This document shows positions 1 through 64,000 of a DNA stretch of 64,000 bases, piece by piece. The notes under the pieces are model-generated. The model saw only the letters and a program-made list of their open reading frames with translations, was not told the DNA's origin and made no database searches. Origin of the DNA: Natrinema versiforme (GTDB lineage: Archaea > Halobacteriota > Halobacteria > Halobacteriales > Natrialbaceae); contig NZ_CP040330.1 in NCBI RefSeq assembly GCF_005576615.1, positions 3,100,001-3,164,000 on the forward strand. Direction: 5' to 3'. Position numbers and translations under genes: made by a program. Each line of letters starts with the position of its first letter. Positions within the stretch are counted from its first letter, which is position 1.

Positions 1-141
1 TAGGCGACGGCGAGGTGTCCCCAGGGCCACATTCCTGCGGCCGTACACCGGAGACGGGCATAGTCGCTTCGACTCGGCATCCCGGACACACTGCATAGGC
101 ATGGCCAACCGTTTCCTCCGTCTCCCGTATCCAGTGACTAT

Positions 142-327
142 ATGGCGAAATCAGAGTCCTCGCAGTCCGGCGGCAAACAGCAGTTGCTCGCGACCCTCGA
201 GGGGCGCTCCTGCCAACACTGTGCCGACGGCGAACTCGTCCGGGACACGTACAAGGACAACAGAGCGATCGTCTGCGACAGTTGCGGCACGCCGCGAGTA
301 CAGGTCTGGTCGTCCCCGCTCGACTGA
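142..327 (+). CDS. HVO_A0556-family small zinc finger protein
   Basis: A 61-residue protein with two CxxC knuckles, CQHC (residues about 24-27) and CDSC (about 45-48), spaced as in a zinc ribbon. It resembles the haloarchaeal family named after HVO_A0556, whose molecular role I do not know. Small zinc-finger proteins of this kind are common in haloarchaea and often act as regulators, but that is inference here. The gene stands alone, with no partner on the same strand nearby. The first 141 bases of the window hold nothing I can assign. Confidence 0.8.
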   Translation: MAKSESSQSGGKQQLLATLEGRSCQHCADGELVRDTYKDNRAIVCDSCGTPRVQVWSSPLD

Positions 328-478
328 TTTTCCGACGTCTCGAGTGCGGAGCCGACGCAAAAGCGGTCCGCCGTCCAGATTTTATTCGTGTGCAACCCGA
401 CCCGTTCTCGCTCGAGACGCGTGGCCGACTCGAGTCAGGGAGAGCCACGTCTCGCGGCGGGAAACGGGGAGCCGACTC

Positions 479-667
479 TCACTGCGACCGCGACCCCGAG
501 TAGTCGTGGCCGATGACGAGGGCGAGCGCGTGGACCGCGAGCAGTGCGACGAACAGCGAGAGGCGGCTCATCGAGTCGATCCCGGCGACGATGACCGGGA
601 GATACACAATGGGCAGCAGGGTGCCGAGCCAGAAGCCGGCAGCGGTGACTGAACTGCTCAGGTGCAT
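479..667 (-). CDS. Small membrane protein, hypothetical
   Basis: A 62-residue protein with two hydrophobic stretches (about residues 10-30 and 36-54) joined by a short loop, and a polar C-terminus. I chose the ATG at 667 because the reading frame upstream turns arginine-rich and shadow-like. It starts 9 bases after the stop of the DUF7511 gene on the same strand, so the two are probably cotranscribed. I do not recognise the family; the composition only suggests an integral membrane protein. Confidence 0.6.
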   Translation of the reverse strand: MHLSSSVTAAGFWLGTLLPIVYLPVIVAGIDSMSRLSLFVALLAVHALALVIGHDYSGSRSQ

Positions 668-675
668 TCTCAGGG

Positions 676-867
676 CTATCGCATCGATTCGAGGGCGACG
701 AACGAATCGTCGTAGGCCGAGATCCAGGCGGTCCGCAGTTCGTCCTCGCTGGCCTCGTGGGGGAAGATCGCACACTCGTCGGGAGCGTCGTCGTTTTCGA
801 CCGTGACGTGATCGAGTTCGGTCGTCGGTTCCTTGCTGTCTGGGGCGTGAAAGTCGGCGTCGGTCAT
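676..867 (-). CDS. DUF7511 domain-containing protein
   Basis: A 63-residue acidic protein whose pattern matches the haloarchaeal DUF7511 family: an N-terminal TELDHVTVE strand, a central ECAIFP, then TAWISA and a C-terminal LESMR. No catalytic or membrane feature is visible and the family has no known function. It is the first gene of a likely two-gene unit with the membrane protein at 479-667. The 283 bases upstream (868-1150) contain an AT-rich patch near 910-930 that may hold its promoter, and no convincing gene. Confidence 0.78.
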   Translation of the reverse strand: MTDADFHAPDSKEPTTELDHVTVENDDAPDECAIFPHEASEDELRTAWISAYDDSFVALESMR

Positions 868-1150
868 GGGGTATCGGGCGACGGGTACTCGCGCCGACCG
901 ATGCTACCGGATTCAATACTATTGTTATCGAGTTGCTAATCCGCCGGAGACGGACGATAGCGTCCGATTCCGTTCCGATTCAGACGATTCAATCGCCCGA
1001 AAAAGAACTCGACGAGTCCTGACGTGTACGAGGAAGCTATGGAACGCAGCCGCGAAAACGGCGGTTCGCTCGAGGCCGTAACGACTCGTTTCGAACGGTT
1101 CCGGCGCGTCATTCCGACCGCAAACGACCGGTCGAATCCCGGGCGATCGC

Positions 1151-2260
1151 CTAGATCGACGGCCGGGTTCCGAGCGTGAGGGTTCTGGTGATCTCCCGAC
1201 CGTCCCGTCGGAGCCCCACCGAGAGCGTCTCACCGGGACTTGTCTCGAGGGCCAGATACGTCGAGAGGGCGTGGCGATCGGGGATCGGCTCGCCGTTTAG
1301 CTCGAGGATAACGTCGCCACCGACGGGGATTCGCTCGCCGCGTCGCTGGACGGTTCGCGTCGACGGCCGGAGGACGCCGTCGGCGGCCGAGCCGTCCGCG
1401 ACGCTGACGACGAGGACGCCGGTCGCCGTCTCGAGGTCGTTGGCATCGGCGACGAGTCGGTCGACGGTCCGCGGTCCGATGCCCACGTAGGAGTGCTCGT
1501 ACGAGCCGGTCTCGATGAGCGACGGGATGACGCGCTCGGCCACCGCCGCCGAGATCGCGAAGGCGACGTTGTCGCCGCCGCCGGTGTTGACCACCCCGAC
1601 GACGTTCCCGTCGAGGTCGACGAGCGGGCCGCCGCTGTTACCGGGGTTGACGGCCGCGTCGGTCTGGACGACGTTGGGGAACGGGAACGGCCGATCGTCG
1701 ACGGAGAGCGTGCGGTCGACGCCGCTGACGATCCCCGTCGTCATCGATCCCTCGAACCCGAAGGGGTTGCCCATCGCGGCTACCTGTTGGCCGACGACGG
1801 GCCGTTGCTCGGTCAGGGACAGCGGCGTCGCCGATTCGGGGACGTGATTGACCTCGAGGACGGCCAGATCGCTGTAGTAGTCGCGACCGACGAGTCTGGT
1901 GTCGGTCCAGTCGCCGGTGATGTACTGGAGGTCGGCCGCCTCGCCGTTGCTGATGACGTGGTCGTTGGTGACGACGTGGCGGTCGTCGTAGACAAATCCT
2001 GACCCCTGACCGCGGCCTTTGGCACCGGAATCCGGGTTCGTGATCCCGAACACGCGGACCTGGGTGACCGATTCGATGACCGAATCGTAGAGGTCGGTAA
2101 AGGCTGACCCTGTCGCGAGGTTTTCCTTGTCGATAGTGGATGCGGAGTCGCCCTCGATCGAGTTGTCGGCTTGGGGCTCGGCACAGCCCGCGACGGCACC
2201 GGCGAGGCCGGCGCTCGCGGCGGCGAGAAACGAGCGCCGACCCAGTCGGGAATCGTTCAT
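1151..2260 (-). CDS. S1C trypsin-like serine protease HtrA/DegP, Tat lipoprotein
   Basis: A 369-residue HtrA-type protease exported to the outer face of the membrane. The N-terminus has a twin-arginine signal (R8-R9) and a lipobox AVAGC with Cys26, so it is probably a Tat-exported, lipid-anchored protein as is common in haloarchaea. The catalytic triad is visible: His101 in TNDHV, Asp131 in SDLAV, and Ser209 in GNSGGP. A PDZ domain fills about residues 255-365. The family degrades or refolds damaged envelope proteins. It is divergent from pus10 across about 140 bases. The Met at 2260 is supported by the signal-peptide start. Confidence 0.93.
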   Translation of the reverse strand: MNDSRLGRRSFLAAASAGLAGAVAGCAEPQADNSIEGDSASTIDKENLATGSAFTDLYDSVIESVTQVRVFGITNPDSGAKGRGQGSGFVYDDRHVVTNDHVISNGEAADLQYITGDWTDTRLVGRDYYSDLAVLEVNHVPESATPLSLTEQRPVVGQQVAAMGNPFGFEGSMTTGIVSGVDRTLSVDDRPFPFPNVVQTDAAVNPGNSGGPLVDLDGNVVGVVNTGGGDNVAFAISAAVAERVIPSLIETGSYEHSYVGIGPRTVDRLVADANDLETATGVLVVSVADGSAADGVLRPSTRTVQRRGERIPVGGDVILELNGEPIPDRHALSTYLALETSPGETLSVGLRRDGREITRTLTLGTRPSI

Positions 2261-2403
2261 TATCGAGGGATTGGACCGGTCCCATTTGAACCTCCGGACT
2301 CACAGCCGGCGCTTTCAAGCAGGGGCGACAGTCGCGGCCGGACCGGCCGTCGCCGCTCTCCCGAAGGGAAAACGTGTTACCCGCGGCTCCCCGTTCTCGA
2401 GAC

Positions 2404-3783
2404 ATGATCACGGAAGACGCCCGCGCGTTGCTGGCGACCGGAGCCGTCTGTGACTCCTGTCTCGGACGGCCGTTCGCCGAGCGGAGTTTCGGGCTGACCA
2501 ACGCCGAGCGCGGCCGGGCGCTGCGGACGACGGTCGCGCTGGCTGACGACGAGGACTTCGAATCCACCGACCCCGCGGACTGCTGGGTCTGCGAGGGCTA
2601 CTGCGGAACCTTCGACGCCGTCGCCGAGACGATCATCGACGCCCTCGAGGGGTGCGAGTTCGCCACCTATCAGGTCGGCACCCGCGTCCCGCCGTTAGTC
2701 GAGGAGAACGAACGCCTGCTCCGGGACGACGCCGACCTCGAGCCCGACGCCGGCGAGTCGATGAAACGCGAGATGAACCGCGAGGTCGGCCGGCGCGTCG
2801 GCGCGCTGACCGAGACCGAGGTCGACTTCGACCGGCCCGACGTGCTCGCCGTCATCGACCTCGAGGGGTTCGACCCGCTCGAGACCCTCGAGTCGGGCAA
2901 CGTCACGGGCCACGCGGTCGACGTCCAGATCAACCCCGCGTTCGTCTACGGCCGCTACCGCAAACTCGAGCGCGATATTCCCCAGACGGAGTGGCCCTGT
3001 CGGGAGTGTGGCGGCAGCGGTATTCAGTTGGGCGACGACGGCGAGGAGCCCTGTGACTACTGCGGCGGCTCGGGCTACCTGTACGACACGAGCGTCGAAC
3101 AGGTCGTCCGCCCCCACGTCGTCGCGGCCATGGACGGCGACGAGGGCACCTTCCACGGCGCGGGCCGGGAGGACGTCGACGCCCGCATGCTCGAGGGCGG
3201 GCGGCCGTTCGTCCTCGAGGTGAAACGACCCCGCGTTCGAGACCCCGATCCGGCGGCACTCGAGCGGGAGATCAACGCGGCGGCCGACGGCTCCGTCGAG
3301 GTCGACGGGCTGCGGCTGGCGACCTACGAGATGGTCGAGCGCGTCAAGGAACACGACGCGAGCAAACACTACCGCGCGGATGTCGAGTTCGCCGAGCCGG
3401 TCGACGAGGCCGACTTCAAGGCGGCGCTCGCGGACCTCGAGGGAACGACCGTCGACCAGTACACCCCCGAGCGGGTCGACCATCGGCGGGCGGGCCTGAC
3501 CCGCGAGCGGACGGTCTACGGCATCGACGGCGATCTGCAATCGCCGACCGAGGCCGAGGTTCGGCTCCACGGCGAAGGCGGCCTCTACGTGAAGGAACTC
3601 ATCAGCAGCGACGACGGCCGAACCGAGCCGAGTCTGGCCGGCCTGCTCGAGACCGACGCCGAGGTGACCGCGCTGGACGTGACCGGCGTCGAGGGAGAGA
3701 GCGAGCCGTTCGAGCGCGAGGAGTACTTCCTCGACGAGCCGCGGGCGGACTCCGGAGACGAGGTCGCGGAGACCGCCGACTGA
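2404..3783 (+). CDS. pus10: tRNA pseudouridine(54/55) synthase Pus10
   Basis: A 459-residue archaeal Pus10, which makes pseudouridine 54 and 55 in the tRNA T-loop. An N-terminal accessory region has CDSC (residues about 16-19) and CWVC zinc ligands. The C-terminal catalytic domain carries the GRED motif with the presumed nucleophile Asp257, followed by DARML. Between them is a second Cys-rich patch (CREC and CDYC, around residues 200-222), as in other archaeal Pus10 proteins. I chose the ATG at 2404 because the conserved ITEDARALL begins there; an upstream in-frame ATG at 2374 adds unconserved residues. rnhB follows 51 bases downstream and may be cotranscribed. Confidence 0.95.
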   Translation: MITEDARALLATGAVCDSCLGRPFAERSFGLTNAERGRALRTTVALADDEDFESTDPADCWVCEGYCGTFDAVAETIIDALEGCEFATYQVGTRVPPLVEENERLLRDDADLEPDAGESMKREMNREVGRRVGALTETEVDFDRPDVLAVIDLEGFDPLETLESGNVTGHAVDVQINPAFVYGRYRKLERDIPQTEWPCRECGGSGIQLGDDGEEPCDYCGGSGYLYDTSVEQVVRPHVVAAMDGDEGTFHGAGREDVDARMLEGGRPFVLEVKRPRVRDPDPAALEREINAAADGSVEVDGLRLATYEMVERVKEHDASKHYRADVEFAEPVDEADFKAALADLEGTTVDQYTPERVDHRRAGLTRERTVYGIDGDLQSPTEAEVRLHGEGGLYVKELISSDDGRTEPSLAGLLETDAEVTALDVTGVEGESEPFEREEYFLDEPRADSGDEVAETAD

Positions 3784-3834
3784 CGACCGGGACGAGTCGC
3801 AACGACTTTCCTCGCCGCAACTGACTCCCACGGT

Positions 3835-4506
3835 ATGCCATTCGGCGTCGACGAGGCCGGCAAGGGCCCCGCGCTGGGGTCGATGTTCGCCGCGGCCGTT
3901 CACTGCGAGGATTCGGAAGCCCTCCCCGACGGCATCAGGGACTCGAAACGACTCGCTCCCGAGCGACGCGAGGAACTGGCCGCGACGCTACGGACCGACG
4001 ATCGGATCGCGATCAGCGTCGCCGAGATCACGCCGGCGCGGATCGACGAGCCCGAGACGGACATGAACTCGCTCGCGGTCGCGGCCCACGCCGAGGCCAT
4101 CGAGGGAGCGGTCGCCGATCTCGAGCGAGACGGTACCGCAAACGAGCCGGTTTCGGGACTCTGTGACGCCTGCGACACCGACGCCGACCGCTTCGCCCGC
4201 CGGGTCGCCGACGGCTGCTCGCTCGAAAATCTCGCCGTCGACGCGCGCCACGGTGCCGACGACGACTCGCCCCTCGTCGGTGCGGCGAGCATTATCGCCA
4301 AAGTCGAACGCGATTCGCACATGGCCGCCTTCGCGGACGAGTACGGCCCGGTCGGCAGCGGCTATCCGGGCGATTCGACCACCCGCGAGTTCCTCGGGTC
4401 CTACGTCGACGACCACCGCGAACTCCCGCCGTTCGCTCGGGAATCGTGGTCGACCTGCGAGGACGCCCTCGCCGAGGCCGAACAGACCGGCCTCGAGCAG
4501 TTTTAG
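3835..4506 (+). CDS. rnhB: Ribonuclease HII
   Basis: A 223-residue RNase HII, which cuts the RNA strand of RNA-DNA hybrids and removes single ribonucleotides from DNA. The active-site motif DEAGKGP (Asp6, Glu7) is at the N-terminus, followed by the conserved DSKRL and a C-terminal KVERD and GSGYPGD region typical of archaeal members. The length is usual for the family. It follows pus10 in the same direction and precedes a channel-like membrane protein by 57 bases. Confidence 0.95.
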   Translation: MPFGVDEAGKGPALGSMFAAAVHCEDSEALPDGIRDSKRLAPERREELAATLRTDDRIAISVAEITPARIDEPETDMNSLAVAAHAEAIEGAVADLERDGTANEPVSGLCDACDTDADRFARRVADGCSLENLAVDARHGADDDSPLVGAASIIAKVERDSHMAAFADEYGPVGSGYPGDSTTREFLGSYVDDHRELPPFARESWSTCEDALAEAEQTGLEQF

Positions 4507-4563
4507 CGGCCGATTCGGGACGATGCGTAGCGCTCAAGACGCTCGCCGGCCTCGAGGAAACCA

Positions 4564-5217
4564 GTGACAGAAGCGTTGGCTGCGGTCTCGGTCGTCGATC
4601 CGTTCGCCGCGATGAACGCGATCGGGCTCGTGGCGTTCGCGCTGGTCGGCTCGAGCAAGGCGATCCGCGAGGAGTTCGATCTGTTCGGCGTCGCCGTCGT
4701 CGGGCTCGTCACGGCGTTCGCCGGCGGCGCGACGCGAGACGTTCTCGTCAACCGGATTCCGCTGGCGCTCCAGTCGCCGAGCGAGATCGCGCTCGGACTG
4801 TTCGGCGTGGCGCTGGCGATCGGGGTGAGCGCCGTTCTCGAGGGGGCGGACGACCACCCGATCACGCTCTGTTCCGACGCCGTGGGACTCGCCGCGTTCA
4901 CCACGGCCGGGGCCATCGTCGCGACCGACGCCGGCGTCTCGGGCTTCGGCGTCGTCGCGATCGCGACGATCAACGCCGTCGGCGGCGGCGCGTTCGCGGA
5001 CATCCTGCTCGACCGCTCCCCGTTTATTCTGCTCGAGGACTTCTACGCCAGTTGCACGGTACTCGGCGGGAGCACCTACTGGCTCGTCGTCGTGCTCGGC
5101 GGCTCCGGGAGCGTCGCCGCGGCAGTCTGTGCGGCGGTAACGGTCGGGACGCGCATGGTGGCGGTCTCCCGCGGCTGGACGGTCCCGACGGCGAAGGTCC
5201 TCCGGACGAGTCCATGA
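4564..5217 (+). CDS. TRIC-type/UPF0126 family membrane protein
   Basis: A 217-residue integral membrane protein with six to seven hydrophobic segments. It shows the GGATRD motif (about residues 58-63) near the first repeat and GGGAFADIL in the second, the inverted-repeat signature of the UPF0126/YadS family related to trimeric intracellular cation channels. Potassium-selective conduction is known for some prokaryotic TRIC channels; the substrate here is inferred only. The start is a GTG at 4564, shortly downstream of rnhB. Confidence 0.85.
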   Translation: MTEALAAVSVVDPFAAMNAIGLVAFALVGSSKAIREEFDLFGVAVVGLVTAFAGGATRDVLVNRIPLALQSPSEIALGLFGVALAIGVSAVLEGADDHPITLCSDAVGLAAFTTAGAIVATDAGVSGFGVVAIATINAVGGGAFADILLDRSPFILLEDFYASCTVLGGSTYWLVVVLGGSGSVAAAVCAAVTVGTRMVAVSRGWTVPTAKVLRTSP

Positions 5218-5253
5218 CGGTGCTAGGTGGCGCGGGACCAGACCGCGACAGTA

Positions 5254-5601
5254 TTACGTTGAACGGGACCAGACCGCGTAGACGTAGCAGCCGACGCCGA
5301 GAAAGACGAGCAGCGAGGAGAGCCCGTCGGCGACCGCCGATGCGGCGAGAACGGCGACGAACTGCAACAGGCCGCCAGCGACGAGCGAGCCCGCGGCCAC
5401 GAGCAGTGCCGGTCCCGGATCCGTCACTTGCTGGTACAGCAACGCGCCCACGGCGATCGCGATGATACCGAACCCGAACGCCGCGACGGTAAGCGCCAGC
5501 GGATCGTTCGTCACCGTCGCGTAGGCCAGCAGGGCGAAGTACCCGAGAATCAGGGCGACGATCGCTCGAGACCGAGCCGTCGACCCGGCAGTTGCGTTCA
5601 T
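5254..5601 (-). CDS. Four-helix membrane protein, hypothetical
   Basis: A 115-residue protein with about four transmembrane helices (roughly residues 13-30, 36-55, 66-87 and 92-110) and almost no soluble part. I do not recognise a family. It lies 25 bases downstream of the CPBP protease on the same strand, so it may be the last gene of a lonB-CPBP unit. Function unknown. Confidence 0.6.
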   Translation of the reverse strand: MNATAGSTARSRAIVALILGYFALLAYATVTNDPLALTVAAFGFGIIAIAVGALLYQQVTDPGPALLVAAGSLVAGGLLQFVAVLAASAVADGLSSLLVFLGVGCYVYAVWSRST

Positions 5602-5626
5602 ACCGTTCTCAATCGGGTCCCGGCCC

Positions 5627-6670
5627 TTAGCCTTCGAGGGTCTCGGCCCACTCGAGGCCCAGCCCCTCGTGGACGACGAACTCGAGGGCGTTGACGAGGT
5701 AGTGAGCGACGACGACGACCAGCAGGCTCCCGGTGGCGATGAAGACGGCCGCGAGGACGAACCCGAGGAGGCCGGTGACGACGACCCCGATCGAGCCCTG
5801 CATGCCGTGGCCGAGCGCGAACGCGACCGAGGAGACGACCGCGAGCAGCCACGGCGAGAGGCCGAAGCCGGCGGCGGGGGCGCCGATCATCGCCGCCCGG
5901 AAGAGGAACTCCTCGAAGACGGCGATGATCGGCAAGACCCCGCCCAAGAGGAGCAGCCAGCCGCCGACCGACTCGGGCGAGAGCAGTTCTCGAAGGTCCT
6001 CCTCGTGATCGAACCCGAAACGGGTCGCGGCCGCTGCGGCGAGTTCGTTCGCGAGGTAGAAGACGACTCCGGCGGCTACTCCCCAGAGCAATCCCGTCTC
6101 GAGGTACGCGACGGAGAACTCGATGCCGAGTGCCGAGGCCGGAATCGCCGTGTAGACCGCCGCACTGAGCAATACGACCGCGAACAGCCCCTGTGAGAAG
6201 GCCACGTTCGCGAGGACCATCCCGGTCGACAGCGAGTCCGGATCGACGCCGCGGTCGGCGGCGGCCGCGTCGCGACCCGTCCTCGAGTCCCGGTGCGGTC
6301 CGGTCGGATCGGCGGCGGTCCGGTCCGGTCGGTCGTCGACGGTCTCTGTGGGCCTCGAGGACGGTCCCGGGTTCGACGACTCGTCGACGGCTCGAGTGCC
6401 CTCGACCGGATTGTGCGCCGAGGAACTGGTCGAATCCGAGTTCGTCTCGCCGCGTTTGGACTGGTCGAACTCGGCGTTTTCAGTGGGAATGTCGACCGCG
6501 ATATCGGCGCGGTCGGCGTCGGTGTCGACCGGTGTCTCGGTTCCGGGGTCGGAGTCCTCGCCGGAGTCGGAATCGCCGTCGCTAAACGAGGATTGGGTGA
6601 GATGCGATAAAACGAGCAGCAAGACGAGGACGACGCCCGTTATGCCGACGAACGCCGCCCACTGGGGCAT
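5627..6670 (-). CDS. CPBP family intramembrane metalloprotease
   Basis: A 347-residue membrane protein with one N-terminal helix (residues 3-23), a long acidic, probably disordered linker (about 30-150), and a C-terminal CPBP/ABI (CAAX-protease-like) domain of about six helices. The catalytic motifs are present: EEFLFR at 253-258, the second-motif His288 in ALGHG, and the third-motif His323 in AHYLVN. Its start codon touches the lonB stop codon with no gap, so the two membrane proteases are almost certainly translated from one mRNA. The substrate is unknown. Confidence 0.88.
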   Translation of the reverse strand: MPQWAAFVGITGVVLVLLLVLSHLTQSSFSDGDSDSGEDSDPGTETPVDTDADRADIAVDIPTENAEFDQSKRGETNSDSTSSSAHNPVEGTRAVDESSNPGPSSRPTETVDDRPDRTAADPTGPHRDSRTGRDAAAADRGVDPDSLSTGMVLANVAFSQGLFAVVLLSAAVYTAIPASALGIEFSVAYLETGLLWGVAAGVVFYLANELAAAAATRFGFDHEEDLRELLSPESVGGWLLLLGGVLPIIAVFEEFLFRAAMIGAPAAGFGLSPWLLAVVSSVAFALGHGMQGSIGVVVTGLLGFVLAAVFIATGSLLVVVVAHYLVNALEFVVHEGLGLEWAETLEG

Positions 6671-8833
6671 TTACTGCGGGCTGGGATTCGAGCCGCCAGC
6701 GGAGCTGACGGAGCCTTGGTCGAACGCCGTGCCCGTGATCGACTTGAGGCGGTCGACCAGCGAGTCCTTCTTGGGTTCGCCCATGAGGGCGACGTCGAGG
6801 ACTTCGCTGATGTTCGAACAGGGGATGATTTCGACCATCTCCTCGTATTCCTCTTCGATCATCACGTCCTGCTCGTTGGCTTTGGGGATGATGATCTTGC
6901 TACAGCCGGCCTTGGCGGCGGCCTCGATCTTGTGGGTGACCCCACCGACCGGGAGCACGTCGCCGCGGACCGACAGCGAGCCGGTCATGGCGACCGACTG
7001 GTCGACCGGGATGTTCTCGAGCGCGCTGATGACGGCGGTCGCCACCGTGATGGAGGCGGAGTCGCCGTCGACGCCCTGCTGACCGGCCTGGACGAACTGG
7101 ATGTGGATGTCCTTCTCCGAGAGGTCCACGTCGGAGAACTTCTTGATGATCGCGGAGACGTTCTGGACCGACTCCTCGGCCATCTCCTGAAGCTTCCCGG
7201 TGGCGATCACCTGACCGCCGCCCTGTGCGGGGGCGATCTCGGCCATGACGGGGAGCATGATACCCGAGTCCTCGCCCATGACGGCGAGGCCGTTGACACG
7301 GCCTTCGACGCCGCCTTCGTTGACCTGCAGTTCGTAGTCCTTGCGCCGTTCGATGTAGTCGTCGGCGAGCTGTTGCTCGATCGAGCGCGAGCGGCGCTTG
7401 GCCTGCAGCACGTCGTCGCGAGTGGTGTTCTCGCGGTCCTCGGCGCGGGCGATGTCACCCGCGACGCGGACCAGTCCACCGAGGCTGCGGAACAGCAGCG
7501 TGAGGTGGTTTTTGCGGCCCGAGCGGCGCTTGGCCTCGAGGATGAGTTCCTCGACGGCGTCGTCGGTGAAGTGGGGCAGGCGGCCGTCGCGTTCGACCTC
7601 CTGTGCGATGAAGCGGGCGTACTTGCGCCGCATTTCGGGGGTGTCCTCGATGGTGTCGTCCATGTAGACCTCGTACCCGTACCCCTTGATCCGGTTGCGG
7701 AGCGCGGGGTGCATGTTCTCCATGGCGTCGAGGTTCCCGGCGGCGACCATGATGAAGTCACAGGGGACGGGTTCGGTCTGGACCATCGCGCCCGAGGAGC
7801 GCTCGGACTGGCCCGTAATGGCGAACTCGCCCTCCTGAATCGCCGTCATCAGCTTCTGTTGGGTGCGGATGTCGAGCGTGTTGATCTCGTCGACGAACAG
7901 CACGCCCTTGTTGGACTTGTGGATCGAGCCCGGTTCGACGCGGTCGTGGCTCGGGGTCTCCATGCCGCCGGACTGGAACGGGTCGTGGCGGACGTCGCCC
8001 AGCAGTGCGCCGGCGTGGGCACCGGTCGCGTCCTCGAAGGGCGCGACGCGCTGATCGCCGTTGTTGACGATCATGTTGGGCACCATCGCGTCGGTGCCGC
8101 GAGAGGTGTAGCGGAAGATCAGCCAGATGATCCCCGCCGCGAGGACGCCGAGCAGAATGCTGGCGGGGCTGAGGATCGCGTAGCCGATAACGACCGCGAT
8201 GATGATCCACATCAGGATCGAGCGCATCTGGTTGCGCTTTCGGGCTTCCTCCTTGTGGGCGTCGATGATCTGTTCGCCCTTCCCAGCAGGAACGGTTCGG
8301 ACCTTCGGCTCGTTGCCGTCGTCCGGATTGTGATAGACTAAGACATCTTGGAGATCTTCCTTCGGAAGCAGTTGGCTCATCGCCTTCGCCAGCATCGACT
8401 TGCCGGTCCCCGGCGAGCCGATCATCATGACGTGCCGGCGCTGCTTCGCTGCCTTGATGATGATATCTCGTGCTTCGTCTTGGCCGATGACCTGATCGAC
8501 GAGCCGATCGGGGACTTCGATGTCCGCCGTGGAGTCGATCTTGAGGCCGCCGAGAAGGTCGTCCTCGGCGATATCCTCGTCGACCTCGACGCCCGGGTCG
8601 ACCTCGACTGTACTGCCGAGGTCTTCGACGGTCTCGATATCGTCGCCGTCCTCCTCGTCGGGCGACGGCTCGAACTCGTCGATCGGATCGTCGACGTCGG
8701 TGCGACGGTCACCGTCCTCCTCAGGCGGCGACCGGTCTCCCTGACGCTCGGACTGCTCCGCGGGGGCGTCCCCGTCCGGAGCGGTCTCCGAGGCGTCTTC
8801 GGGAGGGTCGTCAACGTTCGTATCGTTACTCAT
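6671..8833 (-). CDS. lonB: ATP-dependent membrane protease LonB
   Basis: A 720-residue archaeal LonB. It has an acidic N-terminal extension (1-95), an AAA+ module with Walker A GSPGTGKS (139-146) and Walker B VLFVDE (311-316), two membrane-spanning segments inserted between the Walker motifs (about 205-241), and a C-terminal Lon protease domain. The catalytic dyad is Ser592 in GDSAS and Lys635 in THKIE. LonB is the membrane-anchored quality-control protease of archaea; in Haloferax volcanii it is essential and affects carotenoid and lipid composition. A TATA-like box lies about 45 bases upstream of the start. It is followed without a gap by the CPBP protease gene. Confidence 0.97.
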   Translation of the reverse strand: MSNDTNVDDPPEDASETAPDGDAPAEQSERQGDRSPPEEDGDRRTDVDDPIDEFEPSPDEEDGDDIETVEDLGSTVEVDPGVEVDEDIAEDDLLGGLKIDSTADIEVPDRLVDQVIGQDEARDIIIKAAKQRRHVMMIGSPGTGKSMLAKAMSQLLPKEDLQDVLVYHNPDDGNEPKVRTVPAGKGEQIIDAHKEEARKRNQMRSILMWIIIAVVIGYAILSPASILLGVLAAGIIWLIFRYTSRGTDAMVPNMIVNNGDQRVAPFEDATGAHAGALLGDVRHDPFQSGGMETPSHDRVEPGSIHKSNKGVLFVDEINTLDIRTQQKLMTAIQEGEFAITGQSERSSGAMVQTEPVPCDFIMVAAGNLDAMENMHPALRNRIKGYGYEVYMDDTIEDTPEMRRKYARFIAQEVERDGRLPHFTDDAVEELILEAKRRSGRKNHLTLLFRSLGGLVRVAGDIARAEDRENTTRDDVLQAKRRSRSIEQQLADDYIERRKDYELQVNEGGVEGRVNGLAVMGEDSGIMLPVMAEIAPAQGGGQVIATGKLQEMAEESVQNVSAIIKKFSDVDLSEKDIHIQFVQAGQQGVDGDSASITVATAVISALENIPVDQSVAMTGSLSVRGDVLPVGGVTHKIEAAAKAGCSKIIIPKANEQDVMIEEEYEEMVEIIPCSNISEVLDVALMGEPKKDSLVDRLKSITGTAFDQGSVSSAGGSNPSPQ

Positions 8834-8872
8834 AGAACTCTGTTCGGTACCTGATTCGAAGGGATTGCGACT

Positions 8873-8882
8873 GATATACTTT
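8873..8882 (-). promoter_or_regulatory. TATA-like box upstream of lonB
   Basis: On the minus strand this reads AAAGTATATC, about 45 bases before the lonB ATG, which suggests a short 5' leader. A second AT-rich patch at about 8966-9001 lies in the same 294-base gap before nadM and is less easily assigned. No gene is visible in the gap (8834-9127). Confidence 0.5.
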
Positions 8883-9127
8883 CTCCATGCGGAGGATGGT
8901 GTCAGTGGCTGATACCGGAGAGAACAGCGGTCGAGGGCGGAAATCAGCCGATGAGGACAGTTTCTTTAATACGAAGTTATATTATTCGGAATATATAGTT
9001 GCGTGACCAGTCGTGATCGACCAGTGTCGGGACGAACGGAACGTCATCGTGACGCAACCGGTCGCCAGACCGATTGACTCGAGGGCAACTCGCCACGCTT
9101 AAGCGCCGCGCCCGAGCAGTGTCCGGC

Positions 9128-9646
9128 ATGACTCGGGGGTTCTACATCGGTCGCTTTCAGCCCTTCCACAACGGCCACCAGAGCATGGTCGAACAGATTG
9201 CCGAGGACGTCGACGAACTCGTCCTCGGAATCGGGAGCGCCGACGATTCTCACACCGTCCGCAACCCGTTTACCGCGGGCGAACGGATCATGATGATCAC
9301 GAAGTCGCTCGTCGATTACGACCTCGTCACCTACGCCGTCCCGATCGAGGACTTAGAGCGGAACTCGGTCTGGGTGAGTCACGTCCAGAGCATGAGCCCC
9401 GACTTCGATGTCGCCTACTCGAACAACCCGCTCGTCATCCAACTCTTTCGAGAAGCCGACATCGACATCCGCCAGTCGCCGATGTTCAACCGCGAGGTCC
9501 TCGAGGGTTCGGAGGTCCGCGAGCGGATGATAACGGGCGGCGACTGGGAGTCACTGGTCCCCGAACCCGTCGTCAACACCGTCAACGAGATCGGCGGCAT
9601 CGAGCGGATCCAGATGGTCAGCGACTCGGACTCGAACGGGGAGTGA
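9128..9646 (+). CDS. nadM: Nicotinamide-nucleotide adenylyltransferase
   Basis: A 172-residue archaeal NMN adenylyltransferase, joining NMN and ATP to form NAD+. The N-terminal GRFQPFHNGH contains the nucleotidyltransferase HxGH signature (His14-Gly16-His17), and the C-terminal half has the conserved SPMFNR and GSEVRERM, equivalent to the ISTTxxR-type phosphate-binding region. I chose the ATG at 9128; an upstream in-frame start at 9074 adds unconserved residues, and a TATA-like ACGCTTAAGC lies near 9096. It is followed by a SAM hydroxide adenosyltransferase gene in the same direction. Confidence 0.95.
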   Translation: MTRGFYIGRFQPFHNGHQSMVEQIAEDVDELVLGIGSADDSHTVRNPFTAGERIMMITKSLVDYDLVTYAVPIEDLERNSVWVSHVQSMSPDFDVAYSNNPLVIQLFREADIDIRQSPMFNREVLEGSEVRERMITGGDWESLVPEPVVNTVNEIGGIERIQMVSDSDSNGE

Positions 9647-9730
9647 CGAGTCGCGAACCCCCGATAGCCGCGACCGCATCGCCGGTGCGGAGACGTATCG
9701 ATTTTCACCGTTCGTGATCTACGACCGACC

Positions 9731-10576
9731 ATGATCACACTCGCGTCCGATTTCGGCACGCCGTATCCGGCGGCGATGAAGGGAGTGCTGTTGCAGCGAA
9801 CGGACGCCAGACTGATCGATGTCGCACACGACTTCCCCCGGCAGGACGTTCGAACGGCCGCCTTCTGGCTCCGAGAGGTATTGCCGTACTACCCGCCCGC
9901 GACTCATCTCGTCGTCGTCGATCCCGGCGTCGGAACCGACCGGAACGCGATCGTTCTCCGCGCGGGCAACCATACCCTCGTCGGCCCCGATAACGGCGTC
10001 TTGCTCCCCGCAGCACGGCGACTCGCCGGAAGCGAGGACCGACTCGAGTCCGCCGTGATCGACGAAGACGCCCTCGAGCCCGTGGAACCGACGACGCAAC
10101 CGATGGACGACTCGAGTGCGAGCGCCCGTCGGTCGCCACGGGGACGAAGTAATACGTTCCACGGACGAGACGTCTTCGCCCCCGCCGCCGCAGCGGTCCA
10201 CGACAGCGATAGCGGCGCGCTCGACTCACTCGAGTGGCTCGAGCCGGCCCCAGTCGCCGTCGACCTCGAGTTTTCGGATCCCGTCCTCGCGGACGAACGA
10301 GCGACGGGCGAAGTGCTGGTCGTCGACGATTTCGGGAACGCGATCACGAACGTGCCTGGCTCATACCTCGACGGGCGGGAACGGGTGGCGGCGAACGGCG
10401 ACCCCGTCCCGGTCGGCGAGACGTTCGCGGCCGTCTCCGTCGGGGATCGACTCGCGACCGTCGGCAGCCACGGCTACGTCGAACTCGACGTGAATCAGGG
10501 TCGCGGCGACGACGCCTTCGGTCTCGAGCCCGGTGATCGGGTCGTCCTCGCGCCGGTCTCAGAAGGGACCGACTGA
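9731..10576 (+). CDS. SAM hydroxide adenosyltransferase (DUF62 family)
   Basis: A 281-residue member of the DUF62 family, which hydrolyses S-adenosylmethionine to adenosine and methionine and is structurally related to fluorinases and chlorinases. It starts with ITLASDFGT, and has the family motifs DVAHDFP, VVVDPGVG, GPDNG and, in the C-terminal domain, DDFGNAITN (about residues 198-206). It encodes a divergent acidic loop around residues 115-150. It lies 84 bases after nadM; a joint operon is possible, since both act on adenosyl compounds, but this is inference. Confidence 0.92.
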   Translation: MITLASDFGTPYPAAMKGVLLQRTDARLIDVAHDFPRQDVRTAAFWLREVLPYYPPATHLVVVDPGVGTDRNAIVLRAGNHTLVGPDNGVLLPAARRLAGSEDRLESAVIDEDALEPVEPTTQPMDDSSASARRSPRGRSNTFHGRDVFAPAAAAVHDSDSGALDSLEWLEPAPVAVDLEFSDPVLADERATGEVLVVDDFGNAITNVPGSYLDGRERVAANGDPVPVGETFAAVSVGDRLATVGSHGYVELDVNQGRGDDAFGLEPGDRVVLAPVSEGTD

Positions 10577-10611
10577 CTCGAGCGGACGGCCACGGGTTGT
10601 ACACCGGTCCG

Positions 10612-10980
10612 TTAGTCGGCCGGCTTGACGGCCCGTCGCGACGGGTCGATGACGACCTCGCCGTCGGCGTGGACCGTGACGTGACACCGCGAGAACGTAA
10701 ACGAGATCGAGCCGTCGCCGACTCGCGGTTCGTCGCCCCGCCAGTGGACGAACAGGGCGTTCAACGCGTCCGGCTCGACGCACTCCGAGAGCGCCTCGAG
10801 GTCGTCGGGTTCGACCCCGAGCACCGACGAGACGGTCATGAGTAGGGCGGTGCTCACCGGCTCATACGCGTCGTCGTCGCACCACGTGTGGTATGTCCCC
10901 GTCCCCTCATCGTAGTAGACCGTGCGGCCGTCAGTGGAACCGATCGGTATCAGGGTTTCTCGCGGAGCGGGTCCGGACAT
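10612..10980 (-). CDS. HalOD1 output domain protein
   Basis: A 122-residue protein made up almost entirely of a HalOD1 domain, the haloarchaeal output domain often found in two-component response pathways. The visible pattern is YHTWCDDD, then STALLMTVSSVLGVEPDDLEAL, a Cys-Val turn and a C-terminal CHVTVHADGEVVI strand pair. I chose the ATG at 10980; a GTG one codon upstream is also possible. Stand-alone HalOD1 proteins are common in haloarchaea and have no defined target. A palindrome lies about 20 bases upstream. Confidence 0.88.
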   Translation of the reverse strand: MSGPAPRETLIPIGSTDGRTVYYDEGTGTYHTWCDDDAYEPVSTALLMTVSSVLGVEPDDLEALSECVEPDALNALFVHWRGDEPRVGDGSISFTFSRCHVTVHADGEVVIDPSRRAVKPAD

Positions 10981-10998
10981 CACATATCTGACTATTGT

Positions 10999-11008
10999 GT
11001 GTTAACAC
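10999..11008. promoter_or_regulatory. 10-bp palindrome upstream of the HalOD1 gene
   Basis: GTGTTAACAC is a perfect palindrome centred about 23 bases before the HalOD1 start, inside an AT-rich promoter region (about 10984-11020). This position could fit an operator overlapping the TATA/initiator region. No other copy with the same full palindrome was noticed; GTGTTAACA also occurs at 35474-35482 upstream of the MFS gene. Confidence 0.35.
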
Positions 11009-11101
11009 TTAACAATAATGGCCAACTGATACGGTCGCCGCTGTGTCACTGGATTTCAAACAAAAGACGGGTATCTAAAACGGCTGCCGCGAACAGCGAC
11101 G

Positions 11102-12679
11102 TTATTCGGCGGCGATGACGTCGTCGATGCGGGCGATCATCGTGGCGGCTTCGGTCGCGCTCTCGACGGCTTCGCGTTTGACGTCGGCGGGGTCGACGAC
11201 GCCGTGTTCGAAGGGATCGTCGATCGTGACCTCGTCGCCGCTGGTGATCAGTCCCGCGCGGCCCTCGGACTCGTGGGCAGCGCGGAGATCCACGAGCACG
11301 TCGATGGGGTCTCGGCCGGTGTTGGCCGCGAGCGTTCGGGGGATGATGTCGACCGCGTCGGCGAAGGCCGTCACGGCGAGCTGTTTGCGGCCCTCGATAC
11401 CGGCGGCTTCCTCGCGGATCTTGTCCGCGATCGCGATCTCGGTCGCGCCCGCACCGGGGACGACTTCGCCGGATTCCAGCGCCGTCGCGACGACGTCGAG
11501 GGCGTCACCGATGGCGCGCTCGAGTTCGTCGACGATGTGTTCGGTGCCGCCGCGGACGAAGACGGTGACCGTCTCGGCGGCCGCGCCGCCTTCGACGAAC
11601 GCGAGGTCGTCGTCGCCGTAGGTCTCGGTGTGGATGCGGTCGGCCGAGCCGAAGTCGGACTCCTCGAGGTCGTCGAGGTCACCGACGCGGCGCGCGCCGG
11701 TCGCGGAGGCGACCTGCCGGGCGTCGCTGTCGCCGAGGCCCTCGAAGACGAGGACGCCCTCGTTGGCGAGCGCGTTGGCGACGCGGTCGTTGACGTCTTC
11801 GGTCGTGAAGACGACATCCGCACCGCTCTCGGCGACGGTTTCGGCGTAGCCCTCGAGTTCGCCTTCTTCGGCGTCGATGGCGGCGTTGAGCTGGTCGATC
11901 GAGTCGATGGCGTACTCAGCGTCGACGTCGCCGGTTCGGACGCCGAGTTCGACGTCCAGAATGGCGATCGACGCGTCCTCGACCTCGCTCGGCATGCCGT
12001 CGTGGGCGGGCTCCTCGTCGACGATGATCCCGGGGACGAGTTCGGTCGCGTTCGAGGAGGCACCGATCTGCGTGTGGACGGTGACGTTGTCGCGTGCGAC
12101 GCCCGCGTCGGTATCAACGTGGCGGGTCGCTTCGACGACGGTCTCGGCCAGCGACGCGGCGGTGAGTCCGCCGGTGCCCTTGCCGGTCATGCTCGACTCG
12201 GCGACCTGTCGCAGGATTTCGTCGTCGACGTCGGCCTCGTTGACCTGCTCGGCGATCGCCTCGAGGGCGATGTCGGCGGCCTCGTGGTAGCCCTCGACGA
12301 TCGTCGTCGCGTGGACGTCCTGCTCGATGAGGTCCTCGGCCTCGCCCAGCAGGTTGCCGGCGAGTACCGCTGCCGTGGTCGTCCCGTCGCCGACTTCCTC
12401 CTCCTGCGAGTCGGAGACTTCGACGATCATCTGGGCCGCGGGGTGCTCGATGTCCATCTCGTTGAGGATGGTCGCGCCGTCGTTCGTGATGACGACGTCC
12501 CCGCCGGAGTCGACGAGCATCTTGTCCATGCCGCGGGGTCCGAGCGTGGTCCGTACCGACTCGGCCACGGCCTTGCCGGCCATGATGTTCGACGACTGGG
12601 CGTCGCGACCCTGCGTTCGCTGACTATCCTCGCTCATAATGAACATGGGCTGCCCACCCATGCGTCGCTGTTGTGCCAT
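11102..12679 (-). CDS. Thermosome subunit (group II chaperonin), Cct3-like
   Basis: A 525-residue thermosome subunit forming the ATP-driven double-ring folding chamber. The classical motifs are present: SEDSQR and [11 protein letters not shown] near the N-terminus, the ATPase motif GDGTTT (about residue 98) and GGGTE-like regions in the apical and equatorial domains. It ends at [12 protein letters not shown] with no Gly-Gly-Met tail, unlike most thermosome subunits. Its length and lack of tail resemble H. volcanii Cct3 (about 524 residues), a recollection rather than an alignment. A strong TATA box precedes it, as expected for a heat-shock gene. Confidence 0.95.
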
Positions 12680-12710
12680 CGTTGTTCCTCACTAACCATG
12701 TCGTTAGCAC

Positions 12711-12720
12711 TTCTATATAG
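12711..12720 (-). promoter_or_regulatory. TATA box of the thermosome gene
   Basis: On the minus strand this reads CTATATAGAA, about 35 bases before the thermosome start. This predicts a nearly leaderless transcript. No gene lies between here and the divergent amidohydrolase at 12834. Confidence 0.65.
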
Positions 12721-12833
12721 TTCTTTCCCTCCAACCACCGCTCCGTCTTGCGATTGCGCGTGTGAACCGGACACAGGCGAACCGGTCGGAGAGCCGGTAG
12801 CAAAATATGGGTCGGCCCGAAACGGATCGGTAG

Positions 12834-13667
12834 ATGCTGGAGTTGGAACACGAGTTTCGCGTCGTCGATATCGCGACGCGGCTGCCGCCGACCGACGGGG
12901 GTGGGGACCCGACCAGCCGAGCGATCGGGCCCGATCGGCTCGAGCGGGAGATGCATCAGGCGGGAATCACCAAATCGGTCGTCTACCCGCCGTCACAGCC
13001 GGACACGAGTTACCTCGCGCCGAACAACGGCGTCGCCAGACGGAGCGTCGACCGCCCCTTCGTCGCCTTCGCCCGGATCAACGGCACCCAAACGCCGGGC
13101 CGGAAAGCCACGGGTCGGTTGCGAAACGCCGTCGCCAGCCGCGACGAGCACCACACCTCCCCCAGCGACATCGAGAAGTACGCCTACGACGACCGCTTTC
13201 ACGGCTTCGTCCTCGATCCAACCGTCGACGACTACCCCGACGACGAGGTCCTCGCAGCCCTCGAGGACGTCGACCTCCCGGTGATCGTCCGCGGCGGCGT
13301 CGACGCGCCGCCCGAGACGCTCGCCGATGTCTTACTCGAGCGCTCGTTTCCGGTCATCGTCGGCCGGTTCGGCGGCCACCCCCTGAACCGCGAGCTGATG
13401 GACGAGATGATCGACCTGCTCGCGGAGTACGACGACTGCTACCTCGAGACGAGTTTCGTCCGGTATCGCGAGCAACTCGAGCGAGCGCTGTTAGAACACC
13501 CCGACCGCGTCTTCTTCGGCAGCGGCGCGCCCGCCTGCCACCCCAACGTCGCCGTCATGGAGATTCTGACCCTCGATGTCTCGGAGGATCTGCTCCGGCG
13601 CGCGTTTTCGAAGAACGCCTGTCGCGTGATCGAAGAACTCGCACCGGCCGCGAAACGCCGGAGGTAG
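12834..13667 (+). CDS. Amidohydrolase_2-like TIM-barrel protein
   Basis: A 277-residue protein resembling the amidohydrolase_2 (TIM-barrel, predicted metal-dependent hydrolase) superfamily: DRFHGFVLDPTVDDYP, a strand VIVRGG, then VIVGRFGGHP and a C-terminal RVFFGSGAP with a late RVIEEL helix. The usual N-terminal metal motif (DxHxH) is replaced by VVDIATRLP, and a conserved His after strand 5 is also hard to place, so metal binding may be reduced. The gene is divergent from the thermosome. Substrate unknown. Confidence 0.75.
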   Translation: MLELEHEFRVVDIATRLPPTDGGGDPTSRAIGPDRLEREMHQAGITKSVVYPPSQPDTSYLAPNNGVARRSVDRPFVAFARINGTQTPGRKATGRLRNAVASRDEHHTSPSDIEKYAYDDRFHGFVLDPTVDDYPDDEVLAALEDVDLPVIVRGGVDAPPETLADVLLERSFPVIVGRFGGHPLNRELMDEMIDLLAEYDDCYLETSFVRYREQLERALLEHPDRVFFGSGAPACHPNVAVMEILTLDVSEDLLRRAFSKNACRVIEELAPAAKRRR

Positions 13668-13916
13668 GGTTCGATCGAGGCCGCGCGGTCATCGATCCGC
13701 TCGCCCGCGACGCGCTCGTGTTGCTGTTCCTCTCACGACGACCGGTGATCCGCTACGCCTCGCAATTGAATCGACAGACAGACCGTGTGGAATTTCGACC
13801 GGCATATTCTATACGTCCGAGATCAGGCTATATCTACGCTCTACACCTACTTTGAATACCACGACGAGCTGGCGGATCGGTACATTCATCATATTTCATG
13901 AACGGGAACCGACCGC

Positions 13917-15278
13917 ATGCTCGATGGATTCGCACTGATACTGTTGCTCGCTGCGGCGGTGGCCTTTATCATCATCGCCACGGCGAAGTTGGATCTGCAC
14001 GCGTTCCTCGCACTGTTGCTCGCCGCCTACCTGACCGGTCTCGCGGCGGGGATCGACCCCGCGGAGGTCGCCTCGCTCGTAACCGACGGGTTCGGCGGCA
14101 TCCTCGGCTACATCGGGATCGTCATCATCGCCGGGACGATCATCGGCACCTGCCTCGAGCGGTCGGGTGCCGCGATCGTCATCGCGGAGACGATCCTCGA
14201 CTACGTCGGCGAGGAGTACACGACCCAAGTGATGGCGATCACGGGGAGTGTCGTCTCGATTCCGGTGTTCTGTGACTCCGGGTTCGTCATCCTCTCCGGG
14301 CTGAACCGGTCGCTCGCCCAGCGGTCGGGACTCTCGCTGTCGACCCTCGGCGTGGCGCTCGCGGGCGGGCTCTACGTCACCCACGTCTTCGTCCCGCCGA
14401 CGCCCGGCCCGATCGCGGCCGCGGGAATCATCGGCGCCGACATCGGTCTCGTCATGCTCGCCGGTCTCATCGTCAGCGCGCCGATCGTCTTCGTCGCCGC
14501 GACGTGGGCCGACAAAGTCGCCTCGAACTACCACATCGATCCGGACCCGGAGATGACGATCGACGAAATCAAAGCCGAGTACGGAACGATGCCCTCGCGG
14601 GCGGCATCGTTCGCGCCGCTGCTCGTTCCCATTGCGCTCATCGCGCTCGGCTCGATCGCCGCCTACCCCGAGGCCGAGAATCCGGAGCTCATCACCGGTA
14701 CGCTCCAGCGCTGGTTGCTCTTTATCGGCGACCCCGCCGTCGCGCTGATCATCGGCGCGTTCATCGCCTTCGCGATCGTGCCCGACTTCACCAGCGACGT
14801 GACCGACGACTGGGTCTCCGACGGGATCACGAACGCCGCCGTCATCCTCGCGGTGACCGGTGCCGGCGGCGCGTTCGGTGAAGTCCTCTCCGCGCTTCCC
14901 CTCGAGGGCTTCATCACCGACACGCTGGGCGGTCTCGGCATCGGCCTGTTCGCCGCCTTCGTCGTCGCCGCGGCGATGAAGACCGCGCTCGGCTCCTCGA
15001 CGGTCGCGATCCTGACCACGGCCAGCCTCGTCGCGCCGCTGCTGGGCTCGCTCGGACTGAACACCGAAATCGGGCAGGTGTTCACCGTCCTCGCGATCGG
15101 TGCCGGGAGCATGACCGTCAGCCACGCCAACGACTCCTACTTCTGGATCATCACGGAGTTCTCCGACATGGAGACCCAAACGGCCTATCAGGCCTGGACG
15201 CTCGCGACGCTGGTACTCGGCGTCTCGAGTGTCCTCTGGATCGTCGTCCTCCGAAACGTCGCGGGACTGGTCTTCTGA
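13917..15278 (+). CDS. GntP family permease (gluconate/glycerate-type)
   Basis: A 453-residue permease with about 12-13 membrane helices, of the GntP family that imports gluconate and related hydroxy acids by proton (or sodium) symport. Typical features are SVVSIPVFCDSGFVIL (about residues 108-123), HVFVPPTPGPIAAAG (about 156-170) and a C-terminal HANDSYFWII. It converges on a glycerate 2-kinase gene, which suggests glycerate or a related C3 acid as substrate. The upstream 249 bases (13668-13916) are AT-rich near 13800-13900 and probably hold its promoter; no gene is seen there. Confidence 0.93.
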   Translation: MLDGFALILLLAAAVAFIIIATAKLDLHAFLALLLAAYLTGLAAGIDPAEVASLVTDGFGGILGYIGIVIIAGTIIGTCLERSGAAIVIAETILDYVGEEYTTQVMAITGSVVSIPVFCDSGFVILSGLNRSLAQRSGLSLSTLGVALAGGLYVTHVFVPPTPGPIAAAGIIGADIGLVMLAGLIVSAPIVFVAATWADKVASNYHIDPDPEMTIDEIKAEYGTMPSRAASFAPLLVPIALIALGSIAAYPEAENPELITGTLQRWLLFIGDPAVALIIGAFIAFAIVPDFTSDVTDDWVSDGITNAAVILAVTGAGGAFGEVLSALPLEGFITDTLGGLGIGLFAAFVVAAAMKTALGSSTVAILTTASLVAPLLGSLGLNTEIGQVFTVLAIGAGSMTVSHANDSYFWIITEFSDMETQTAYQAWTLATLVLGVSSVLWIVVLRNVAGLVF

Positions 15279-15354
15279 GACTGGGTTCCGCTCGCGGCTG
15301 ATTCGGGAGTCGAACACCCGTTCTCGACTCCCGTCTCGTACCGAAGAGTGGACG

Positions 15355-16701
15355 CTACGACCGGACGACGAGCACCCGCAGATCGTTCAGATTCGTTCCG
15401 GTCGGTCCCGTCAGGACGAGGGCGTTGCGGGCCTCGAGATACGGGTACACGTCGTTTTTCTCGAGCGCCGCACGCGCCGTCTCGGGGTCCTCGACGGTCG
15501 CCCCGTCGACCAGCGCGCCGGCCGCGTCGGTCGCCCCGTCGATGCCGTCCGTGTCGACCGCAGCGACGGCGATGTCGCCGCCGTCTCCCGCCTCGCCACC
15601 GGCCTCGAGTTCGAGCGCCGCGCTCGTCGCGAACTCCTGATTCGGCCCGCCGGTCCCGTCGCCGCGGACCGTGACCGTCGTCTCGCCGCCGGAGAGGACC
15701 ACGGCCGGCGGCTCGATCGGCGTCCCCGTCGCCCGAATTTCCTCCGCGATGGCGACCTGCATCGTGGCCGCGTCGCGGGCCTCGCCGCGGACGCGCGAGG
15801 AGAGCACGAGGGGCTCGTAGCCCCGCTCGGCCGCCGCGTCGCTGGCCGCCTCGAGGACGGTCATCCCGTCGGCGACGACGTGATTCGAGACGCGCTCGAA
15901 CGCAGGGTCGTCAGGGCCCGGCGTCTCGCCGATCTCGCCGACCGCGCCGCGCTCGAGGTGTGCCGTGACGGCGTCAGGCGCGTCGATCTCGTACCGCTCG
16001 AGGACCGCGAGCGCCTCCGCGAACGTCGACGCGTCGGGCGCGACGGGGCCGCTCGCGATCACGCTCAGGTCGTTTCCGACGACGTCACTCAAAATCAGCG
16101 AGACGACGGTTGCGGGGGCGGCGCGGCCGGCCAGTCGGCCCCCCTTCAGTTCCGAGAGGTGCTTCCGGACTGCGTTGATCTCACTGATATCGGCCCCGCT
16201 CGCGAGCAGCGCGTCGGTCGTCGACTGGAGGGCGGCGAGCGACACGTCTCCCGCGGGGGCGGGCATGACGGCGCTGCCGCCGCCGGTGATCGCCGCCAGC
16301 ACGAGCGTCTCCTCGCCGGCCGCGTCCGCCGCCTCGAGCACCGCTCGCGTCCCCTCGACGCCGCGCTCGCTCGGCACCGGATGGTCGCCCTCCCGGACCG
16401 TCACGCGCTCCGTTTCGACGGGGTCGTCCGTGACGACGACGCCGCGGTCGATCCGGTCTCCCAGAACGGTCTCGAGCGCGACGGCGACGTGTGCTGCGGC
16501 GTTGCCGCCGCCGAGGACGACGACCTCATCGTACTCGCCGAGGTCGTACGTCGTGTCGGCGACCCGGAGGGTGTCGCCCTCGAGCGAGACGGCTTCGCGG
16601 ACGACGGTGCGGGGATGGCCCGCTTCGATTCCGGCTTCGACGCATGCGAGTGCGGCCTCGCGGGCCTCGCTCGAGGCGAGTCGGTCGCGGTCCTCGATCA
16701 C
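15355..16701 (-). CDS. Glycerate 2-kinase, type II (DUF4147/MOFRL)
   Basis: A 448-residue type II glycerate kinase, transferring phosphate from ATP to D-glycerate to give 2-phosphoglycerate. It has the DUF4147 N-terminal domain with VVLGGGNAA (about residues 82-90), EGDHPVP, ITGGGSAVM and INAVRKHLSELKGG, then the C-terminal MOFRL domain with VLSGGETTVTV and GPNQEF. The start is a GTG at 16701. It converges on the GntP permease, which could supply its substrate. The 427 bases between this gene and purNH are described separately. Confidence 0.92.
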   Translation of the reverse strand: MIEDRDRLASSEAREAALACVEAGIEAGHPRTVVREAVSLEGDTLRVADTTYDLGEYDEVVVLGGGNAAAHVAVALETVLGDRIDRGVVVTDDPVETERVTVREGDHPVPSERGVEGTRAVLEAADAAGEETLVLAAITGGGSAVMPAPAGDVSLAALQSTTDALLASGADISEINAVRKHLSELKGGRLAGRAAPATVVSLILSDVVGNDLSVIASGPVAPDASTFAEALAVLERYEIDAPDAVTAHLERGAVGEIGETPGPDDPAFERVSNHVVADGMTVLEAASDAAAERGYEPLVLSSRVRGEARDAATMQVAIAEEIRATGTPIEPPAVVLSGGETTVTVRGDGTGGPNQEFATSAALELEAGGEAGDGGDIAVAAVDTDGIDGATDAAGALVDGATVEDPETARAALEKNDVYPYLEARNALVLTGPTGTNLNDLRVLVVRS

Positions 16702-16963
16702 GCGCGATCACCCGTCAACGCCGCTGGTCGATCACGGACATCGACGCTCGAGGAGGGGCGCATCTCGAGTGACGGCCGCTCGCTCGCCACCGACGCGCGC
16801 GACGCTGCGATTCGATCGACGGGACCCGTCGCTTCCATAGGCGGGGTCTCTCCCGGAAAACGGTAAAACTAGAGGATTCGAAACGTCACGTCCGGCCGTA
16901 GACGCGTTCCGATCGAACGCGGAGCGATCGACACAGCGCGGGCCACCGCTGTGGAGTCGGATT

Positions 16964-17003
16964 CGCTCTTTCAGTCGCGAGTTCAGTCGTGTCTGAAAGA
17001 GCG
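16964..17003. repeat. 11-bp perfect inverted repeat
   Basis: The arms CGCTCTTTCAG (16964-16974) and CTGAAAGAGCG (16993-17003) are perfectly complementary around an 18-base spacer. The right arm overlaps the purH-like remnant, so the repeat may have formed from part of it. It could act as a transcript-end hairpin, but no T-run follows immediately. Confidence 0.55.
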
Positions 17004-17033
17004 CTGACCCGTGAACGCTATCGCGGCATCCAC
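16983..17033 (-). pseudogene. Remnant of a diverged purH 3' end
   Basis: Read on the minus strand, this gives AIAFTGQRSFRHD followed by TGA. The last ten residues FTGQRSFRHD are identical to the end of the intact purNH gene (MAMAFTGQRSFRHD, stop TAG). The codons differ at many third positions (for example CGC-TCT against CGG-AGC for Arg-Ser, AGA against CGA, GAC against GAT), and so does the stop codon. The frame upstream reads VDAA and then loses similarity. This fits a leftover from allelic replacement by diverged DNA better than a recent duplication. Confidence 0.7.
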
Positions 17034-17128
17034 CTTTTTCCACTCGGGTTCACTCACGACGTTCGTTCACCGCTCGCGCAAAAATCTGGACCAAAAAAGC
17101 CGCTCACTCACTACGTTCGCTCGCGGTC

Positions 17129-18766
17129 CTAATCGTGTCGGAAGCTCCGCTGACCCGTAAACGCCATCGCCATACCGTGCTCGTCGGCGGCCTCGATCAC
17201 GTCCTCGTCGTTAACCGAGCCGCCGGGCTGGATGACTGCCTCGATGCCCGCCTCGGCGGCCTCCTCGATACCGTCCGGGAACGGGAAGAAGGCGTCCGAG
17301 GCCATCACTGCGCCCTCGGCGTCTTTCCCCTCGGCGTGCTCGTCGGCCTTCATCGCGGCCAGTCGGACCGCGTCGACGCGGGAAACCTGCCCCATTCCGA
17401 TGCCGACGGTCTCCGTGCCGTCCGCGAAGAGGATCCCGTTCGATTTGACGTGCTTGAGCGTCTGCCACGCGAAGACCATCGTCTCGAGTTCCTCGTCCGT
17501 GGGCTCGCGCTCGGTGACGACCTCGAGGTCGTCGGCCGAGATGGACTGTAGATCCCGCTCTTGGACGAGGCGCCCGCCGACCAGCGGCTTCTCAGTGAAG
17601 CGCTCGGTGCGCTCGCCGAGTTCACCGACGTCGAGCACACGCAGGTTCTCCTTCTCGAAGAGCACCTCGAGGGCGTCGTCGGTGTAGCCGGGCGCGACGA
17701 CGACTTCCTTGAACGAGTCGATGACCTGTTCGGCGGTTTCGGCGTCGCACTTGCGGTTGAGCGCGACGATGCCGCCGAAGGCGCTCATCGCGTCCGTCGA
17801 GAGGGCCTTCTCGTAGGCCTCGGCCAGCGAGTCGGCGGTCGCACAGCCGGCTGGGTTGGTGTGTTTGATGACCGCGGCCGCGGGCTCGTCGAACTCCTTG
17901 ATCAGGTTGAGCGCGCCGTCGGCGTCGTTGTAGTTGTTGTAGCTGAGCGCCTTCGCGCCCTCGTTGAGTTGGTCGGCGTGGACGACGCTGGCCTCGTCCG
18001 CGGTGTAGTCGGCGTAGACCGCGGCATCCTGATGGGGATTCTCGCCGTACCGGAGCGTGTCCGCGCGGTCGTCCGAAACGAGTCTGCGCGTCGGCAGTCC
18101 GTCGTGGTCGTCGTCTCCGACCGTCGCGACATCCGCATCAACTGTCACTTCGCCCGCCTCGAGATCGATATCGACCGCGCCCTCGGCGAACCACTTCACG
18201 GCGCGCGGGTACGCGCGGAACTCGCTCTCGTAGAGCACCCGATCCTTGAGCGTCTCCTCGTCGTCGCCCTCGTAGACCGGGATCGGCTCCTGCGTAACGA
18301 TCGGCCCGGCGTCGACTTCGTCCTCGAGGACATCGCCGTCCTCGTCGGTCGCGTCCGTGACGACGTGGACCGTACAGCCGGTGACCGAGACGCCGGCCTC
18401 GAGCGCGTCACCCCACGCGTCCATGCCGGGGAACGACGGCAGCAGGGCGGGGTGGACGTTCAGCGTGGTGGGTGCCTCGTCGAGGAACGTGTCGGAGAGG
18501 ATCCGCATGTAGCCGTCCAGACAGACGAGGTCGAACTCGTAGTCCGAGAGGGCCTCGAGGACCGCCTCCTCGTGGTCGCTGCGGCTCATCCCGTCCTCGA
18601 GCGGGACGACTTCGGTCGGAATCCCGCGCTCAGCCGCGGCCTCGAGCACCGGCGCGTTCGCGTCGGTCGTCAGGACGACGGCGAACTCGGCTCCGCCCGG
18701 TTCGCGGTCGGCGATGTTCATCAGGTTGCGCCCTCGGTTGCCGGCCATCCCGGCGATTCGCGTCAT
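17129..18766 (-). CDS. purNH: PurN-PurH fusion: formyltransferase for GAR and AICAR
   Basis: A 545-residue fusion typical of haloarchaea. Residues 1-190 form a glycinamide ribonucleotide formyltransferase (PurN) domain with NVHPALLP (103-110) and a GCTVHVV motif. Residues about 230-545 form the AICAR formyltransferase part of PurH, with RYGENPHQ, VIKHTNPAG, SAFGG and the C-terminal FTGQRSFRH. The IMP cyclohydrolase domain of bacterial PurH is absent. Both steps add formyl groups in purine synthesis. The ATG at 18766 begins the conserved TRIAGMAGNRG; upstream in-frame codons look non-coding. It is divergent from purB, another purine gene, over 176 bases. Confidence 0.93.
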   Translation of the reverse strand: MTRIAGMAGNRGRNLMNIADREPGGAEFAVVLTTDANAPVLEAAAERGIPTEVVPLEDGMSRSDHEEAVLEALSDYEFDLVCLDGYMRILSDTFLDEAPTTLNVHPALLPSFPGMDAWGDALEAGVSVTGCTVHVVTDATDEDGDVLEDEVDAGPIVTQEPIPVYEGDDEETLKDRVLYESEFRAYPRAVKWFAEGAVDIDLEAGEVTVDADVATVGDDDHDGLPTRRLVSDDRADTLRYGENPHQDAAVYADYTADEASVVHADQLNEGAKALSYNNYNDADGALNLIKEFDEPAAAVIKHTNPAGCATADSLAEAYEKALSTDAMSAFGGIVALNRKCDAETAEQVIDSFKEVVVAPGYTDDALEVLFEKENLRVLDVGELGERTERFTEKPLVGGRLVQERDLQSISADDLEVVTEREPTDEELETMVFAWQTLKHVKSNGILFADGTETVGIGMGQVSRVDAVRLAAMKADEHAEGKDAEGAVMASDAFFPFPDGIEEAAEAGIEAVIQPGGSVNDEDVIEAADEHGMAMAFTGQRSFRHD

Positions 18767-18818
18767 GGTTGGACGCCCGCCCGCGAGCGGCAAAGTGGTT
18801 GCGGTCTCGGAAGGGTAT

Positions 18819-18885
18819 GTATGCACGTTCGTGTGTCATTCCAACAGTATTCTCTCGTCTGTCGAGAGAGGTATGCACGCACGTG
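18819..18885. promoter_or_regulatory. Candidate operators between purNH and purB
   Basis: Two copies of a similar 15-base word, GTATGCACGTTCGTG (18819-18833) and GTATGCACGCACGTG (18871-18885), lie 52 bases apart in the shared divergent promoter region of two purine genes. Between them is an inverted repeat TCTCTCG...CGAGAGA (18851-18869). They match at 13 of 15 positions. A role as binding sites for a purine-responsive regulator is inference from position only. Confidence 0.4.
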
Positions 18886-18942
18886 GCCTCGAGCGCTCCG
18901 GGTTTCGATACGCTTTTGCACCGCGCTGGACAGACTCGCACC

Positions 18943-20328
18943 ATGACCGAGACCGACGCTCTGTACGCCGTCTCGCCGCTGGACGGCCGGTACGACGGCC
19001 GGACCGCGCCGCTGTCGCCGTACGCGAGCGAGGCCGCGCTCATGCGCGCCCGCGTTCGCGTCGAAGTCGAGTACCTGATCGCGCTCGCCGATTGCGAGGC
19101 GACGCCGCTCGAGATGGACCTCGAGGAGCGCACCCACCTCCGCGGGCTGTACGAACACTTCGCCGAGGAGGACGCCCGACTGATCAAGAAACTCGAGACG
19201 GAGGGCCACGCCGATTTCGAGGCGACGAACCACGACGTCAAAGCGGTCGAGTACTTTCTGCGCCACCGGCTGGACGAGGACAGCGACGCCTCGCCGTGGA
19301 TCCACTTCGGGCTGACGAGCGAGGACGTGAACAACCTCGCCCACCGGCTGCTCGTCCGCGACGCGGTCGACGAGGTTCTGCTGCCCGAACTGTACGGCGT
19401 GCGGGACACCCTCGCCGACATGGCGCGCGACTACCGCGACCTCCCGATGCTCGCCCGCACCCACGGCCAGCCCGCCACGCCGACGACCTTCGGCAAGGAG
19501 ATGGCCGTCTACGCCTCGCGACTGGGGCGTGCCACCGGTCGCATTCGGCAGGCAACCGACGAACTCAGCGGCAAGCTCGGCGGCGCGTCGGGCACCTACG
19601 CGGCCCACGTCGCCGCTTACCCCGATGTCGACTGGCAGGCCTTCGCGCGGGAGTTCGTCTCGGGACTCGGCCTCGAGTTCGAACAACTCACGACGCAGGT
19701 CAACCCCTGTGACGACCTCGCCGCGCTGTTCGACGCGTTCCGCGGGACCAACACCGTCTTGCTCGATCTCGATCTGGATATGTGGCTCTACGTCTCCGAC
19801 CGCTACCTCGGACAGGAGGCCGTCGCGGGCGAGACCGGCTCCTCGACGATGCCCCACAAGGTCAACCCGATCGACTTCGAGAACAGCGAGGGCAACCTCT
19901 CGAAGGCGAACTCGGACCTGACCTTCCTCGCGGACTACGTCACCACCTCCCGGCTCCAGCGGGACCTCTCGGACTCGACGGTCAAACGCAACATCGGCGG
20001 CGCCTTCGCCCACTGCCTGATCGCCTACGGCAAGACCGCTGCGGGGCTCTCGAAGGTCGTCCCCAACGAACAGGTCATGCGCGACGACCTCGAGGACACC
20101 CCCGAGATCATCGGCGAGGCCGTCCAGACGATCCTCCGCCGCGAGGGGCAGGCGGACGCCTATGAACGCGTCAAGGCCGTCACCCGCGGGAAGGACGTCA
20201 CCCTCGCGGACTTCCGCGAGATGTTCGACGATCTCGACGTCGACGAGGACGTCCGCGAGGAACTCCACGCGCTGACGCCGGCGGGCTACACCGGCGTCGC
20301 GAGCGAGCTAGTCGACGACCTCGAGTAA
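18943..20328 (+). CDS. purB: Adenylosuccinate lyase
   Basis: A 461-residue adenylosuccinate lyase, acting twice in purine synthesis by eliminating fumarate from SAICAR and from adenylosuccinate. The fumarase/aspartase superfamily signature GSSTMPHKVNP is at about residues 299-309, with the conserved ARTHGQPATPTTFGK (about 168-182) and HFGLTSEDVNN (about 119-129). The ATG at 18943 starts the conserved SPLDGRY region; a longer frame upstream is a shadow of purNH. It is transcribed away from purNH and probably co-regulated. Confidence 0.96.
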   Translation: MTETDALYAVSPLDGRYDGRTAPLSPYASEAALMRARVRVEVEYLIALADCEATPLEMDLEERTHLRGLYEHFAEEDARLIKKLETEGHADFEATNHDVKAVEYFLRHRLDEDSDASPWIHFGLTSEDVNNLAHRLLVRDAVDEVLLPELYGVRDTLADMARDYRDLPMLARTHGQPATPTTFGKEMAVYASRLGRATGRIRQATDELSGKLGGASGTYAAHVAAYPDVDWQAFAREFVSGLGLEFEQLTTQVNPCDDLAALFDAFRGTNTVLLDLDLDMWLYVSDRYLGQEAVAGETGSSTMPHKVNPIDFENSEGNLSKANSDLTFLADYVTTSRLQRDLSDSTVKRNIGGAFAHCLIAYGKTAAGLSKVVPNEQVMRDDLEDTPEIIGEAVQTILRREGQADAYERVKAVTRGKDVTLADFREMFDDLDVDEDVREELHALTPAGYTGVASELVDDLE

Positions 20329-20460
20329 GTCACGGCCGACCGTTCCGGTTGTCGCCCACGCAACTGGTCCCGCCAATCCACGTCCGATTTCCGGGACCCC
20401 GTTCCCGGCTCTCGATTCCGAGACCGTGACTGTATTAATCGGCCTGCACCGAGAGTCGGT

Positions 20461-20883
20461 ATGGAGTATCTCGTGTGGGTGCTCGTCGCCCTCGTGGCCT
20501 ACGGACTGATGGCACCGCTGACGAGCGTCGTGACATCGGACGTGCCGCCCGCGGTCGCGCTCTTCCTCTCGACGACGATCTTCCTCGGGCTGACGACGGT
20601 CGTGCTCGTCACGACGGAGACCGGCAGCCTCGCCGACGCGATGACCCCGTCCGCGGGCATCGTCTACGTCGCCGGCCTGTTCCTCTCCTCGGGGATTCTC
20701 GCCTACTACCAAGCGCTCGAGCGGGGACCGGTGAGCGTCGTGGTGCCGATCTACGGGCTCTTCATCGTCGGGAGTTCGGTCATCGGAATCCTCTTTCTCG
20801 GCGAAGAGTTGACCGCGACTCGCGGTGCGGGCATCGTCGTCGCGGCGGTCGCGATCTACCTCGCCGCCGGGGGTGAGCAGTGA
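20461..20883 (+). CDS. Half-size EamA (DMT) transporter subunit 1
   Basis: A 140-residue protein with four to five hydrophobic helices, like one half of a classic ten-helix EamA drug/metabolite transporter. The conserved block LAYYQALERGPVSVVVPIYG (about residues 80-99) is shared with the next gene. The second gene overlaps its stop codon, so the two probably form a heterodimer in the membrane, as do paired small DMT proteins. Substrate unknown. Confidence 0.82.
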   Translation: MEYLVWVLVALVAYGLMAPLTSVVTSDVPPAVALFLSTTIFLGLTTVVLVTTETGSLADAMTPSAGIVYVAGLFLSSGILAYYQALERGPVSVVVPIYGLFIVGSSVIGILFLGEELTATRGAGIVVAAVAIYLAAGGEQ

Positions 20884-21299
20884 TGCGGCGCTATCTGGGC
20901 CTGTCGCTGGTCGCCTGTCTGACCTACAGTCTGGTCGCGCCGCTGATCTCGGTCGCGATGACCGATCTCCCCAGCACGCTGGCGGTCTTCCTCTCGAACG
21001 CCGTCATGTTCGTGACGATCGGCCTCGTGATCGCCTATCGCGGTCTCCCGGTGCGGCCGTATCTCAGCCATCCCCGCACGCCCTACATCGGTGCGATGGG
21101 CGTGCTGTTGACCATCGGCCTGCTGACCTACTACCGGGCGCTCGAGCTCGGTCCGGTGAGCATCGTCGTGCCGATCTACGGCCTCTTCATCGTCATCAGT
21201 TCGCTGGCCGGTATCGTGGCCTTCGACGAAACCGTAACCCCCCGCAAGATCGCCGCGATCCTGTTGAGCGTGCTGGCGATCGTCCTGATGTCGATTTGA
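20883..21299 (+). CDS. Half-size EamA (DMT) transporter subunit 2
   Basis: A 138-residue paralogue of the previous gene with four to five helices and the matching block LTYYRALELGPVSIVVPIYG. I chose the ATG at 20883, which overlaps the upstream TGA by one base; a GTG at 20880 would give a 4-base overlap. Translational coupling supports assembly with its partner. The pairing is seen directly; a shared transport function is inference. Confidence 0.8.
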   Translation: MRRYLGLSLVACLTYSLVAPLISVAMTDLPSTLAVFLSNAVMFVTIGLVIAYRGLPVRPYLSHPRTPYIGAMGVLLTIGLLTYYRALELGPVSIVVPIYGLFIVISSLAGIVAFDETVTPRKIAAILLSVLAIVLMSI

Positions 21300-21380
21300 T
21301 CGGCCGTCGTTCGTCGCTCTCAGTCCCCAAACTGGTTAGCGAACCGAAAGGATATTGTCCGACCGAGCCGATGTCGAGTC

Positions 21381-21644
21381 GTGCGACCCGCTCTCCGCTA
21401 TCACGCGTCGATGGCCGTCACCGGCAGCGTTCTCGGGCTCACGGGCCTCTCCACCCTCGTCTCGGGAAACGTGACCATTCCAGCCGCCGGGTTGTCGATC
21501 GGCGGAATCGGGATGGTCCTCAGCGTGATCTACGAGCGGTACGTTTCGGACGATCCGGCCGTTCCCGATGGCCGAGTGATCCATCTCATGACACTCGGCG
21601 CATTCCTCGCGCTCCTCGGCGGAGTCATCTCTCTCGTGACGTAG
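21381..21644 (+). CDS. Small three-helix membrane protein, hypothetical
   Basis: An 87-residue protein with about three hydrophobic segments separated by short loops and a charged ERYVSDDPAVPDG loop near residues 52-65. I do not recognise it. The start is uncertain: a GTG at 21381 lies about 25 bases after an AT-rich GGATATT, while an ATG at 21411 would remove ten residues. Confidence 0.5.
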   Translation: MRPALRYHASMAVTGSVLGLTGLSTLVSGNVTIPAAGLSIGGIGMVLSVIYERYVSDDPAVPDGRVIHLMTLGAFLALLGGVISLVT

Positions 21645-21710
21645 CGGCCAGCCTGTCGACAGGCTCGAACGATCGCTCGCTCGAGCGTCGACCAATTGCT
21701 CCGAACGGCG

Positions 21711-22892
21711 TTACCCGACCAGTTCCGCGAGCGTCGCCTCGAGCGCCCGAGCGGCGTCGTGGACGGCGTCGACCCGCACGTACTCTCGCGGCGCGTGCGC
21801 GACGGCCCCTTCGTCGTCGGCGAGCACGCCGGGCCCGAAGACGACCGTCGGAGCGTCGGCCGCGAAGTAGGAGGCCTCGGTCGCCGCCGTAAAGGGACGG
21901 ATCTCGCCGCCACTGGCGGCCGCGAGCGTCCGGGCAACCGGCACGTCGGGATCGGTGTCCCACGCCTCGAGGAACGGCGTCGGCCGGTCGGTAAAGCGGA
22001 ACTCGAGGCCTACGTCCTCGGGGAGTGCGGCTCGCAGGTGTGCGGTCAGTGCCTCGTGGAACTCGTCGGCCGTCTCCGGGGGGACGCTCCGGCGGTCGAC
22101 CGTGAGCGCGCAGTCGGCGGGCACCTGATTGGTCGCCTCGCCGCCCTCGACGACGGTCGGGGTGAGCGTCGCCGCGCCGAGTTGCGGGTGGGTCGGCGGC
22201 GCGTCCGCGCGCTCGCCGAAGGTCCGGATCGCCTCGAGGACGGACTCGAGGGCGGCGACGGCGTTCGTTCCGGTTTCGGGTTCGGCGGCGTGGGCGTTGG
22301 CACCGGAGAGGTGGATCGTCCCCTGAAACCGCCCCTTCGCGGCCGTACAGACGTCCAGATCGGTGGGTTCGCCGACGATCACCGCGTCCGCGTCGCGCGT
22401 GGGCGAGTCGTCGTCGGAGACCAGCGCGTAGGCACCCGTCGAGAGCACCTCTTCGTCGGGCGTAATCGCGAGCGTGACACGGTTGTCGGTCGGCTCGACC
22501 GCGAAAAAGGCCGAGAGCAGGGCCGCGAGCGGTCCCTTGGCGTCACAGGAGCCGCGACCGTGGATGACGCCGCCGTCGGCGTCGTCGACAGCGGCCGCAT
22601 CGTCGCCAGCGCCGTCGCGCTCGTAGGAGACGTGCGGCGAGACGGTATCGATGTGCGTGTTCAACACGACGTGGGTCTCGGCGTCACTCGTCGGAAGCCC
22701 CCGACTCGCCAGCACGTTTCCGGCGTCGTCGACACAGGGCTCGAGGCCGCGGGCCTCGAGCGTCTCGCAGAGGAACTCCCGCATCGGACCGACATCCTCG
22801 TGAGAGGGGTTCTGGACGGCAGTCTCGAGGAACGCGATGGGGTCGAACGAATCGTCGCCTCCGGCCCCGTCGGCGGAATCGATGTCCGTCAC
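21711..22892 (-). CDS. dapE: M20 succinyl-diaminopimelate desuccinylase-type peptidase
   Basis: A 393-residue M20 metallopeptidase, presumed to remove succinate from N-succinyl-L,L-diaminopimelate. Zinc-binding and catalytic residues are visible: His80 and Asp82 in NTHID, Asp117 in GSCDAKG, and Glu147-Glu148 in TPDEE. The assignment as DapE rests on context: it starts (GTG at 22892) inside the dapF stop codon (4-base overlap) and follows lysA and dapF. M20 sequences alone do not separate DapE from related deacylases. Confidence 0.85.
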   Translation of the reverse strand: MTDIDSADGAGGDDSFDPIAFLETAVQNPSHEDVGPMREFLCETLEARGLEPCVDDAGNVLASRGLPTSDAETHVVLNTHIDTVSPHVSYERDGAGDDAAAVDDADGGVIHGRGSCDAKGPLAALLSAFFAVEPTDNRVTLAITPDEEVLSTGAYALVSDDDSPTRDADAVIVGEPTDLDVCTAAKGRFQGTIHLSGANAHAAEPETGTNAVAALESVLEAIRTFGERADAPPTHPQLGAATLTPTVVEGGEATNQVPADCALTVDRRSVPPETADEFHEALTAHLRAALPEDVGLEFRFTDRPTPFLEAWDTDPDVPVARTLAAASGGEIRPFTAATEASYFAADAPTVVFGPGVLADDEGAVAHAPREYVRVDAVHDAARALEATLAELVG

Positions 22893-23719
22893 GGCTCGAC
22901 CGGCGACTCGACGGCTACCTCGCCGTCGAACTCGTGTTCGACGGGGCCGGCGAGGGTGGGACGGCCGCGCTCGTTGAAGCTGATCCGGAGATCGCCGCCC
23001 GGCGGATGAACGTCGACCGGGTCGGCGTCGGTGAGGCCGAGGCGACGCGCCGCGACGGCGATGGCGACCGCGCCGGTGCCACAGGAGTCGGTTTCGCCCT
23101 CGACGCCGCGCTCGTAGGTGCGCTGGCGGAAGCCGCCGTTCCCGTCGGAGCTGGCAACGCAGACGTTCGTTCCGTTCGGGAAGACGTCGGCGTAGCGTAC
23201 CGGCGGGGCTACCTTCTCGAGGTCGACGGCGTCGACGTCGTCGACGAAGCTCACCGCGTGGGGGACGCCGGTGTTGACCATCGAGACCTCGAGGCCCTCG
23301 ATCTCCTCGGACAGGACGGGTTCGTCGGCGGCGACGGGGATCTCGTCGGGGTCGAACGTGAGGTCGGTCATCTCGATGACGACGTCCTCGCCGTCGCGTT
23401 CGGCGCGCAGGGTGCCCGCCTGCGTATCGATCATCACGCTGTCGGTGCCGGTGCGGTCCATCGCCCACTCGGCGGCACAGCGGGCGCCGTTGCCGCACAT
23501 GGGAGCCGTCGCGCCGTCGGGCTGGAACAGCGTCATCACGACCCGCGGGGGATCGAATTTGTCCTCGAGGGCGAGAAAGAGGATGCCGTCGGCACCGACG
23601 CCGTCGGTCCGGTCGCACTCGCGTTCGGCGAGTGCCCCCCGGTCGGGGACGTGTTCGTCCGTGTGGATGATGAGAAAGTCGTTGCCGGTGCCGTGGTACT
23701 TCTGGAATGGGACAGTCAT
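22889..23719 (-). CDS. dapF: Diaminopimelate epimerase
   Basis: A 276-residue PLP-independent epimerase converting L,L- to meso-diaminopimelate. The two catalytic cysteines are Cys75 in CGNGARC and Cys213 in DSCGTGAV, each opening one of the two symmetrical domains. It starts 4 bases after the lysA stop and overlaps the dapE start by 4 bases, forming a tight lysA-dapF-dapE operon. Confidence 0.96.
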   Translation of the reverse strand: MTVPFQKYHGTGNDFLIIHTDEHVPDRGALAERECDRTDGVGADGILFLALEDKFDPPRVVMTLFQPDGATAPMCGNGARCAAEWAMDRTGTDSVMIDTQAGTLRAERDGEDVVIEMTDLTFDPDEIPVAADEPVLSEEIEGLEVSMVNTGVPHAVSFVDDVDAVDLEKVAPPVRYADVFPNGTNVCVASSDGNGGFRQRTYERGVEGETDSCGTGAVAIAVAARRLGLTDADPVDVHPPGGDLRISFNERGRPTLAGPVEHEFDGEVAVESPVEP

Positions 23720-23723
23720 CGTG

Positions 23724-25082
23724 CTATCGTTCGTCGTTGTCGGTGTCGCTCGCTCGCTCGTGGTCGTTCTTTCGGTCTGCGTTCGAGGCCCGCCGCGCCT
23801 CGCGTTCCGGCCGCGTCACGTCGTCGACCGTCTCGCGGCGGCGAGCGAGTCGAACGTCGCCGTCCGCGAGGATGACGGACGCGGGCCGGGGTCGGGAGTT
23901 GTACTGGTTCGCCATCTCGTAGCCGTAGGCCCCCGCGTTGCCGATCGCGAGGATATCCCCACGTTTGCTTACCGGTAGTTCGCGGTCCGTACAGAAAACG
24001 TCGCCGCTCTCGCAGATCGGGCCGGCGACGGTCTGGGGAGCCGTCTCGCGGCCGTCGGCAGCGCGCTCGGTGCGATCGCTCGAGGCGGGCGCGTCGGCGG
24101 TCAGGTTCCGAATCGGGTGATAGGCGTCGTACATCGCGGGCCGGATCAGCGTCGTCATCCCCGCGTCGACGCCGGCGACGGTCGTCTCGCGGGCGTCCTT
24201 GACGGTGTTGACTTCGGTCAGCAGCACGCCCGCGTCCGCGACGAAGTAGCGACCCGGCTCGATCGTCAGTTCGGCGTCGATCTCGCCGAGCGCGTCGCGC
24301 GTCGCATCGGCGACCGACTCGAGGTCCAGCGGCTCTTCGTCCTCGCGGTACGGAACGCCGAAGCCGCCGCCGACGTCGACGAACTCGAGGCCGTCGACAG
24401 CCTCGCTCACCTCCCGAGCAAGATCCCCCATCCGCGCGACGAATTCCCGGTGGGCGTCGAGCTGGTCGCTCGAGACGCCGGAGCCGACGTGGGCGTGGAT
24501 CCCGACGACGTCGAAGCCGCGGTCGGCGGCGTCGGTAAGCACGTCGACGGCGCGCTCGGCCGGGACGCCGAACTTCGCGGCAGCGCCCGTCCGCACTTTC
24601 TCGTGGTGGCCGGCGCCGATCCCCGGATTCACCCGCAGACAGAGCCGACCGTCGTAGCCGCGGTCCTCGAGGCGGTCGATCGTATCCTCGGAGCCAGCGG
24701 TGACCGTCAGGTCCGGGTGCTCGTCCCACGTATCGACGATCCAATCGAGGTCGCGAGCGGGCGGGTTGACCGCCGTGTAGTGAATTTCGGCCCCGGACGC
24801 GCCCGCCTCGAGCGCCCGCTGTACTTCCCCGGCGGAGGCGCACTCGAGGCCCGCGCCCGCCTCGCGGAGCGCCGAGAGCACGTCGCCCAGCGCGTTCGCC
24901 TTCACCGCGTAGAGGATGTCGGCGTCGGGGAACGCGGCCTCGAGCCGCCGGTAATTCTGTCGGACGCGCTCGAGGTCGAGGACGTACAGCGGCGAGCCGT
25001 ACTCCTCGGCGAGTCCCTGCAGTTCGGCCGCGTCCCAGTCGGAGAGACGGCGAACGGGCAACGAATCCGCAGCGTCAGTCAT
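23724..25082 (-). CDS. lysA: Diaminopimelate decarboxylase
   Basis: A 452-residue PLP enzyme that decarboxylates meso-diaminopimelate to lysine. The PLP lysine is Lys61 in YAVKAN; other family motifs are HIHVGSG-like HAHVGSG, EPGRYFVADAG, CESGDVF and GAYGYEMANQYN. It carries a low-complexity insertion (about 24040-24100, Ala/Asp/Arg-rich) just before CESGD, and a charged tail after RRRET. ATG codons at 25082 and 25088 are both possible. It heads the lysA-dapF-dapE unit. Confidence 0.95.
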   Translation of the reverse strand: MTDAADSLPVRRLSDWDAAELQGLAEEYGSPLYVLDLERVRQNYRRLEAAFPDADILYAVKANALGDVLSALREAGAGLECASAGEVQRALEAGASGAEIHYTAVNPPARDLDWIVDTWDEHPDLTVTAGSEDTIDRLEDRGYDGRLCLRVNPGIGAGHHEKVRTGAAAKFGVPAERAVDVLTDAADRGFDVVGIHAHVGSGVSSDQLDAHREFVARMGDLAREVSEAVDGLEFVDVGGGFGVPYREDEEPLDLESVADATRDALGEIDAELTIEPGRYFVADAGVLLTEVNTVKDARETTVAGVDAGMTTLIRPAMYDAYHPIRNLTADAPASSDRTERAADGRETAPQTVAGPICESGDVFCTDRELPVSKRGDILAIGNAGAYGYEMANQYNSRPRPASVILADGDVRLARRRETVDDVTRPEREARRASNADRKNDHERASDTDNDER

Positions 25083-25228
25083 TGTCATGTCCACGCGACC
25101 GTGAGAATTCAAGGTTTGGATTCCGGGCCACCGTCTCACTCCGCGGTCCGGCAGCCCGACTGGAGATTATACGCCGGCCTCGGGTTGGATAATAAATATT
25201 ATCTTGCTGCTCTCGGGACATTCGCTCG

Positions 25229-25978
25229 ATGCCCTCCCCGTTCCGTCGCGATGTCGGTCTCGCCCTCCTCGCGCTCGGGTTGCTCGCTGCGCCCTTGTGG
25301 TCACTGCCGTTGCACTTGGACGAACCAACCTATCGGTACGAGGGGACAGCGGTGACGGCCGGCAACGGCAGTATCGACTACGCCGACAGCGACATGGTCT
25401 CGCACGAGACGCCGCTTCGCGACGAGATCGCCTGTATGGACGGGATTCCCTGGGAGGTCCGACCGTGTGCGTTCGAGCGATTACTGCTCGAGAATCGGAC
25501 CGTCCCGACGGACATCTACTACGGCAGTGCCGGTCGCGTACGGCCGCCGGTCGACGACCGCTACCGGTACGTCCTCCTCAACGGGAGCGTCTACGAGACG
25601 ACCTACATCGCGAACGAGTCGGTCCAGCGGCACGGCGACTACCGCATCGATCTGGCCCTCGAGCGGACGACCCTCGAGCAGGTGCTACAGGACGTGAGTC
25701 GCTCCGTGACGGCCGAGGAGGTGTCGCCGACCGTCGCCGAAGCCGCACAGAGCGGCGACGCCCGGTCCCACCGTGAGGTCGAGAGTCCCGATACGCTGCT
25801 CCGACTCGAGGACGGGACGTTTCAGTACGTTACGCTGACCGAGGAGAGCGATCCGTCTCTGGCGGCACGTAGTCTCGACTTCCTGTTGACGTATTTCGCG
25901 CCGCTGCTCGGACTTGCGCTGCTCGGGTATCTCTCTCGGCGCGTCGAGGTGACCTACGTCGGGGATAAGCGCCAGTAG
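25229..25978 (+). CDS. Membrane protein with extracellular domain, hypothetical
   Basis: A 249-residue protein with one N-terminal helix (about residues 8-27), a polar domain of about 180 residues, a C-terminal helix (about 213-233) and a short basic tail. The polar part has several potential N-glycosylation sites, for example NGS, NRT and NES, and two cysteines close together (about 71 and 81), consistent with an outside location. I do not recognise the family. It runs against the dap genes and lies in an AT-richer promoter region (25185-25200). Confidence 0.6.
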   Translation: MPSPFRRDVGLALLALGLLAAPLWSLPLHLDEPTYRYEGTAVTAGNGSIDYADSDMVSHETPLRDEIACMDGIPWEVRPCAFERLLLENRTVPTDIYYGSAGRVRPPVDDRYRYVLLNGSVYETTYIANESVQRHGDYRIDLALERTTLEQVLQDVSRSVTAEEVSPTVAEAAQSGDARSHREVESPDTLLRLEDGTFQYVTLTEESDPSLAARSLDFLLTYFAPLLGLALLGYLSRRVEVTYVGDKRQ

Positions 25979-26082
25979 TTCGGCCACGTCCCAGTCGAAG
26001 GCGGTGAACGGTCGACAAAGCCGCGGCGTCAGCCAGTAGCGTATACAAGTACCCAGGAGAATTCGAGCGTTTGGCTTCTCCG

Positions 26083-26460
26083 CTACGTCGGTTCCGTTTC
26101 TTCGATCGCGATCCGATCGGCCGCCACCTCGCCGATCGATTTGTCCGACGAAACGATCGGGCCCTCGTCCGCGTAGGCGACGTGGTACGCATCGAACGCA
26201 GTGAGTCCCGACTGTTCCATGTAGTCCGCCGCCTGAAACAGGACGGCTTCGTCTTCGGGGACCGACGCGATCTCGAGCGCGTACGTGAGTGCTTCCATTC
26301 GATCGAACTCGAACCGATCGGAGATCACGAGCAGTTCGAGTAGCGTCGCGCGTGACGTATAGATCTCTCCCTCGTTCTCGAGTGCGATCTCAACCCCCCG
26401 ATCCTGCAGCCGGTCGTCTTTCACCAGTGCGATGAAGAAGTCGGTGTCGGCGTAGATCAT
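26083..26460 (-). CDS. vapC: PIN-domain toxin, VapC type
   Basis: A 125-residue PIN-domain protein, a presumed metal-dependent RNase toxin. The acidic active-site residues are visible: Asp5 and Asp7 in YADTDFF, Glu42 in TLLELL, Asp90 in FDAYHV and Asp105 in SSDKS. Its start follows the antitoxin stop by 6 bases. It sits between two parts of the dap cluster. Confidence 0.9.
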   Translation of the reverse strand: MIYADTDFFIALVKDDRLQDRGVEIALENEGEIYTSRATLLELLVISDRFEFDRMEALTYALEIASVPEDEAVLFQAADYMEQSGLTAFDAYHVAYADEGPIVSSDKSIGEVAADRIAIEETEPT

Positions 26461-26466
26461 CGGATC

Positions 26467-26718
26467 CTACTCGCTCGTGTCGTCCGTCGCGTCTTCTCGA
26501 GCGGCCTCACGCGCCTCTCGTTTGATCTCGTCGATCGACCTGCCGTCGAAAGCGTCACCGACGGCGTCTCGAAGCCCCTCGATCGGATCGTCTTTCAGCG
26601 GGATCAGTTCGACACGATCGTCGAGTTCGACGACGCGGTACCGGTCGCCGTGTCGCTCACGGATCTCGTGGGGAATAACGATTCGACCCCTGTCATCGGC
26701 CTCTGCCCGTTTGCTCAT
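26467..26718 (-). CDS. vapB: AbrB/MazE-type antitoxin, VapB
   Basis: An 83-residue protein whose N-terminal 45 residues form a swapped-hairpin AbrB/SpoVT DNA-binding fold (DDRGRIVIPHEIRE). The C-terminal acidic and basic helix (residues 50-83) probably wraps the toxin. It lies directly before the PIN gene in the order antitoxin-toxin and is presumably autoregulated through its AbrB domain. Confidence 0.88.
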   Translation of the reverse strand: MSKRAEADDRGRIVIPHEIRERHGDRYRVVELDDRVELIPLKDDPIEGLRDAVGDAFDGRSIDEIKREAREAAREDATDDTSE

Positions 26719-26850
26719 TACCGTTCTCTATCGGGGGAACAGTGAAAAATCCTCCCACTGTCCGTATCCCCTTCCCCACCAATCTTCGATCGTATACGGA
26801 CCCGCGGCTACGTCGGCCACTATCGAGCGGTGTGTCACACTGTCGTCGTG

Positions 26851-26874
26851 AAAAAGCCGTTCGAAAGAGCGGCT
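26851..26874 (-). terminator. Hairpin and T-run at the end of dapD
   Basis: On the minus strand, starting inside the dapD stop, AGCCG and CGGCT pair around a ten-base loop and are followed by TTTT and CACG. This looks like a short transcript-end signal separating dapABD from the toxin-antitoxin pair. Confidence 0.5.
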
Positions 26875-27709
26875 ATTCGCGCAGCGCGTCTTCGCGTTCG
26901 GTCGCCTCGAGCGTCTCCGTCTCCAGATCCGTCGCGACGACGGCGGGCTTGTAGGCCCCGCCGTCGAAGAGGTCGTGGTCGCTGATCGAGGACTCGACGA
27001 AGCGGGTGAACGCGCGGCGGTCGGCGGGTAGTTCGCCGTAGAGAACCTCCTCCTCGACGAGGTCGTAGACCGGAATTCGGGGGGTGAGGAGGGTATTCTC
27101 GCCAACAACGCTGTTCTCGCCGACGACGAAGCCGCTGGTGACCCGACAGCCCGCGCCCAGCGAGACGTTGTCCTCGACGATGACCGGCGCGTTCTCGACG
27201 GGCTCTAAGACGCCGCCGATGAGGGTGTTCGCGCCGAGTTTGACGTTGTCGCCGATCTGTGCACAGGAGCCCACCGTATCGCAGGAGTCGACGAGGGTAC
27301 CGTCGCCGACCCGAGCGCCGATGTTGACGAACGCGGGACTCATCAGGATGCAGTCCGAACCGATGTTCGCGCCGCGGCGGACGACCGTACCGTCCGGCGT
27401 GTTGCGGCTCCCGCGGTCGCCGTACTCGCTCGAGTCGGCGAGCGGGAGCACGTCGTTGTACGTGGTGCCGCCGTGGTCGTACTGCTGGATGTCGCGGAGC
27501 CCGAAGTTCAGCAGGATACCCTGCTTGACCCACTCGTTTGCCTCCCACTCGCCGCCCTGTTTCTCGGCGGCGCGGACCTCGCCGTCCTCGAGCGCGTCGA
27601 GGAAGGCCTCGAGCGTCGCGTATTCGTCTTCGCCGGCGGTCTCGGCGCTGACGTCGCCGTTCTGTTTGCGGTCCCACAGCTCGCCGATTTCGGTTTCGAG
27701 TGCGCTCAT
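26873..27709 (-). CDS. dapD: Tetrahydrodipicolinate N-succinyltransferase
   Basis: A 278-residue acyltransferase that adds succinate to tetrahydrodipicolinate. The C-terminal two thirds form the left-handed beta helix of hexapeptide repeats (GANIGSDCILM, NIGARVGDG, AQIGDNVKLG), and the N-terminal third the usual DapD helical region. The ATG at 27709 overlaps the dapB stop by 4 bases. DapD and DapE together define the succinylase branch of the lysine pathway. Confidence 0.95.
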   Translation of the reverse strand: MSALETEIGELWDRKQNGDVSAETAGEDEYATLEAFLDALEDGEVRAAEKQGGEWEANEWVKQGILLNFGLRDIQQYDHGGTTYNDVLPLADSSEYGDRGSRNTPDGTVVRRGANIGSDCILMSPAFVNIGARVGDGTLVDSCDTVGSCAQIGDNVKLGANTLIGGVLEPVENAPVIVEDNVSLGAGCRVTSGFVVGENSVVGENTLLTPRIPVYDLVEEEVLYGELPADRRAFTRFVESSISDHDLFDGGAYKPAVVATDLETETLEATEREDALRE

Positions 27710-28473
27710 TCGCTGATCACGTCCGCGAAGTCGTACCACCCTGCCTTTTGTCCAGCGATCCAGACCGCCGCGTCGACCGCCCCCGCGGCGAAGACGCCGC
27801 GGTCCTCGGCGCGGTGGGTGAGCCGAACCTCCTCGTGGTTGCCCGCGATGACGATCTCGTGCTCGCCGGTGACGTCGCCCGCCCGCAGCGCGTGGACGCC
27901 GATCTCGCCCTCCTCCCGTGGGGCCTCTCCCTCGCGCCCGTGCGTGCGCTCGTTGAAGTCACCGTTGGCCTCGATCTCCTCGAGCAGGCGGTTCGCGGTG
28001 CCGCTCGGGGCGTCGCGTTTGCCGTTGTGGTGGGTCTCGACGAGTTCCACGTCGTAGCCGGGCAGGTTCCGGACCGCGTCGCCGACGACGTTGACCAGCG
28101 CCTGCACGCCGCGTGCGAAGTTCGGCGCGTGGAGCACGGCGACGTCCTCGCTCGCCGCCTCGAGGGCCCCGTACTGGTCGTCGTCGAACCCGGTCGTCCC
28201 GGTGACGAACGCGACGCCGGCGGCGGCACAGACCCGCGCGTAGTCGGCGGCCGACTCGGGGCCGGTGAAGTCGATCACGGCAGTCGGCTCGCGGTCGGCG
28301 ACCAGCGACGCGAACTCGGCCGCGGACTCGATGTCGACGCCCGCGACGGTCTCGCCGTCGGGTTCGCGATTGACGGCGAAGACGACCTCGCAGTCCTCGC
28401 GGCCCGTCGCGGCGCTCAGAACCTCGCGACCCATGCGACCGGTCGCGCCGGTGACGCCGAGTCGGACCGTCAT
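27706..28473 (-). CDS. dapB: 4-hydroxy-tetrahydrodipicolinate reductase
   Basis: A 255-residue NAD(P)H-dependent reductase of the lysine pathway. The N-terminal nucleotide-binding motif is GATGRMG (residues 8-14), followed by VIDFTGPE and GTTGF. The catalytic HHNGKRDAPSGT lies at about residues 147-158. It overlaps dapA upstream and dapD downstream by 4 bases each. Confidence 0.97.
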   Translation of the reverse strand: MTVRLGVTGATGRMGREVLSAATGREDCEVVFAVNREPDGETVAGVDIESAAEFASLVADREPTAVIDFTGPESAADYARVCAAAGVAFVTGTTGFDDDQYGALEAASEDVAVLHAPNFARGVQALVNVVGDAVRNLPGYDVELVETHHNGKRDAPSGTANRLLEEIEANGDFNERTHGREGEAPREEGEIGVHALRAGDVTGEHEIVIAGNHEEVRLTHRAEDRGVFAAGAVDAAVWIAGQKAGWYDFADVISE

Positions 28474-29396
28474 CGGTCGCCCTCCGCCGCGTCGGCGACC
28501 TCGGTCGTGTCGCGCTCGAGGTCGGCGAGTACCGCCTCGAGGTCGTCGCGGTACTCGTCCGCCAGTCGGGAGAGCGGCGGACGCATGCGAGCGGGGCCGT
28601 AGCCGCGGATCTGCATGGCCTCCTTGACCGGGATCGGGTTGGTCTCGACGAAGAGCCCGCGGAACAGCGGCCCGAGTTCGTGGTGGAGGCTCCGTGCGCG
28701 CTCGTAGTCGCCGTCGATCGCCGCGCCGACCATCGCGCAGGTCCGCTCGGGTTCGATGTTCGCGGCGACGCTGATCGTCCCGGTGCCGCCGACGGAGATG
28801 GTCGGCAGGGTGAGCGCGTCGTCGCCCGAGAGGACCGCGAAGTCCTCGTCGGTCGTGCGCTCGGCGATCTCGCCGATCTGGCCGAGGTCGCCGCTCGCGG
28901 CCTTGAAGCCAGCAATATTGTCGTGGGTCGCGAGTTCGACAACGGTGTCGGGTTCGATATTGCGGCCCGTCCGCGAGGGGACGTTGTAGACGATCTGGGG
29001 CAGGTCGACCGCATCCGCAATCGTCCGGTAGTGTTCGATCAGTCCGCGCTGTTCGGGCTTGTTGTAGTACGGCGAGATGAGCAACAGCCCGTCAGCGCCC
29101 GCTTCGGCGGCGCGTTCGGAGAGCTCGAGCGCCTCGCGCGTGTTGTTCGATCCGGTGCCCGCGATGACCGGCACGTCGTCGACGGCCTCGATGACGGCCT
29201 CGACGACGCGCACGTGTTCGTCGTGGGTCAAGGTTGCCGATTCGCCGGTCGAGCCGACGGGGACGAGCCCGTCGACGCCCGCGGCCTCGAGGCGCTGGGC
29301 ATCGGCCTGCAGTGTTTCGAAATCGATCCGCTCGTCCTCGTCGAAGGGCGTACACATCGCCGGGAAGACGCCCGAAAGGTCGATTGCTGAACTCAT
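28470..29396 (-). CDS. dapA: 4-hydroxy-tetrahydrodipicolinate synthase
   Basis: A 308-residue TIM-barrel aldolase condensing pyruvate and aspartate semialdehyde. The Schiff-base lysine is Lys165 in FKAASGD, with Tyr137 in YNVPSRTG and the GSTGE motif at residues 48-52. The ATG at 29396 begins the conserved SGVFPAMCTPF; upstream in-frame codons are low-complexity and probably untranslated. It is the first gene of dapA-dapB-dapD. A perfect inverted repeat and a TATA box further upstream suggest a leader of about 140 bases. Confidence 0.97.
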   Translation of the reverse strand: MSSAIDLSGVFPAMCTPFDEDERIDFETLQADAQRLEAAGVDGLVPVGSTGESATLTHDEHVRVVEAVIEAVDDVPVIAGTGSNNTREALELSERAAEAGADGLLLISPYYNKPEQRGLIEHYRTIADAVDLPQIVYNVPSRTGRNIEPDTVVELATHDNIAGFKAASGDLGQIGEIAERTTDEDFAVLSGDDALTLPTISVGGTGTISVAANIEPERTCAMVGAAIDGDYERARSLHHELGPLFRGLFVETNPIPVKEAMQIRGYGPARMRPPLSRLADEYRDDLEAVLADLERDTTEVADAAEGDR

Positions 29397-29428
29397 GTGT
29401 TGTGTGGTGTCGGTGGGTCGTGTCTCGG

Positions 29429-29465
29429 CCGCCGATCGGGAGGGTGTATCGGTTCCGATCGGCGG
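29429..29465 (-). promoter_or_regulatory. 11-bp inverted repeat in the dapA leader
   Basis: CCGCCGATCGG (29429-29439) and CCGATCGGCGG (29455-29465) are perfect complements with a 15-base spacer, 33-69 bases before the dapA ATG. It lies between the predicted promoter and the start codon, so it could be a leader hairpin in RNA or a DNA operator. No such repeat is visible before lysA. Confidence 0.5.
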
Positions 29466-29560
29466 GGTGTCAGTGGTGGTCGGTGGAGTCCGTGCGCGGT
29501 CGAAACGTCCCCGGGACGGGATGCCAACCCGCCGCGAGCACACTCACGCGCGTTTGCGTT

Positions 29561-29570
29561 TGATAAAACG
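29561..29570 (-). promoter_or_regulatory. Likely TATA box of the dapA operon
   Basis: The minus strand reads CGTTTTATCA, the only clear TATA-like word in the GC-rich region before dapA; it is about 165 bases from the start codon. The rest of the gap up to 29746 holds AT-rich sequence near the htpX promoter and no gene. Confidence 0.45.
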
Positions 29571-29713
29571 AGGGCAGACGCCGCTCGCGACGGGACCGCC
29601 GGTCGAGGGAGCGACGTGGCGCATATACGCTCAACGGAGTTGATCCGACTTATTCGTTGTGTCTTTGACCGGACTGATCGCGTGCTATTCGATATCTCAC
29701 ATACAATTCCGCG

Positions 29714-29721
29714 TAATTTAT
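29714..29721 (+). promoter_or_regulatory. TATA box of htpX
   Basis: TAATTTAT lies about 29 bases before the htpX ATG at 29747, the spacing expected for a leaderless haloarchaeal mRNA. Confidence 0.55.
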
Positions 29722-29746
29722 CCCCGAGCGTTACTTACCAACAGCT

Positions 29747-30571
29747 ATGACAAATTTCGGACTGAAAGTGCGAATGGCGATCGTCGGCTCGATCCTGTTC
29801 GCGTTCTACATGCTCGTCGGCGGGTTCGGGCTGCTCTGGCTCGGCCCCGGTGCGTGGCCGCTCGTTCTGGTCGGGCTCCTCATCTTGCCGGCCATCCAGT
29901 ACAAGATCGGGACGTGGTCGGCGACCAGAAAGGCCGAACCGATGCCCGAAGACGGACAGTATCAGGAGATCCATCAGATGACCGACTCGCTGTGCCGAGA
30001 TATGGGCATCAAAAAGCCCAAACTGATGGTCATGGATATGGGCGTCCCCAACGCCTTCGCGACCGGTCGAAAGGGTAAGGGCGTCGTCGTCGTCTCGACG
30101 GAACTCATCCGACTCCTCCAGCGGGACGAACTCGAGGGCGTGATCGCCCACGAACTCGCACACATCAAGAACCGGGACGTCCTCGCGATGGTCTTCGGGA
30201 GTTCCATCTCGATGATGGTCGGCTGGGTCGCCTATATGGTCTACATGATGGGCGGCGAGCGCAACATCGGCAGCATCTTCGTCGGCATGATCATCTCGAA
30301 CATCGCACAGATGCTCGTCATGATCTTCGTGCTGGCCATCTCGCGGTACCGCGAGTACGTCGCCGACGAGGACGCCCGCCAGTACATCGGCAGCGGCGAC
30401 CCGCTCGCCCGCGCACTCGAGAAGATTTCGCAGGGCTCGCAGGGACGCGAGCCGCAGGTCCAAGACAGCGTGAACGCGCTGTGTATCTTCAACTCCGACA
30501 AGAGTCTCCTCTCGAAGCTGTTCGCGACCCACCCGCCGACCGAAAAGCGCATTCAGAAGCTCCGAAGCTGA
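29747..30571 (+). CDS. htpX: Membrane M48 metalloprotease HtpX
   Basis: A 274-residue zinc protease of the membrane quality-control family. Two N-terminal helices (about residues 8-27 and 31-52) are followed by the zinc motif HELAH (135-139), a second pair of helices (about 149-200), the third-ligand region YREYVADEDA, and the conserved C-terminal THPPTEKRI. The catalytic domain faces the cytoplasm in known members. It stands alone with its own promoter. Confidence 0.95.
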   Translation: MTNFGLKVRMAIVGSILFAFYMLVGGFGLLWLGPGAWPLVLVGLLILPAIQYKIGTWSATRKAEPMPEDGQYQEIHQMTDSLCRDMGIKKPKLMVMDMGVPNAFATGRKGKGVVVVSTELIRLLQRDELEGVIAHELAHIKNRDVLAMVFGSSISMMVGWVAYMVYMMGGERNIGSIFVGMIISNIAQMLVMIFVLAISRYREYVADEDARQYIGSGDPLARALEKISQGSQGREPQVQDSVNALCIFNSDKSLLSKLFATHPPTEKRIQKLRS

Positions 30572-30639
30572 GAGCGACCGACGGTCGACGCGACGGCCGA
30601 ACGCCGCGATTTTTATGCTGGCCCGCGACAGCCTAACAC

Positions 30640-31137
30640 GTGACTGAGATTCATCCCGGTCAGCGCGTCGCCGTTCTCGTCGACGCCCAGAACCTATATC
30701 ATACGGCACAGAGCCTTCACAGCCGGAATATCGACTATTCCGAGCTGCTCGAGAAGGCGGTCCAAGACCGCCAGCTCACGCGCGCCATCGCGTACGTTAT
30801 CCGCGCGGATTCGCCCGAAGAGGAGAGTTTCTTCGAGGCGTTGACCGACATCGGCTTCGAGCCGAAGATCAAGGACATCAAGACCTTCTCCGACGGCACG
30901 AAGAAGGCCGACTGGGACGTCGGGATGAGCCTCGACGCGGTGACGCTGGCGAACCACGTCGACACGGTCGTCCTCTGTACGGGCGACGGCGACTTCTCGC
31001 GGCTCTGCTCGCACCTGCGTCACGAGGGCGTCCGCGTCGAAGTGATGGCCTTCGAGTCCTCGACGGCCGAAGAGTTGATCGCCGCGTCCGATTCGTTCCT
31101 TGACCTCGGCGACCGACACGAGACGTTCCTGCTCTGA
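30640..31137 (+). CDS. NYN domain (LabA-like PIN-fold) protein
   Basis: A 165-residue NYN-domain protein, related to PIN nucleases and to LabA/DUF88. Conserved acidic residues are visible: Asp17 in LVDAQNL, Asp91 in KKADWDVGM, and Asp115/Asp117 in CTGDGDFSRL. These proteins are predicted metal-dependent RNases; the target is unknown. The start is a GTG at 30640, about 30 bases behind a TATA-like TTTTTATGC. Confidence 0.88.
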   Translation: MTEIHPGQRVAVLVDAQNLYHTAQSLHSRNIDYSELLEKAVQDRQLTRAIAYVIRADSPEEESFFEALTDIGFEPKIKDIKTFSDGTKKADWDVGMSLDAVTLANHVDTVVLCTGDGDFSRLCSHLRHEGVRVEVMAFESSTAEELIAASDSFLDLGDRHETFLL

Positions 31138-31207
31138 ACTCGCCGCGGCGTCGAGTCGGACGGCTCTCGGCCGGACCGGTCTCGAGAACGGGACGCCAAA
31201 TGCGGGG

Positions 31208-31384
31208 TCAGTTCGGCTGTCGGCACTGCCAGAGACCGACCAACAGCGCGTACCCCGAGACGAGCAAGATTGCGCCGGTCAAGAGATAGACGAACGGCCC
31301 CGTGACGAGCGTGGCCGGACCGGCGAGCGTCAGGGTGCCGATAACGAGCAGGGCGACCCCGAGGCCGATTTGCGTGACGTCCAT
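31208..31384 (-). CDS. 58-residue membrane protein, hypothetical
   Basis: Translation gives MDVTQIGLGVALLVIGTLTL at the start and WQCRQPN at the end. Two hydrophobic helices (about residues 6-25 and 30-52) are linked by a short TGPF turn. It begins with an ATG preceded by an AT-rich promoter-like stretch (31400-31425). It fills the gap between the NYN and PUA genes. I know no function. Confidence 0.6.
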   Translation of the reverse strand: MDVTQIGLGVALLVIGTLTLAGPATLVTGPFVYLLTGAILLVSGYALLVGLWQCRQPN

Positions 31385-31524
31385 GCTGGCGGTAGTACCG
31401 AATCAACTATTATAATATTCACCATTTCGTTCAGGTCGGATTCTCGACTGCAAGGGCCCACGGCACGTAGCCGGCACGCGGACAGGTCGAAGGGCTTTCG
31501 ACCCGCCCCGCCGAATCCCGGCCA

Positions 31525-32013
31525 ATGAGCGAGCCAGCAGACGGGAGCGCGGGCCTGCCCCAGCTCCGGACGATCGCGGACTACCAGTTCGGTGCGGGCG
31601 CGGGCGCGGCGCTGTTCCCGCCCGGCGAGTCGCTGACGGTCAAACGCACCTCCTCGGGACGCCCCCAACAGGTCCACGCCGACGGGAGCCGTATCGTCTC
31701 CTTCGGTATCGACGGCCGGTTCACCCTCGGCCTCGAGGGCGGTCGGCGACTCGAGGCGGCCCTCGCCGAGCCCGCCTACCGCGTCGTGGTCGACGACGAG
31801 AGCGAACCGTTCGTCCGCGACGAGAAGAACGTCTTCACGAAGTTCGTCCTCGAGGTGGGCGAGGAGATCCGGCCGGGCGACGAGGTGCTGGTCGTCCACG
31901 AGCGCGGCGAGTTGCTCGCGGTCGGGACGGCGCGACTCGACGCCGGCGCGATCCGGGACTTCGAGACGGGGATGGCGGTGAGCGTTCGCGAGGGCGCGCC
32001 CGCGGGCGACTGA
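31525..32013 (+). CDS. PUA domain RNA-binding protein
   Basis: A 162-residue protein with a C-terminal PUA domain (about residues 78-155), seen in VVVDDESEPFVRDEKNVFTKFV and the EIRPGDEVLVVHERGELLAVGTA pattern. The N-terminal half (QFGAGAGAALFPPGESL) matches the archaeal PUA-type family related to the C-terminal part of archaeosine transglycosylase. RNA binding is expected from the fold; the RNA partner is unknown. Confidence 0.85.
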   Translation: MSEPADGSAGLPQLRTIADYQFGAGAGAALFPPGESLTVKRTSSGRPQQVHADGSRIVSFGIDGRFTLGLEGGRRLEAALAEPAYRVVVDDESEPFVRDEKNVFTKFVLEVGEEIRPGDEVLVVHERGELLAVGTARLDAGAIRDFETGMAVSVREGAPAGD

Positions 32014-32055
32014 CAGAACGGTCGAAAGGCGGTCAGCAAGCGGTCGGTTCGTCGG

Positions 32056-32694
32056 CTACAACTGACATTCGCGGCCGATCTCACGTTCGTAGCGCGCTTT
32101 AGTCCTCTCGAACAGGGTTTCGCCGATCGCAGTCCGGAACCGCGGTGCGGCCGTCGCGAAGAACTCGTCGAGGTTCTCGTACTGCGAGAAGGCGTCGTTC
32201 GGCTCCGTTTCGTCGTAGCGGTCCCCGCGCTCGTATTTGAGCGCCTGCAGGCAGTTATCGAGCAGGTCCATGTCCTTGACGAACCGCGCGGTGGGCGTCT
32301 CGCGGGCCTCGTACTCCTCCCAGAGGGATTTGTGATCGAGATCGCAGTCCCGATCTCCGTTCCCGCCTTCGAACGGAGCGAAGAGGTCGGTGACGGCCGC
32401 CCGCTCGAGGGCCGCCTTTTCCTCGCCGGACATCCGTTGGTCGCCGTCGTCCGCTCGAGTCGCGATGTCGCCCGTGCGCGCTTCACCGAGGTCGTGGACG
32501 AGCGCCATCGACACCGCTCGGTCGCGGTCGACGTTCTCCTCGGCCCGATCGGCGTACAGCAGACACAGCGTCGCCGTCCCCCACGTGTGGGCCGCGACCG
32601 ATTCCGGCGACTCGATCCCGCGGAGCACCCACCCCGTCCGGCGTTCGTCTTTTAGCTCCAGTGCCTCGAGCAGGGCGTCGATCTCGTCGGTCAT
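32056..32694 (-). CDS. HD-domain phosphohydrolase, YfbR/HDDC2-like
   Basis: A 212-residue HD-domain protein. Metal ligands are seen in SVAAHTWG (His36) and in LVHDLGEA (His67-Asp68), with a late MDLLDNCLQALKY region carrying the last Asp. The order resembles the HDDC2/YfbR group, whose members are 5'-deoxynucleotidases; this activity is inferred. It converges with the PUA gene and is divergent from nac. Confidence 0.85.
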   Translation of the reverse strand: MTDEIDALLEALELKDERRTGWVLRGIESPESVAAHTWGTATLCLLYADRAEENVDRDRAVSMALVHDLGEARTGDIATRADDGDQRMSGEEKAALERAAVTDLFAPFEGGNGDRDCDLDHKSLWEEYEARETPTARFVKDMDLLDNCLQALKYERGDRYDETEPNDAFSQYENLDEFFATAAPRFRTAIGETLFERTKARYEREIGRECQL

Positions 32695-32825
32695 TACGTC
32701 CCATCACGGGCCAGCGCCGATTGAAAACGTCGATCGTCGGGTACCCCGTCGGATTCGGGTGCCGGAGACCGCGCCGCTCCCGTCGAACAACAAAGTAAAA
32801 GGTCGCCCGTGGCGACGTGGCGAGT

Positions 32826-33215
32826 ATGTTTGGAGGAGGCGGCGGCGGACTCAATCCGCGCAAGATGGAACAGATGATGGAGCAGATGGGTATCGACGTC
32901 GAGGACATCGACGCCGAGGAAGTCATCATTCGGACCGACGAGTTCGACCTCGTGTTCGACGACGCCGAGGTCACCAAGATGGACGCCCGCGGGCAGGAGA
33001 CCTATCAGGTCATCGGCTCGCCCGAAGAGGTCGAGGCCGGCTCCGCCGGCGGAAGCGCTGGTGGTGCCGACGCCGGTAGCGATGCCGGTCCGTCGATCCC
33101 CGACGACGACGTCGAACTCGTCGCCACGCGAGCCGGCGTCAGCGAGGACGAGGCCCGCGAGGCACTCGAGGACAACGACGGCGACCTCGCCGCGGCGATC
33201 GAGACCCTCGAGTGA
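32826..33215 (+). CDS. nac: Archaeal nascent polypeptide-associated complex protein
   Basis: A 129-residue homodimeric NAC, which binds nascent chains at the ribosome exit. It has an N-terminal Gly/Met-rich stretch, a NAC beta-barrel (about residues 30-68) and a C-terminal UBA domain (about 90-129). I chose the ATG at 32826; a GTG three codons upstream is less likely. Its stop overlaps the start of the methyltransferase gene by 4 bases. Confidence 0.95.
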
Positions 33216-34003
33216 CTCGAGTGAGCGGTTCAGACGATACGGACGGCGACGCGACCGACGCCGACAGCGACGGCGTGCCGGTCCTGCTCGTCCGCGGCGA
33301 CCGCGAGTACCTCGTCCAACCCGGCGGCGAACAGGGGACCGACCTCGGCGTGCTCGAGGTCCCCGAGGACGTAGAGTCGGGCGACACCCTCGAGACGCAT
33401 CTGGGCGACGAGTTTCAGGTGCGCCGACTGCGCGGCCCGGATCTCTTTCATCACTTCGAGCGGACGGGCGCACCGATGGTGCCCCGCGATATCGGCCTCG
33501 TGATCGGCGAGACGGGAATCGCCCGCGGCGACCGCGTCCTCGACGCCGGCACCGGAACGGGCGTGCTCGCGGCGATGATGGCACGGGCCGGCGCGTCGGT
33601 CGTGACCTACGAACAGGACGCCGACTTCGCCGACGTCGCCCGCGAGAACATGGCGCTCGGCGGCGTCGAGGACGACGTCGATGTCCGAACCGGCGACGTG
33701 ACCGAGGAGATCGACGCCCTCGAGCCCTCGTCGTTCGACGTGCTCACCCTCGATACGGCCGATGCGCCCGCGATGGTCGAGCACGCGCCCGACCTGCTCG
33801 TCGACGGTGGCTTCGTCGCGGTCTACAGTCCGTTCATCGAGTCGACTCGAGAAGTCTCGGAGACGGCCCGCGACGTGGGCTTGTCGAATGTGACTACTCG
33901 AGAGACGATCCAACGCGAGATGCAGTTCGACGAGCGAGGGTCGCGGCCGACGACCGCGCCCGTCGGTCACACGGGATATCTAACGGTCGCCCGCAACGAG
34001 TAG
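33212..34003 (+). CDS. trmI: tRNA (adenine-N1)-methyltransferase, TrmI family
   Basis: A 263-residue SAM-dependent methyltransferase. The AdoMet motif is [14 protein letters not shown], followed by the acidic motif [12 protein letters not shown]; the C-terminal [11 protein letters not shown] and [13 protein letters not shown] are typical of the family making m1A57/58 in archaeal tRNA. It begins at a GTG overlapping the nac stop, or at a second GTG at 33221. An acidic 25-residue N-terminal extension is typical of halophiles. Confidence 0.92.
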
Positions 34004-34006
34004 CGG

Positions 34007-34204
34007 CTACGCGTCGTTTCGGTCACGGAGTATCCGTCCTACCCGCAATACGATTCCGTGAATCGCGACGCTGAGAACGAGCGCAATCGCGGCCATGTGG
34101 AGCAACGAGAGATCGACGAGATTCGAGTCCGCGTATACGAGAACCAACGCGATAATCGGGGCACCGAGCAGCGATCGAGCACGGTCGACGAATCCATCCA
34201 TCAT
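34007..34204 (-). CDS. Small membrane protein, hypothetical (1 of 2)
   Basis: A 65-residue protein with two hydrophobic helices (about residues 13-27 and 36-58) and a basic C-terminal tail ending in LRDRNDA. I chose the paired ATG codons at 34204; an upstream in-frame start is not supported. It follows a similar small membrane protein on the same strand. Function unknown. Confidence 0.5.
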   Translation of the reverse strand: MMDGFVDRARSLLGAPIIALVLVYADSNLVDLSLLHMAAIALVLSVAIHGIVLRVGRILRDRNDA

Positions 34205-34318
34205 TGGATTCCCCTGTAGCAAGTCGTCTCTATGGCAGTCACCCACTGTAGCGTTCGATCCGGTTCTCGAGCGAGATATCGCCGTGCGTTCCGGCCGCCG
34301 TATCCGGGACAGTGTGAC

Positions 34319-34531
34319 TCAACCATCAGCACCGATGACTCGTCGCGTTCGTTGCAGCAGTTCCCCGAGAACGAGGACAGCGATGACGACGAGAGTAGCA
34401 CGTTGATAGAACTGCAGTTGTCCAGTGATGTTTTCGAAGTACTGGACGACCCCAACGGCGATCAGTACCTTTGTAACGAGACTTATCCTGTCTCTCAGTG
34501 TCCAATTCTCGATTGACTCATCGTTCGCCAT
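34319..34531 (-). CDS. Small membrane protein, hypothetical (2 of 2)
   Basis: A 70-residue protein with a charged N-terminus (NDESIENWTLRDR), two hydrophobic helices (about residues 18-33 and 43-60) and a basic tail. The surrounding bases are less GC-rich than the neighbouring genes. The layout resembles the product of 34007-34204, but the sequences are not obviously paralogous. Function unknown. Confidence 0.55.
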   Translation of the reverse strand: MANDESIENWTLRDRISLVTKVLIAVGVVQYFENITGQLQFYQRATLVVIAVLVLGELLQRTRRVIGADG

Positions 34532-34620
34532 TGAACGGATATTATAGCCAACTGAAATTACTGCTACGGTTTATCGTCTCGTTGTAGCGATTTCCCTCCG
34601 TTGAACATTCACCTCGGTGT

Positions 34621-34765
34621 ACCGCGAGCGAGGCCGCAGGCCGAGCGAGCGGGCCGACGACTGACCCAACGGGGAAGGAGGAGTGCTTTTGATCAACCTT
34701 TTACCGAGGGACGCCGCGCTGTGTGGCGAAGCCACCAGCGCGGCAGACCGCAGCGTAAAAGGTTG
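34621..34765 (-). repeat. Structured intergenic element, copy A
   Basis: Shared blocks of the two-copy element: GAGCGAGCGGGCCGACGACT near the left end and GGGGAAGGAGGAGTGCTTTT (34671-34690), then GATC. A nested hairpin follows: outer arms 34694-34704 and 34755-34765 (11 bp, perfect), middle arms 34713-34721 and 34736-34744 (9 bp), inner arms 34723-34727 and 34731-34735 (5 bp, GAA loop). The outer arm ends next to the TFS stop codon, so in the TFS mRNA it forms a 3' untranslated stem. Copy B at 43114-43286 keeps the architecture with different arm sequences. Confidence 0.8.
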
Positions 34766-35074
34766 TTAGTTGTCGTCCTCGCGCCACTTGTGCTCGCACT
34801 CGGTACAGATGAAGAAGCGCGTCTCGGACTCGTCGGCCGCGCGGATCTGTTGCATGTACCAGTGGGCGCGGTCGTTGCCACACTCGGGACAGCGAGCGTC
34901 GGTTTCGGGTAGCGAGGTCTCGCCGGAGGACTCGATGACCTCCCCGATCTCTTGGTCGTCGGTGATGACGTACTGGTCGGCGTCGCCTTTCGGTTCCGTG
35001 TACCCGCAGCTACCGCACTCCCAGATCCCGTCCTCGGCTTTCATCATCGAACCGCATTCGTCGCAGAATTCCAT
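34766..35074 (-). CDS. tfs: Transcription factor S (TFS)
   Basis: A 102-residue archaeal TFS, which stimulates RNA cleavage by backtracked RNA polymerase, like TFIIS. The N-terminal zinc ribbon has CDEC and CGSC (residues 4-7 and 20-23); the C-terminal ribbon has CPEC and CTEC (about 62-65 and 90-93), with RAADESETRFF containing the Asp-Glu catalytic tip. A long hairpin element lies immediately after its stop codon and could shape its mRNA end. Confidence 0.95.
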   Translation of the reverse strand: MEFCDECGSMMKAEDGIWECGSCGYTEPKGDADQYVITDDQEIGEVIESSGETSLPETDARCPECGNDRAHWYMQQIRAADESETRFFICTECEHKWREDDN

Positions 35075-35158
35075 CGTTGTCCGGGCTACGGGGGTCGAGC
35101 GACTTAAGGGACCCGTTTAGGATCGTTGACCGGTCGCGCTCCGACCGTCGCGGGGCGC

Positions 35159-35413
35159 TTATCCCTCGCCCTCCGACTGGTACGGCTCGCCGACGGCTTC
35201 CCGCGGGAGGACGTTATGCAGTTCCGACTCGAGGTCGTCGACCGACTCGAAGCGGTCGCTCCCGCTTTGTTCGATGAGGGCCCCCAGATTTCGCTCTCCG
35301 TCGGCGAGGAGGAGCGTCGTCTCTCCGAGTTCGGTCGCGGCCCGCTCGTTCGTGACGGGGTACTCAAGGTCCGCGAGGACGCTTTCGACGCGACTGAGTT
35401 TGACGTCGGTCAT
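35159..35413 (-). CDS. DUF5789 family protein
   Basis: An 84-residue acidic protein fitting the haloarchaeal DUF5789 pattern: LADLEYPVTNERA near the start, TLLLADGERNLGALI in the middle, and the ending REAVGEPYQSEGEG. No enzyme or DNA-binding motif is visible. It stands divergent from the MFS transporter. I know of no experimentally defined role. Confidence 0.8.
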   Translation of the reverse strand: MTDVKLSRVESVLADLEYPVTNERAATELGETTLLLADGERNLGALIEQSGSDRFESVDDLESELHNVLPREAVGEPYQSEGEG

Positions 35414-35486
35414 GGCCGAACGAACGCGGGCGACGGGCTTGTAGCTCCGCCCTGCTGTGACGGACTCTCAGGTGTGTTAACATTTC

Positions 35487-35503
35487 GTTTCGAAACTATA
35501 ATC
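35487..35503 (+). promoter_or_regulatory. Palindrome fused to the TATA box of the MFS gene
   Basis: GTTTCGAAAC (35487-35496) is a perfect palindrome whose right half forms a BRE-like CGAAAC directly before the TATA-like CTATAATC. The box lies about 30 bases before the ATG at 35529. A regulator bound here would block TBP/TFB; this is inferred from position. Confidence 0.45.
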
Positions 35504-35528
35504 GGACGCGGTCACGCAGGGAGAGTCG

Positions 35529-36818
35529 ATGCGGAGACTCGTGGATCAGATTATCGCGCCCTTCGCCGTGGACCGACGGGTGCTCGCGCTGGCGGGGGCC
35601 CGGATGGCGGACGGGATCGGGAACTCGTTTCTGATCATCGTCATCCCGTTGTACGTGAGCAGCGGCGTGGTGAGCGGAACGGCGTTCGGCCTCGGGGAGT
35701 CGATGATCATCGGCCTGATCCTCTCGCTCTTCGGCTTTCTCAACAGCAGTTTTCAGCCGTTTACCGGCCGCTTGTCCGACCGGTTAGGTCGGCGAAAGCC
35801 GTTCATTCTGGTCGGTCTCGCCGGCCTCGCGCTGACGAACCTCGCCTACGTCTTCGCGGAGACGTACGTCTCACTGCTCGCCATCCGCGGGTTGCAGGGT
35901 GTCAGCGTGTCCTTCATAATCCCGGCCTCGATCGCGCTGGTGAACGAACTCGCGACGACCGGCAATCGCGGCGGAAACATGGGCGTCTACAACACGTTCC
36001 GACTGGTCGGCTTCGGTGCCGGCCCGGCGCTGGCCGGCGCGGTCGTCAGCCTCGGCCCGTACGCGCTCCCGGTCGGAGTGACGATCTCCGGGTTCGACGC
36101 CGCCTTCTACACCGCGGCGATCACCGCCGCGATCAGCTACGTGCTCGTGACCGTCCTGGTCTCCGATTCCGACTCGGCGGCCGCAAACGCCGGCGCTGAC
36201 CTCTCGATTCCGATCCTCGATCGGTCGGGGCCCAACCTGCTCGATCCGATCTTCACGCTCGGTGTCGCGTCGTTTTTCATGGCGACCGCGATCGCACTCT
36301 TTTCGACCATCCAGCCGCAAGTCAACGCCCGGCTCGAGCAGGGCGCGACCTGGTTCGGCCTGCAGTTCGCGGCGTTCATCATCGCGCAAGTCGTGCTCCA
36401 GACGCCGATCGGGCGGGCCTGCGACCGGTACGGCCGGCGGCCGTTCATCGTCACCGGAATGGTGTTGCTGATCCCGACGACGCTCGCGCAGGGCTTTCTG
36501 TTCTCCTCCGTGCTGATGTTCGTCGCCCGGCTGTTCCAGGGCGTCGCCGCCGCGATGGTGTTCGCGCCGTCGCTGGCGCTCGCGGGCGACCTCGCCGGCG
36601 AGGGCGAATCCGGCTCGAAACTGTCGGTGCTCACGATGGCCTTTGGCTACGGGATCGCCGCGGGGCCGCTGTCCTCGGGCGCGCTGATCAGGTTCGGCTT
36701 CGGAGCCCCCTTCGTCTTCGGGACCGCGCTCGCGACGCTCGGACTGATTCTGGTGTATACGCAGGTCGAGGAGACGCTCGAGGCGACGGCCTCGGTGCCG
36801 GTCGTCGGAAGCAATTAA
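35529..36818 (+). CDS. MFS transporter
   Basis: A 429-residue major facilitator with about 12 helices. The loop motif GRLSDRLGRRKPF (about residues 80-92) and its second-half counterpart GRACDRYGRRPF (about 296-307) are the classical MFS loop 2-3 signatures. A motif G-C-like GFGAGPALAGAVV around residue 158 suggests a drug/proton antiporter type, but the substrate is not visible. The gene stands alone. Confidence 0.9.
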   Translation: MRRLVDQIIAPFAVDRRVLALAGARMADGIGNSFLIIVIPLYVSSGVVSGTAFGLGESMIIGLILSLFGFLNSSFQPFTGRLSDRLGRRKPFILVGLAGLALTNLAYVFAETYVSLLAIRGLQGVSVSFIIPASIALVNELATTGNRGGNMGVYNTFRLVGFGAGPALAGAVVSLGPYALPVGVTISGFDAAFYTAAITAAISYVLVTVLVSDSDSAAANAGADLSIPILDRSGPNLLDPIFTLGVASFFMATAIALFSTIQPQVNARLEQGATWFGLQFAAFIIAQVVLQTPIGRACDRYGRRPFIVTGMVLLIPTTLAQGFLFSSVLMFVARLFQGVAAAMVFAPSLALAGDLAGEGESGSKLSVLTMAFGYGIAAGPLSSGALIRFGFGAPFVFGTALATLGLILVYTQVEETLEATASVPVVGSN

Positions 36819-36843
36819 TCGACAGCAAACGAACGGAGTATCG

Positions 36844-37965
36844 CTATTGGAGAAGTTCTACTGCCCGGTCCGTGAGCCGATACCGATATGCCTGGTGAAC
36901 GAAGACAATCCGACCATACTCTTCTGATTTTGTAACCTCTCGAGACGATTCAATCGCATCAATCGCGGCGTTCAATCGGTCGACCGGACGTTCGGAACGA
37001 AGGTATTCGGGAACGGCTTCGGGAGCCACGTCGAATTCAGCCGCGAGAATACTCCGAACCGTTCGGCCCGCGCCGTCGGCCAGTGCGATAGAGGGTTCGG
37101 CTGCCATTGCCGGCGGACCGTCTAGCTCTGCCGCTTCATCGCCCAACTCAACCGACTGCAACTCGTCGTCGATGTGTGCGATCAGCGCGTCGATATTCGC
37201 CTCGGCTTCTTCCGTGACCTGGCCGTTCACGATCTCATCAAGACGTTCGCTAATCGCGAAGATATCCGGTCCTGACGGCGTAACTCTCTCGACAAGATCG
37301 ACATCAATGAGTTGGTCCAGAGCGGTTTCCGGACGGTATTCGAGAGATCCATCGACCATATCCGACAGATCTGTCCGTTTGATCCCATCATGGTCCGGTC
37401 CGATATCGTTCTCGTAGAGTGCAGTTACGATTTCGACCTGATCCGAGACAGTCCGTGAGGAGGGCTTCTCCTGACGAAGATATCGTTCGATTCGATCGAT
37501 GTCCGGAGTGTCCATTTCCTCGTCGATAGCGAGTGCGTGATCGACCGGTGTTGGGAGTTCCGGACGTGGTGCATCGCGATGGCGCTGCGCTTTCTCCGAG
37601 AGTCGGGTATTGTCGTACACTGCACGCGCGACTGGCAACCCGCGAAGATAGTTATACTCGTCGAGTACGGAGACACCGTGTTTGCTCAATCCGTAGAACT
37701 GGGATGGCAAGTCCCGAGAATCTTCGTTCGGTGGATGGTCGTATCGATTGACGATACTTGCCTCGTCGAGTACCTGTAGCTGATCGCGGATCGCCGCCTT
37801 GTTTTTTGGTATCAGGTACGCTAACTCGTCGAGCGACGGAAGATGCGTTGGATGGGCGAGAATGTATTGCAGAATCAAATGACGTGTTTCCTGCGACAGT
37901 AGTTCGTAGATCTGCCGCTGCTCTTCGAACGGGCCGGTATCTTTCGAGGCAGAGGAGTCGCTCAT
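36844..37965 (-). CDS. Winged-helix regulator, unknown family
   Basis: A 373-residue protein with an N-terminal winged helix (about residues 14-90: QETRHLILQYI, then SLDELAYLIPKNKAAIRDQL) and further helical regions, including a possible second winged helix around 175-240. The ATG at 37965 lies just before this domain. Base composition is less GC-rich than in the neighbours. It is divergent from the unknown gene at 38090 over 124 AT-rich bases and could control it. The family was not identified. Confidence 0.7.
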   Translation of the reverse strand: MSDSSASKDTGPFEEQRQIYELLSQETRHLILQYILAHPTHLPSLDELAYLIPKNKAAIRDQLQVLDEASIVNRYDHPPNEDSRDLPSQFYGLSKHGVSVLDEYNYLRGLPVARAVYDNTRLSEKAQRHRDAPRPELPTPVDHALAIDEEMDTPDIDRIERYLRQEKPSSRTVSDQVEIVTALYENDIGPDHDGIKRTDLSDMVDGSLEYRPETALDQLIDVDLVERVTPSGPDIFAISERLDEIVNGQVTEEAEANIDALIAHIDDELQSVELGDEAAELDGPPAMAAEPSIALADGAGRTVRSILAAEFDVAPEAVPEYLRSERPVDRLNAAIDAIESSREVTKSEEYGRIVFVHQAYRYRLTDRAVELLQ

Positions 37966-38089
37966 ACAACTCTTATACAGCGATTGTATCTCGATTCGGA
38001 TAATGGTTCGGGTGAACTGGTATGGTATTCTCCGGAATAGCCAAATCAATTGCGAACGTATTTACTGAGCGGGTCTTAATCCGAAAGAA

Positions 38090-38851
38090 ATGACTGATCC
38101 CGGGCCACCCGAAAACGCTGCAGAAATTATGGACCATGTTGACGAGGCACTGCAGGGACTCGAACTTGAGCCACACGAGTCATCGGAAGTTCTCGAGTTC
38201 GCTAACCATGAAATCCCGCACCTTCAAACCCCGGAAACGTCGTATTTCGTTCTCGGAAGCTATCGAGATCCGTTCGTTCGTCGGCTACGTATAGTCCAAA
38301 ATGAGTTGGACAAACGAGTCGGGACATATCCATTCCTCATGGGCGATCTCCGAGAGATCGCTATCGACCGTCTTCCGACCTTTCGAATCAGGTTCCATCT
38401 CCTCGCAGCCTATACTGATTATATAATTGCCATATACGAGCAAGATGCGGGTGGAGAGGTTACCGAACTTGGGAAGATAAGTTCGACACCATATTTCGAA
38501 AAGGCAACCGTGTTACCGCGGGACTATGCGTGGATGACCGGCCGAAAACTCGAGTCGCATGCTGACGTGGTCTCAGCTGCCGTAAATATTTATTTCAACG
38601 AGGACCTCGATTCGGAGGCCGTTGAGACCGAACTCAATGCGCTCGTAGACCGAGCTCGACGAAATGGAGTCGATATTTCGGTTGATGAACTCATGGAGCA
38701 GATAGACGCTCGGGAGGATGCGGATCGGGACGCCGTTTCGTATAGTTGGGTCCACCTCAACGAGTTTCGTCTTTTCGAACTACATGATCGGTGTTTTCCG
38801 TGGTCGATCCCCGAAGAGTTACGAGACGTGACTGACGAACTGCCGAACTAG
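38090..38851 (+). CDS. Unknown protein with NDT/TIR-like pattern
   Basis: A 253-residue protein I cannot name with certainty. Its centre reads SYFVLGSYRDPFVRRL, then TYPFLMGDL, then HLLAAYTDYIIAIYEQDAGG followed by TELGK. This strand-helix order, with a small-residue turn after strand 1 and an AGG-x-TELG block, resembles nucleoside 2-deoxyribosyltransferase/TIR-like Rossmann folds and haloarchaeal DUF7509-type proteins. The C-terminal 90 residues look helical. Codon use is AT-richer than the surroundings, suggesting acquisition. No signal or membrane segment is clear. Confidence 0.65.
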   Translation: MTDPGPPENAAEIMDHVDEALQGLELEPHESSEVLEFANHEIPHLQTPETSYFVLGSYRDPFVRRLRIVQNELDKRVGTYPFLMGDLREIAIDRLPTFRIRFHLLAAYTDYIIAIYEQDAGGEVTELGKISSTPYFEKATVLPRDYAWMTGRKLESHADVVSAAVNIYFNEDLDSEAVETELNALVDRARRNGVDISVDELMEQIDAREDADRDAVSYSWVHLNEFRLFELHDRCFPWSIPEELRDVTDELPN

Positions 38852-38899
38852 CGGACCGGGACGCAACGCAAAAGTACCGGATGCGCATACGGTTCCACG

Positions 38900-39409
38900 A
38901 TGACGCTCTCGGAGGAGGCCACGGACCGGTTGGCGGACGTAGTGGAGCTACAGCCGACGAAGAATTCCGAGTTACAGGACCGATGGGGGATGGAAAGCGG
39001 CAGCGAGGTCCACCAGTACCTCGAGAACGAACTCGGGGACTACTACTTTCGGGACGACAACAGCCTGATCCGGGCGACCGCGGAGGCGGCCGATCTGGTC
39101 GACGTCGAGCCGGGAATCGAGAGCGACCCGGAGGACGACGGCGTTCCCTCGAAGATCCGGGTTCCCGAGTTACAGGCCCGGATCGTCGCGGTGCTCGCCG
39201 GACCCGAGGAACGTTCCGAGAGCGTGGTGTCGGTGCTCCACAGCCTCCGGGAGGAGTACGATATCGACCCGGAGGCCGAGGATGTCCGGTCGGGACTGCA
39301 GAGCCTGCGCCGCAAGGGCGTCGTCGAGGTCGAGTACCGGACCGTGCCGACGTTCCGACTGACCGTCGAGCGCGACGATCTCGAGGTCTCCGTTTCCGAC
39401 TCCGACTGA
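38900..39409 (+). CDS. DUF5797 family protein (winged-helix-like)
   Basis: A 169-residue acidic protein matching the haloarchaeal DUF5797 family, with the conserved start TLSEEATDRLADVVELQPTK, then LQDRWGMESGSEVH and YYFRDDNSLIRAT. The N-terminal half predicts a helix-turn-helix (NSELQDRWGM) and the C-terminal half a second winged-helix-like unit (SGLQSLRRKGVVEVEYRTVP). A role in transcription is inference. It converges with the DUF5787 gene. Confidence 0.82.
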   Translation: MTLSEEATDRLADVVELQPTKNSELQDRWGMESGSEVHQYLENELGDYYFRDDNSLIRATAEAADLVDVEPGIESDPEDDGVPSKIRVPELQARIVAVLAGPEERSESVVSVLHSLREEYDIDPEAEDVRSGLQSLRRKGVVEVEYRTVPTFRLTVERDDLEVSVSDSD

Positions 39410-39436
39410 AACTGACCGTCGATCGCGAGGATCGGG

Positions 39437-40489
39437 CTACAGCCCCGGTCGCCGTCGCCGGCGGCGCTCCTCGAGAATCCGCTGCGATCGTTTTCCGGGC
39501 CCGCCCTCGATCGGCCAGCCGCGGGTACGCCAGACCGGTGGCTCGGGTTCGAAGTCGGCACAGGAACCCGAACACTCGGCGGCCGTCTGGCAGCGACCCT
39601 TGGCGGCGCAGTACGGCAGCGCCTGCTGCGGGTCTCGAGCGCGCAGTTGGAAGTGCCGGCAGTCGGGGCGCATCGTGTCGACGAACGAGCGCCAGCCGCG
39701 CTCGTAGGCGCGTTCGGCGATCGCGAGCCGTTTCTCGGCCTTCGTCGCCGGATCGACGTATTCGAACCGGGCGGCGGAGTCGTCTCGGTTTCCGCCGTCG
39801 GGCCGCTCGAGGATCCGGGTACCGGGCTCGTCGACCGCGAGCGAGCGCGGGTACCACGAGACGTCGGCCGTCAACGTCTCCGGCTCGAGTGCGAGGATGC
39901 CCGCCGCGACCGGCAGGTCCTCGAAGAGCGCGGGGTCGACGCGTGCGCCCGTCTCCTCGGTCGCGACCCAGACCTCGTCGGCCAACCCCATCGCGACGTC
40001 GTACTCGAGTTGCGAGGCGAGCGCGCGGGCGGCGCTGGCGTCGAGGTCCGGTTTGTTCTCGATGGCGACGATCCGGTCGACCCAGTCGGGATAGCCCCAC
40101 TTGCGCCGGATCTCGATGCGATTGCCGTTCTTTCTGGTCTCGAGGATGCCGCGGTCGTCGGCGCGGTGGATCGCCTCGCGGACGTACCGCCACGGGTAGC
40201 CGGGATGGGGGAGCGCGTCGCGGTAGTAAGTCCACTCCGCCGGGGCGTTCCGGACGACGTGCAACAGATCGCTGTCGAGGCGCTCGGAACCGAAGTTCGC
40301 TCGCTGGCGGAGGGCCTCGGGGTTGCACTCGAGGACGATAGTGTCCCAGCGGCGGCGCTTGGTGCCGAGTTGGCGGGCGACGACGATCGCAGCGCCGTCG
40401 CTTTCGGGTTCCGCTCCCGGCGGCCACGCGAGCTCGGCCCAGCGGCAGGTCCGGAGCTCGAATCCGAACTCGGCGGTATGAGAGACCAC
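39437..40489 (-). CDS. DUF5787 family protein, PD-(D/E)XK nuclease-like
   Basis: A 350-residue haloarchaeal DUF5787 protein. The segment DWVDRIVAIENKPDLD and following ALASQLEYDVAMGLADEVWV fits the PD-(D/E)XK nuclease fold, with Asp-x(n)-Glu-x-Lys in VAIENK. Near the C-terminus a cysteine cluster (CRHF, then C, C, C, C within about 25 residues ending CSGSC) could bind zinc or Fe-S, as in Cas4/RecB-like nucleases. The start is a GTG at 40489, beginning MVSHTAEFGFEL. The substrate is unknown. Confidence 0.78.
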   Translation of the reverse strand: MVSHTAEFGFELRTCRWAELAWPPGAEPESDGAAIVVARQLGTKRRRWDTIVLECNPEALRQRANFGSERLDSDLLHVVRNAPAEWTYYRDALPHPGYPWRYVREAIHRADDRGILETRKNGNRIEIRRKWGYPDWVDRIVAIENKPDLDASAARALASQLEYDVAMGLADEVWVATEETGARVDPALFEDLPVAAGILALEPETLTADVSWYPRSLAVDEPGTRILERPDGGNRDDSAARFEYVDPATKAEKRLAIAERAYERGWRSFVDTMRPDCRHFQLRARDPQQALPYCAAKGRCQTAAECSGSCADFEPEPPVWRTRGWPIEGGPGKRSQRILEERRRRRRPGL

Positions 40490-40676
40490 ACGGGGAGTTT
40501 GCACCACGTGCGCAAAAGCGCTACTCGATCGATCGATGGCCGCGGCTCGCGATCGACGGCAGCGCCACTCACGGCCCGAATATCGAGATCGAGACCGAGC
40601 CGTAATCCCGTTTCGTCGGAACGTCGTCACTCCCCGAAGTAGGAGTCATCCGCCGGTGACGGCCGACGTGCGTCGC

Positions 40677-41114
40677 TTACTCTTCGTCCTCCTCCTCGAG
40701 TTCGTCGAGAAATTCGTGGGCGTCCTCGAGGATCTCTCGAGGGCCGTCCTGCGTGACGGTATTGATCGCCTGTTCGTAATCGCGCCACTGGAGGTCGCGA
40801 TGCTCGTTCGATAGTTCCGCGCTCGCCTCGAACGACTTCGCGACGAAGAGGTGGACGGTCTTGTGGATCGTCTTGCCGTTCGCCTCGAAGACGTAGTCGT
40901 AGTCCTTCCGAAAGCCGTCGAGTAGTCGGAACTGTTCGATACCTGCCTCTTCCGTTACTTCGCGGATCGCCGTCTGTTGTAGCTCTTCATCTCCTTCGAC
41001 ACCGCCCTTGGGGAACTCCCAATCGCCTGGGCGGCTCTTGAGTAGAAGATACTCGCGCCGGCCCCGCGTATCGCGGAAGAGGATCGCGCCTGCGCTCGTA
41101 GCTTCGACTGCCAT
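40677..41114 (-). CDS. Nudix hydrolase, Ap4A-type
   Basis: A 145-residue Nudix protein. The Nudix box GGVEGDEELQQTAIREVTEE contains the metal-binding REVTEE. The tail has a conserved EHRDLQWRDYEQA, as in diadenosine tetraphosphate hydrolases. The ATG at 41114 starts the conserved AGAILF domain; a longer upstream frame is not supported. Hydrolysis of Ap4A or similar dinucleotides is expected but not shown. Confidence 0.88.
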   Translation of the reverse strand: MAVEATSAGAILFRDTRGRREYLLLKSRPGDWEFPKGGVEGDEELQQTAIREVTEEAGIEQFRLLDGFRKDYDYVFEANGKTIHKTVHLFVAKSFEASAELSNEHRDLQWRDYEQAINTVTQDGPREILEDAHEFLDELEEEDEE

Positions 41115-41301
41115 TAACTGGGCTAACAGGTGCGACGTTAAGAGAATATCGGACTGTTCGTCCAACGGACACTGATTCCGGACCCGATTTTCACGAGGGC
41201 GGCGGCCGATCGACTGCAGTCGTTCACCGCCCGCGCCGGTACGCGGTGCGTCTCAGCAAGTTTTTACGCGCCGCCCGACGACGTATGCGACAGTACCAGC
41301 C

Positions 41302-41637
41302 ATGACCTTCGTCACCCGTCTGACCCTCCAGAGCGGCGATCGCGCCGCGCTCGATGGCATCGTCGAGGACATCAAAGCCAACGCGGAACGGAAAGGGGCG
41401 GCGCTGAAAGGGCCCCACTCCCATCCGCCCGAGAAGCACTCGGTTCCCCAACACTGTCGACTCCACGCCGACGACGGCCGACAGTTTTCCTCGTGGGAGT
41501 ACACCGTCTTCACCCGCGAACTCGAGATTCACGGCCACGACAGCCTCGCGCGCAACATCGCCTCGCAGAGTTTTCCGGACTCGGTCCACATCGAGGCCGA
41601 GGTCGAACAGATCCACGGCGCGGGCCGCGGGAACTGA
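41302..41637 (+). CDS. uS10-family ribosomal protein paralogue
   Basis: A 111-residue protein of the uS10/mL48 fold: a LTLQSGDRAALDGIVEDIK opening, the GPHSHPPEKHSVPQH loop and a C-terminal IHIEAEV strand. It differs from the true uS10 of archaea, which lies next to EF-1 alpha. Stand-alone haloarchaeal paralogues like this may have a role outside the ribosome; that is unknown. It precedes an M20 amidohydrolase by 88 bases. Confidence 0.8.
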   Translation: MTFVTRLTLQSGDRAALDGIVEDIKANAERKGAALKGPHSHPPEKHSVPQHCRLHADDGRQFSSWEYTVFTRELEIHGHDSLARNIASQSFPDSVHIEAEVEQIHGAGRGN

Positions 41638-41725
41638 GCGAGCGTCGTCCGACACAGACGGGCCTGCTCCGTCTCGACGTGTGGCCGTCGGTAGCACTTT
41701 TTACCGTTCCCGACGAGGTCGACAT

Positions 41726-43009
41726 ATGACCGCGGACGACCTCGTTTCACTGCGTCGAGACCTCCACCGAAAACCCGAGCCCGCGTGGCGGGAGTTCTAC
41801 ACCACTGCGCGCATCGTCGACGAACTCGAGTCCCGACTGGGCGACGACCTCGACGGACTCCACGTCGGCCCCGAGGCCATCGCGGGCGATCACCGGATGG
41901 CGGTCCCCGACGACCCAGAGCTCACCCACTGGTACGAACGGGCGCGGGACGCCGGCATCGACCCGGACGTGCTCGAGCGACTCGAGGGCGGGTACACGGG
42001 CGCGGTCGCCGTCCTCGAGCGCGGTGATGGGCCGACGGTCGGCCTGCGCGTCGACATCGACGCGCTCCCGCGACCGGAGTCCGACGACCCGACTCACGCG
42101 CCTACCGCGGCGGGCTTTCGCTCCGAACACGAGGGGGCGATGCACGCCTGCGGCCACGACGCCCACGCGACGATCGGTATCGGCGTCGCGGAGCGGATCG
42201 CCGCTAGCGACGACTTTTCTGGGACGCTGAAAGTATTCTTCCAGCCCGCCGAGGAGGTCGTCGGCGGCGGGAAGTCGATGGCCGAAAGCGAGCACATACA
42301 GGATATCGATGCTCTGCTTGCGGTCCACATCGGGCTCAATCACCCGACCGGCGAAATCGTCGCCGGCATCGACGGCTTTCTCGCAGTCTCACACCTCGAG
42401 GCCGAGTTCGCGGGCGAGTCGGCACACGCGGGCGGCCATCCCGAGCAGGGGCGAAACGCCGTCCAAGCGATGGCGACGGCGGTGCAGAACCTCTACGGCA
42501 TTGCCCGGCACAACGACGGCAAGACCCGGGTCAACGCGGGCGTCGTCGAGGGCGGCAGCGCGGCGAACGTCATCCCGGACGAGGCCAGAATCGTCGCCGA
42601 AGTCCGCGGCGAGACGACCGATCTCATGGAGTACATGAAGGGGCGAACCCGGCAGGTCCTCCGGAGCGCCGCCCGGATGCACGACTGCGAGGTCGACATC
42701 GAAACCGGCGCGGAGGCACCGAGCGCGACCAGCGACGACGCACTCGTGTCGATCGTCGCCGACGTTGCAGGCGACACGGCGGGCGTCGAGCGAGTCCTCG
42801 AGCGCGACGAACTCGGCGGCAGCGAGGACGCGACGTTCTTGATGCGGGCGGTACAGGAACACGGCGGCACGGCCTGCTACGTCGGCGTCGGCACCGACCA
42901 TCCCGGCGGCCACCACACCGCGACGTTCGACGTCGACGAAGATAGCATCGGCCACGGAATCGACGTGCTCGCGGACTCGATAGAGGAGATCAGCCGTCAA
43001 CACGCCTGA
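41726..43009 (+). CDS. M20D amidohydrolase (N-acyl amino acid type)
   Basis: A 427-residue zinc amidohydrolase of the M20D group. The signature HACGHDAHAT carries metal-binding Cys and His residues, with QPAEEVVGGG supplying the Glu-Glu, then ESAHAGGHPEQGRNA in the dimerisation domain and DHPGGHH near the C-terminus. Family members hydrolyse N-acyl amino acids, aminobenzoyl-glutamate or indole-acetyl amino acids; the substrate here is unknown. The ATG at 41726 is preferred, since upstream codons are unconserved. Confidence 0.9.
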   Translation: MTADDLVSLRRDLHRKPEPAWREFYTTARIVDELESRLGDDLDGLHVGPEAIAGDHRMAVPDDPELTHWYERARDAGIDPDVLERLEGGYTGAVAVLERGDGPTVGLRVDIDALPRPESDDPTHAPTAAGFRSEHEGAMHACGHDAHATIGIGVAERIAASDDFSGTLKVFFQPAEEVVGGGKSMAESEHIQDIDALLAVHIGLNHPTGEIVAGIDGFLAVSHLEAEFAGESAHAGGHPEQGRNAVQAMATAVQNLYGIARHNDGKTRVNAGVVEGGSAANVIPDEARIVAEVRGETTDLMEYMKGRTRQVLRSAARMHDCEVDIETGAEAPSATSDDALVSIVADVAGDTAGVERVLERDELGGSEDATFLMRAVQEHGGTACYVGVGTDHPGGHHTATFDVDEDSIGHGIDVLADSIEEISRQHA

Positions 43010-43050
43010 CCGATAGTTTCGAAGCTACTCTCGAGCGGGAGTGGCCGGGA

Positions 43051-43079
43051 GCGGGCTCCGAGCACCGCGAGGAGCCCGC
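43051..43079. repeat. Hairpin after the M20D gene
   Basis: GCGGGCTCC (43051-43059) pairs perfectly with GGAGCCCGC (43071-43079) around an 11-base loop. It lies 42 bases after the stop of the amidohydrolase, without a T-run. It may be part of a transcript end or of copy B of the structured element. Confidence 0.5.
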
Positions 43080-43113
43080 GACTCGGGGGAGGGCAGGCGG
43101 TTACACGATTACG

Positions 43114-43286
43114 ACCGCGAGCGAGCCCGAAGGGTGAGCGAGCGGGCCGACGACTGACCCAGACGCCGCGCGACGCGCGGCTGGCGGGGAAGGAGGAGTG
43201 CTTTTGATCGAAATTTTGCCGAGCGTCGGCGAGACGTGCGCCAGCGATGCTGGCGTCGTCTCGCCAGAGCGCAGAGCAAAATTTCG
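43114..43286 (-). repeat. Structured intergenic element, copy B
   Basis: The same leader blocks as copy A: GAGCGGGCCGACGACTGACC and GGGGAAGGAGGAGTGCTTTT, separated here by an extra palindromic insert (CCGCGCG-A-CGCGCGG). The nested hairpin has outer arms 43209-43219 and 43276-43286 (11 bp), middle arms 43228-43236 and 43257-43265 (9 bp), and inner arms 43239-43245 and 43249-43255 (7 bp, GAT loop). All arms are perfect, although their sequences differ from copy A. It abuts the stop codon of the geranylgeranyl reductase gene. Confidence 0.8.
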
Positions 43287-43289
43287 TTG

Positions 43290-44696
43290 TTAGTACTTGG
43301 GGTCTGCTCCAGTCGTCTCGTAGACCGTCTCCATGAGGTCGTCGCGGCGGGCCTGCCAGCCGGCGAGTCCCTCGGGGCTGGTCGGGTAGTTCTCGTAGTG
43401 TGCGAGGAGGTCGTCGGCGCGGCGCTTGGTCTGGTAGAGGTTCCAGATGGTGCCCCAGTGGCCGCGGCTCTTGATGAGGGACTCGAGTTTGAGTTTGAGC
43501 CCGATGTCGGTACTGCCGGAGTAGAGGGCTTCGGCGAGTTTGTCGCCGGGCATCGCGGCGAGCAGGCCCATCAGATCGTCGACGTCGACGGCCGTCGAGA
43601 GGATGTTGTAGACGTCCAGTGCGGCGTAGCGCGCGCCGAAGTGGTCCATCACCTTCTCGTTGTACTCCCAGAGGGTGTCCTCGCTGAAGTCACCGGTCTC
43701 GAGGGCCTCGATGGCTCGTTCGGCGGCGTACTTGCCGCCGTAGGCGGCCCCGGCGATGCCGCCGCCGGTCGTGGGGTTGACGTGGCCCGCGGCATCGCCG
43801 ATGGCCATGTAGCCCGGATGCACGGCGGAGTCGTAGGGCCGTCGGGTGGGCAGTGCCGCGCCGAGTTTGTCCTCGACTTCGGCACCCTCGAACTCGGGGC
43901 GGTTCTCGAGGTCGCGTTTGAGGTCGTCGACCAGTTGCATGGGTTCCTCGGTCATCTGGAAACCCAGCCCGGCGTTGATCTCGGTGTCGGTCCGCGGGAA
44001 GTACCACAGATAGCCCGCGGCGCGCTCGGTCGGCTTGAAGACGAGCGCGTCGTCCCACTCGACGGGTTCGTCGACGCGGACGATCTCGCGGTAGGCCGAA
44101 CAGAAGTGGCTGTAGTCGACGTTGGTGTCGAACGTCGACTCCGAGAAGTCGACGTTGTCCTGCAGAACCGAGAGCGAACCCGCGGCGTCGATGACGATAT
44201 CGGCCTCGTACTCGAGTGGGTCGCCCTTCCGGATGGCTTCGACGCCGGTAACGCGGCCGTCGTCGTTCTGGACGACGTTCTTCACGACGGTATCGTAGTG
44301 GAAGTCGACGCCGGCGTCGCCCGCGCCGTCGATGATCCGCCGGCCGTACTCCCAGCGGTCGATGACGGCGAGTTCGCCGGGGACCGGAATCTCGAGGACG
44401 GTGTCCTCTTGGGGGATTTCGAAGCGGCCGTGGTCGACGCCCGTGTTGGTAAAGGCCGGCTCGAGTTTCGACTTCGGGATCGCCTCGGGGAAGGCGTCGG
44501 CACCCTTCAGCGCGTCGCCACAGGCGATGTGGCCCGCCTCGTCCTCGTCTTTCCGCTCGAGAATGACGACGTCGTACCCCTCCTGCGCGATGGTCGCTGC
44601 GGCGTAGCACCCTGCGGTGCCCGCTCCGACGACGACCGCGTCCGGCGACTGCGTTCCCGTCGTCGTGGCGGCGGCCGACTGCTCCTGCGTACTCAT
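43290..44696 (-). CDS. Digeranylgeranylglycerophospholipid reductase family
   Basis: A 468-residue FAD enzyme of the geranylgeranyl reductase family, which saturates the isoprenoid chains of archaeal membrane lipids (or of menaquinone). The FAD-binding GAGTAG is at residues 24-29, and the second FAD motif is GYMAIGDAAGHVNPTTGGG. The Cys in HIACGD (about residue 59) is conserved. The ATG at 44696 lies about 36 bases after a TATA box. The 3' end is followed by copy B of the structured element. Confidence 0.93.
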   Translation of the reverse strand: MSTQEQSAAATTTGTQSPDAVVVGAGTAGCYAAATIAQEGYDVVILERKDEDEAGHIACGDALKGADAFPEAIPKSKLEPAFTNTGVDHGRFEIPQEDTVLEIPVPGELAVIDRWEYGRRIIDGAGDAGVDFHYDTVVKNVVQNDDGRVTGVEAIRKGDPLEYEADIVIDAAGSLSVLQDNVDFSESTFDTNVDYSHFCSAYREIVRVDEPVEWDDALVFKPTERAAGYLWYFPRTDTEINAGLGFQMTEEPMQLVDDLKRDLENRPEFEGAEVEDKLGAALPTRRPYDSAVHPGYMAIGDAAGHVNPTTGGGIAGAAYGGKYAAERAIEALETGDFSEDTLWEYNEKVMDHFGARYAALDVYNILSTAVDVDDLMGLLAAMPGDKLAEALYSGSTDIGLKLKLESLIKSRGHWGTIWNLYQTKRRADDLLAHYENYPTSPEGLAGWQARRDDLMETVYETTGADPKY

Positions 44697-44728
44697 ACCA
44701 ACAGTGTGGACACCGCGGTAAGAAAACG

Positions 44729-44736
44729 TTTTATAG
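44729..44736 (-). promoter_or_regulatory. TATA box of the reductase gene
   Basis: CTATAAAA on the minus strand, about 36 bases before the ATG at 44696. The remaining part of the gap up to 45251 holds the IS605-like relic. Confidence 0.6.
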
Positions 44737-44848
44737 TCGATTCGTCGGACTGTCAGGGGCGAAATCAGATACCGGGACCAGTCGAGGAGTCGTCCGACGG
44801 GCCGTGACGCCGTCTCGCGGAACCGGCACACTGGTTTCCCGCGGGTAG

Positions 44849-45205
44849 GTGACATCCTCCCACGACTAAAGTCGTGGGCTTCCCACGCCCACCAACGGGC
44901 GGTTCGTTGGTCTCTTAGGGTTTCCGACCCGACGTGCCGGTGGGAGTGCCACGCCCCCGTTACTCCTATCCCGCGAAGGACTCGGAGGTATCTGATTATT
45001 TTGTGTCGGTTCTGCTGTCCACGGGCTTACTTTTTGATGAGGCAAACACCGAGTCAACTGCCAGTTTGTGGACTGTCGAGAACCGATGGGAATCCATCGT
45101 TCCGACACCATCAGATACGGCAGGTGGACGCTCAAATGTTACGGTTTGGGCGGTTGTGAACCGTGCGACGATTCATCCCACGACTGAAGTCGTGGGTTTT
45201 CTCGC
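44849..45205 (-). mobile_element. IS200/IS605-type relic or MITE
   Basis: About 350 bases bounded by two nearly identical subterminal palindromes: CCCACGACT/AGTCGTGGG with loop AA (44859-44878) and the same arms with loop GA (45177-45196). On the minus strand the left side reads as a right end (hairpin then AGGATGTCAC), and the other palindrome is followed by ATGAATCG, as in haloarchaeal IS200/IS605 elements. No intact tnpA or tnpB fits inside; short open frames on the minus strand show no recognisable transposase. It is probably a non-autonomous derivative. Its composition is less GC-rich than the flanks. Confidence 0.72.
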
Positions 45206-45251
45206 CTCATTTCTATAAAGAGTTTTAGTGAGGTCTTCCGTACCGGGCCGT

Positions 45252-45584
45252 ATGACTGAGTACACCATCGAGTTCGTCGGGACGGGTGAGGCCATCACCT
45301 GTACCGACAAGGAGACGATCCTGAGCCGGTGTCTCGAGGAGGGAATCGCGCAGGAGTACTCCTGCCGAGTCGGGATGTGTCTGGCGTGTTCCGCCGAGAT
45401 CGTCGAGGGCGAGGTCACCCAGCCCGCTGCGCGGGGACTCACCGAGCAGGAGGCCGAAAACTACGCGCTGACCTGCATGGCGCGACCCCAATCCGATCTG
45501 AAACTCGATCGCGGCAAGTACCCGCCGAGCATCGAGGGCGACCTCGCAGACGGCGCAAACGACGGCGCAGTGGCGGACGACTGA
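45252..45584 (+). CDS. 2Fe-2S ferredoxin
   Basis: A 110-residue plant-type ferredoxin. The cluster ligands are Cys38, Cys43, Cys46 and Cys75 in the CxxxxCxxC...C pattern. It lacks the long N-terminal acidic helical insertion of the major haloarchaeal ferredoxin and has an acidic C-terminal tail. Electron donors and acceptors are unknown. It converges with the rhodanese-MBL gene, with only 4 bases between stops. Confidence 0.92.
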   Translation: MTEYTIEFVGTGEAITCTDKETILSRCLEEGIAQEYSCRVGMCLACSAEIVEGEVTQPAARGLTEQEAENYALTCMARPQSDLKLDRGKYPPSIEGDLADGANDGAVADD

Positions 45585-45588
45585 CCCG

Positions 45589-46773
45589 TCAGTCGGCAAC
45601 TGCGCAGTTGTTCGGTCCCAGTTCGAGTTCGAAGGCCGTCTCCTCGTCGATCTCCTCGAGCCCGAGGTTGACGGCCACGATCCGTTCGTCGTTTGCCGGC
45701 CGCGGCGGGAGGTCGCTCGTGGCGTGCTCGACGAACACCTTTTCGTCCATCGAGAGCGCTGCGAGTTGGTCGCGCAGGGTCTCGAGTCGTCCGGTATAGG
45801 TCCCGTCTGCTCGCGGCTCGGCGGCGTCGCTGTAGTGGCACGGCGCAATCGTCGTCTCGCCCGGGTGCTCAAGGATCCGATGTTGGAGCGTCTCGTACAA
45901 TCGCCGCGCAGCCGCGGCCGCGTCCTCGGTACCGAGCTCGAGGTCCGGCCGGCCGACGCCCTCGAGAAACAGCGTGTCGCCGGTGAACAGGAGCGGGGCG
46001 TCGCCGCCCTCGAGGCGAAGCGAGACGGATTCGGTCGTGTGACCCGGCGTCGCCACGGCGGTCAGCGTCACGTCGCCGATTCGGATCTCGTCCCCGTTGG
46101 CGACGGTCGTGGCGTCGAACGCGAGCCCGCGGTCGCGAGCGCCGTCGGGGACGATCGCCTCCGCGTCGGCCCGCGACACGAGGTCGCGGACGCCGCTGAC
46201 GTGGTCGGCGTGGACGTGGGTGTCGACGGCGTACTCGATCGTCGCGTCGCGGTCGGCAGCGTCAGCCTCGTACCGGTCTGCAAACGCCCGCAGCGGGTCG
46301 ATCACGGCCGCCTCGCCGCCGCTGACGACGAGATAGGCGAGACAGCCGCTCGAGGGGCGGTCGTACTGCAGGACCGTCGCGGGCGCGTCGACCTCGAGTT
46401 CGCGGGCCGTGTACAGGTCGGCCCACGCGTCCATGCCGCCAGCGAGGTTCCGCGCCTCGACACCCGCATCTCGAAGGAGTCCGACGGCGTGGCCGCTCGC
46501 CTCGCCGCGGCCGCAGACCGCGACGATCGGCTCCGCGAGGTCGGCGACGAGGTCGGTCACGTCGCCGGTGGCCTCGGCTTGAACGAACTTCATGTGGGGG
46601 ATTTGGACGACGTCGATCCCCTCGCCCTCGAGGTGCCAGCGCTCGAACTCGTCGCGGTTGCGAACGTCGAGGACGGTCGCGCGGTCGCCGGATCGCAGTA
46701 GCTCGGCCAGCGCGTCGGGAGGGATCGAGGACGGGTCGTCAGCCGGGTTAGCGGGGTCGCTCCGGTCGGTCAT
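45589..46773 (-). CDS. Rhodanese-MBL fold protein (persulfide dioxygenase-like)
   Basis: A 394-residue fusion of an N-terminal rhodanese domain (about residues 18-125, catalytic Cys87 in AVCGRGEASG) and a metallo-beta-lactamase domain with the metal motif THVHADH (185-191), a second His in ATPGHTTES and Asp in FTGDTLF. This order and the single metal-site pattern resemble ETHE1-type persulfide dioxygenases, which oxidise persulfides, or polysulfide-handling CstB-like proteins. The exact substrate is inferred. The ATG at 46773 is preceded by a gene-free promoter region shared with the next gene. Confidence 0.85.
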   Translation of the reverse strand: MTDRSDPANPADDPSSIPPDALAELLRSGDRATVLDVRNRDEFERWHLEGEGIDVVQIPHMKFVQAEATGDVTDLVADLAEPIVAVCGRGEASGHAVGLLRDAGVEARNLAGGMDAWADLYTARELEVDAPATVLQYDRPSSGCLAYLVVSGGEAAVIDPLRAFADRYEADAADRDATIEYAVDTHVHADHVSGVRDLVSRADAEAIVPDGARDRGLAFDATTVANGDEIRIGDVTLTAVATPGHTTESVSLRLEGGDAPLLFTGDTLFLEGVGRPDLELGTEDAAAAARRLYETLQHRILEHPGETTIAPCHYSDAAEPRADGTYTGRLETLRDQLAALSMDEKVFVEHATSDLPPRPANDERIVAVNLGLEEIDEETAFELELGPNNCAVAD

Positions 46774-46861
46774 GTCCGTCGGTACGCGCTCGAGTCGGGT
46801 AACGGTCGCGGCTGGGCAAACCGCCACTAACGTTCAACACGCTCCGCGGTGTCGTGCCGGT

Positions 46862-47494
46862 ATGGACGCCGCCGAATTCCGGGACTCGGTTGCGGAGTCG
46901 ATGGCCATCGAACTCGAGCGGCTCGGGTCGTCGAAACTGCTCGTCGCGCTCACCGACGCGGACCTCGCCGAAGCGACCGTCCTCCGAATCGCCGCAGAGA
47001 GCGAACGGGCGGCGATGGAGACGTTCGAGGCGTGGGCCGACGACGAGGGCCACGAAGACGCGCGGCAGCTCTTCGGTGACTATCACGAGCAGGAACGGGA
47101 TCACTACGATCGGATCGCGGCCGACCTCGAGGACGAATCGGCGGTCGACGGGGACGCCGGACCGATGCACGAACACCTCCGGTCGCTGGAGACGACGGCG
47201 GCTCGCCTCGGCGGGCTGGTCGGACGAGCGCTGGTCGGCGATCGAACCCACCTGCAGCTCGTGAACTTCTTCGTCAACGAGGGCGACGAGAAACGCGCCG
47301 ACCGGTTCCGAGAGTTGCGGACCGAAACGGCCGCGCAGGGTGACCGGGCGGCCGCGTTGCTCGAGGAGATCTGTACTGAGGACGACGACTGGGAGCGAGC
47401 GCGGACGGCGGCCGAGGACGCGATCACCGCGGCCTACGAGGCCTACGCCGATTCGTTGGACGACCTCGGTCTCGATCCGAAGCCGATCTGTTGA
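46862..47494 (+). CDS. Rubrerythrin-like ferritin-fold protein
   Basis: A 210-residue, mostly alpha-helical protein with helix pairs carrying Glu-x2-His-like positions: AAESERAAMETFEAW, DYHEQERDHYDRIA, NFFVNEGDEKRADRF. This pattern resembles haloarchaeal rubrerythrin/ferritin-like proteins, but a complete set of di-iron ligands is not certain. It is divergent from the rhodanese-MBL gene across 88 bases, so a shared oxidative or sulfur stress role is possible (inference). Confidence 0.65.
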   Translation: MDAAEFRDSVAESMAIELERLGSSKLLVALTDADLAEATVLRIAAESERAAMETFEAWADDEGHEDARQLFGDYHEQERDHYDRIAADLEDESAVDGDAGPMHEHLRSLETTAARLGGLVGRALVGDRTHLQLVNFFVNEGDEKRADRFRELRTETAAQGDRAAALLEEICTEDDDWERARTAAEDAITAAYEAYADSLDDLGLDPKPIC

Positions 47495-47638
47495 GGGGTG
47501 AGCACTGAGCGCGGAGAGCGGTTCGAAATCGTCGACTCGGAATCGGAACGAATCCGGAAGGCCGGGCGCTGCCGTCGGTTCGCGGAGAGAAACAACTGCG
47601 TGGACTCGAATCGCGACGCAGGTCGGCCGGTAGTTCGA

Positions 47639-48808
47639 TTACTCGACGAAGTCGATGTCTTCGCCTTGAGCGGGCGCTTCGGGCTGGACGGCGTCTTCGC
47701 CGTCGGGCCGGCCGTAGATCTGTGGCGATTCGACGCCGGTGACGACGATCATCGTCCGCATGCTGCCCTCGAGGCTCTCGTCGATCGAGGTCCCCCAGAT
47801 GATGCGGGCGTCGGGGTCGATCCGGTCGTAGATCTCCTCGACGACGCCTTCGGCCTCCTCGATGGCCATGTCGTTGCCGCCGGTGACGTTGACCAGCGCG
47901 GAACTCGCGCCGGAGATATCGACGTCGAGCAGCGGCGAGCGCAGCGCGGTCTTGACCGAATCTTCGGCTTTCGCCTCGGAGTCGGACTCGCCGAGGCCAA
48001 TCATGGCGACACCGCCCCGTTCCATGACGGTACGAACGTCGGCGAAGTCGAGGTTGACGAGGCCGGGTTTCGTGATGAGTTCCGTGATGCCCTTGACCGA
48101 GCGCATCAGTACCTCGTCGCTGACCTTGAACGCCTGCCGGACGGGGAGTTTGCCGACGGAGTCGAGCAGTCGGTCGTTGGGGACGACGATCACGGTATCA
48201 GAGACGTCGCGCAGGCGCTCGAGGCCGGCTTCGGCGTTGGTCCGCCGAACCTCGCCCTCCGCGGTAAAGGGCGTCGTGACGATCGAAATTGTGAGCGCGC
48301 CGGCCTCGCGGGCGGCCTTCGCGACGACCGGTGCGGACCCGGTTCCGGTGCCGCCGCCGAGGCCGGCCGTGACGAAGACCATGTCGGAGCCGTCGATGGC
48401 GTCGTAGATGTCCTGTTGGCTCTCGAGGGCGGCTTCCTCGCCGACTTGGGGCAGGGAGCCGGCCCCGCGGCCACCGGTCTTCTCCTCGCCCATGAGGATC
48501 TTGGTGTCGGCGTCGATCTCCACGAGGTGCTGGACGTCGGTGTTGGCGGCGACGAGTTTCGCGCCGTGGATGCCCTCCTCGTGCATGCGGTTGATCGTGT
48601 TCCCGCCGGCACCGCCGCAGCCGACGACCGTGATATCGGTCTGGAGATCCTGTAGAACGTCTTCCAGTTCGTCGTCGGTCATCGTCCCGGTCTGTCGGCC
48701 GTCTGATCCGTTCGTGCCGGCCGACTGCCCGCCCTGTGGCGCGTCGGCGGGGTCCGCGGCCTCCCCGTCCTCGGCCTCGTCGATTGCGTCGTCGATTAGA
48801 GAGTCCAT
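47639..48808 (-). CDS. ftsZ1: Cell division protein FtsZ (FtsZ1-like)
   Basis: A 389-residue FtsZ. The GTP-binding loops are GCGGAGGNT (63-71) and the tubulin signature GGGTGTG (151-157); the T7 loop is NLDFADV. The acidic N-terminal extension starting [14 protein letters not shown] resembles H. volcanii FtsZ1 rather than FtsZ2; this is from memory, not alignment. FtsZ1 forms the mid-cell ring and scaffolds division. A TATA box lies about 30 bases upstream. Confidence 0.95.
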
Positions 48809-48833
48809 TCTTGGCCCTGTCTAAACAATGGAG

Positions 48834-48842
48834 CATAATTAC
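48834..48842 (-). promoter_or_regulatory. TATA-like box of ftsZ
   Basis: On the minus strand GTAATTATG lies about 30 bases before the ftsZ ATG, fitting a leaderless transcript. Confidence 0.5.
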
Positions 48843-48966
48843 CTTTCCCCTACACGTCAGCCGCCTGTCTGACACGTTAATAGACTCTTATGTGTCTGCG
48901 CGGGAAAACGACGAAACAGCCGGTCTGGAAGCCGTAAGTGGTACTTATTGTCGATTCGCGAGCCGG

Positions 48967-50349
48967 TCAGATCGGAAACCGACGCGTCCGCTCGGTCCGA
49001 ACCCTCTCGGGACTGACCGTTTCCCCGTCGACGGTGACCGATTCGCCGTCGGCGAGCGCGCCGAACTTCGGCCCCTCCGGCACGCCGACCTGCCGCGCTA
49101 ACCTGGGGTCGAACGCCGTCTCTTCGGCGACGACGGCGTCGTCTTCGACCGTCACCGCGTCGTACTTTTCCTCGAGCACGCCGGCCAGTTCCTCGATAAT
49201 CGTCTCGAGTGCGTCGCTCGAGGGGTCCTCGCGCTCGGATTTACCTTCGGAATCAGTCTCGGCGGTTTCGGATTCGCTCTCGGGAATCGCCGCCCGCGAG
49301 CCGACGCGGCTCCCGCCGTTGTCGGTCGTGAAGGCGACGGTTTCGGTCTCGACGATCGCGCGGACGCGGTCCGGGTCGATCCCCTGTGCAGTACTGACGA
49401 GGTCGGCCGGGAGATCGACGACGGCGAACGGGTCCGCGAGTCGGTCGCCGAAGCGAACGCCGTCGTCGACGGCCCCCAGATCGGACTCGACTCGATCGAC
49501 CACCTCGAGCGGCCGGTCGTCGACCTCGCGCAGCCACGTCTCGCTGACGATCCGGCAGTCCATCGATTCGAGGGTCTCCTCGAGGACCGGCCACTCGCCG
49601 TCGAGCAGCGCAATCTTCGCCTCGCTGGCGTCGAAGGCGCGCTCGAGGACGCCGCGGTGGGCCGTCGGGTGGTCCATGGCCTCGAGGGCCCAGTCGGCCG
49701 CGACGTGGCCGACCGCCCACGACGTCTTCCGAACGATCCGCTCGAATCGCGGGGCGTAGTGGTTGCCGCCGAAGCCGACGACCTGTCTCGAGCGGTGGGG
49801 ATCGACTGTTCGAAGCTCGAGGATGGCGCGGGCGACGGCGTCGGCACCGTCGGGGTCATCCCACTGCTCGTCGCCGCTACCCAGTTCCGCGAACAGCGAG
49901 GGGCAGCCGACATCGGTGGGGCCGTGGTGGGTGGCCTCCATGCCAACCTCGTACTCCTCGGGAGCGTACTCGTCGAACGCGGCCAGCAGGCGGGCGAGCG
50001 CGTTCGGAGCCGCGTCGGCGACGGCGTCGGGCTCGCCGCCGAACTCGGCCGGGCCGAAGTTCCCCGTGAAGTGGCCCGTCAGCAGCGCGCCGGTGTCGCC
50101 GGAGTGGCGCGAGGCGAAGACGAGCAGGTCGGGGTCGCAGTCGAAGGCGTCGGCGGGCGACTCGAGGTCGATGTGGAGGTCGTCGAACGACCGGAGTTCG
50201 GCGTCCTCGAGTCGGTAGTAGGTCCCACCGCCGTCGGCGTCGGGTCGGGAGTCGTCGGTCCGTTCCGTCCAGTCGGCGCGCTCGCGGAGGCGGTCGCAGA
50301 TATGCGTCGAGGCGCGGTCGACGCGGCTCTCGACGATAGCGAGGGTCAT
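48967..50349 (-). CDS. dtdA: D-aminoacyl-tRNA deacylase DtdA (GEK1 family)
   Basis: A 460-residue archaeal-type deacylase that removes D-amino acids from tRNA. The core (residues 1-about 290) has LLVFASRHSGDTGALLTGHFTGNF-like segments (shortened here to ASRHSGD and LTGHFTGNF), EATHHGPTDV and FGGNHYAPRF, giving a zinc-binding His-rich site. The remaining 170 residues are an acidic extension, with a spacer of Ser/Glu at about 345-370, found in halophilic homologues. It is divergent from the PAS regulator. Confidence 0.92.
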   Translation of the reverse strand: MTLAIVESRVDRASTHICDRLRERADWTERTDDSRPDADGGGTYYRLEDAELRSFDDLHIDLESPADAFDCDPDLLVFASRHSGDTGALLTGHFTGNFGPAEFGGEPDAVADAAPNALARLLAAFDEYAPEEYEVGMEATHHGPTDVGCPSLFAELGSGDEQWDDPDGADAVARAILELRTVDPHRSRQVVGFGGNHYAPRFERIVRKTSWAVGHVAADWALEAMDHPTAHRGVLERAFDASEAKIALLDGEWPVLEETLESMDCRIVSETWLREVDDRPLEVVDRVESDLGAVDDGVRFGDRLADPFAVVDLPADLVSTAQGIDPDRVRAIVETETVAFTTDNGGSRVGSRAAIPESESETAETDSEGKSEREDPSSDALETIIEELAGVLEEKYDAVTVEDDAVVAEETAFDPRLARQVGVPEGPKFGALADGESVTVDGETVSPERVRTERTRRFPI

Positions 50350-50467
50350 ACTCTTGCTCGAGGGTTGGGACCGTTAACGTCGCCGGTTCGAGACGCGTCG
50401 ACGCAGTCGACGCTAAAAAGCCGCGGCGCAAGCTACCAGTGGTTTTTCTGCCGTGGGAAGAGTGAAC

Positions 50468-52933
50468 ATGCCATGGTGGTTGGTGGCCGCAATGAGGGAT
50501 AATCCGTGTGACCACGCGGCGTCGCCGGACGAGACGAGTCGCGCCGCAGAACGAAGCGACCGACAGATCGATTGCATCGATGTCAGCGAGCTGAGCGGCG
50601 TCATCAGCGACGCCGCCATCGCGCTGCTGGACGCCGGTGGACGCGTCACCGCGTGGAACGACGGTGCGTATCAACTCATGGGATACGACGAAGCGACGAT
50701 CGGCGGCTCGCACTACCGGACGTGCTTTCCGGCGGACGCCCGCGAGTCCGGTCGGCCGGAGCGGATACTCGAGCGAGCGCGCGCGGACGGGAAAGCCGAG
50801 GACGACGGCTGGCGAGTCCGGAGCGACGGCAGTCGGTTCTGGGCCCACGAGGAAATTGCACCGATCCGCGAGGGCGGCGCGGTCGGAGGCGACGCACCCG
50901 ACGGAGCCGACCTGCGGGGATACGTCTGGTTCGTCCACGACCGCACCGAGGAGCGCGAGCGCAAACGACAGCTCCGCGAGGAGAAGGCGTTCACGGAGAG
51001 CGTCTTCGAGGCACAACCGGACATCGTCTACGCGTTCGACGCGGACGAGAACTACCTCGAGTGGAACGATCGGGCGCCGGAGGTGACGGGGTACACCGAG
51101 TCCGAGCTAGCCGAGATGAGCCCGCTCGAGTTCGTCGTCCCGGAACACCGCGAGCGGATCGCCGAGGCGGTCCAGCGGGTCCTCGAGGAAGACGAGTACG
51201 TCGCCGTCGAAGCGGACCTCCTCACGAAAGACGGGCGTCGAATCCCCCACGAGTTCAACAGCGCCCGGATTACCGGCATCGACGGGAGCGTGCTGGGATT
51301 TACCGGGACCGCCCGCGACATCACCGACCGCAAGGCCCGCGAGCGGGAACTCCGCGAGGAGAAGGCGTTCACGGAGAGCATCCTCGAGGCCCAGCCGGAC
51401 ATCCTCTACGCGTACGACCCGGAGGGAAACCTGATCGAGTGGAACGAGCAGTTCCAGCGCGTCACCGGCTACGAACCGGACGACCTCACCGGGATGCATC
51501 CGCTCAAATTCATCGCGCCGGCGGATCGGGATGGGATCGGCGATGCCATCGACCGAATCCTCGAGGAAGGCGAGCGCATCACGACCGAAGGGCAGATCCT
51601 CACCGAAGACGGGCGTCGAATCCCCTACGAGTTCAACAGCGCCCGGATCACCGACGACGACGGAGCCGTACTGGGGTTTACCGGCGTCGGTCGGGACATC
51701 ACCGATCGCAAGGCCCGCGAGCGTGAACTCGAGCGCCTCGAGCGGCTCAACGCGATCGTTCGGACGATCGACGAGACGATGGTCGCGGCGGAGACCCGTG
51801 AGGAGATCGAAACGGCGATCGTCGAGGGGTTCGCGGCCGCGGACGTGTATCGGTTCGCGGTCATCGGGCGGGCCGACCCCGCGACGACGAGCGACGGCTA
51901 CTCGTGGGAGCCCGCGGCCCGGGCGGGAATCGACGCGGCGACGGTCGAGGAGGTGCTCCCGTCGTTCGTCGACCCGCCGGCCGACGGGTCCGGTACGTCG
52001 CCGTTCGAGACGCGGACCGTCCAGTGCTACCGGCACCTCCACGAGAGCCCGATCGACGAGTGGCGAGCCGGCGCCGACGACCGGGGCTACGGCTCGGTCG
52101 CCGTCGTGCCGATCACTGCGAGCGATCGGTCCTTCGGCGCGCTCGTGATCGGTGCCGACGAACCGTCGGCCTTCGCCGATCGGGAGCGGGAGGTGCTCCA
52201 GGAGTTCGGCGGCACGATCGGCCACGCGATCAACGCGATGGCGGTCCGTCGCCTCCTCTACACGGACACCGTCGTCGAACTCGAGTTCGAGTCGACCGAC
52301 CGCGGGGACGTCTGTATCGACCTCTCGCAGCGAGGCTCCTGTACCCTCTCGATCGATCACGTCCTGCCGCTGACTGACGAGGTGTTCGTCTACTACCTCA
52401 CCGTCACCGACATCGATCCGGAGGAGGTTCGAGACGTCGCGCGGGATGACCCCGCGATCACGGAACTGCGCCGCATCGATGAGACCGAAGACGAAAGCTA
52501 CTGGGAGGTCGTCGTCCGCAGTTCGACGATCACCGACCTGCTCGGGGAGTACGGCGCGCGGCTGCAGTCGAAGGTCGTCCGCGACGGCGTCGCGGAGTTC
52601 ACGGTACAGGTGAGCCCCGACGTGAACCTGCGCGAACTCGTCGGCGCGGTCACGTCGGCCTACCCCGACACCCGGCTCGTCTCGAAGCGAACCGTCGACC
52701 GCCCGGTCGAGACGCGCGGCGACTTCCGGCGGACCGTCGAGTCGCTGCTGACCGAGAAACAGCGACTGGCGCTCGAGGCGGCCTACCACGGCGGCTACTT
52801 CGAGTGGCCGACTCGAAACAGCGACGCGAGCGAGATCGCGGATCGGCTCGGTATCGCTCGCCAGACGTTCCACCAGCATCTGCGAGTGGCCCAGGCGAAG
52901 CTTCTCTCGGCGTATTTCGGCGGGGACGAGTGA
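50468..52933 (+). CDS. Triple-PAS, GAF, bacterio-opsin activator-type regulator
   Basis: An 821-residue cytoplasmic sensor-regulator. In order: three PAS domains (about residues 40-160, 175-295, 300-420), a GAF domain (about 430-595), a Bat-type domain (about 605-740) and a C-terminal HTH_10 (about 760-815; LTEKQRLALEAAYHGGYFEWP, then QTFHQHLRVAQAKLL split across the helix). PAS2 and PAS3 are closely related, with the shared blocks REEKAFTES and EFNSARITD-like strings. It has no kinase domain, so it probably senses a ligand or redox state and binds DNA directly. The start is uncertain (GTG 50453, ATG 50468, ATG 50492). Confidence 0.88.
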   Translation: MPWWLVAAMRDNPCDHAASPDETSRAAERSDRQIDCIDVSELSGVISDAAIALLDAGGRVTAWNDGAYQLMGYDEATIGGSHYRTCFPADARESGRPERILERARADGKAEDDGWRVRSDGSRFWAHEEIAPIREGGAVGGDAPDGADLRGYVWFVHDRTEERERKRQLREEKAFTESVFEAQPDIVYAFDADENYLEWNDRAPEVTGYTESELAEMSPLEFVVPEHRERIAEAVQRVLEEDEYVAVEADLLTKDGRRIPHEFNSARITGIDGSVLGFTGTARDITDRKARERELREEKAFTESILEAQPDILYAYDPEGNLIEWNEQFQRVTGYEPDDLTGMHPLKFIAPADRDGIGDAIDRILEEGERITTEGQILTEDGRRIPYEFNSARITDDDGAVLGFTGVGRDITDRKARERELERLERLNAIVRTIDETMVAAETREEIETAIVEGFAAADVYRFAVIGRADPATTSDGYSWEPAARAGIDAATVEEVLPSFVDPPADGSGTSPFETRTVQCYRHLHESPIDEWRAGADDRGYGSVAVVPITASDRSFGALVIGADEPSAFADREREVLQEFGGTIGHAINAMAVRRLLYTDTVVELEFESTDRGDVCIDLSQRGSCTLSIDHVLPLTDEVFVYYLTVTDIDPEEVRDVARDDPAITELRRIDETEDESYWEVVVRSSTITDLLGEYGARLQSKVVRDGVAEFTVQVSPDVNLRELVGAVTSAYPDTRLVSKRTVDRPVETRGDFRRTVESLLTEKQRLALEAAYHGGYFEWPTRNSDASEIADRLGIARQTFHQHLRVAQAKLLSAYFGGDE

Positions 52934-53000
52934 CCACCACTCGGCGATACCAGAGCATGCTGGTACAGTTCTTTCCCCCGGCAACCGTCTCTAGCAAGCA

Positions 53001-54344
53001 ATGAGTTCACCCCCGGACACCGAGACGACGACAACTGCGTTGGACATCCTCGCGGAGCCGCAGCGACGATACCTGCTCGCGACGCTGCTCGACCGCGAGG
53101 GCTCGTCCGCCGTCGTCGGGTCGACGGCGTCGGAACCGATGTCGATCGCCGCGCTCGCGACCGAGGTCGCGACCGTCGAACACGACTGTCCCATCGTCAC
53201 CGACGACCAGTGCGAACGGGTTCACGTCTCGCTGGTTCACAAACACGTCCCGCGGCTGGTCGACACCGGCATGCTGTGCGAGATCGCCGGTGAGGACGCG
53301 ACGACGGTCGCGCTCACCGACCATCCGATTCTGGAAACCGAGTGGGTCCGGACGCTCCTCGACGACCCGACCGGCGACGCGTTCGCCGTCAGCGAGGCGA
53401 CGCTGAACCGGACGCTCGCGGCACTTCGGAACCCGCGCAGCCGTGCCGTCTGCGCCGCGCTTGCGAGGCGTCGCGGAGCCGTCCCCGTCGCCGACCTCGC
53501 CGCGGCGGTCGTCGCGCGGGAGGCGAGTGACGGAACCCGACTGGTCGACATCAGCGAGGCAGAGTGTCGGACGGTCACCGCGGCGCTCGCCCACGAGCAC
53601 CTCCCCGCGCTTTCGGACGCGGGTCTCGTGGCGTACGACGATATCGCGAACGGTGTCGAACTGGCGACCGACGCGCCGCAGTGGCGGGTCGACTGGATCG
53701 CCGAGGGGCTGCTCGGGGAGGCCGCCGATCTCGTCCGGGCGGCATCGGAACGGCGGGCCAGCGCGGGCGAAACGGGGGCCGCGATCGAGGCGACGGCGAC
53801 GCCGTCGACCGCGCCGGAAGCGGGCGAGAGCGGCGACGAAACGGGCGTCCGCACCGATACCTGCTGGACGCTCGAGGGGCGGACGAACGTCTTCGACAGG
53901 GGGCACGAAATCGCCGACGGTGCCGAGGATGAACTGTTCGTCATGGTCCCGAACGCCGAGATGCTCCGACCGGCGTGTCTCGAGCGCTGGCAGGCGGCGG
54001 CCGACCGGGGCGTCGACGTCTACGTCGGGTCGCGGTCGCCGCGGGTCCGCGACACCGTCCGGTCGGCGGTGCCGACCGCGACCGTCTGCAAGCCCCAGTT
54101 CGACTGGCTCAACTTCCCGATGGAGGCGACGTACCACGGGTACGTGGTCTTCGCCGATCGCGAGTCGGCCATGCTCGTGACGATCGACGACTCGAGGCCC
54201 GACGGAGAGCCGCGGATCGGCGCGATCACCGGCGACGGGCGGGCGAACGCGCTGGTCTCGGTCGTGTGCGAACAACTGGGACCGCGCCTCGATCGGCTGA
54301 CGCCGACCGGCAACGCGCGCGACGGAAGGCCGCTGCCGATGTGA
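53001..54344 (+). CDS. Double DUF7344 winged-helix regulator with C-terminal sensor
   Basis: A 447-residue regulator. Two related winged-helix units of the DUF7344 type (residues about 12-110 and 138-225) each have the EPQRRYLLATLL or NPRSRAVCAALA opening and the HVSLVHKHVPRLVDTGML or TAALAHEHLPALSDAGLV helix pattern. A Ser/Glu linker (240-290) leads to a C-terminal domain (290-435) resembling the TrmB-like/phospholipase D-like effector fold (ELFVMVPNAEM, ADRGVDVYVG). It lies 67 bases after the PAS regulator in the same direction. Confidence 0.8.
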   Translation: MSSPPDTETTTTALDILAEPQRRYLLATLLDREGSSAVVGSTASEPMSIAALATEVATVEHDCPIVTDDQCERVHVSLVHKHVPRLVDTGMLCEIAGEDATTVALTDHPILETEWVRTLLDDPTGDAFAVSEATLNRTLAALRNPRSRAVCAALARRRGAVPVADLAAAVVAREASDGTRLVDISEAECRTVTAALAHEHLPALSDAGLVAYDDIANGVELATDAPQWRVDWIAEGLLGEAADLVRAASERRASAGETGAAIEATATPSTAPEAGESGDETGVRTDTCWTLEGRTNVFDRGHEIADGAEDELFVMVPNAEMLRPACLERWQAAADRGVDVYVGSRSPRVRDTVRSAVPTATVCKPQFDWLNFPMEATYHGYVVFADRESAMLVTIDDSRPDGEPRIGAITGDGRANALVSVVCEQLGPRLDRLTPTGNARDGRPLPM

Positions 54345-54396
54345 CTCTAGCCGAAGCGACGCGTCGATTCGGTCGGTGGACCCGTCCGAGTCGACC

Positions 54397-55341
54397 TCAG
54401 GGTATCAGCAGGTAGATAAATCCGAGATAGCCGGCGATGAGGACCGCGCCGTCGATCCGGGTGAGCCGCCGGCCGTATCCCATCAGTCCGACCAGGAGGA
54501 CGGTAAAGGCGACCATGATCGGGAGTTCGAACCGGAGCGTCGCGGGTTGGATCTCGATCGGGGTGATCAGGGCCACGATTCCCAACACGGCGAGGATGTT
54601 GTAGATGTTCGAGCCGACGACGTTGCCGACCGCGAACTCGGTCTCGCCGCGGACGGCCCCGACGACCGAGGCGGCCAGTTCCGGAAGCGACGTTCCGAGC
54701 GCGAGCACCGTCAGGCCGATAACGAGGTCCGAGACGCCAAGCGCCGACAGCAGCCCCGTCCCGCCGGCGACGAGCCACCGCGAGCCGACGACGAGCGTGA
54801 CCAACCCGCCGGCGACGAGCGCGATATCTCGGATCGAGACCCCGGCACCGGCATCGGGGTCGTCGGCCATCGGTGCGGGATCCGCGTTGACGTAATAGAG
54901 GAGGAAGGCCGTGAATCCCCCAAGGACGAGCAGGAAGATCGCTCCCTCGAGGCGGCCGATCCGGCCGTTCGCACCGAGTCCGACGAGGAGGATCGCGGCG
55001 AGTACCATCGTGGGGACGTGTCGGCGCATGACCCGGTCGGCGATCGGGAGCGGTTTGATCAGCGCGGCGGCCCCGAGCACCAGCCCGATGTTCGCGATGT
55101 TCGAGCCGACGACCGCGCCCAGACCGATATCGGTCGAGACGTTCAACGCGCCGATCGTCGAGACGAACAGTTCCGGCGCGGTCGTCGCGAACGCGATCAC
55201 CGTCACGCCGACGGTCGTCGCCCGAAGCCCGATCCCGAGCGCCAGCCGACCCGCGCCCGCGACCAGCAACTCGGCACCGCCGTACAGCGCGACGATCCCG
55301 CCGGCCAGCAAGAGGAGAAATAACGGGGTTCCGGAGAGCAT
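54397..55341 (-). CDS. Calcium/sodium antiporter (CaCA family)
   Basis: A 314-residue membrane antiporter with about ten helices and the two inverted alpha repeats of the family: [14 protein letters not shown] and [12 protein letters not shown] in the first half, and [14 protein letters not shown] and [12 protein letters not shown] in the second. Cation exchange is driven by sodium or proton gradients in relatives. A short acidic loop (ADDPDAGAG) separates the two halves. The gene is divergent from aroE. Confidence 0.93.
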
Positions 55342-55500
55342 GCGGCCGGCTACTCAGGACGCGGTGAAAAGCGACCCGAAACGGAACCGGTCCGCGCGAC
55401 CACCCGTCGACCCGATCGAGAGAGTACTCGGCGAACGGCAGGTCCGCCCGAAGGCAGACCGATTATAGTCCCGCCGCCTCGAGTGTCGAGCGAGATGGCT

Positions 55501-56304
55501 ATGGACGTATACGGTCTGCTCGGCAACCCGGTCGGCCACTCGCTGTCACCGCCGATGCACGAGGCGGCCTACGACGAACTCGGGCTCGAGGCGCGCTACG
55601 TGACCTTCGAGCCCGACGTGGACGACATCGAAGACGCCGTTCACGGAGCCGACGCGCTCGGCGTTGCGGGGCTGAACGTGACGATCCCGTTCAAGCAGGA
55701 CGCCCTCGAGATCGTCGCGCCCGAGGATCTGGCGACCCGGATCGGCGCGGTCAACACGATCGACTTCTCGGGGTCGGGGCCGCCGACGGGTTATAATACG
55801 GACGCCGTCGGCGCGTTGCGCGCGTTGCGCGATCACGACGTGGCAGTCGAAGACGCCCGGGCGGTCGTCGTCGGTGCCGGCGGTGCCGGCCGAGCGGTCG
55901 CCTTCGGCCTCGCGGACGCCGGCGCGACCGTCGCGATCGCTAACCGGACCGAGCAGACGGCCCACGAACTGGCCGACGAGGTGCCCCGCGCGACCGGCCA
56001 CGGGCTCGGGGACCTCGAGAAACTTGTCGGAAACGCCGACATCCTGGTCAACGCCACGAGCGTGGGGATGGAAGAGGACGCGACGCCGGTGCCCGCCGAC
56101 GCGCTCCACGAGGAGCTGGCGGTTCTGGACGCGGTCTACCGGCCCCTCGAGACGCGGCTCCTGGCCGACGCGGCCGAGGCCGGGGCGACGACCGTCGACG
56201 GCGCGTGGATGCTGCTCTATCAGGGCGTCGAGGCCTTCGAGATCTGGACCGGTCGGGACGCGCCGGTCGCGGTGATGAACGAGGCGCTGCGCTCGCGGCT
56301 GTAA
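55501..56304 (+). CDS. aroE: Shikimate 5-dehydrogenase
   Basis: A 267-residue NADPH-dependent enzyme reducing 3-dehydroshikimate. The N-terminal substrate motif is [13 protein letters not shown], followed by NVTIPFKQ with catalytic Lys and GAVNTI. The NADP Rossmann motif is GAGGAGRAV, then ANRTEQTA; the C-terminal [12 protein letters not shown] is typical. The ATG at 55501 starts the conserved MDVYG; ATG 55495 is also possible because a TATA-like TTATAGTC lies near 55463. aroE stands upstream of chorismate-using pab genes. Confidence 0.95.
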
Positions 56305-56379
56305 GCGAACGGACACGATAGCTGTCCTCCCTGTCAGTATCAGGCGAATTTAAGTGTCGGAGCCGACTACATCGAGATA

Positions 56380-57195
56380 ATGGCAATCCTCCAAAAGCTG
56401 AAGTCCCTGTTGGGGTTCGACGAGTCGGACTCGGAGCGGGGAGGCGCTCGAGAGGTCGGGGTAACGGTCGAACGGGAAGGGTCGACGGACGACGGGAGCG
56501 GCGTCGACGCGGATCGAAACGAATCGGCGACCGGCGGACGAACGACCGGAACCACAGAGCCGCCGCAGTCGGCCGCGACGGGCCCGAGTGCGTCGAAATC
56601 GACCGAGCCGGAGCCGGAGACGGAATCGGCGGATGGTTCGGACGAAACCGCCGAACCGGCGGAATCGACCGGCTCGAGTGTGGCCGAAACTCCGACGGCA
56701 GCGGAGACGCCGGACCAACCCGCAGAATCCTCTCCGGTCGAGGAGGCCGAACCCGACGCCGAACCGGCCGCGGACGCCGAGGTGGACGAGACTGAGACAG
56801 CCGCCGAGAGCGAGCCGGACGCCACAGCCGACACCGACGGAGACGTGGCCTCGAGCGATGCCGACGCCGACGCTGACATCGACGCGACTGTTGACGAACC
56901 CGACGAGGAATCGGACGCCGGCACTGGGGCGGCCGAAGCGGCCGAGACCGAAGCCGAGGAACCCGCGGAAACCGAGTCGGCCGAGACCGAAGCCGACGCC
57001 GAGACCGACGAATCCAACGGGGAGTCCGTCGACGTGATCAAGGGAATCGGCCCGGCCTACGCCGACCGGCTCGCCGGGGCGGGCGTCGACACCGTCGGCG
57101 AACTCGCCGCCGCGGACGCCGCCGAACTGGCCGAACAGACCGACATCTCCGAGAAGCGCATTCAGGGCTGGATCGACCGCGCCGAAGTCCGATAA
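56380..57195 (+). CDS. Helix-hairpin-helix protein with long acidic region
   Basis: A 271-residue protein with a short basic start ([13 protein letters not shown]), about 195 residues of Glu/Asp/Ala/Thr-rich low complexity, and a C-terminal helix-hairpin-helix domain (about 215-271: [19 protein letters not shown]). The family is conserved in haloarchaea; DNA or RNA binding is expected from the HhH, partner unknown. The gap after it (57196-57355) holds no gene. Confidence 0.82.
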
Positions 57196-57355
57196 TCGAT
57201 CCGACCGTCGAACCCGCGTTCTCTCATCTCCGTTCTCTCTCTCTTCGACGCGATTTTCGCTCTTCGTCCGCGCTGTTTTCACCCGTTGGCTAGCTCTCCC
57301 GTCGTCGAGGCCCGGAACCGCAAGCGAATTACTGGCCCGGTCCGTCTCGAGGCAC

Positions 57356-59062
57356 ATGAGCGATCCGCGCGTCGTGACGACGCTCGACTCGTTTCGCGCC
57401 GCCGCTCGCGACGGCGACGGTGCGTCGGCCGCGGACGAGGAGGAGTGCACGTCGGCGACACAGGCCGGACTCCGCGTTCCCGTCGAAGCCCGCGTGACCG
57501 TCGACGATCCGTTTCTCGCCTATCGGCGAGCACGCGACGGCGACGGGGGTGCCTTCCTCGAGACGACCGGCGGCCAGCCCGGCTGGGGCTACTTCGGCGT
57601 CGACCCCGTCGATCGGCTCACCGTCGGTGCCGACGCAATCCCGCGGGCTCGAGACGGCGACCGGTCGCCGAGCCTCGCCGCGCTCGAGGGGCTGCTCGCG
57701 AGCGACCGGCTCGCACGCGGCGACTGCGACGTACCCTATCCCTGCGGCGCCGTCGGCTGGCTCGCCTACGATATCGCCCGCGAACTCGAGGCGCTGCCCG
57801 ACTCGGCCGTCGACGATCGGGGATTGCCCCGGCTCGAGGTCGCCGTCTACGATCGGCTCGTCGCGTGGGAGGAACCCGTTGAAGGCGACGTGACGCTGCG
57901 GATTACGGCCTGTCCGCGGGTTCCCGTCGGGACTACCGACGGCGACCTCGAGGCGGCCTACGAACGCGGCCGCGAGCGGGCGCTGGAACTCGCGCGGGCC
58001 CTCTGCGAGGGTAATCCCGATATCGGCGAACCGCCGGTCTCGAGCCCGGAAGCGACCTTCGAAAGCGAGTGCGGTCGCGAGGCATTCGCCGACCGCGTGC
58101 GACAGGTCAAGGAGTACGTCCGTGACGGCGACACCTTTCAGGCGAACATCTCGCAGCGGCTGGTCGCGCCCGCCGCGGTCCACCCCGTCGCCGCCTACGA
58201 CGCCCTGCGGCGGGTCAATCCGGCCCCCTACTCCGGTCTGCTCGAGTTCCGAGCGGCCGATCTGGTGAGCGCGAGCCCCGAACTGCTGCTGGAACGCGAG
58301 GCGCCGCGCACCTCGGAATCCTCGAGCGGCGCGGGGCGCGAACACAGTGTGCGCCCCGATGGAGCGAGCGGGGAGGGACGACCCGCGAGCGGGCGGCGAG
58401 AGCGCGACGGCGACTTCGTCCGAACCGAACCCATCGCCGGCACGCGCCCGCGCGGGGACACGGCCAAGGAAGACAGCGCGCTCGAGGCGGATCTGCTGAC
58501 AGACGAAAAGGAACGCGCCGAGCACGCCATGTTGGTCGATCTCGAGCGCAACGACCTCGGGAAGGTCTGTGCGTACGGCTCCGTCGACGTCGAGGAGTAC
58601 CGCCGGATCGACCGCTACGCCGAGGTGATGCACCTCGTGTCGAACGTCACCGGCCGACTGCGGCCCGACGCGACCCTCGCCGACGCCGTCGCGGCGACGT
58701 TCCCCGGCGGCACGATCACCGGCGCGCCGAAGCCGCGGACGATGGCGATCATCGACGAACTCGAGGCGACCCGTCGCGGGCCCTACACGGGTAGCGTCGG
58801 GGTCTTCGGCTTCGACGGCCGGGCCACCCTCAATATCGTCATTCGGACGCTGGTCCGCCACGCCGACGAGTACCACCTGCGGGTCGGCGCGGGCATCGTC
58901 CACGACTCCGATCCCGATCGCGAGTACGACGAGACCCTCGACAAGGCCCGCGCGCTCATCGCGGCCGTCGACGACGCGCTCGGCCAGCGGGCCGATATGG
59001 GACTCGAGGCGGACGGCGAAGCGGACTCGAAGCGAGCCGACGGAGGTGACGCCGGTGACTGA
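57356..59062 (+). CDS. pabB: Chorismate-using synthase component I (PabB/TrpE family)
   Basis: A 568-residue chorismate-binding enzyme. The C-terminal catalytic part has [22 protein letters not shown]-like [11 protein letters not shown] and [15 protein letters not shown]. Context (pabA, pabC) suggests aminodeoxychorismate synthase, yet the motif around Ala361 is PIAGT, which is usual in anthranilate synthase, whereas classical PabB has PIKGT with a nucleophilic Lys. It also has an in-frame insert (about residues 318-355) just before this motif, encoded by palindromic DNA. Its stop overlaps the start of pabA. Confidence 0.85.
58333..58357. repeat. Palindrome inside pabB
   Basis: GGGGCGC (58333-58339) and GCGCCCC (58351-58357) are perfect complements, with ACACAGTGT, itself nearly palindromic, between them. 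It lies in the stretch coding for the low-complexity insert of pabB. The neighbouring GAGCGAGCGGGGAGGG resembles intergenic repeat words of this genome. Confidence 0.55.
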
Positions 59063-59771
59063 GTCCGCACCCGAAACCCGAATCCTCGTCGTGGATAACT
59101 ACGATTCGTTCGCATACAATCTCGTCCAGTACGTGGGCGAGATCGCGGACGACGTGATCGTCCGGCGGAACGACGACATCGACATCGCGGGCGTTCGCGA
59201 CCTCGAGCCGACCGGAATCGTCGTCTCGCCGGGTCCCGGAACGCCACAGGAGGCCGGCGTCTCGATGCCGCTGTTCGCCGAGACGGAGATTCCGACTCTC
59301 GGCGTCTGTCTCGGGCATCAGGCGCTGTGTGCGGCCAACGGCGCGCCGGTCGTCCACGCACCCGACGTCGTCCACGGAAAGCCGTCGGCGATCACCCACG
59401 ACGGCGAGGGCCTGTTCGCCGGGCTCCCCGAGACGTTTCAGGTCGGTCGCTACCACTCGCTGTCGGTCGAGCGCGCGGACCTGCCGGAATCGCTCGCGGA
59501 GACCGCCCGAACGACGGACGAACGCGGCGTCCTGATGGCGGTCCGCCACCGCGAGAAGCCCCATCTCGGCGTGCAGTTCCACCCCGAGAGCATACTTACG
59601 CGGGCCCAGCCCGACGCGGCGACCGGATCAGATGGGGCGGACGGTACAGATAGTACGAACGGTACGGACGACGGCTCCGGCGACGACATCTCGCTCGAGC
59701 TCGGCAAGCGGCTGATCGAGAACTTCTGTCGGTTCGCCGCGACGGCCGATCGGGGTGAAAACCGAGCATGA
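59046..59771 (+). CDS. pabA: Glutamine amidotransferase subunit (PabA/TrpG type)
   Basis: A 241-residue class I glutamine amidotransferase that gives ammonia to component I. The N-terminal [14 protein letters not shown], the nucleophile Cys88 in GVCLGHQ and the His/Glu of QFHPES form the catalytic set. A Gly/Asp/Thr-rich insert (about residues 190-213) follows the HPES motif. The start is a GTG at 59046 or 59055; both overlap the end of pabB. It overlaps pabC by 4 bases. Confidence 0.9.
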
Positions 59772-60640
59772 GCGACGAACTGCGCTACCACGTCGACGGT
59801 GACCTCGTCCCCGCGAGCGACGCCACCGTCAGCGTCGACGACCGCGGCTTCCGGTACGGCGACGCCGCGTTCGAGACGCTTCGCGCCTACGGCGGGACCG
59901 TCTTCGCGTGGGACGACCACGCCGAGCGACTCGAGCGGACCTGCGAGTCCCTGTCGCTCGAGCACGGGCAGTCGGCCGCGGACCTGCGCTCGCGGATCGT
60001 CGAGACGCTCGCGGCCAACGACCTCGCGGACGCCTACGTCCGCCTGTCGATCACGCGCGGGGTGCAGCCGGGCAAACTCACGCCCCAGCCCGATGTCGAT
60101 CCGACGGTCGTGATCTACGTCAAGCCGCTTCCGCGCGGTGGTCTCGAGGGCGAACCCGTCTGGGACGGCCCGGCGACGGTCCAGACGGTCGAAACACGGC
60201 GGGTCCCCGACGAGGCGATCCCGGCCGCGGCCAAGACCCACAACTACCTGAACGGAATCCTCGCTCGCGGGGACCTCGAGGGCGACGCGGACGAGGCGCT
60301 CATGTGCGATCTCGATGGACGGATCGCGGAAGGGGCCACGAGCAACCTGTTTTTCGTCCGCAACGGGACGGTACACGCGCCGTCGACCGACGGCCCCGTG
60401 CTGCCGGGAATCACGCGGGGAATCGTCCTCGAGATGGCTCGTGACGCCGGGATCTCGGTCCGCGAACGGCGGTACGAGCCGGCGGCCGTGCTCGAGGCCG
60501 ACGAAGCGTTTCTCACGAATCGGACGTGGGAACTCCGGCCGATCGAGACGCTCGACGGGCACGCCATTGGCGGCGGGCCCGTGACTGACCGGCTGTCGCG
60601 CCTGTACGACGAACGCGTCGAGGAGTCGTGTTACCGGTAG
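59768..60640 (+). CDS. pabC: Class IV aminotransferase (aminodeoxychorismate lyase-like)
   Basis: A 290-residue PLP enzyme of fold type IV. The PLP lysine is Lys156 in AKTHNYLNGI, with a RGFRYGDAAFET N-terminal domain and EGATSNLFFVRNG. Relatives are branched-chain aminotransferases, D-amino acid aminotransferases and aminodeoxychorismate lyase; the pab neighbours favour lyase activity making p-aminobenzoate. Sequence alone does not settle it. It overlaps pabA by 4 bases. Confidence 0.85.
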   Translation: MSDELRYHVDGDLVPASDATVSVDDRGFRYGDAAFETLRAYGGTVFAWDDHAERLERTCESLSLEHGQSAADLRSRIVETLAANDLADAYVRLSITRGVQPGKLTPQPDVDPTVVIYVKPLPRGGLEGEPVWDGPATVQTVETRRVPDEAIPAAAKTHNYLNGILARGDLEGDADEALMCDLDGRIAEGATSNLFFVRNGTVHAPSTDGPVLPGITRGIVLEMARDAGISVRERRYEPAAVLEADEAFLTNRTWELRPIETLDGHAIGGGPVTDRLSRLYDERVEESCYR

Positions 60641-60664
60641 AGCTGAGAACGATCACTGACCGCG

Positions 60665-61051
60665 TCAGCGCAGCCAGAATAGGGTGCTGCCGCCGCCGAG
60701 GTACGTCAACAGGAACGCGATCGTCGCGCGGTAGATCGACTGTGTGAGCAGGGTTCCGGCGATCAGATAGCCACACGTGAACAGGCCGGTGGCGACGGCC
60801 GATGCGGCGATCGTCCACAGGACGTCTCGCGACCACGACTGACCCCGTGGCCCGTACTCGTCGTGTGCGGAGGGAACGAGCACGCCGATCGTGACGAGCA
60901 GGAGAAAGCCGCCCGCAAACTCGTCCCAGTACCACGCGCTGCCCGTGCCGACCGCCATCGCGATCGGGACCGCCGTGAGCAGGACCGGCAGGGAACCGGA
61001 GCGGAGATCGTCGCGGAACCGGTCGCGAAGGGAGGGCTGAGTTGAGGACAT
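60665..61051 (-). CDS. Four-helix membrane protein, hypothetical
   Basis: A 128-residue protein with about four hydrophobic helices (roughly residues 22-36, 45-60, 78-100 and 105-124) and a cytoplasmic-looking charged N-terminus. No family is recognised. It has its own promoter-like TTTTTTATCC region about 30-40 bases upstream (near 61080) and converges on pabC. Confidence 0.65.
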   Translation of the reverse strand: MSSTQPSLRDRFRDDLRSGSLPVLLTAVPIAMAVGTGSAWYWDEFAGGFLLLVTIGVLVPSAHDEYGPRGQSWSRDVLWTIAASAVATGLFTCGYLIAGTLLTQSIYRATIAFLLTYLGGGSTLFWLR

Positions 61052-61156
61052 TGATATCGAGTGATATGACCGAGAGGATAAAAAACCTATTCAGCGATTG
61101 AACGGTTTCGATTCCGATTCCGCGCCGTGTGGTTCGACGCGATAGCGACGGGCGAC

Positions 61157-62260
61157 TCAGTCGTCGGACTCGGCGACCGAGGGACTCGCCTCGCCCGATT
61201 CGGGCGGTGACTCTAGTAGTTCGCGCTCGGTTCCCGTGAGCTCGAGCGCGAACTCGCTCCCGAACGCGCTCGCGGGCGTCTGGAAGCCGGCCGGTATTCC
61301 GTCGCTCTCGAGCACCCGCTCGGCGGCCGTCACCGCCGACTCGACCGTGAGCGCGTAGGGGTTCGGCGTTCGGAGCCGGGCGCGGGCGCACCGGTCGCCG
61401 GTCTCGTCGCGGACCTCGCCCCAGACGACGGCGCTGCCGGTCGCCAACTGCTGTTCGTCCGGCCCGTCGAGGCGGGCGTCGATCAGCCGCCCCAACAGCC
61501 CCTCGACGGGCTGGCTCTCGAGGAGCCACTCGAGGGAGTCGACGGCCGACAGGACGCTGGTCGCCCACGATGGAGCGGCGGCGTAGACCTCGACCGACTC
61601 GATACCGGTGCTGTGGGCGGCGGTGACGACGTCGCCCCACGGGACCGTGACGGCGTGCTCGGGGCCGTCGCCGAAGTCGACCTCGCGCGTTCGGAACGCG
61701 GTCGGGACCTGAATGAGTCGGCCGTTCCGCCGGACGACGCCGCCGCCGAGGTGTTCGACGAGCGTCCGGGCGGTGCCCCGCGAGATCCCCCCGCCGCCTT
61801 TGATCCCGAGCGCCAACCGATCGGCGTCGGGGAGCCGGTCGGCGAGAAAGGCCGCCAGACAGTCCGAGGGAACGACGTCGAAGCCGACGCCGGGAAGCAG
61901 CGTGATCCCCGCCGCTCGAGCCGCGGGGTCGCGCTGGCGCAGACACTCGAACACCGGAAACTCCCCCGTGATATCCAGATAGTCCGTGTCCGTCTCGAGA
62001 CAGGCCTCGACCAGCGGCTCGGCCGTCTCGACGAACGGGCCGGCACAATTGAGAACGGCATCGAACGTCGCGAGATGGGAGGCGATGTCGGCCGACTCGA
62101 GGTCGAAGGTCCGGCCCTCGACGCCGAGGTCGTCGGCTTGGGCGGCGACGGCGCGGCCGTTCCGGCCGGCGAGAGCGGGCGAACCGCCGCGAGCGACGGC
62201 CTCGCGTGCGATCAGCCGCCCCGTGTAGCCGTAGGAGCCGTAGATGAGAAGGGAGTCCAT
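61157..62260 (-). CDS. Saccharopine dehydrogenase-like oxidoreductase
   Basis: A 367-residue protein with an N-terminal Rossmann motif GSYGYTGRL (residues 8-16) followed by the conserved VLNCAGPFVETAEPLVEACL and DYLDITGEFPVFE, the hallmarks of the saccharopine dehydrogenase-like/trans-acting enoyl reductase family. The C-terminal part is less conserved. These proteins reduce diverse acyl or prenyl substrates; none is indicated by the neighbours. Its ATG at 62260 is preceded by a gap of about 95 bases to the Rieske gene. Confidence 0.85.
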   Translation of the reverse strand: MDSLLIYGSYGYTGRLIAREAVARGGSPALAGRNGRAVAAQADDLGVEGRTFDLESADIASHLATFDAVLNCAGPFVETAEPLVEACLETDTDYLDITGEFPVFECLRQRDPAARAAGITLLPGVGFDVVPSDCLAAFLADRLPDADRLALGIKGGGGISRGTARTLVEHLGGGVVRRNGRLIQVPTAFRTREVDFGDGPEHAVTVPWGDVVTAAHSTGIESVEVYAAAPSWATSVLSAVDSLEWLLESQPVEGLLGRLIDARLDGPDEQQLATGSAVVWGEVRDETGDRCARARLRTPNPYALTVESAVTAAERVLESDGIPAGFQTPASAFGSEFALELTGTERELLESPPESGEASPSVAESDD

Positions 62261-62356
62261 AGGCGGCGTAAGTGAGAGAGGGGTTTAAAATTCCGTCAGA
62301 CATTTGCTCGCTCAGTGTCGTAACGTTCAGGGCGACCGACTCGTAACCGGTCGGTG

Positions 62357-62773
62357 ATGGAGACAGGACGGATCACGGCGCTTGCGGACGTACCCGAGGA
62401 CTCGACGTTTCTGTTTCGCGTCGCCGACGACTCCGGCGAGGAGCGAGAAGCGATCCTCGTCGCGGACGCGGACGGGGGAGTCGCCTGTTGGCTGAACTAC
62501 TGCCAGCACCTCACGCACATCAAACTGGACAAGGGGTCGGGCGCGCCGATGCGAGACGGCGAACTCGTCTGTGCGAACCACGGCGCGTACTTCGAGGCCG
62601 ACTCCGGGCACTGTACGTTCGGCCCCTGTGAGGGCGCGTACCTCACTGATCTCGAGGTCACCGTGTCCGACGGCGACGTCTACCTGACCGACGAGGCCTA
62701 CGAGTTCGTCGGGACCGGCCCGCTCGAGGGCGATGACCTCGATCGGACCTCGACCTCGAACGTGGAGTTCTAG
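62357..62773 (+). CDS. Rieske 2Fe-2S protein
   Basis: A 138-residue soluble Rieske protein. The ligands are Cys49 and His51 in YCQHLTH, and Cys72 and His75 in CANHGAYF. It has no signal or membrane helix, so it acts in the cytoplasm, perhaps as an electron carrier or nitrite reductase small-subunit-like protein. The start could be a GTG one codon earlier. Its stop TAG shares the palindrome CTAG with the stop of the next, convergent gene. Confidence 0.88.
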   Translation: METGRITALADVPEDSTFLFRVADDSGEEREAILVADADGGVACWLNYCQHLTHIKLDKGSGAPMRDGELVCANHGAYFEADSGHCTFGPCEGAYLTDLEVTVSDGDVYLTDEAYEFVGTGPLEGDDLDRTSTSNVEF

Positions 62774-63138
62774 ACCGCGTCGGGCGCGACGAGATCTCGC
62801 TCCTGATCGTACTCGAGCAGTCCGGCGTCGACGAGCCGCGGGAGGTGGTCGTGGTACAGGGAGAGATAGACCTCCTGGACCCGTTCGGCCGAGATGTTCG
62901 TCACGCTGTGGCCCGTCTCGCGAACGGCGACTTCCTCGGCCGCGTCCGGAAGCGTCAGTTCCTCGCCGTAGGTCTGCATGACCGCGAGCAACAGCCGACG
63001 GCGCTGGTCCGCGAGGAGTGCAAACGCGTCGTCGAGCGACTCGGCCGACGCGTCGGACTCGTCGTGCTCGTCGAGCCAGTCGAGTACCGTTCGGACGAAC
63101 TCGACGCAGTCGCGCTCCGAGTGGGATTTGGAAGTCAT
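62770..63138 (-). CDS. DUF7344 domain protein
   Basis: A 122-residue protein with the winged-helix DUF7344 pattern: SLDDAFALLADQRRRLLLAV, then RVQEVYLSLYHDHLPRLVDA and GLLEYDQ. Similar domains occur twice in the regulator at 53001-54344. It probably binds DNA; targets unknown. Its stop overlaps the Rieske gene stop. The gap 63139-63324 has an AT-rich promoter-like stretch (CTAAATATTAG near 63248) and no gene. Confidence 0.85.
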   Translation of the reverse strand: MTSKSHSERDCVEFVRTVLDWLDEHDESDASAESLDDAFALLADQRRRLLLAVMQTYGEELTLPDAAEEVAVRETGHSVTNISAERVQEVYLSLYHDHLPRLVDAGLLEYDQERDLVAPDAV

Positions 63139-63324
63139 GTGTTCAGTGGTCTCGAGTCGAACGGCCGCAGCGGAGAACGGAACGACATCGCGGCGGTTCG
63201 GCGGCCGCCGTTCGCTCGAGTGTTCGTGTCGGGTTCTCGCCTGCGCCCTAAATATTAGTATCGGATTGGTCCCGGAATTATCAGCAGTTGATTACAGTCC
63301 GGGAGTGGCGACTGTCAGTCGCGC

Positions 63325-63615
63325 TCACTCGATCGTGAACGTCGGCTCGTCGATCGACTCGCTCTTGCAGTCGGGACACCGCGAGGGGAGGTTCAGCAGG
63401 TCGTCGTAGTCGTCGAACCCGCAGTCACGACAGGTCGGCGGTGCGACGAGCAGCTGTTCGTCGGTCCCGTCGACCGACTGGGAGACGTGTTCGACGTGGC
63501 GGATCACCGCGTGTGGCGTGAGATCGAGCCGGGTGGCCAGTTCGCTCGGCGTCGCGGGTTCGGCGCGGAGGGAGTCGGCGAGTCGCTGTCGCGTCGTTTC
63601 GTCGGCCTCTCGCAT
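63325..63615 (-). CDS. HTH and zinc-ribbon transcriptional regulator
   Basis: A 96-residue protein with an N-terminal winged helix (residues about 5-45: DETTRQRLADSL, SELATRLDLTPHAVIRHV) and a C-terminal zinc ribbon (CRDC and CPDC, about residues 65-68 and 84-87). This matches COG3357-like regulators of archaea. I chose the ATG at 63615; a longer upstream frame is not supported. Confidence 0.85.
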   Translation of the reverse strand: MREADETTRQRLADSLRAEPATPSELATRLDLTPHAVIRHVEHVSQSVDGTDEQLLVAPPTCRDCGFDDYDDLLNLPSRCPDCKSESIDEPTFTIE

Positions 63616-63766
63616 ACGTTGGCTCACGAGGGTCGTGCATTTATACTGTCGGCCGTCAGCCAGCGCGGCGAGAATCACTCTGTGGAGTCTCGGGTCGGCG
63701 ACTCGAGCGTCACAGCAAACCGGTGAAAGGGCAAGTAACTTACCCGGTGCAGGTGAACATCGGGTC

Positions 63767-64000
63767 ATGAAGGCCGTCGTCCTTGCAGGCGGGTACGCGA
63801 CGCGAATGTGGCCGATTACCAAACACCGGCCCAAGATGTTCCTCCCGGTCGGCGAGTCGACCGTCGTCGATCGCATCTTCGCCGAACTCGAGGCTGACGA
63901 TCGGATCGAGGAGGTCTACGTCAGCACGAACGAGCGGTTCGCCCCCGACTTCGAGGCCCACCTCGCTGACAGCGACTTCGACAAGCCACAGCTCTCGATC
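63767..64000 (+). CDS. Sugar nucleotidyltransferase (5' part only)
   Basis: The first 78 codons of a nucleotidyltransferase; the window ends inside it. The start MKAVVLAGGYATRMWPITKH has the GG-x-ATRM-x-P signature for nucleotide binding, followed by KMFLPVGESTVVDRI. It is likely to activate a sugar 1-phosphate, as RmlA or related enzymes do. The rest of the gene is not in view, so the exact type cannot be set. Confidence 0.88.
   Translation, partial: MKAVVLAGGYATRMWPITKHRPKMFLPVGESTVVDRIFAELEADDRIEEVYVSTNERFAPDFEAHLADSDFDKPQLSI

Follow-up and report, generated by a model that had tools for sequence, protein, structure and literature searches.

A dispersed, structured RNA element with a T-tract lies against gene ends in Natrinema versiforme and related haloarchaea

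The intergenic termination motif of Haloferax volcanii consists of a T stretch with TC; in that organism termination reached 95% at T5C and 59% at a hairpin site, hairpins being found at a subset of sites only (PMC7237163). Bacterial REP/BIME elements (PMC2817692) are dispersed, extragenic and palindromic, and often lie between convergent genes. The window considered here, a 64,000-nt stretch of Natrinema versiforme DNA (contig NZ_CP040330.1, positions 3,100,001 to 3,164,000), contains two copies, A and B, of an element that shares these REP/BIME features but has a longer multi-hairpin fold, compensatory changes and a stable gene association across genera. With the Haloferax terminators it shares a conserved intergenic T-tract with TC and hairpins upstream; unlike them, it has a conserved, covarying structure of about 150-250 nt with tandem G.A motifs, and its link is to the gene that follows the T-tract, not to the one that precedes it. 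Tandem sheared-type G.A pairs are also found in kink-turns, but the core helix has at most a one-base bulge and no conserved three-nucleotide bulge, and a kink-turn was rejected. By analogy, we would describe it as a putative terminator in an unusually structured form. No Rfam 15 family reaches its gathering score in the window, the best weak matches to the element region having E values of 0.3 and above, far below the cut-off, and no earlier description of the element was found in the literature searched.

Copy B occupies positions 43043-43286 of the window (here and below, elements are given on the + strand unless stated otherwise). The earlier note had begun it at 43114, with a leader common to both copies; it starts further left once M1 is counted. 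M1 (43043..43098; GGCCGGGAG-hairpin-CTCGGGGGAGGGCAGG) is an optional module, absent from copy A and present in 44 of 93 copies, another family included. It is followed by M2 (43115..43145), a hairpin CCGCGAGCGA...GAGCGAGCGG with tandem G.A mismatches, recognized by the covariance-model match, pair counts and GA conservation, and by the core helix (43146..43201; GCC-GA-C-GA-CT-GA-CCC / GGG-GA-AG-GA-G-GA-GUGC), defined by the alignment fold and covariation, which carries three tandem G.A motifs and encloses hairpin M3. The T-tract TTTTGATC (43202..43209), conserved across 80 copies, separates the core from M4 (43209..43286), a long hairpin GAAATTTTGCCGAGC...GCGCAGAGCAAAATTTC. Copy B folds with a z-score of -5.7. 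Copy A (34622..34765, delimited by the covariance-model match) lacks M1 and consists of M2 (34622-34652), the core with a short M3 (34653-34686), the T-tract (34687-34694) and M4 (34694-34765).

In the consensus core (+ strand), GCCGACGAYTGA pairs with GGRAGGAGGAGTGC, the helix being broken by the three tandem G.A motifs. The consensus T-tract is TTTTnATC, and M4 has an AT-rich foot (nnnTTTTRC/GYAAAAnnn), with T4 on both strands, and its internal loop, CGAGG...CGCAG, is conserved. This loop and the outer AT-rich stem are all that copies A and B have in common of the 11-9-7 nested hairpin once ascribed to both, as the inner stems differ. A second core type, GGCC(A/G)AGGAACC...GGTGACGCnGTGCTTTT, takes the place of the G.A-rich core in other families (L084, L085, L094, L269, L280, L284, L292). 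Copies L181, L182, L212 and L247, at the geranylgeranyl reductase (GGR) gene, share an extra module between the T-tract and M4, GAAGCTAAGCGGGA-hairpin-CCCGCGAGGTCC-hairpin, which is altered in L247.

The palindromic insertion described earlier in copy B corresponds to M3 (GCCGCGCGACGCGCGGC, ~43165-43181), as delimited by the M3 comparison among copies of this genome, with the stem GCCGCGCG/CGCGCGGC. The extra palindrome is present, but the excess is 22 nt (38 nt at this position in copy B vs 16 nt in copy A), not 24. Similar inserts were found in other copies, 16 of the 21 in this genome exceeding, at this position, the short form of copy A, and at the tfs locus six species carry several different versions. 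M3 is therefore a hypervariable hairpin, not a single insertion: the proposal that the element takes up small palindromes holds in that such hairpins turn over fast, differing by species at tfs, and fails in that the insert of copy B is not a one-off. Hairpins were also gained at the M1, M2 and M4 loops in other copies. One M3 type (CTGATG...CGAAAC) resembles a hammerhead core; this likeness was rejected, the same positions covarying with CCC/GGG elsewhere.

A covariance model built from 17 element copies, A and B included, shows that both belong to a dispersed structured-RNA family with about 30 good copies in the 4.67 Mb genome (3.75 Mb main chromosome and four other contigs). All of them lie on the main chromosome; the four other contigs (~0.93 Mb in all) have none. 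Its match to copy B spans 43115-43286 with E 7.7e-37, and copy A is matched at 34622-34765 with E 6.5e-36, both copies being themselves part of the model; the two copies are thus found where they had been reported. A word count made without the model gives 21 occurrences of the core word GAGTGCTTTTnATC in the genome and 0 of the reversed pattern, so the match between A and B is not due to chance. CGGGCCGANGA was rejected as a source of extra copies: of its 156 matches, those read within 20 fetched stretches were unrelated, mostly coding sequence, with two exceptions, which were element copies that the model had already found.

The model has matches in 130 of 195 genomes of the order (43 of 66 genera), with per-genome counts of at least about 15 at the high end; Natrinema genomes have 4-38 matches each. 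One member of the genus (G003) has four matches, mostly weak or decayed copies, at the aIF-1A, PurF, thermosome and EngB genes, and it may have lost a partner factor. The four loci (L063, L081, L087, L091) are at the same genes as elsewhere. At the GGR locus the element is present, decayed or absent depending on the genus of the family, and in the search of the 195 genomes the model found no copies in some. Since it is mostly decayed in G003 and missing in some genomes, the element is old but dispensable.

The fold of the element is real. In the alignment of 80 copies fitted to the covariance model, standard pairs fill 98.1% of the cells of modelled pairs and compensatory changes occur in 30 of the 37 modelled pairs; when the pairing partner was slid as a control, only 37-53% remained paired. 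The same fold is seen when 17 copies are aligned with MAFFT. G-U outnumbers A-C in paired positions (90 vs 17), also in the stems of M1, which was aligned without the model (44 vs 9), and the selected RNA is therefore the + strand. The three tandem G.A motifs are each found on this strand in about 95% or more of the 80 copies, and the opposite strand would carry C.T mismatches there. In copies A and B the + strand is antisense to the gene that each of them abuts.

Genes were called by a codon-score caller written for this analysis. As stated earlier, copy B abuts the stop of a lipid reductase and copy A abuts tfs; the distances to the two stop codons are 3 nt and 0 nt, respectively. The former gene (43290..44696, - strand) encodes a geranylgeranyl reductase family protein (TIGR02032 above cut-off), whose sequence is 98% identical to that given for Natrinema versiforme, the latter (34766..35047, - strand) transcription factor S (TIGR01384 above cut-off); the left neighbour of copy B, convergent with the reductase gene, encodes an amidohydrolase family protein (41726..43009, + strand; TIGR01891 above cut-off). 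The same tight position recurs throughout the family: among the 111 copies opposed by a stop codon, 98 have their end between -1 and 6 nt from it, and 13 of the 21 copies facing a same-strand gene end 32-46 nt upstream of its start codon, a gap occupied at S6e by a conserved promoter-like stretch. The left-hand gene is on the + strand in 74 copies, at a distance of 1 to ~650 nt, and on the - strand in 55; since it has either orientation, the element is not simply its terminator. Hence the 3' end of the element lies flush against a gene unit and the 5' side is not so placed. At some convergent gene pairs two elements stand back to back, one per gene (L156, L170, L171). Copy L044 (G000:C2:1594534-1594659) lies between tandem gyrB and gyrA, antisense to both. 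Copies L066, L067, L080 and L092 (in G020, G014 and G017) follow shortly after genes with a ELYGLTDEEIEIVEEAV-like C-terminus, and in L092 the gene end apparently recurs after the element.

Right-hand genes named by NCBIfam encode TbsP, S6e, S8e, EngB, CofE, TFS, a geranylgeranyl reductase family protein, PAN2, the small and large subunits of PolD, PurF, aIF-1A, two thermosome subunits, a TrkH family protein, GyrB and L16; the remaining ones have weak NCBIfam matches only or no named family. By inspection of the names, they are mostly housekeeping genes. The earlier observation that the abutted genes have no obvious common function stands, as the element is dispersed and serves unrelated genes.

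The link to the right-hand gene is inherited vertically. In G006, of the same genus, 15 of 16 fetched copies adjoin orthologues of the right-hand genes of N. versiforme, although the left gene has changed in five of these 15; the corresponding figure for the family's other genera is 14 of 22 copies at orthologous right-hand genes. Shared sites are rarer across families (thermosome in G018, EngB and S6e in G110, S8e in G157), where different gene sets adjoin the element. S6e and S8e carry it on the 5' side in Natrinema and at the 3' end in G110 and G157, respectively; this switch points to an association with the gene, not with an exact site. Nearness to the stop codon alone could account for part of the stability within the genus, but does not account for the switch.

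We consider it somewhat more probable than otherwise that the element is an orientation-specific transcription boundary, a structured T-tract terminator directed against incoming, often antisense, transcription. This reading is favoured because the T-tract would stop + strand transcription and because the element stays with the downstream gene whatever the direction of the left gene. Of 80 copies, 79 have T4 and 71 have TC after it; the element thus has the intergenic T stretch with TC by which haloarchaeal T-tract terminators are recognized. RNA polymerase that enters from the left, having started at a convergent or upstream neighbour or at spurious promoters, would make a chain of stiff hairpins (M1, M2 and the G.A-rich core with M3) and then the T-tract with TC. 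Termination before or within M4 would leave the right-hand gene unentered: a gene facing the element with its stop codon would be kept free of antisense RNA, and one facing it with its promoter would be protected from read-through. The T4 on both strands of the M4 stem might also help to end the mRNA of the abutting gene itself. A scan for bacterial-type intrinsic terminators (a hairpin and, directly after it, 5 or more T in 8 bases) found no sites in 43000-43320, and for this reason a factor may be required, such as the archaeal termination nuclease or a protein that binds the G.A helix. Termination, its efficiency and any factor reading the G.A-rich helix are what we infer from these observations. 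The back-to-back pairs would be unneeded if a single bidirectional terminator sufficed. Simple relatives of the element, known from this genome and from others, have an M2-type hairpin directly before TTTTTGGTCC or TTTTTGATCC and look terminator-like as well.

Several observations speak against a transcription boundary. The T-tract of most copies, T4, falls short of the T5C assayed in Haloferax. It seems that termination alone would hardly call for three conserved tandem G.A motifs and a 250-nt chain, and a bound protein or another role is therefore possible. Nearness to the stop codon would by itself keep element and right-hand gene together when the genome is rearranged, and the element is dispensable, as its decay in G003 and the genomes without copies indicate. 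More tentatively, and with less confidence than in the boundary itself, we propose a haloarchaeal gene-specific insulator, read in the incoming orientation only and probably recognized by a dedicated factor through the tandem G.A helix, which would guard housekeeping genes against antisense transcription and read-through.

The elaborate conserved fold with its conserved unpaired blocks, as well as the mostly housekeeping nature of the abutted genes (S6e, S8e, L16, aIF-1A, TFS, PolD subunits, GyrB, PurF, thermosome, PAN2, EngB), would also suit a family of small regulatory RNAs. Each copy would then give a stable RNA, made from a weak promoter of its own or cut from a longer transcript, which would act on the abutting gene or bind a protein, e.g., coupling housekeeping genes to growth. 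We regard this as unlikely: the RNA stops at the stop codon and barely overlaps the coding region, and it is without an Rfam relative. An autonomous promoter was rejected, as no conserved block was found upstream of M1 in the three orthologous sets compared (tfs, S6e and TbsP).

Dispersed multicopy palindromes, with gene sets that differ in other families, might also represent a selfish or once-mobile REP/MITE-like repeat that targeted gene ends and was later kept. The mobile element favoured by the earlier note fits the simple relative and fits the composite form, to which A and B belong, poorly. In the window the simple relative (17030..17128, - strand; M2-type hairpin, CTTTTTTGGTCCAGATTTTTGC, hairpin, GGAAAAAGGTGG) is situated immediately behind the stop codon of a purH-like gene; a second, recoded purH-like 3' end (16983..17029, - strand; AFTGQRSFRHD, stop TGA) follows it directly, the two gene-end copies differing synonymously. 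The same element with a repeated gene end is found at several other genes of the genome; simple-relative loci with a recoded gene end are L144-L149, L153 and L254-L267. Among 14 Natrinema genomes, some purH sites are empty, several hold a single copy and one carries a tandem array of three or more; sites with the element mostly end in CACGATTAG, and empty sites mostly in CACGACTGA. This looks like an insertion or recombination bringing a new gene end, and suggests either insertion with a target duplication of ~36-50 nt or gene-end replacement. Beside the composite element, by contrast, we found neither a target duplication nor, to its left, a remnant of the abutted gene or trace of a duplicated gene end beyond shuffled controls. 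Composite copies keep the same genes within the genus (15/16) and in 14 of 22 cases in other genera; GGR copies were lost or decayed in several genera and no clear recent gain was seen. Moreover, the RNA fold is under strong selection, no phage match was found, and plasmid records matched were only two. For the composite form we find such an origin decidedly improbable.

Least probable of these, in our judgement very much so, is an element of the sense-direction 3'UTR that protects or processes the mRNA of the abutting gene. The end of opposing copies within 6 nt of the stop codon (98/111) and the T4 of the M4 arm, present on the sense strand too, agree with it, but the G-U/A-C asymmetry and the G.A motifs favour the antisense strand, and S6e, S8e and other genes carry the element upstream of the promoter. 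The general 3'-end processing suggested earlier is unlikely for the same two reasons. A riboswitch or other 5' leader regulator was rejected, most copies facing a stop codon, so that they are not in a sense 5'UTR, and start-facing copies mostly ending at a promoter-sized gap of 32-46 nt upstream.

Returning to the transcription boundary, if the element is insulating, it illustrates how transcriptional interference is kept down in compact archaeal genomes, where many genes are convergent. It would be a large structured RNA element without an Rfam entry, matched in about two thirds of the sampled genomes of a major archaeal order, and offers a concrete site for testing whether termination in archaea may depend on the structure of the RNA besides the T-tract.
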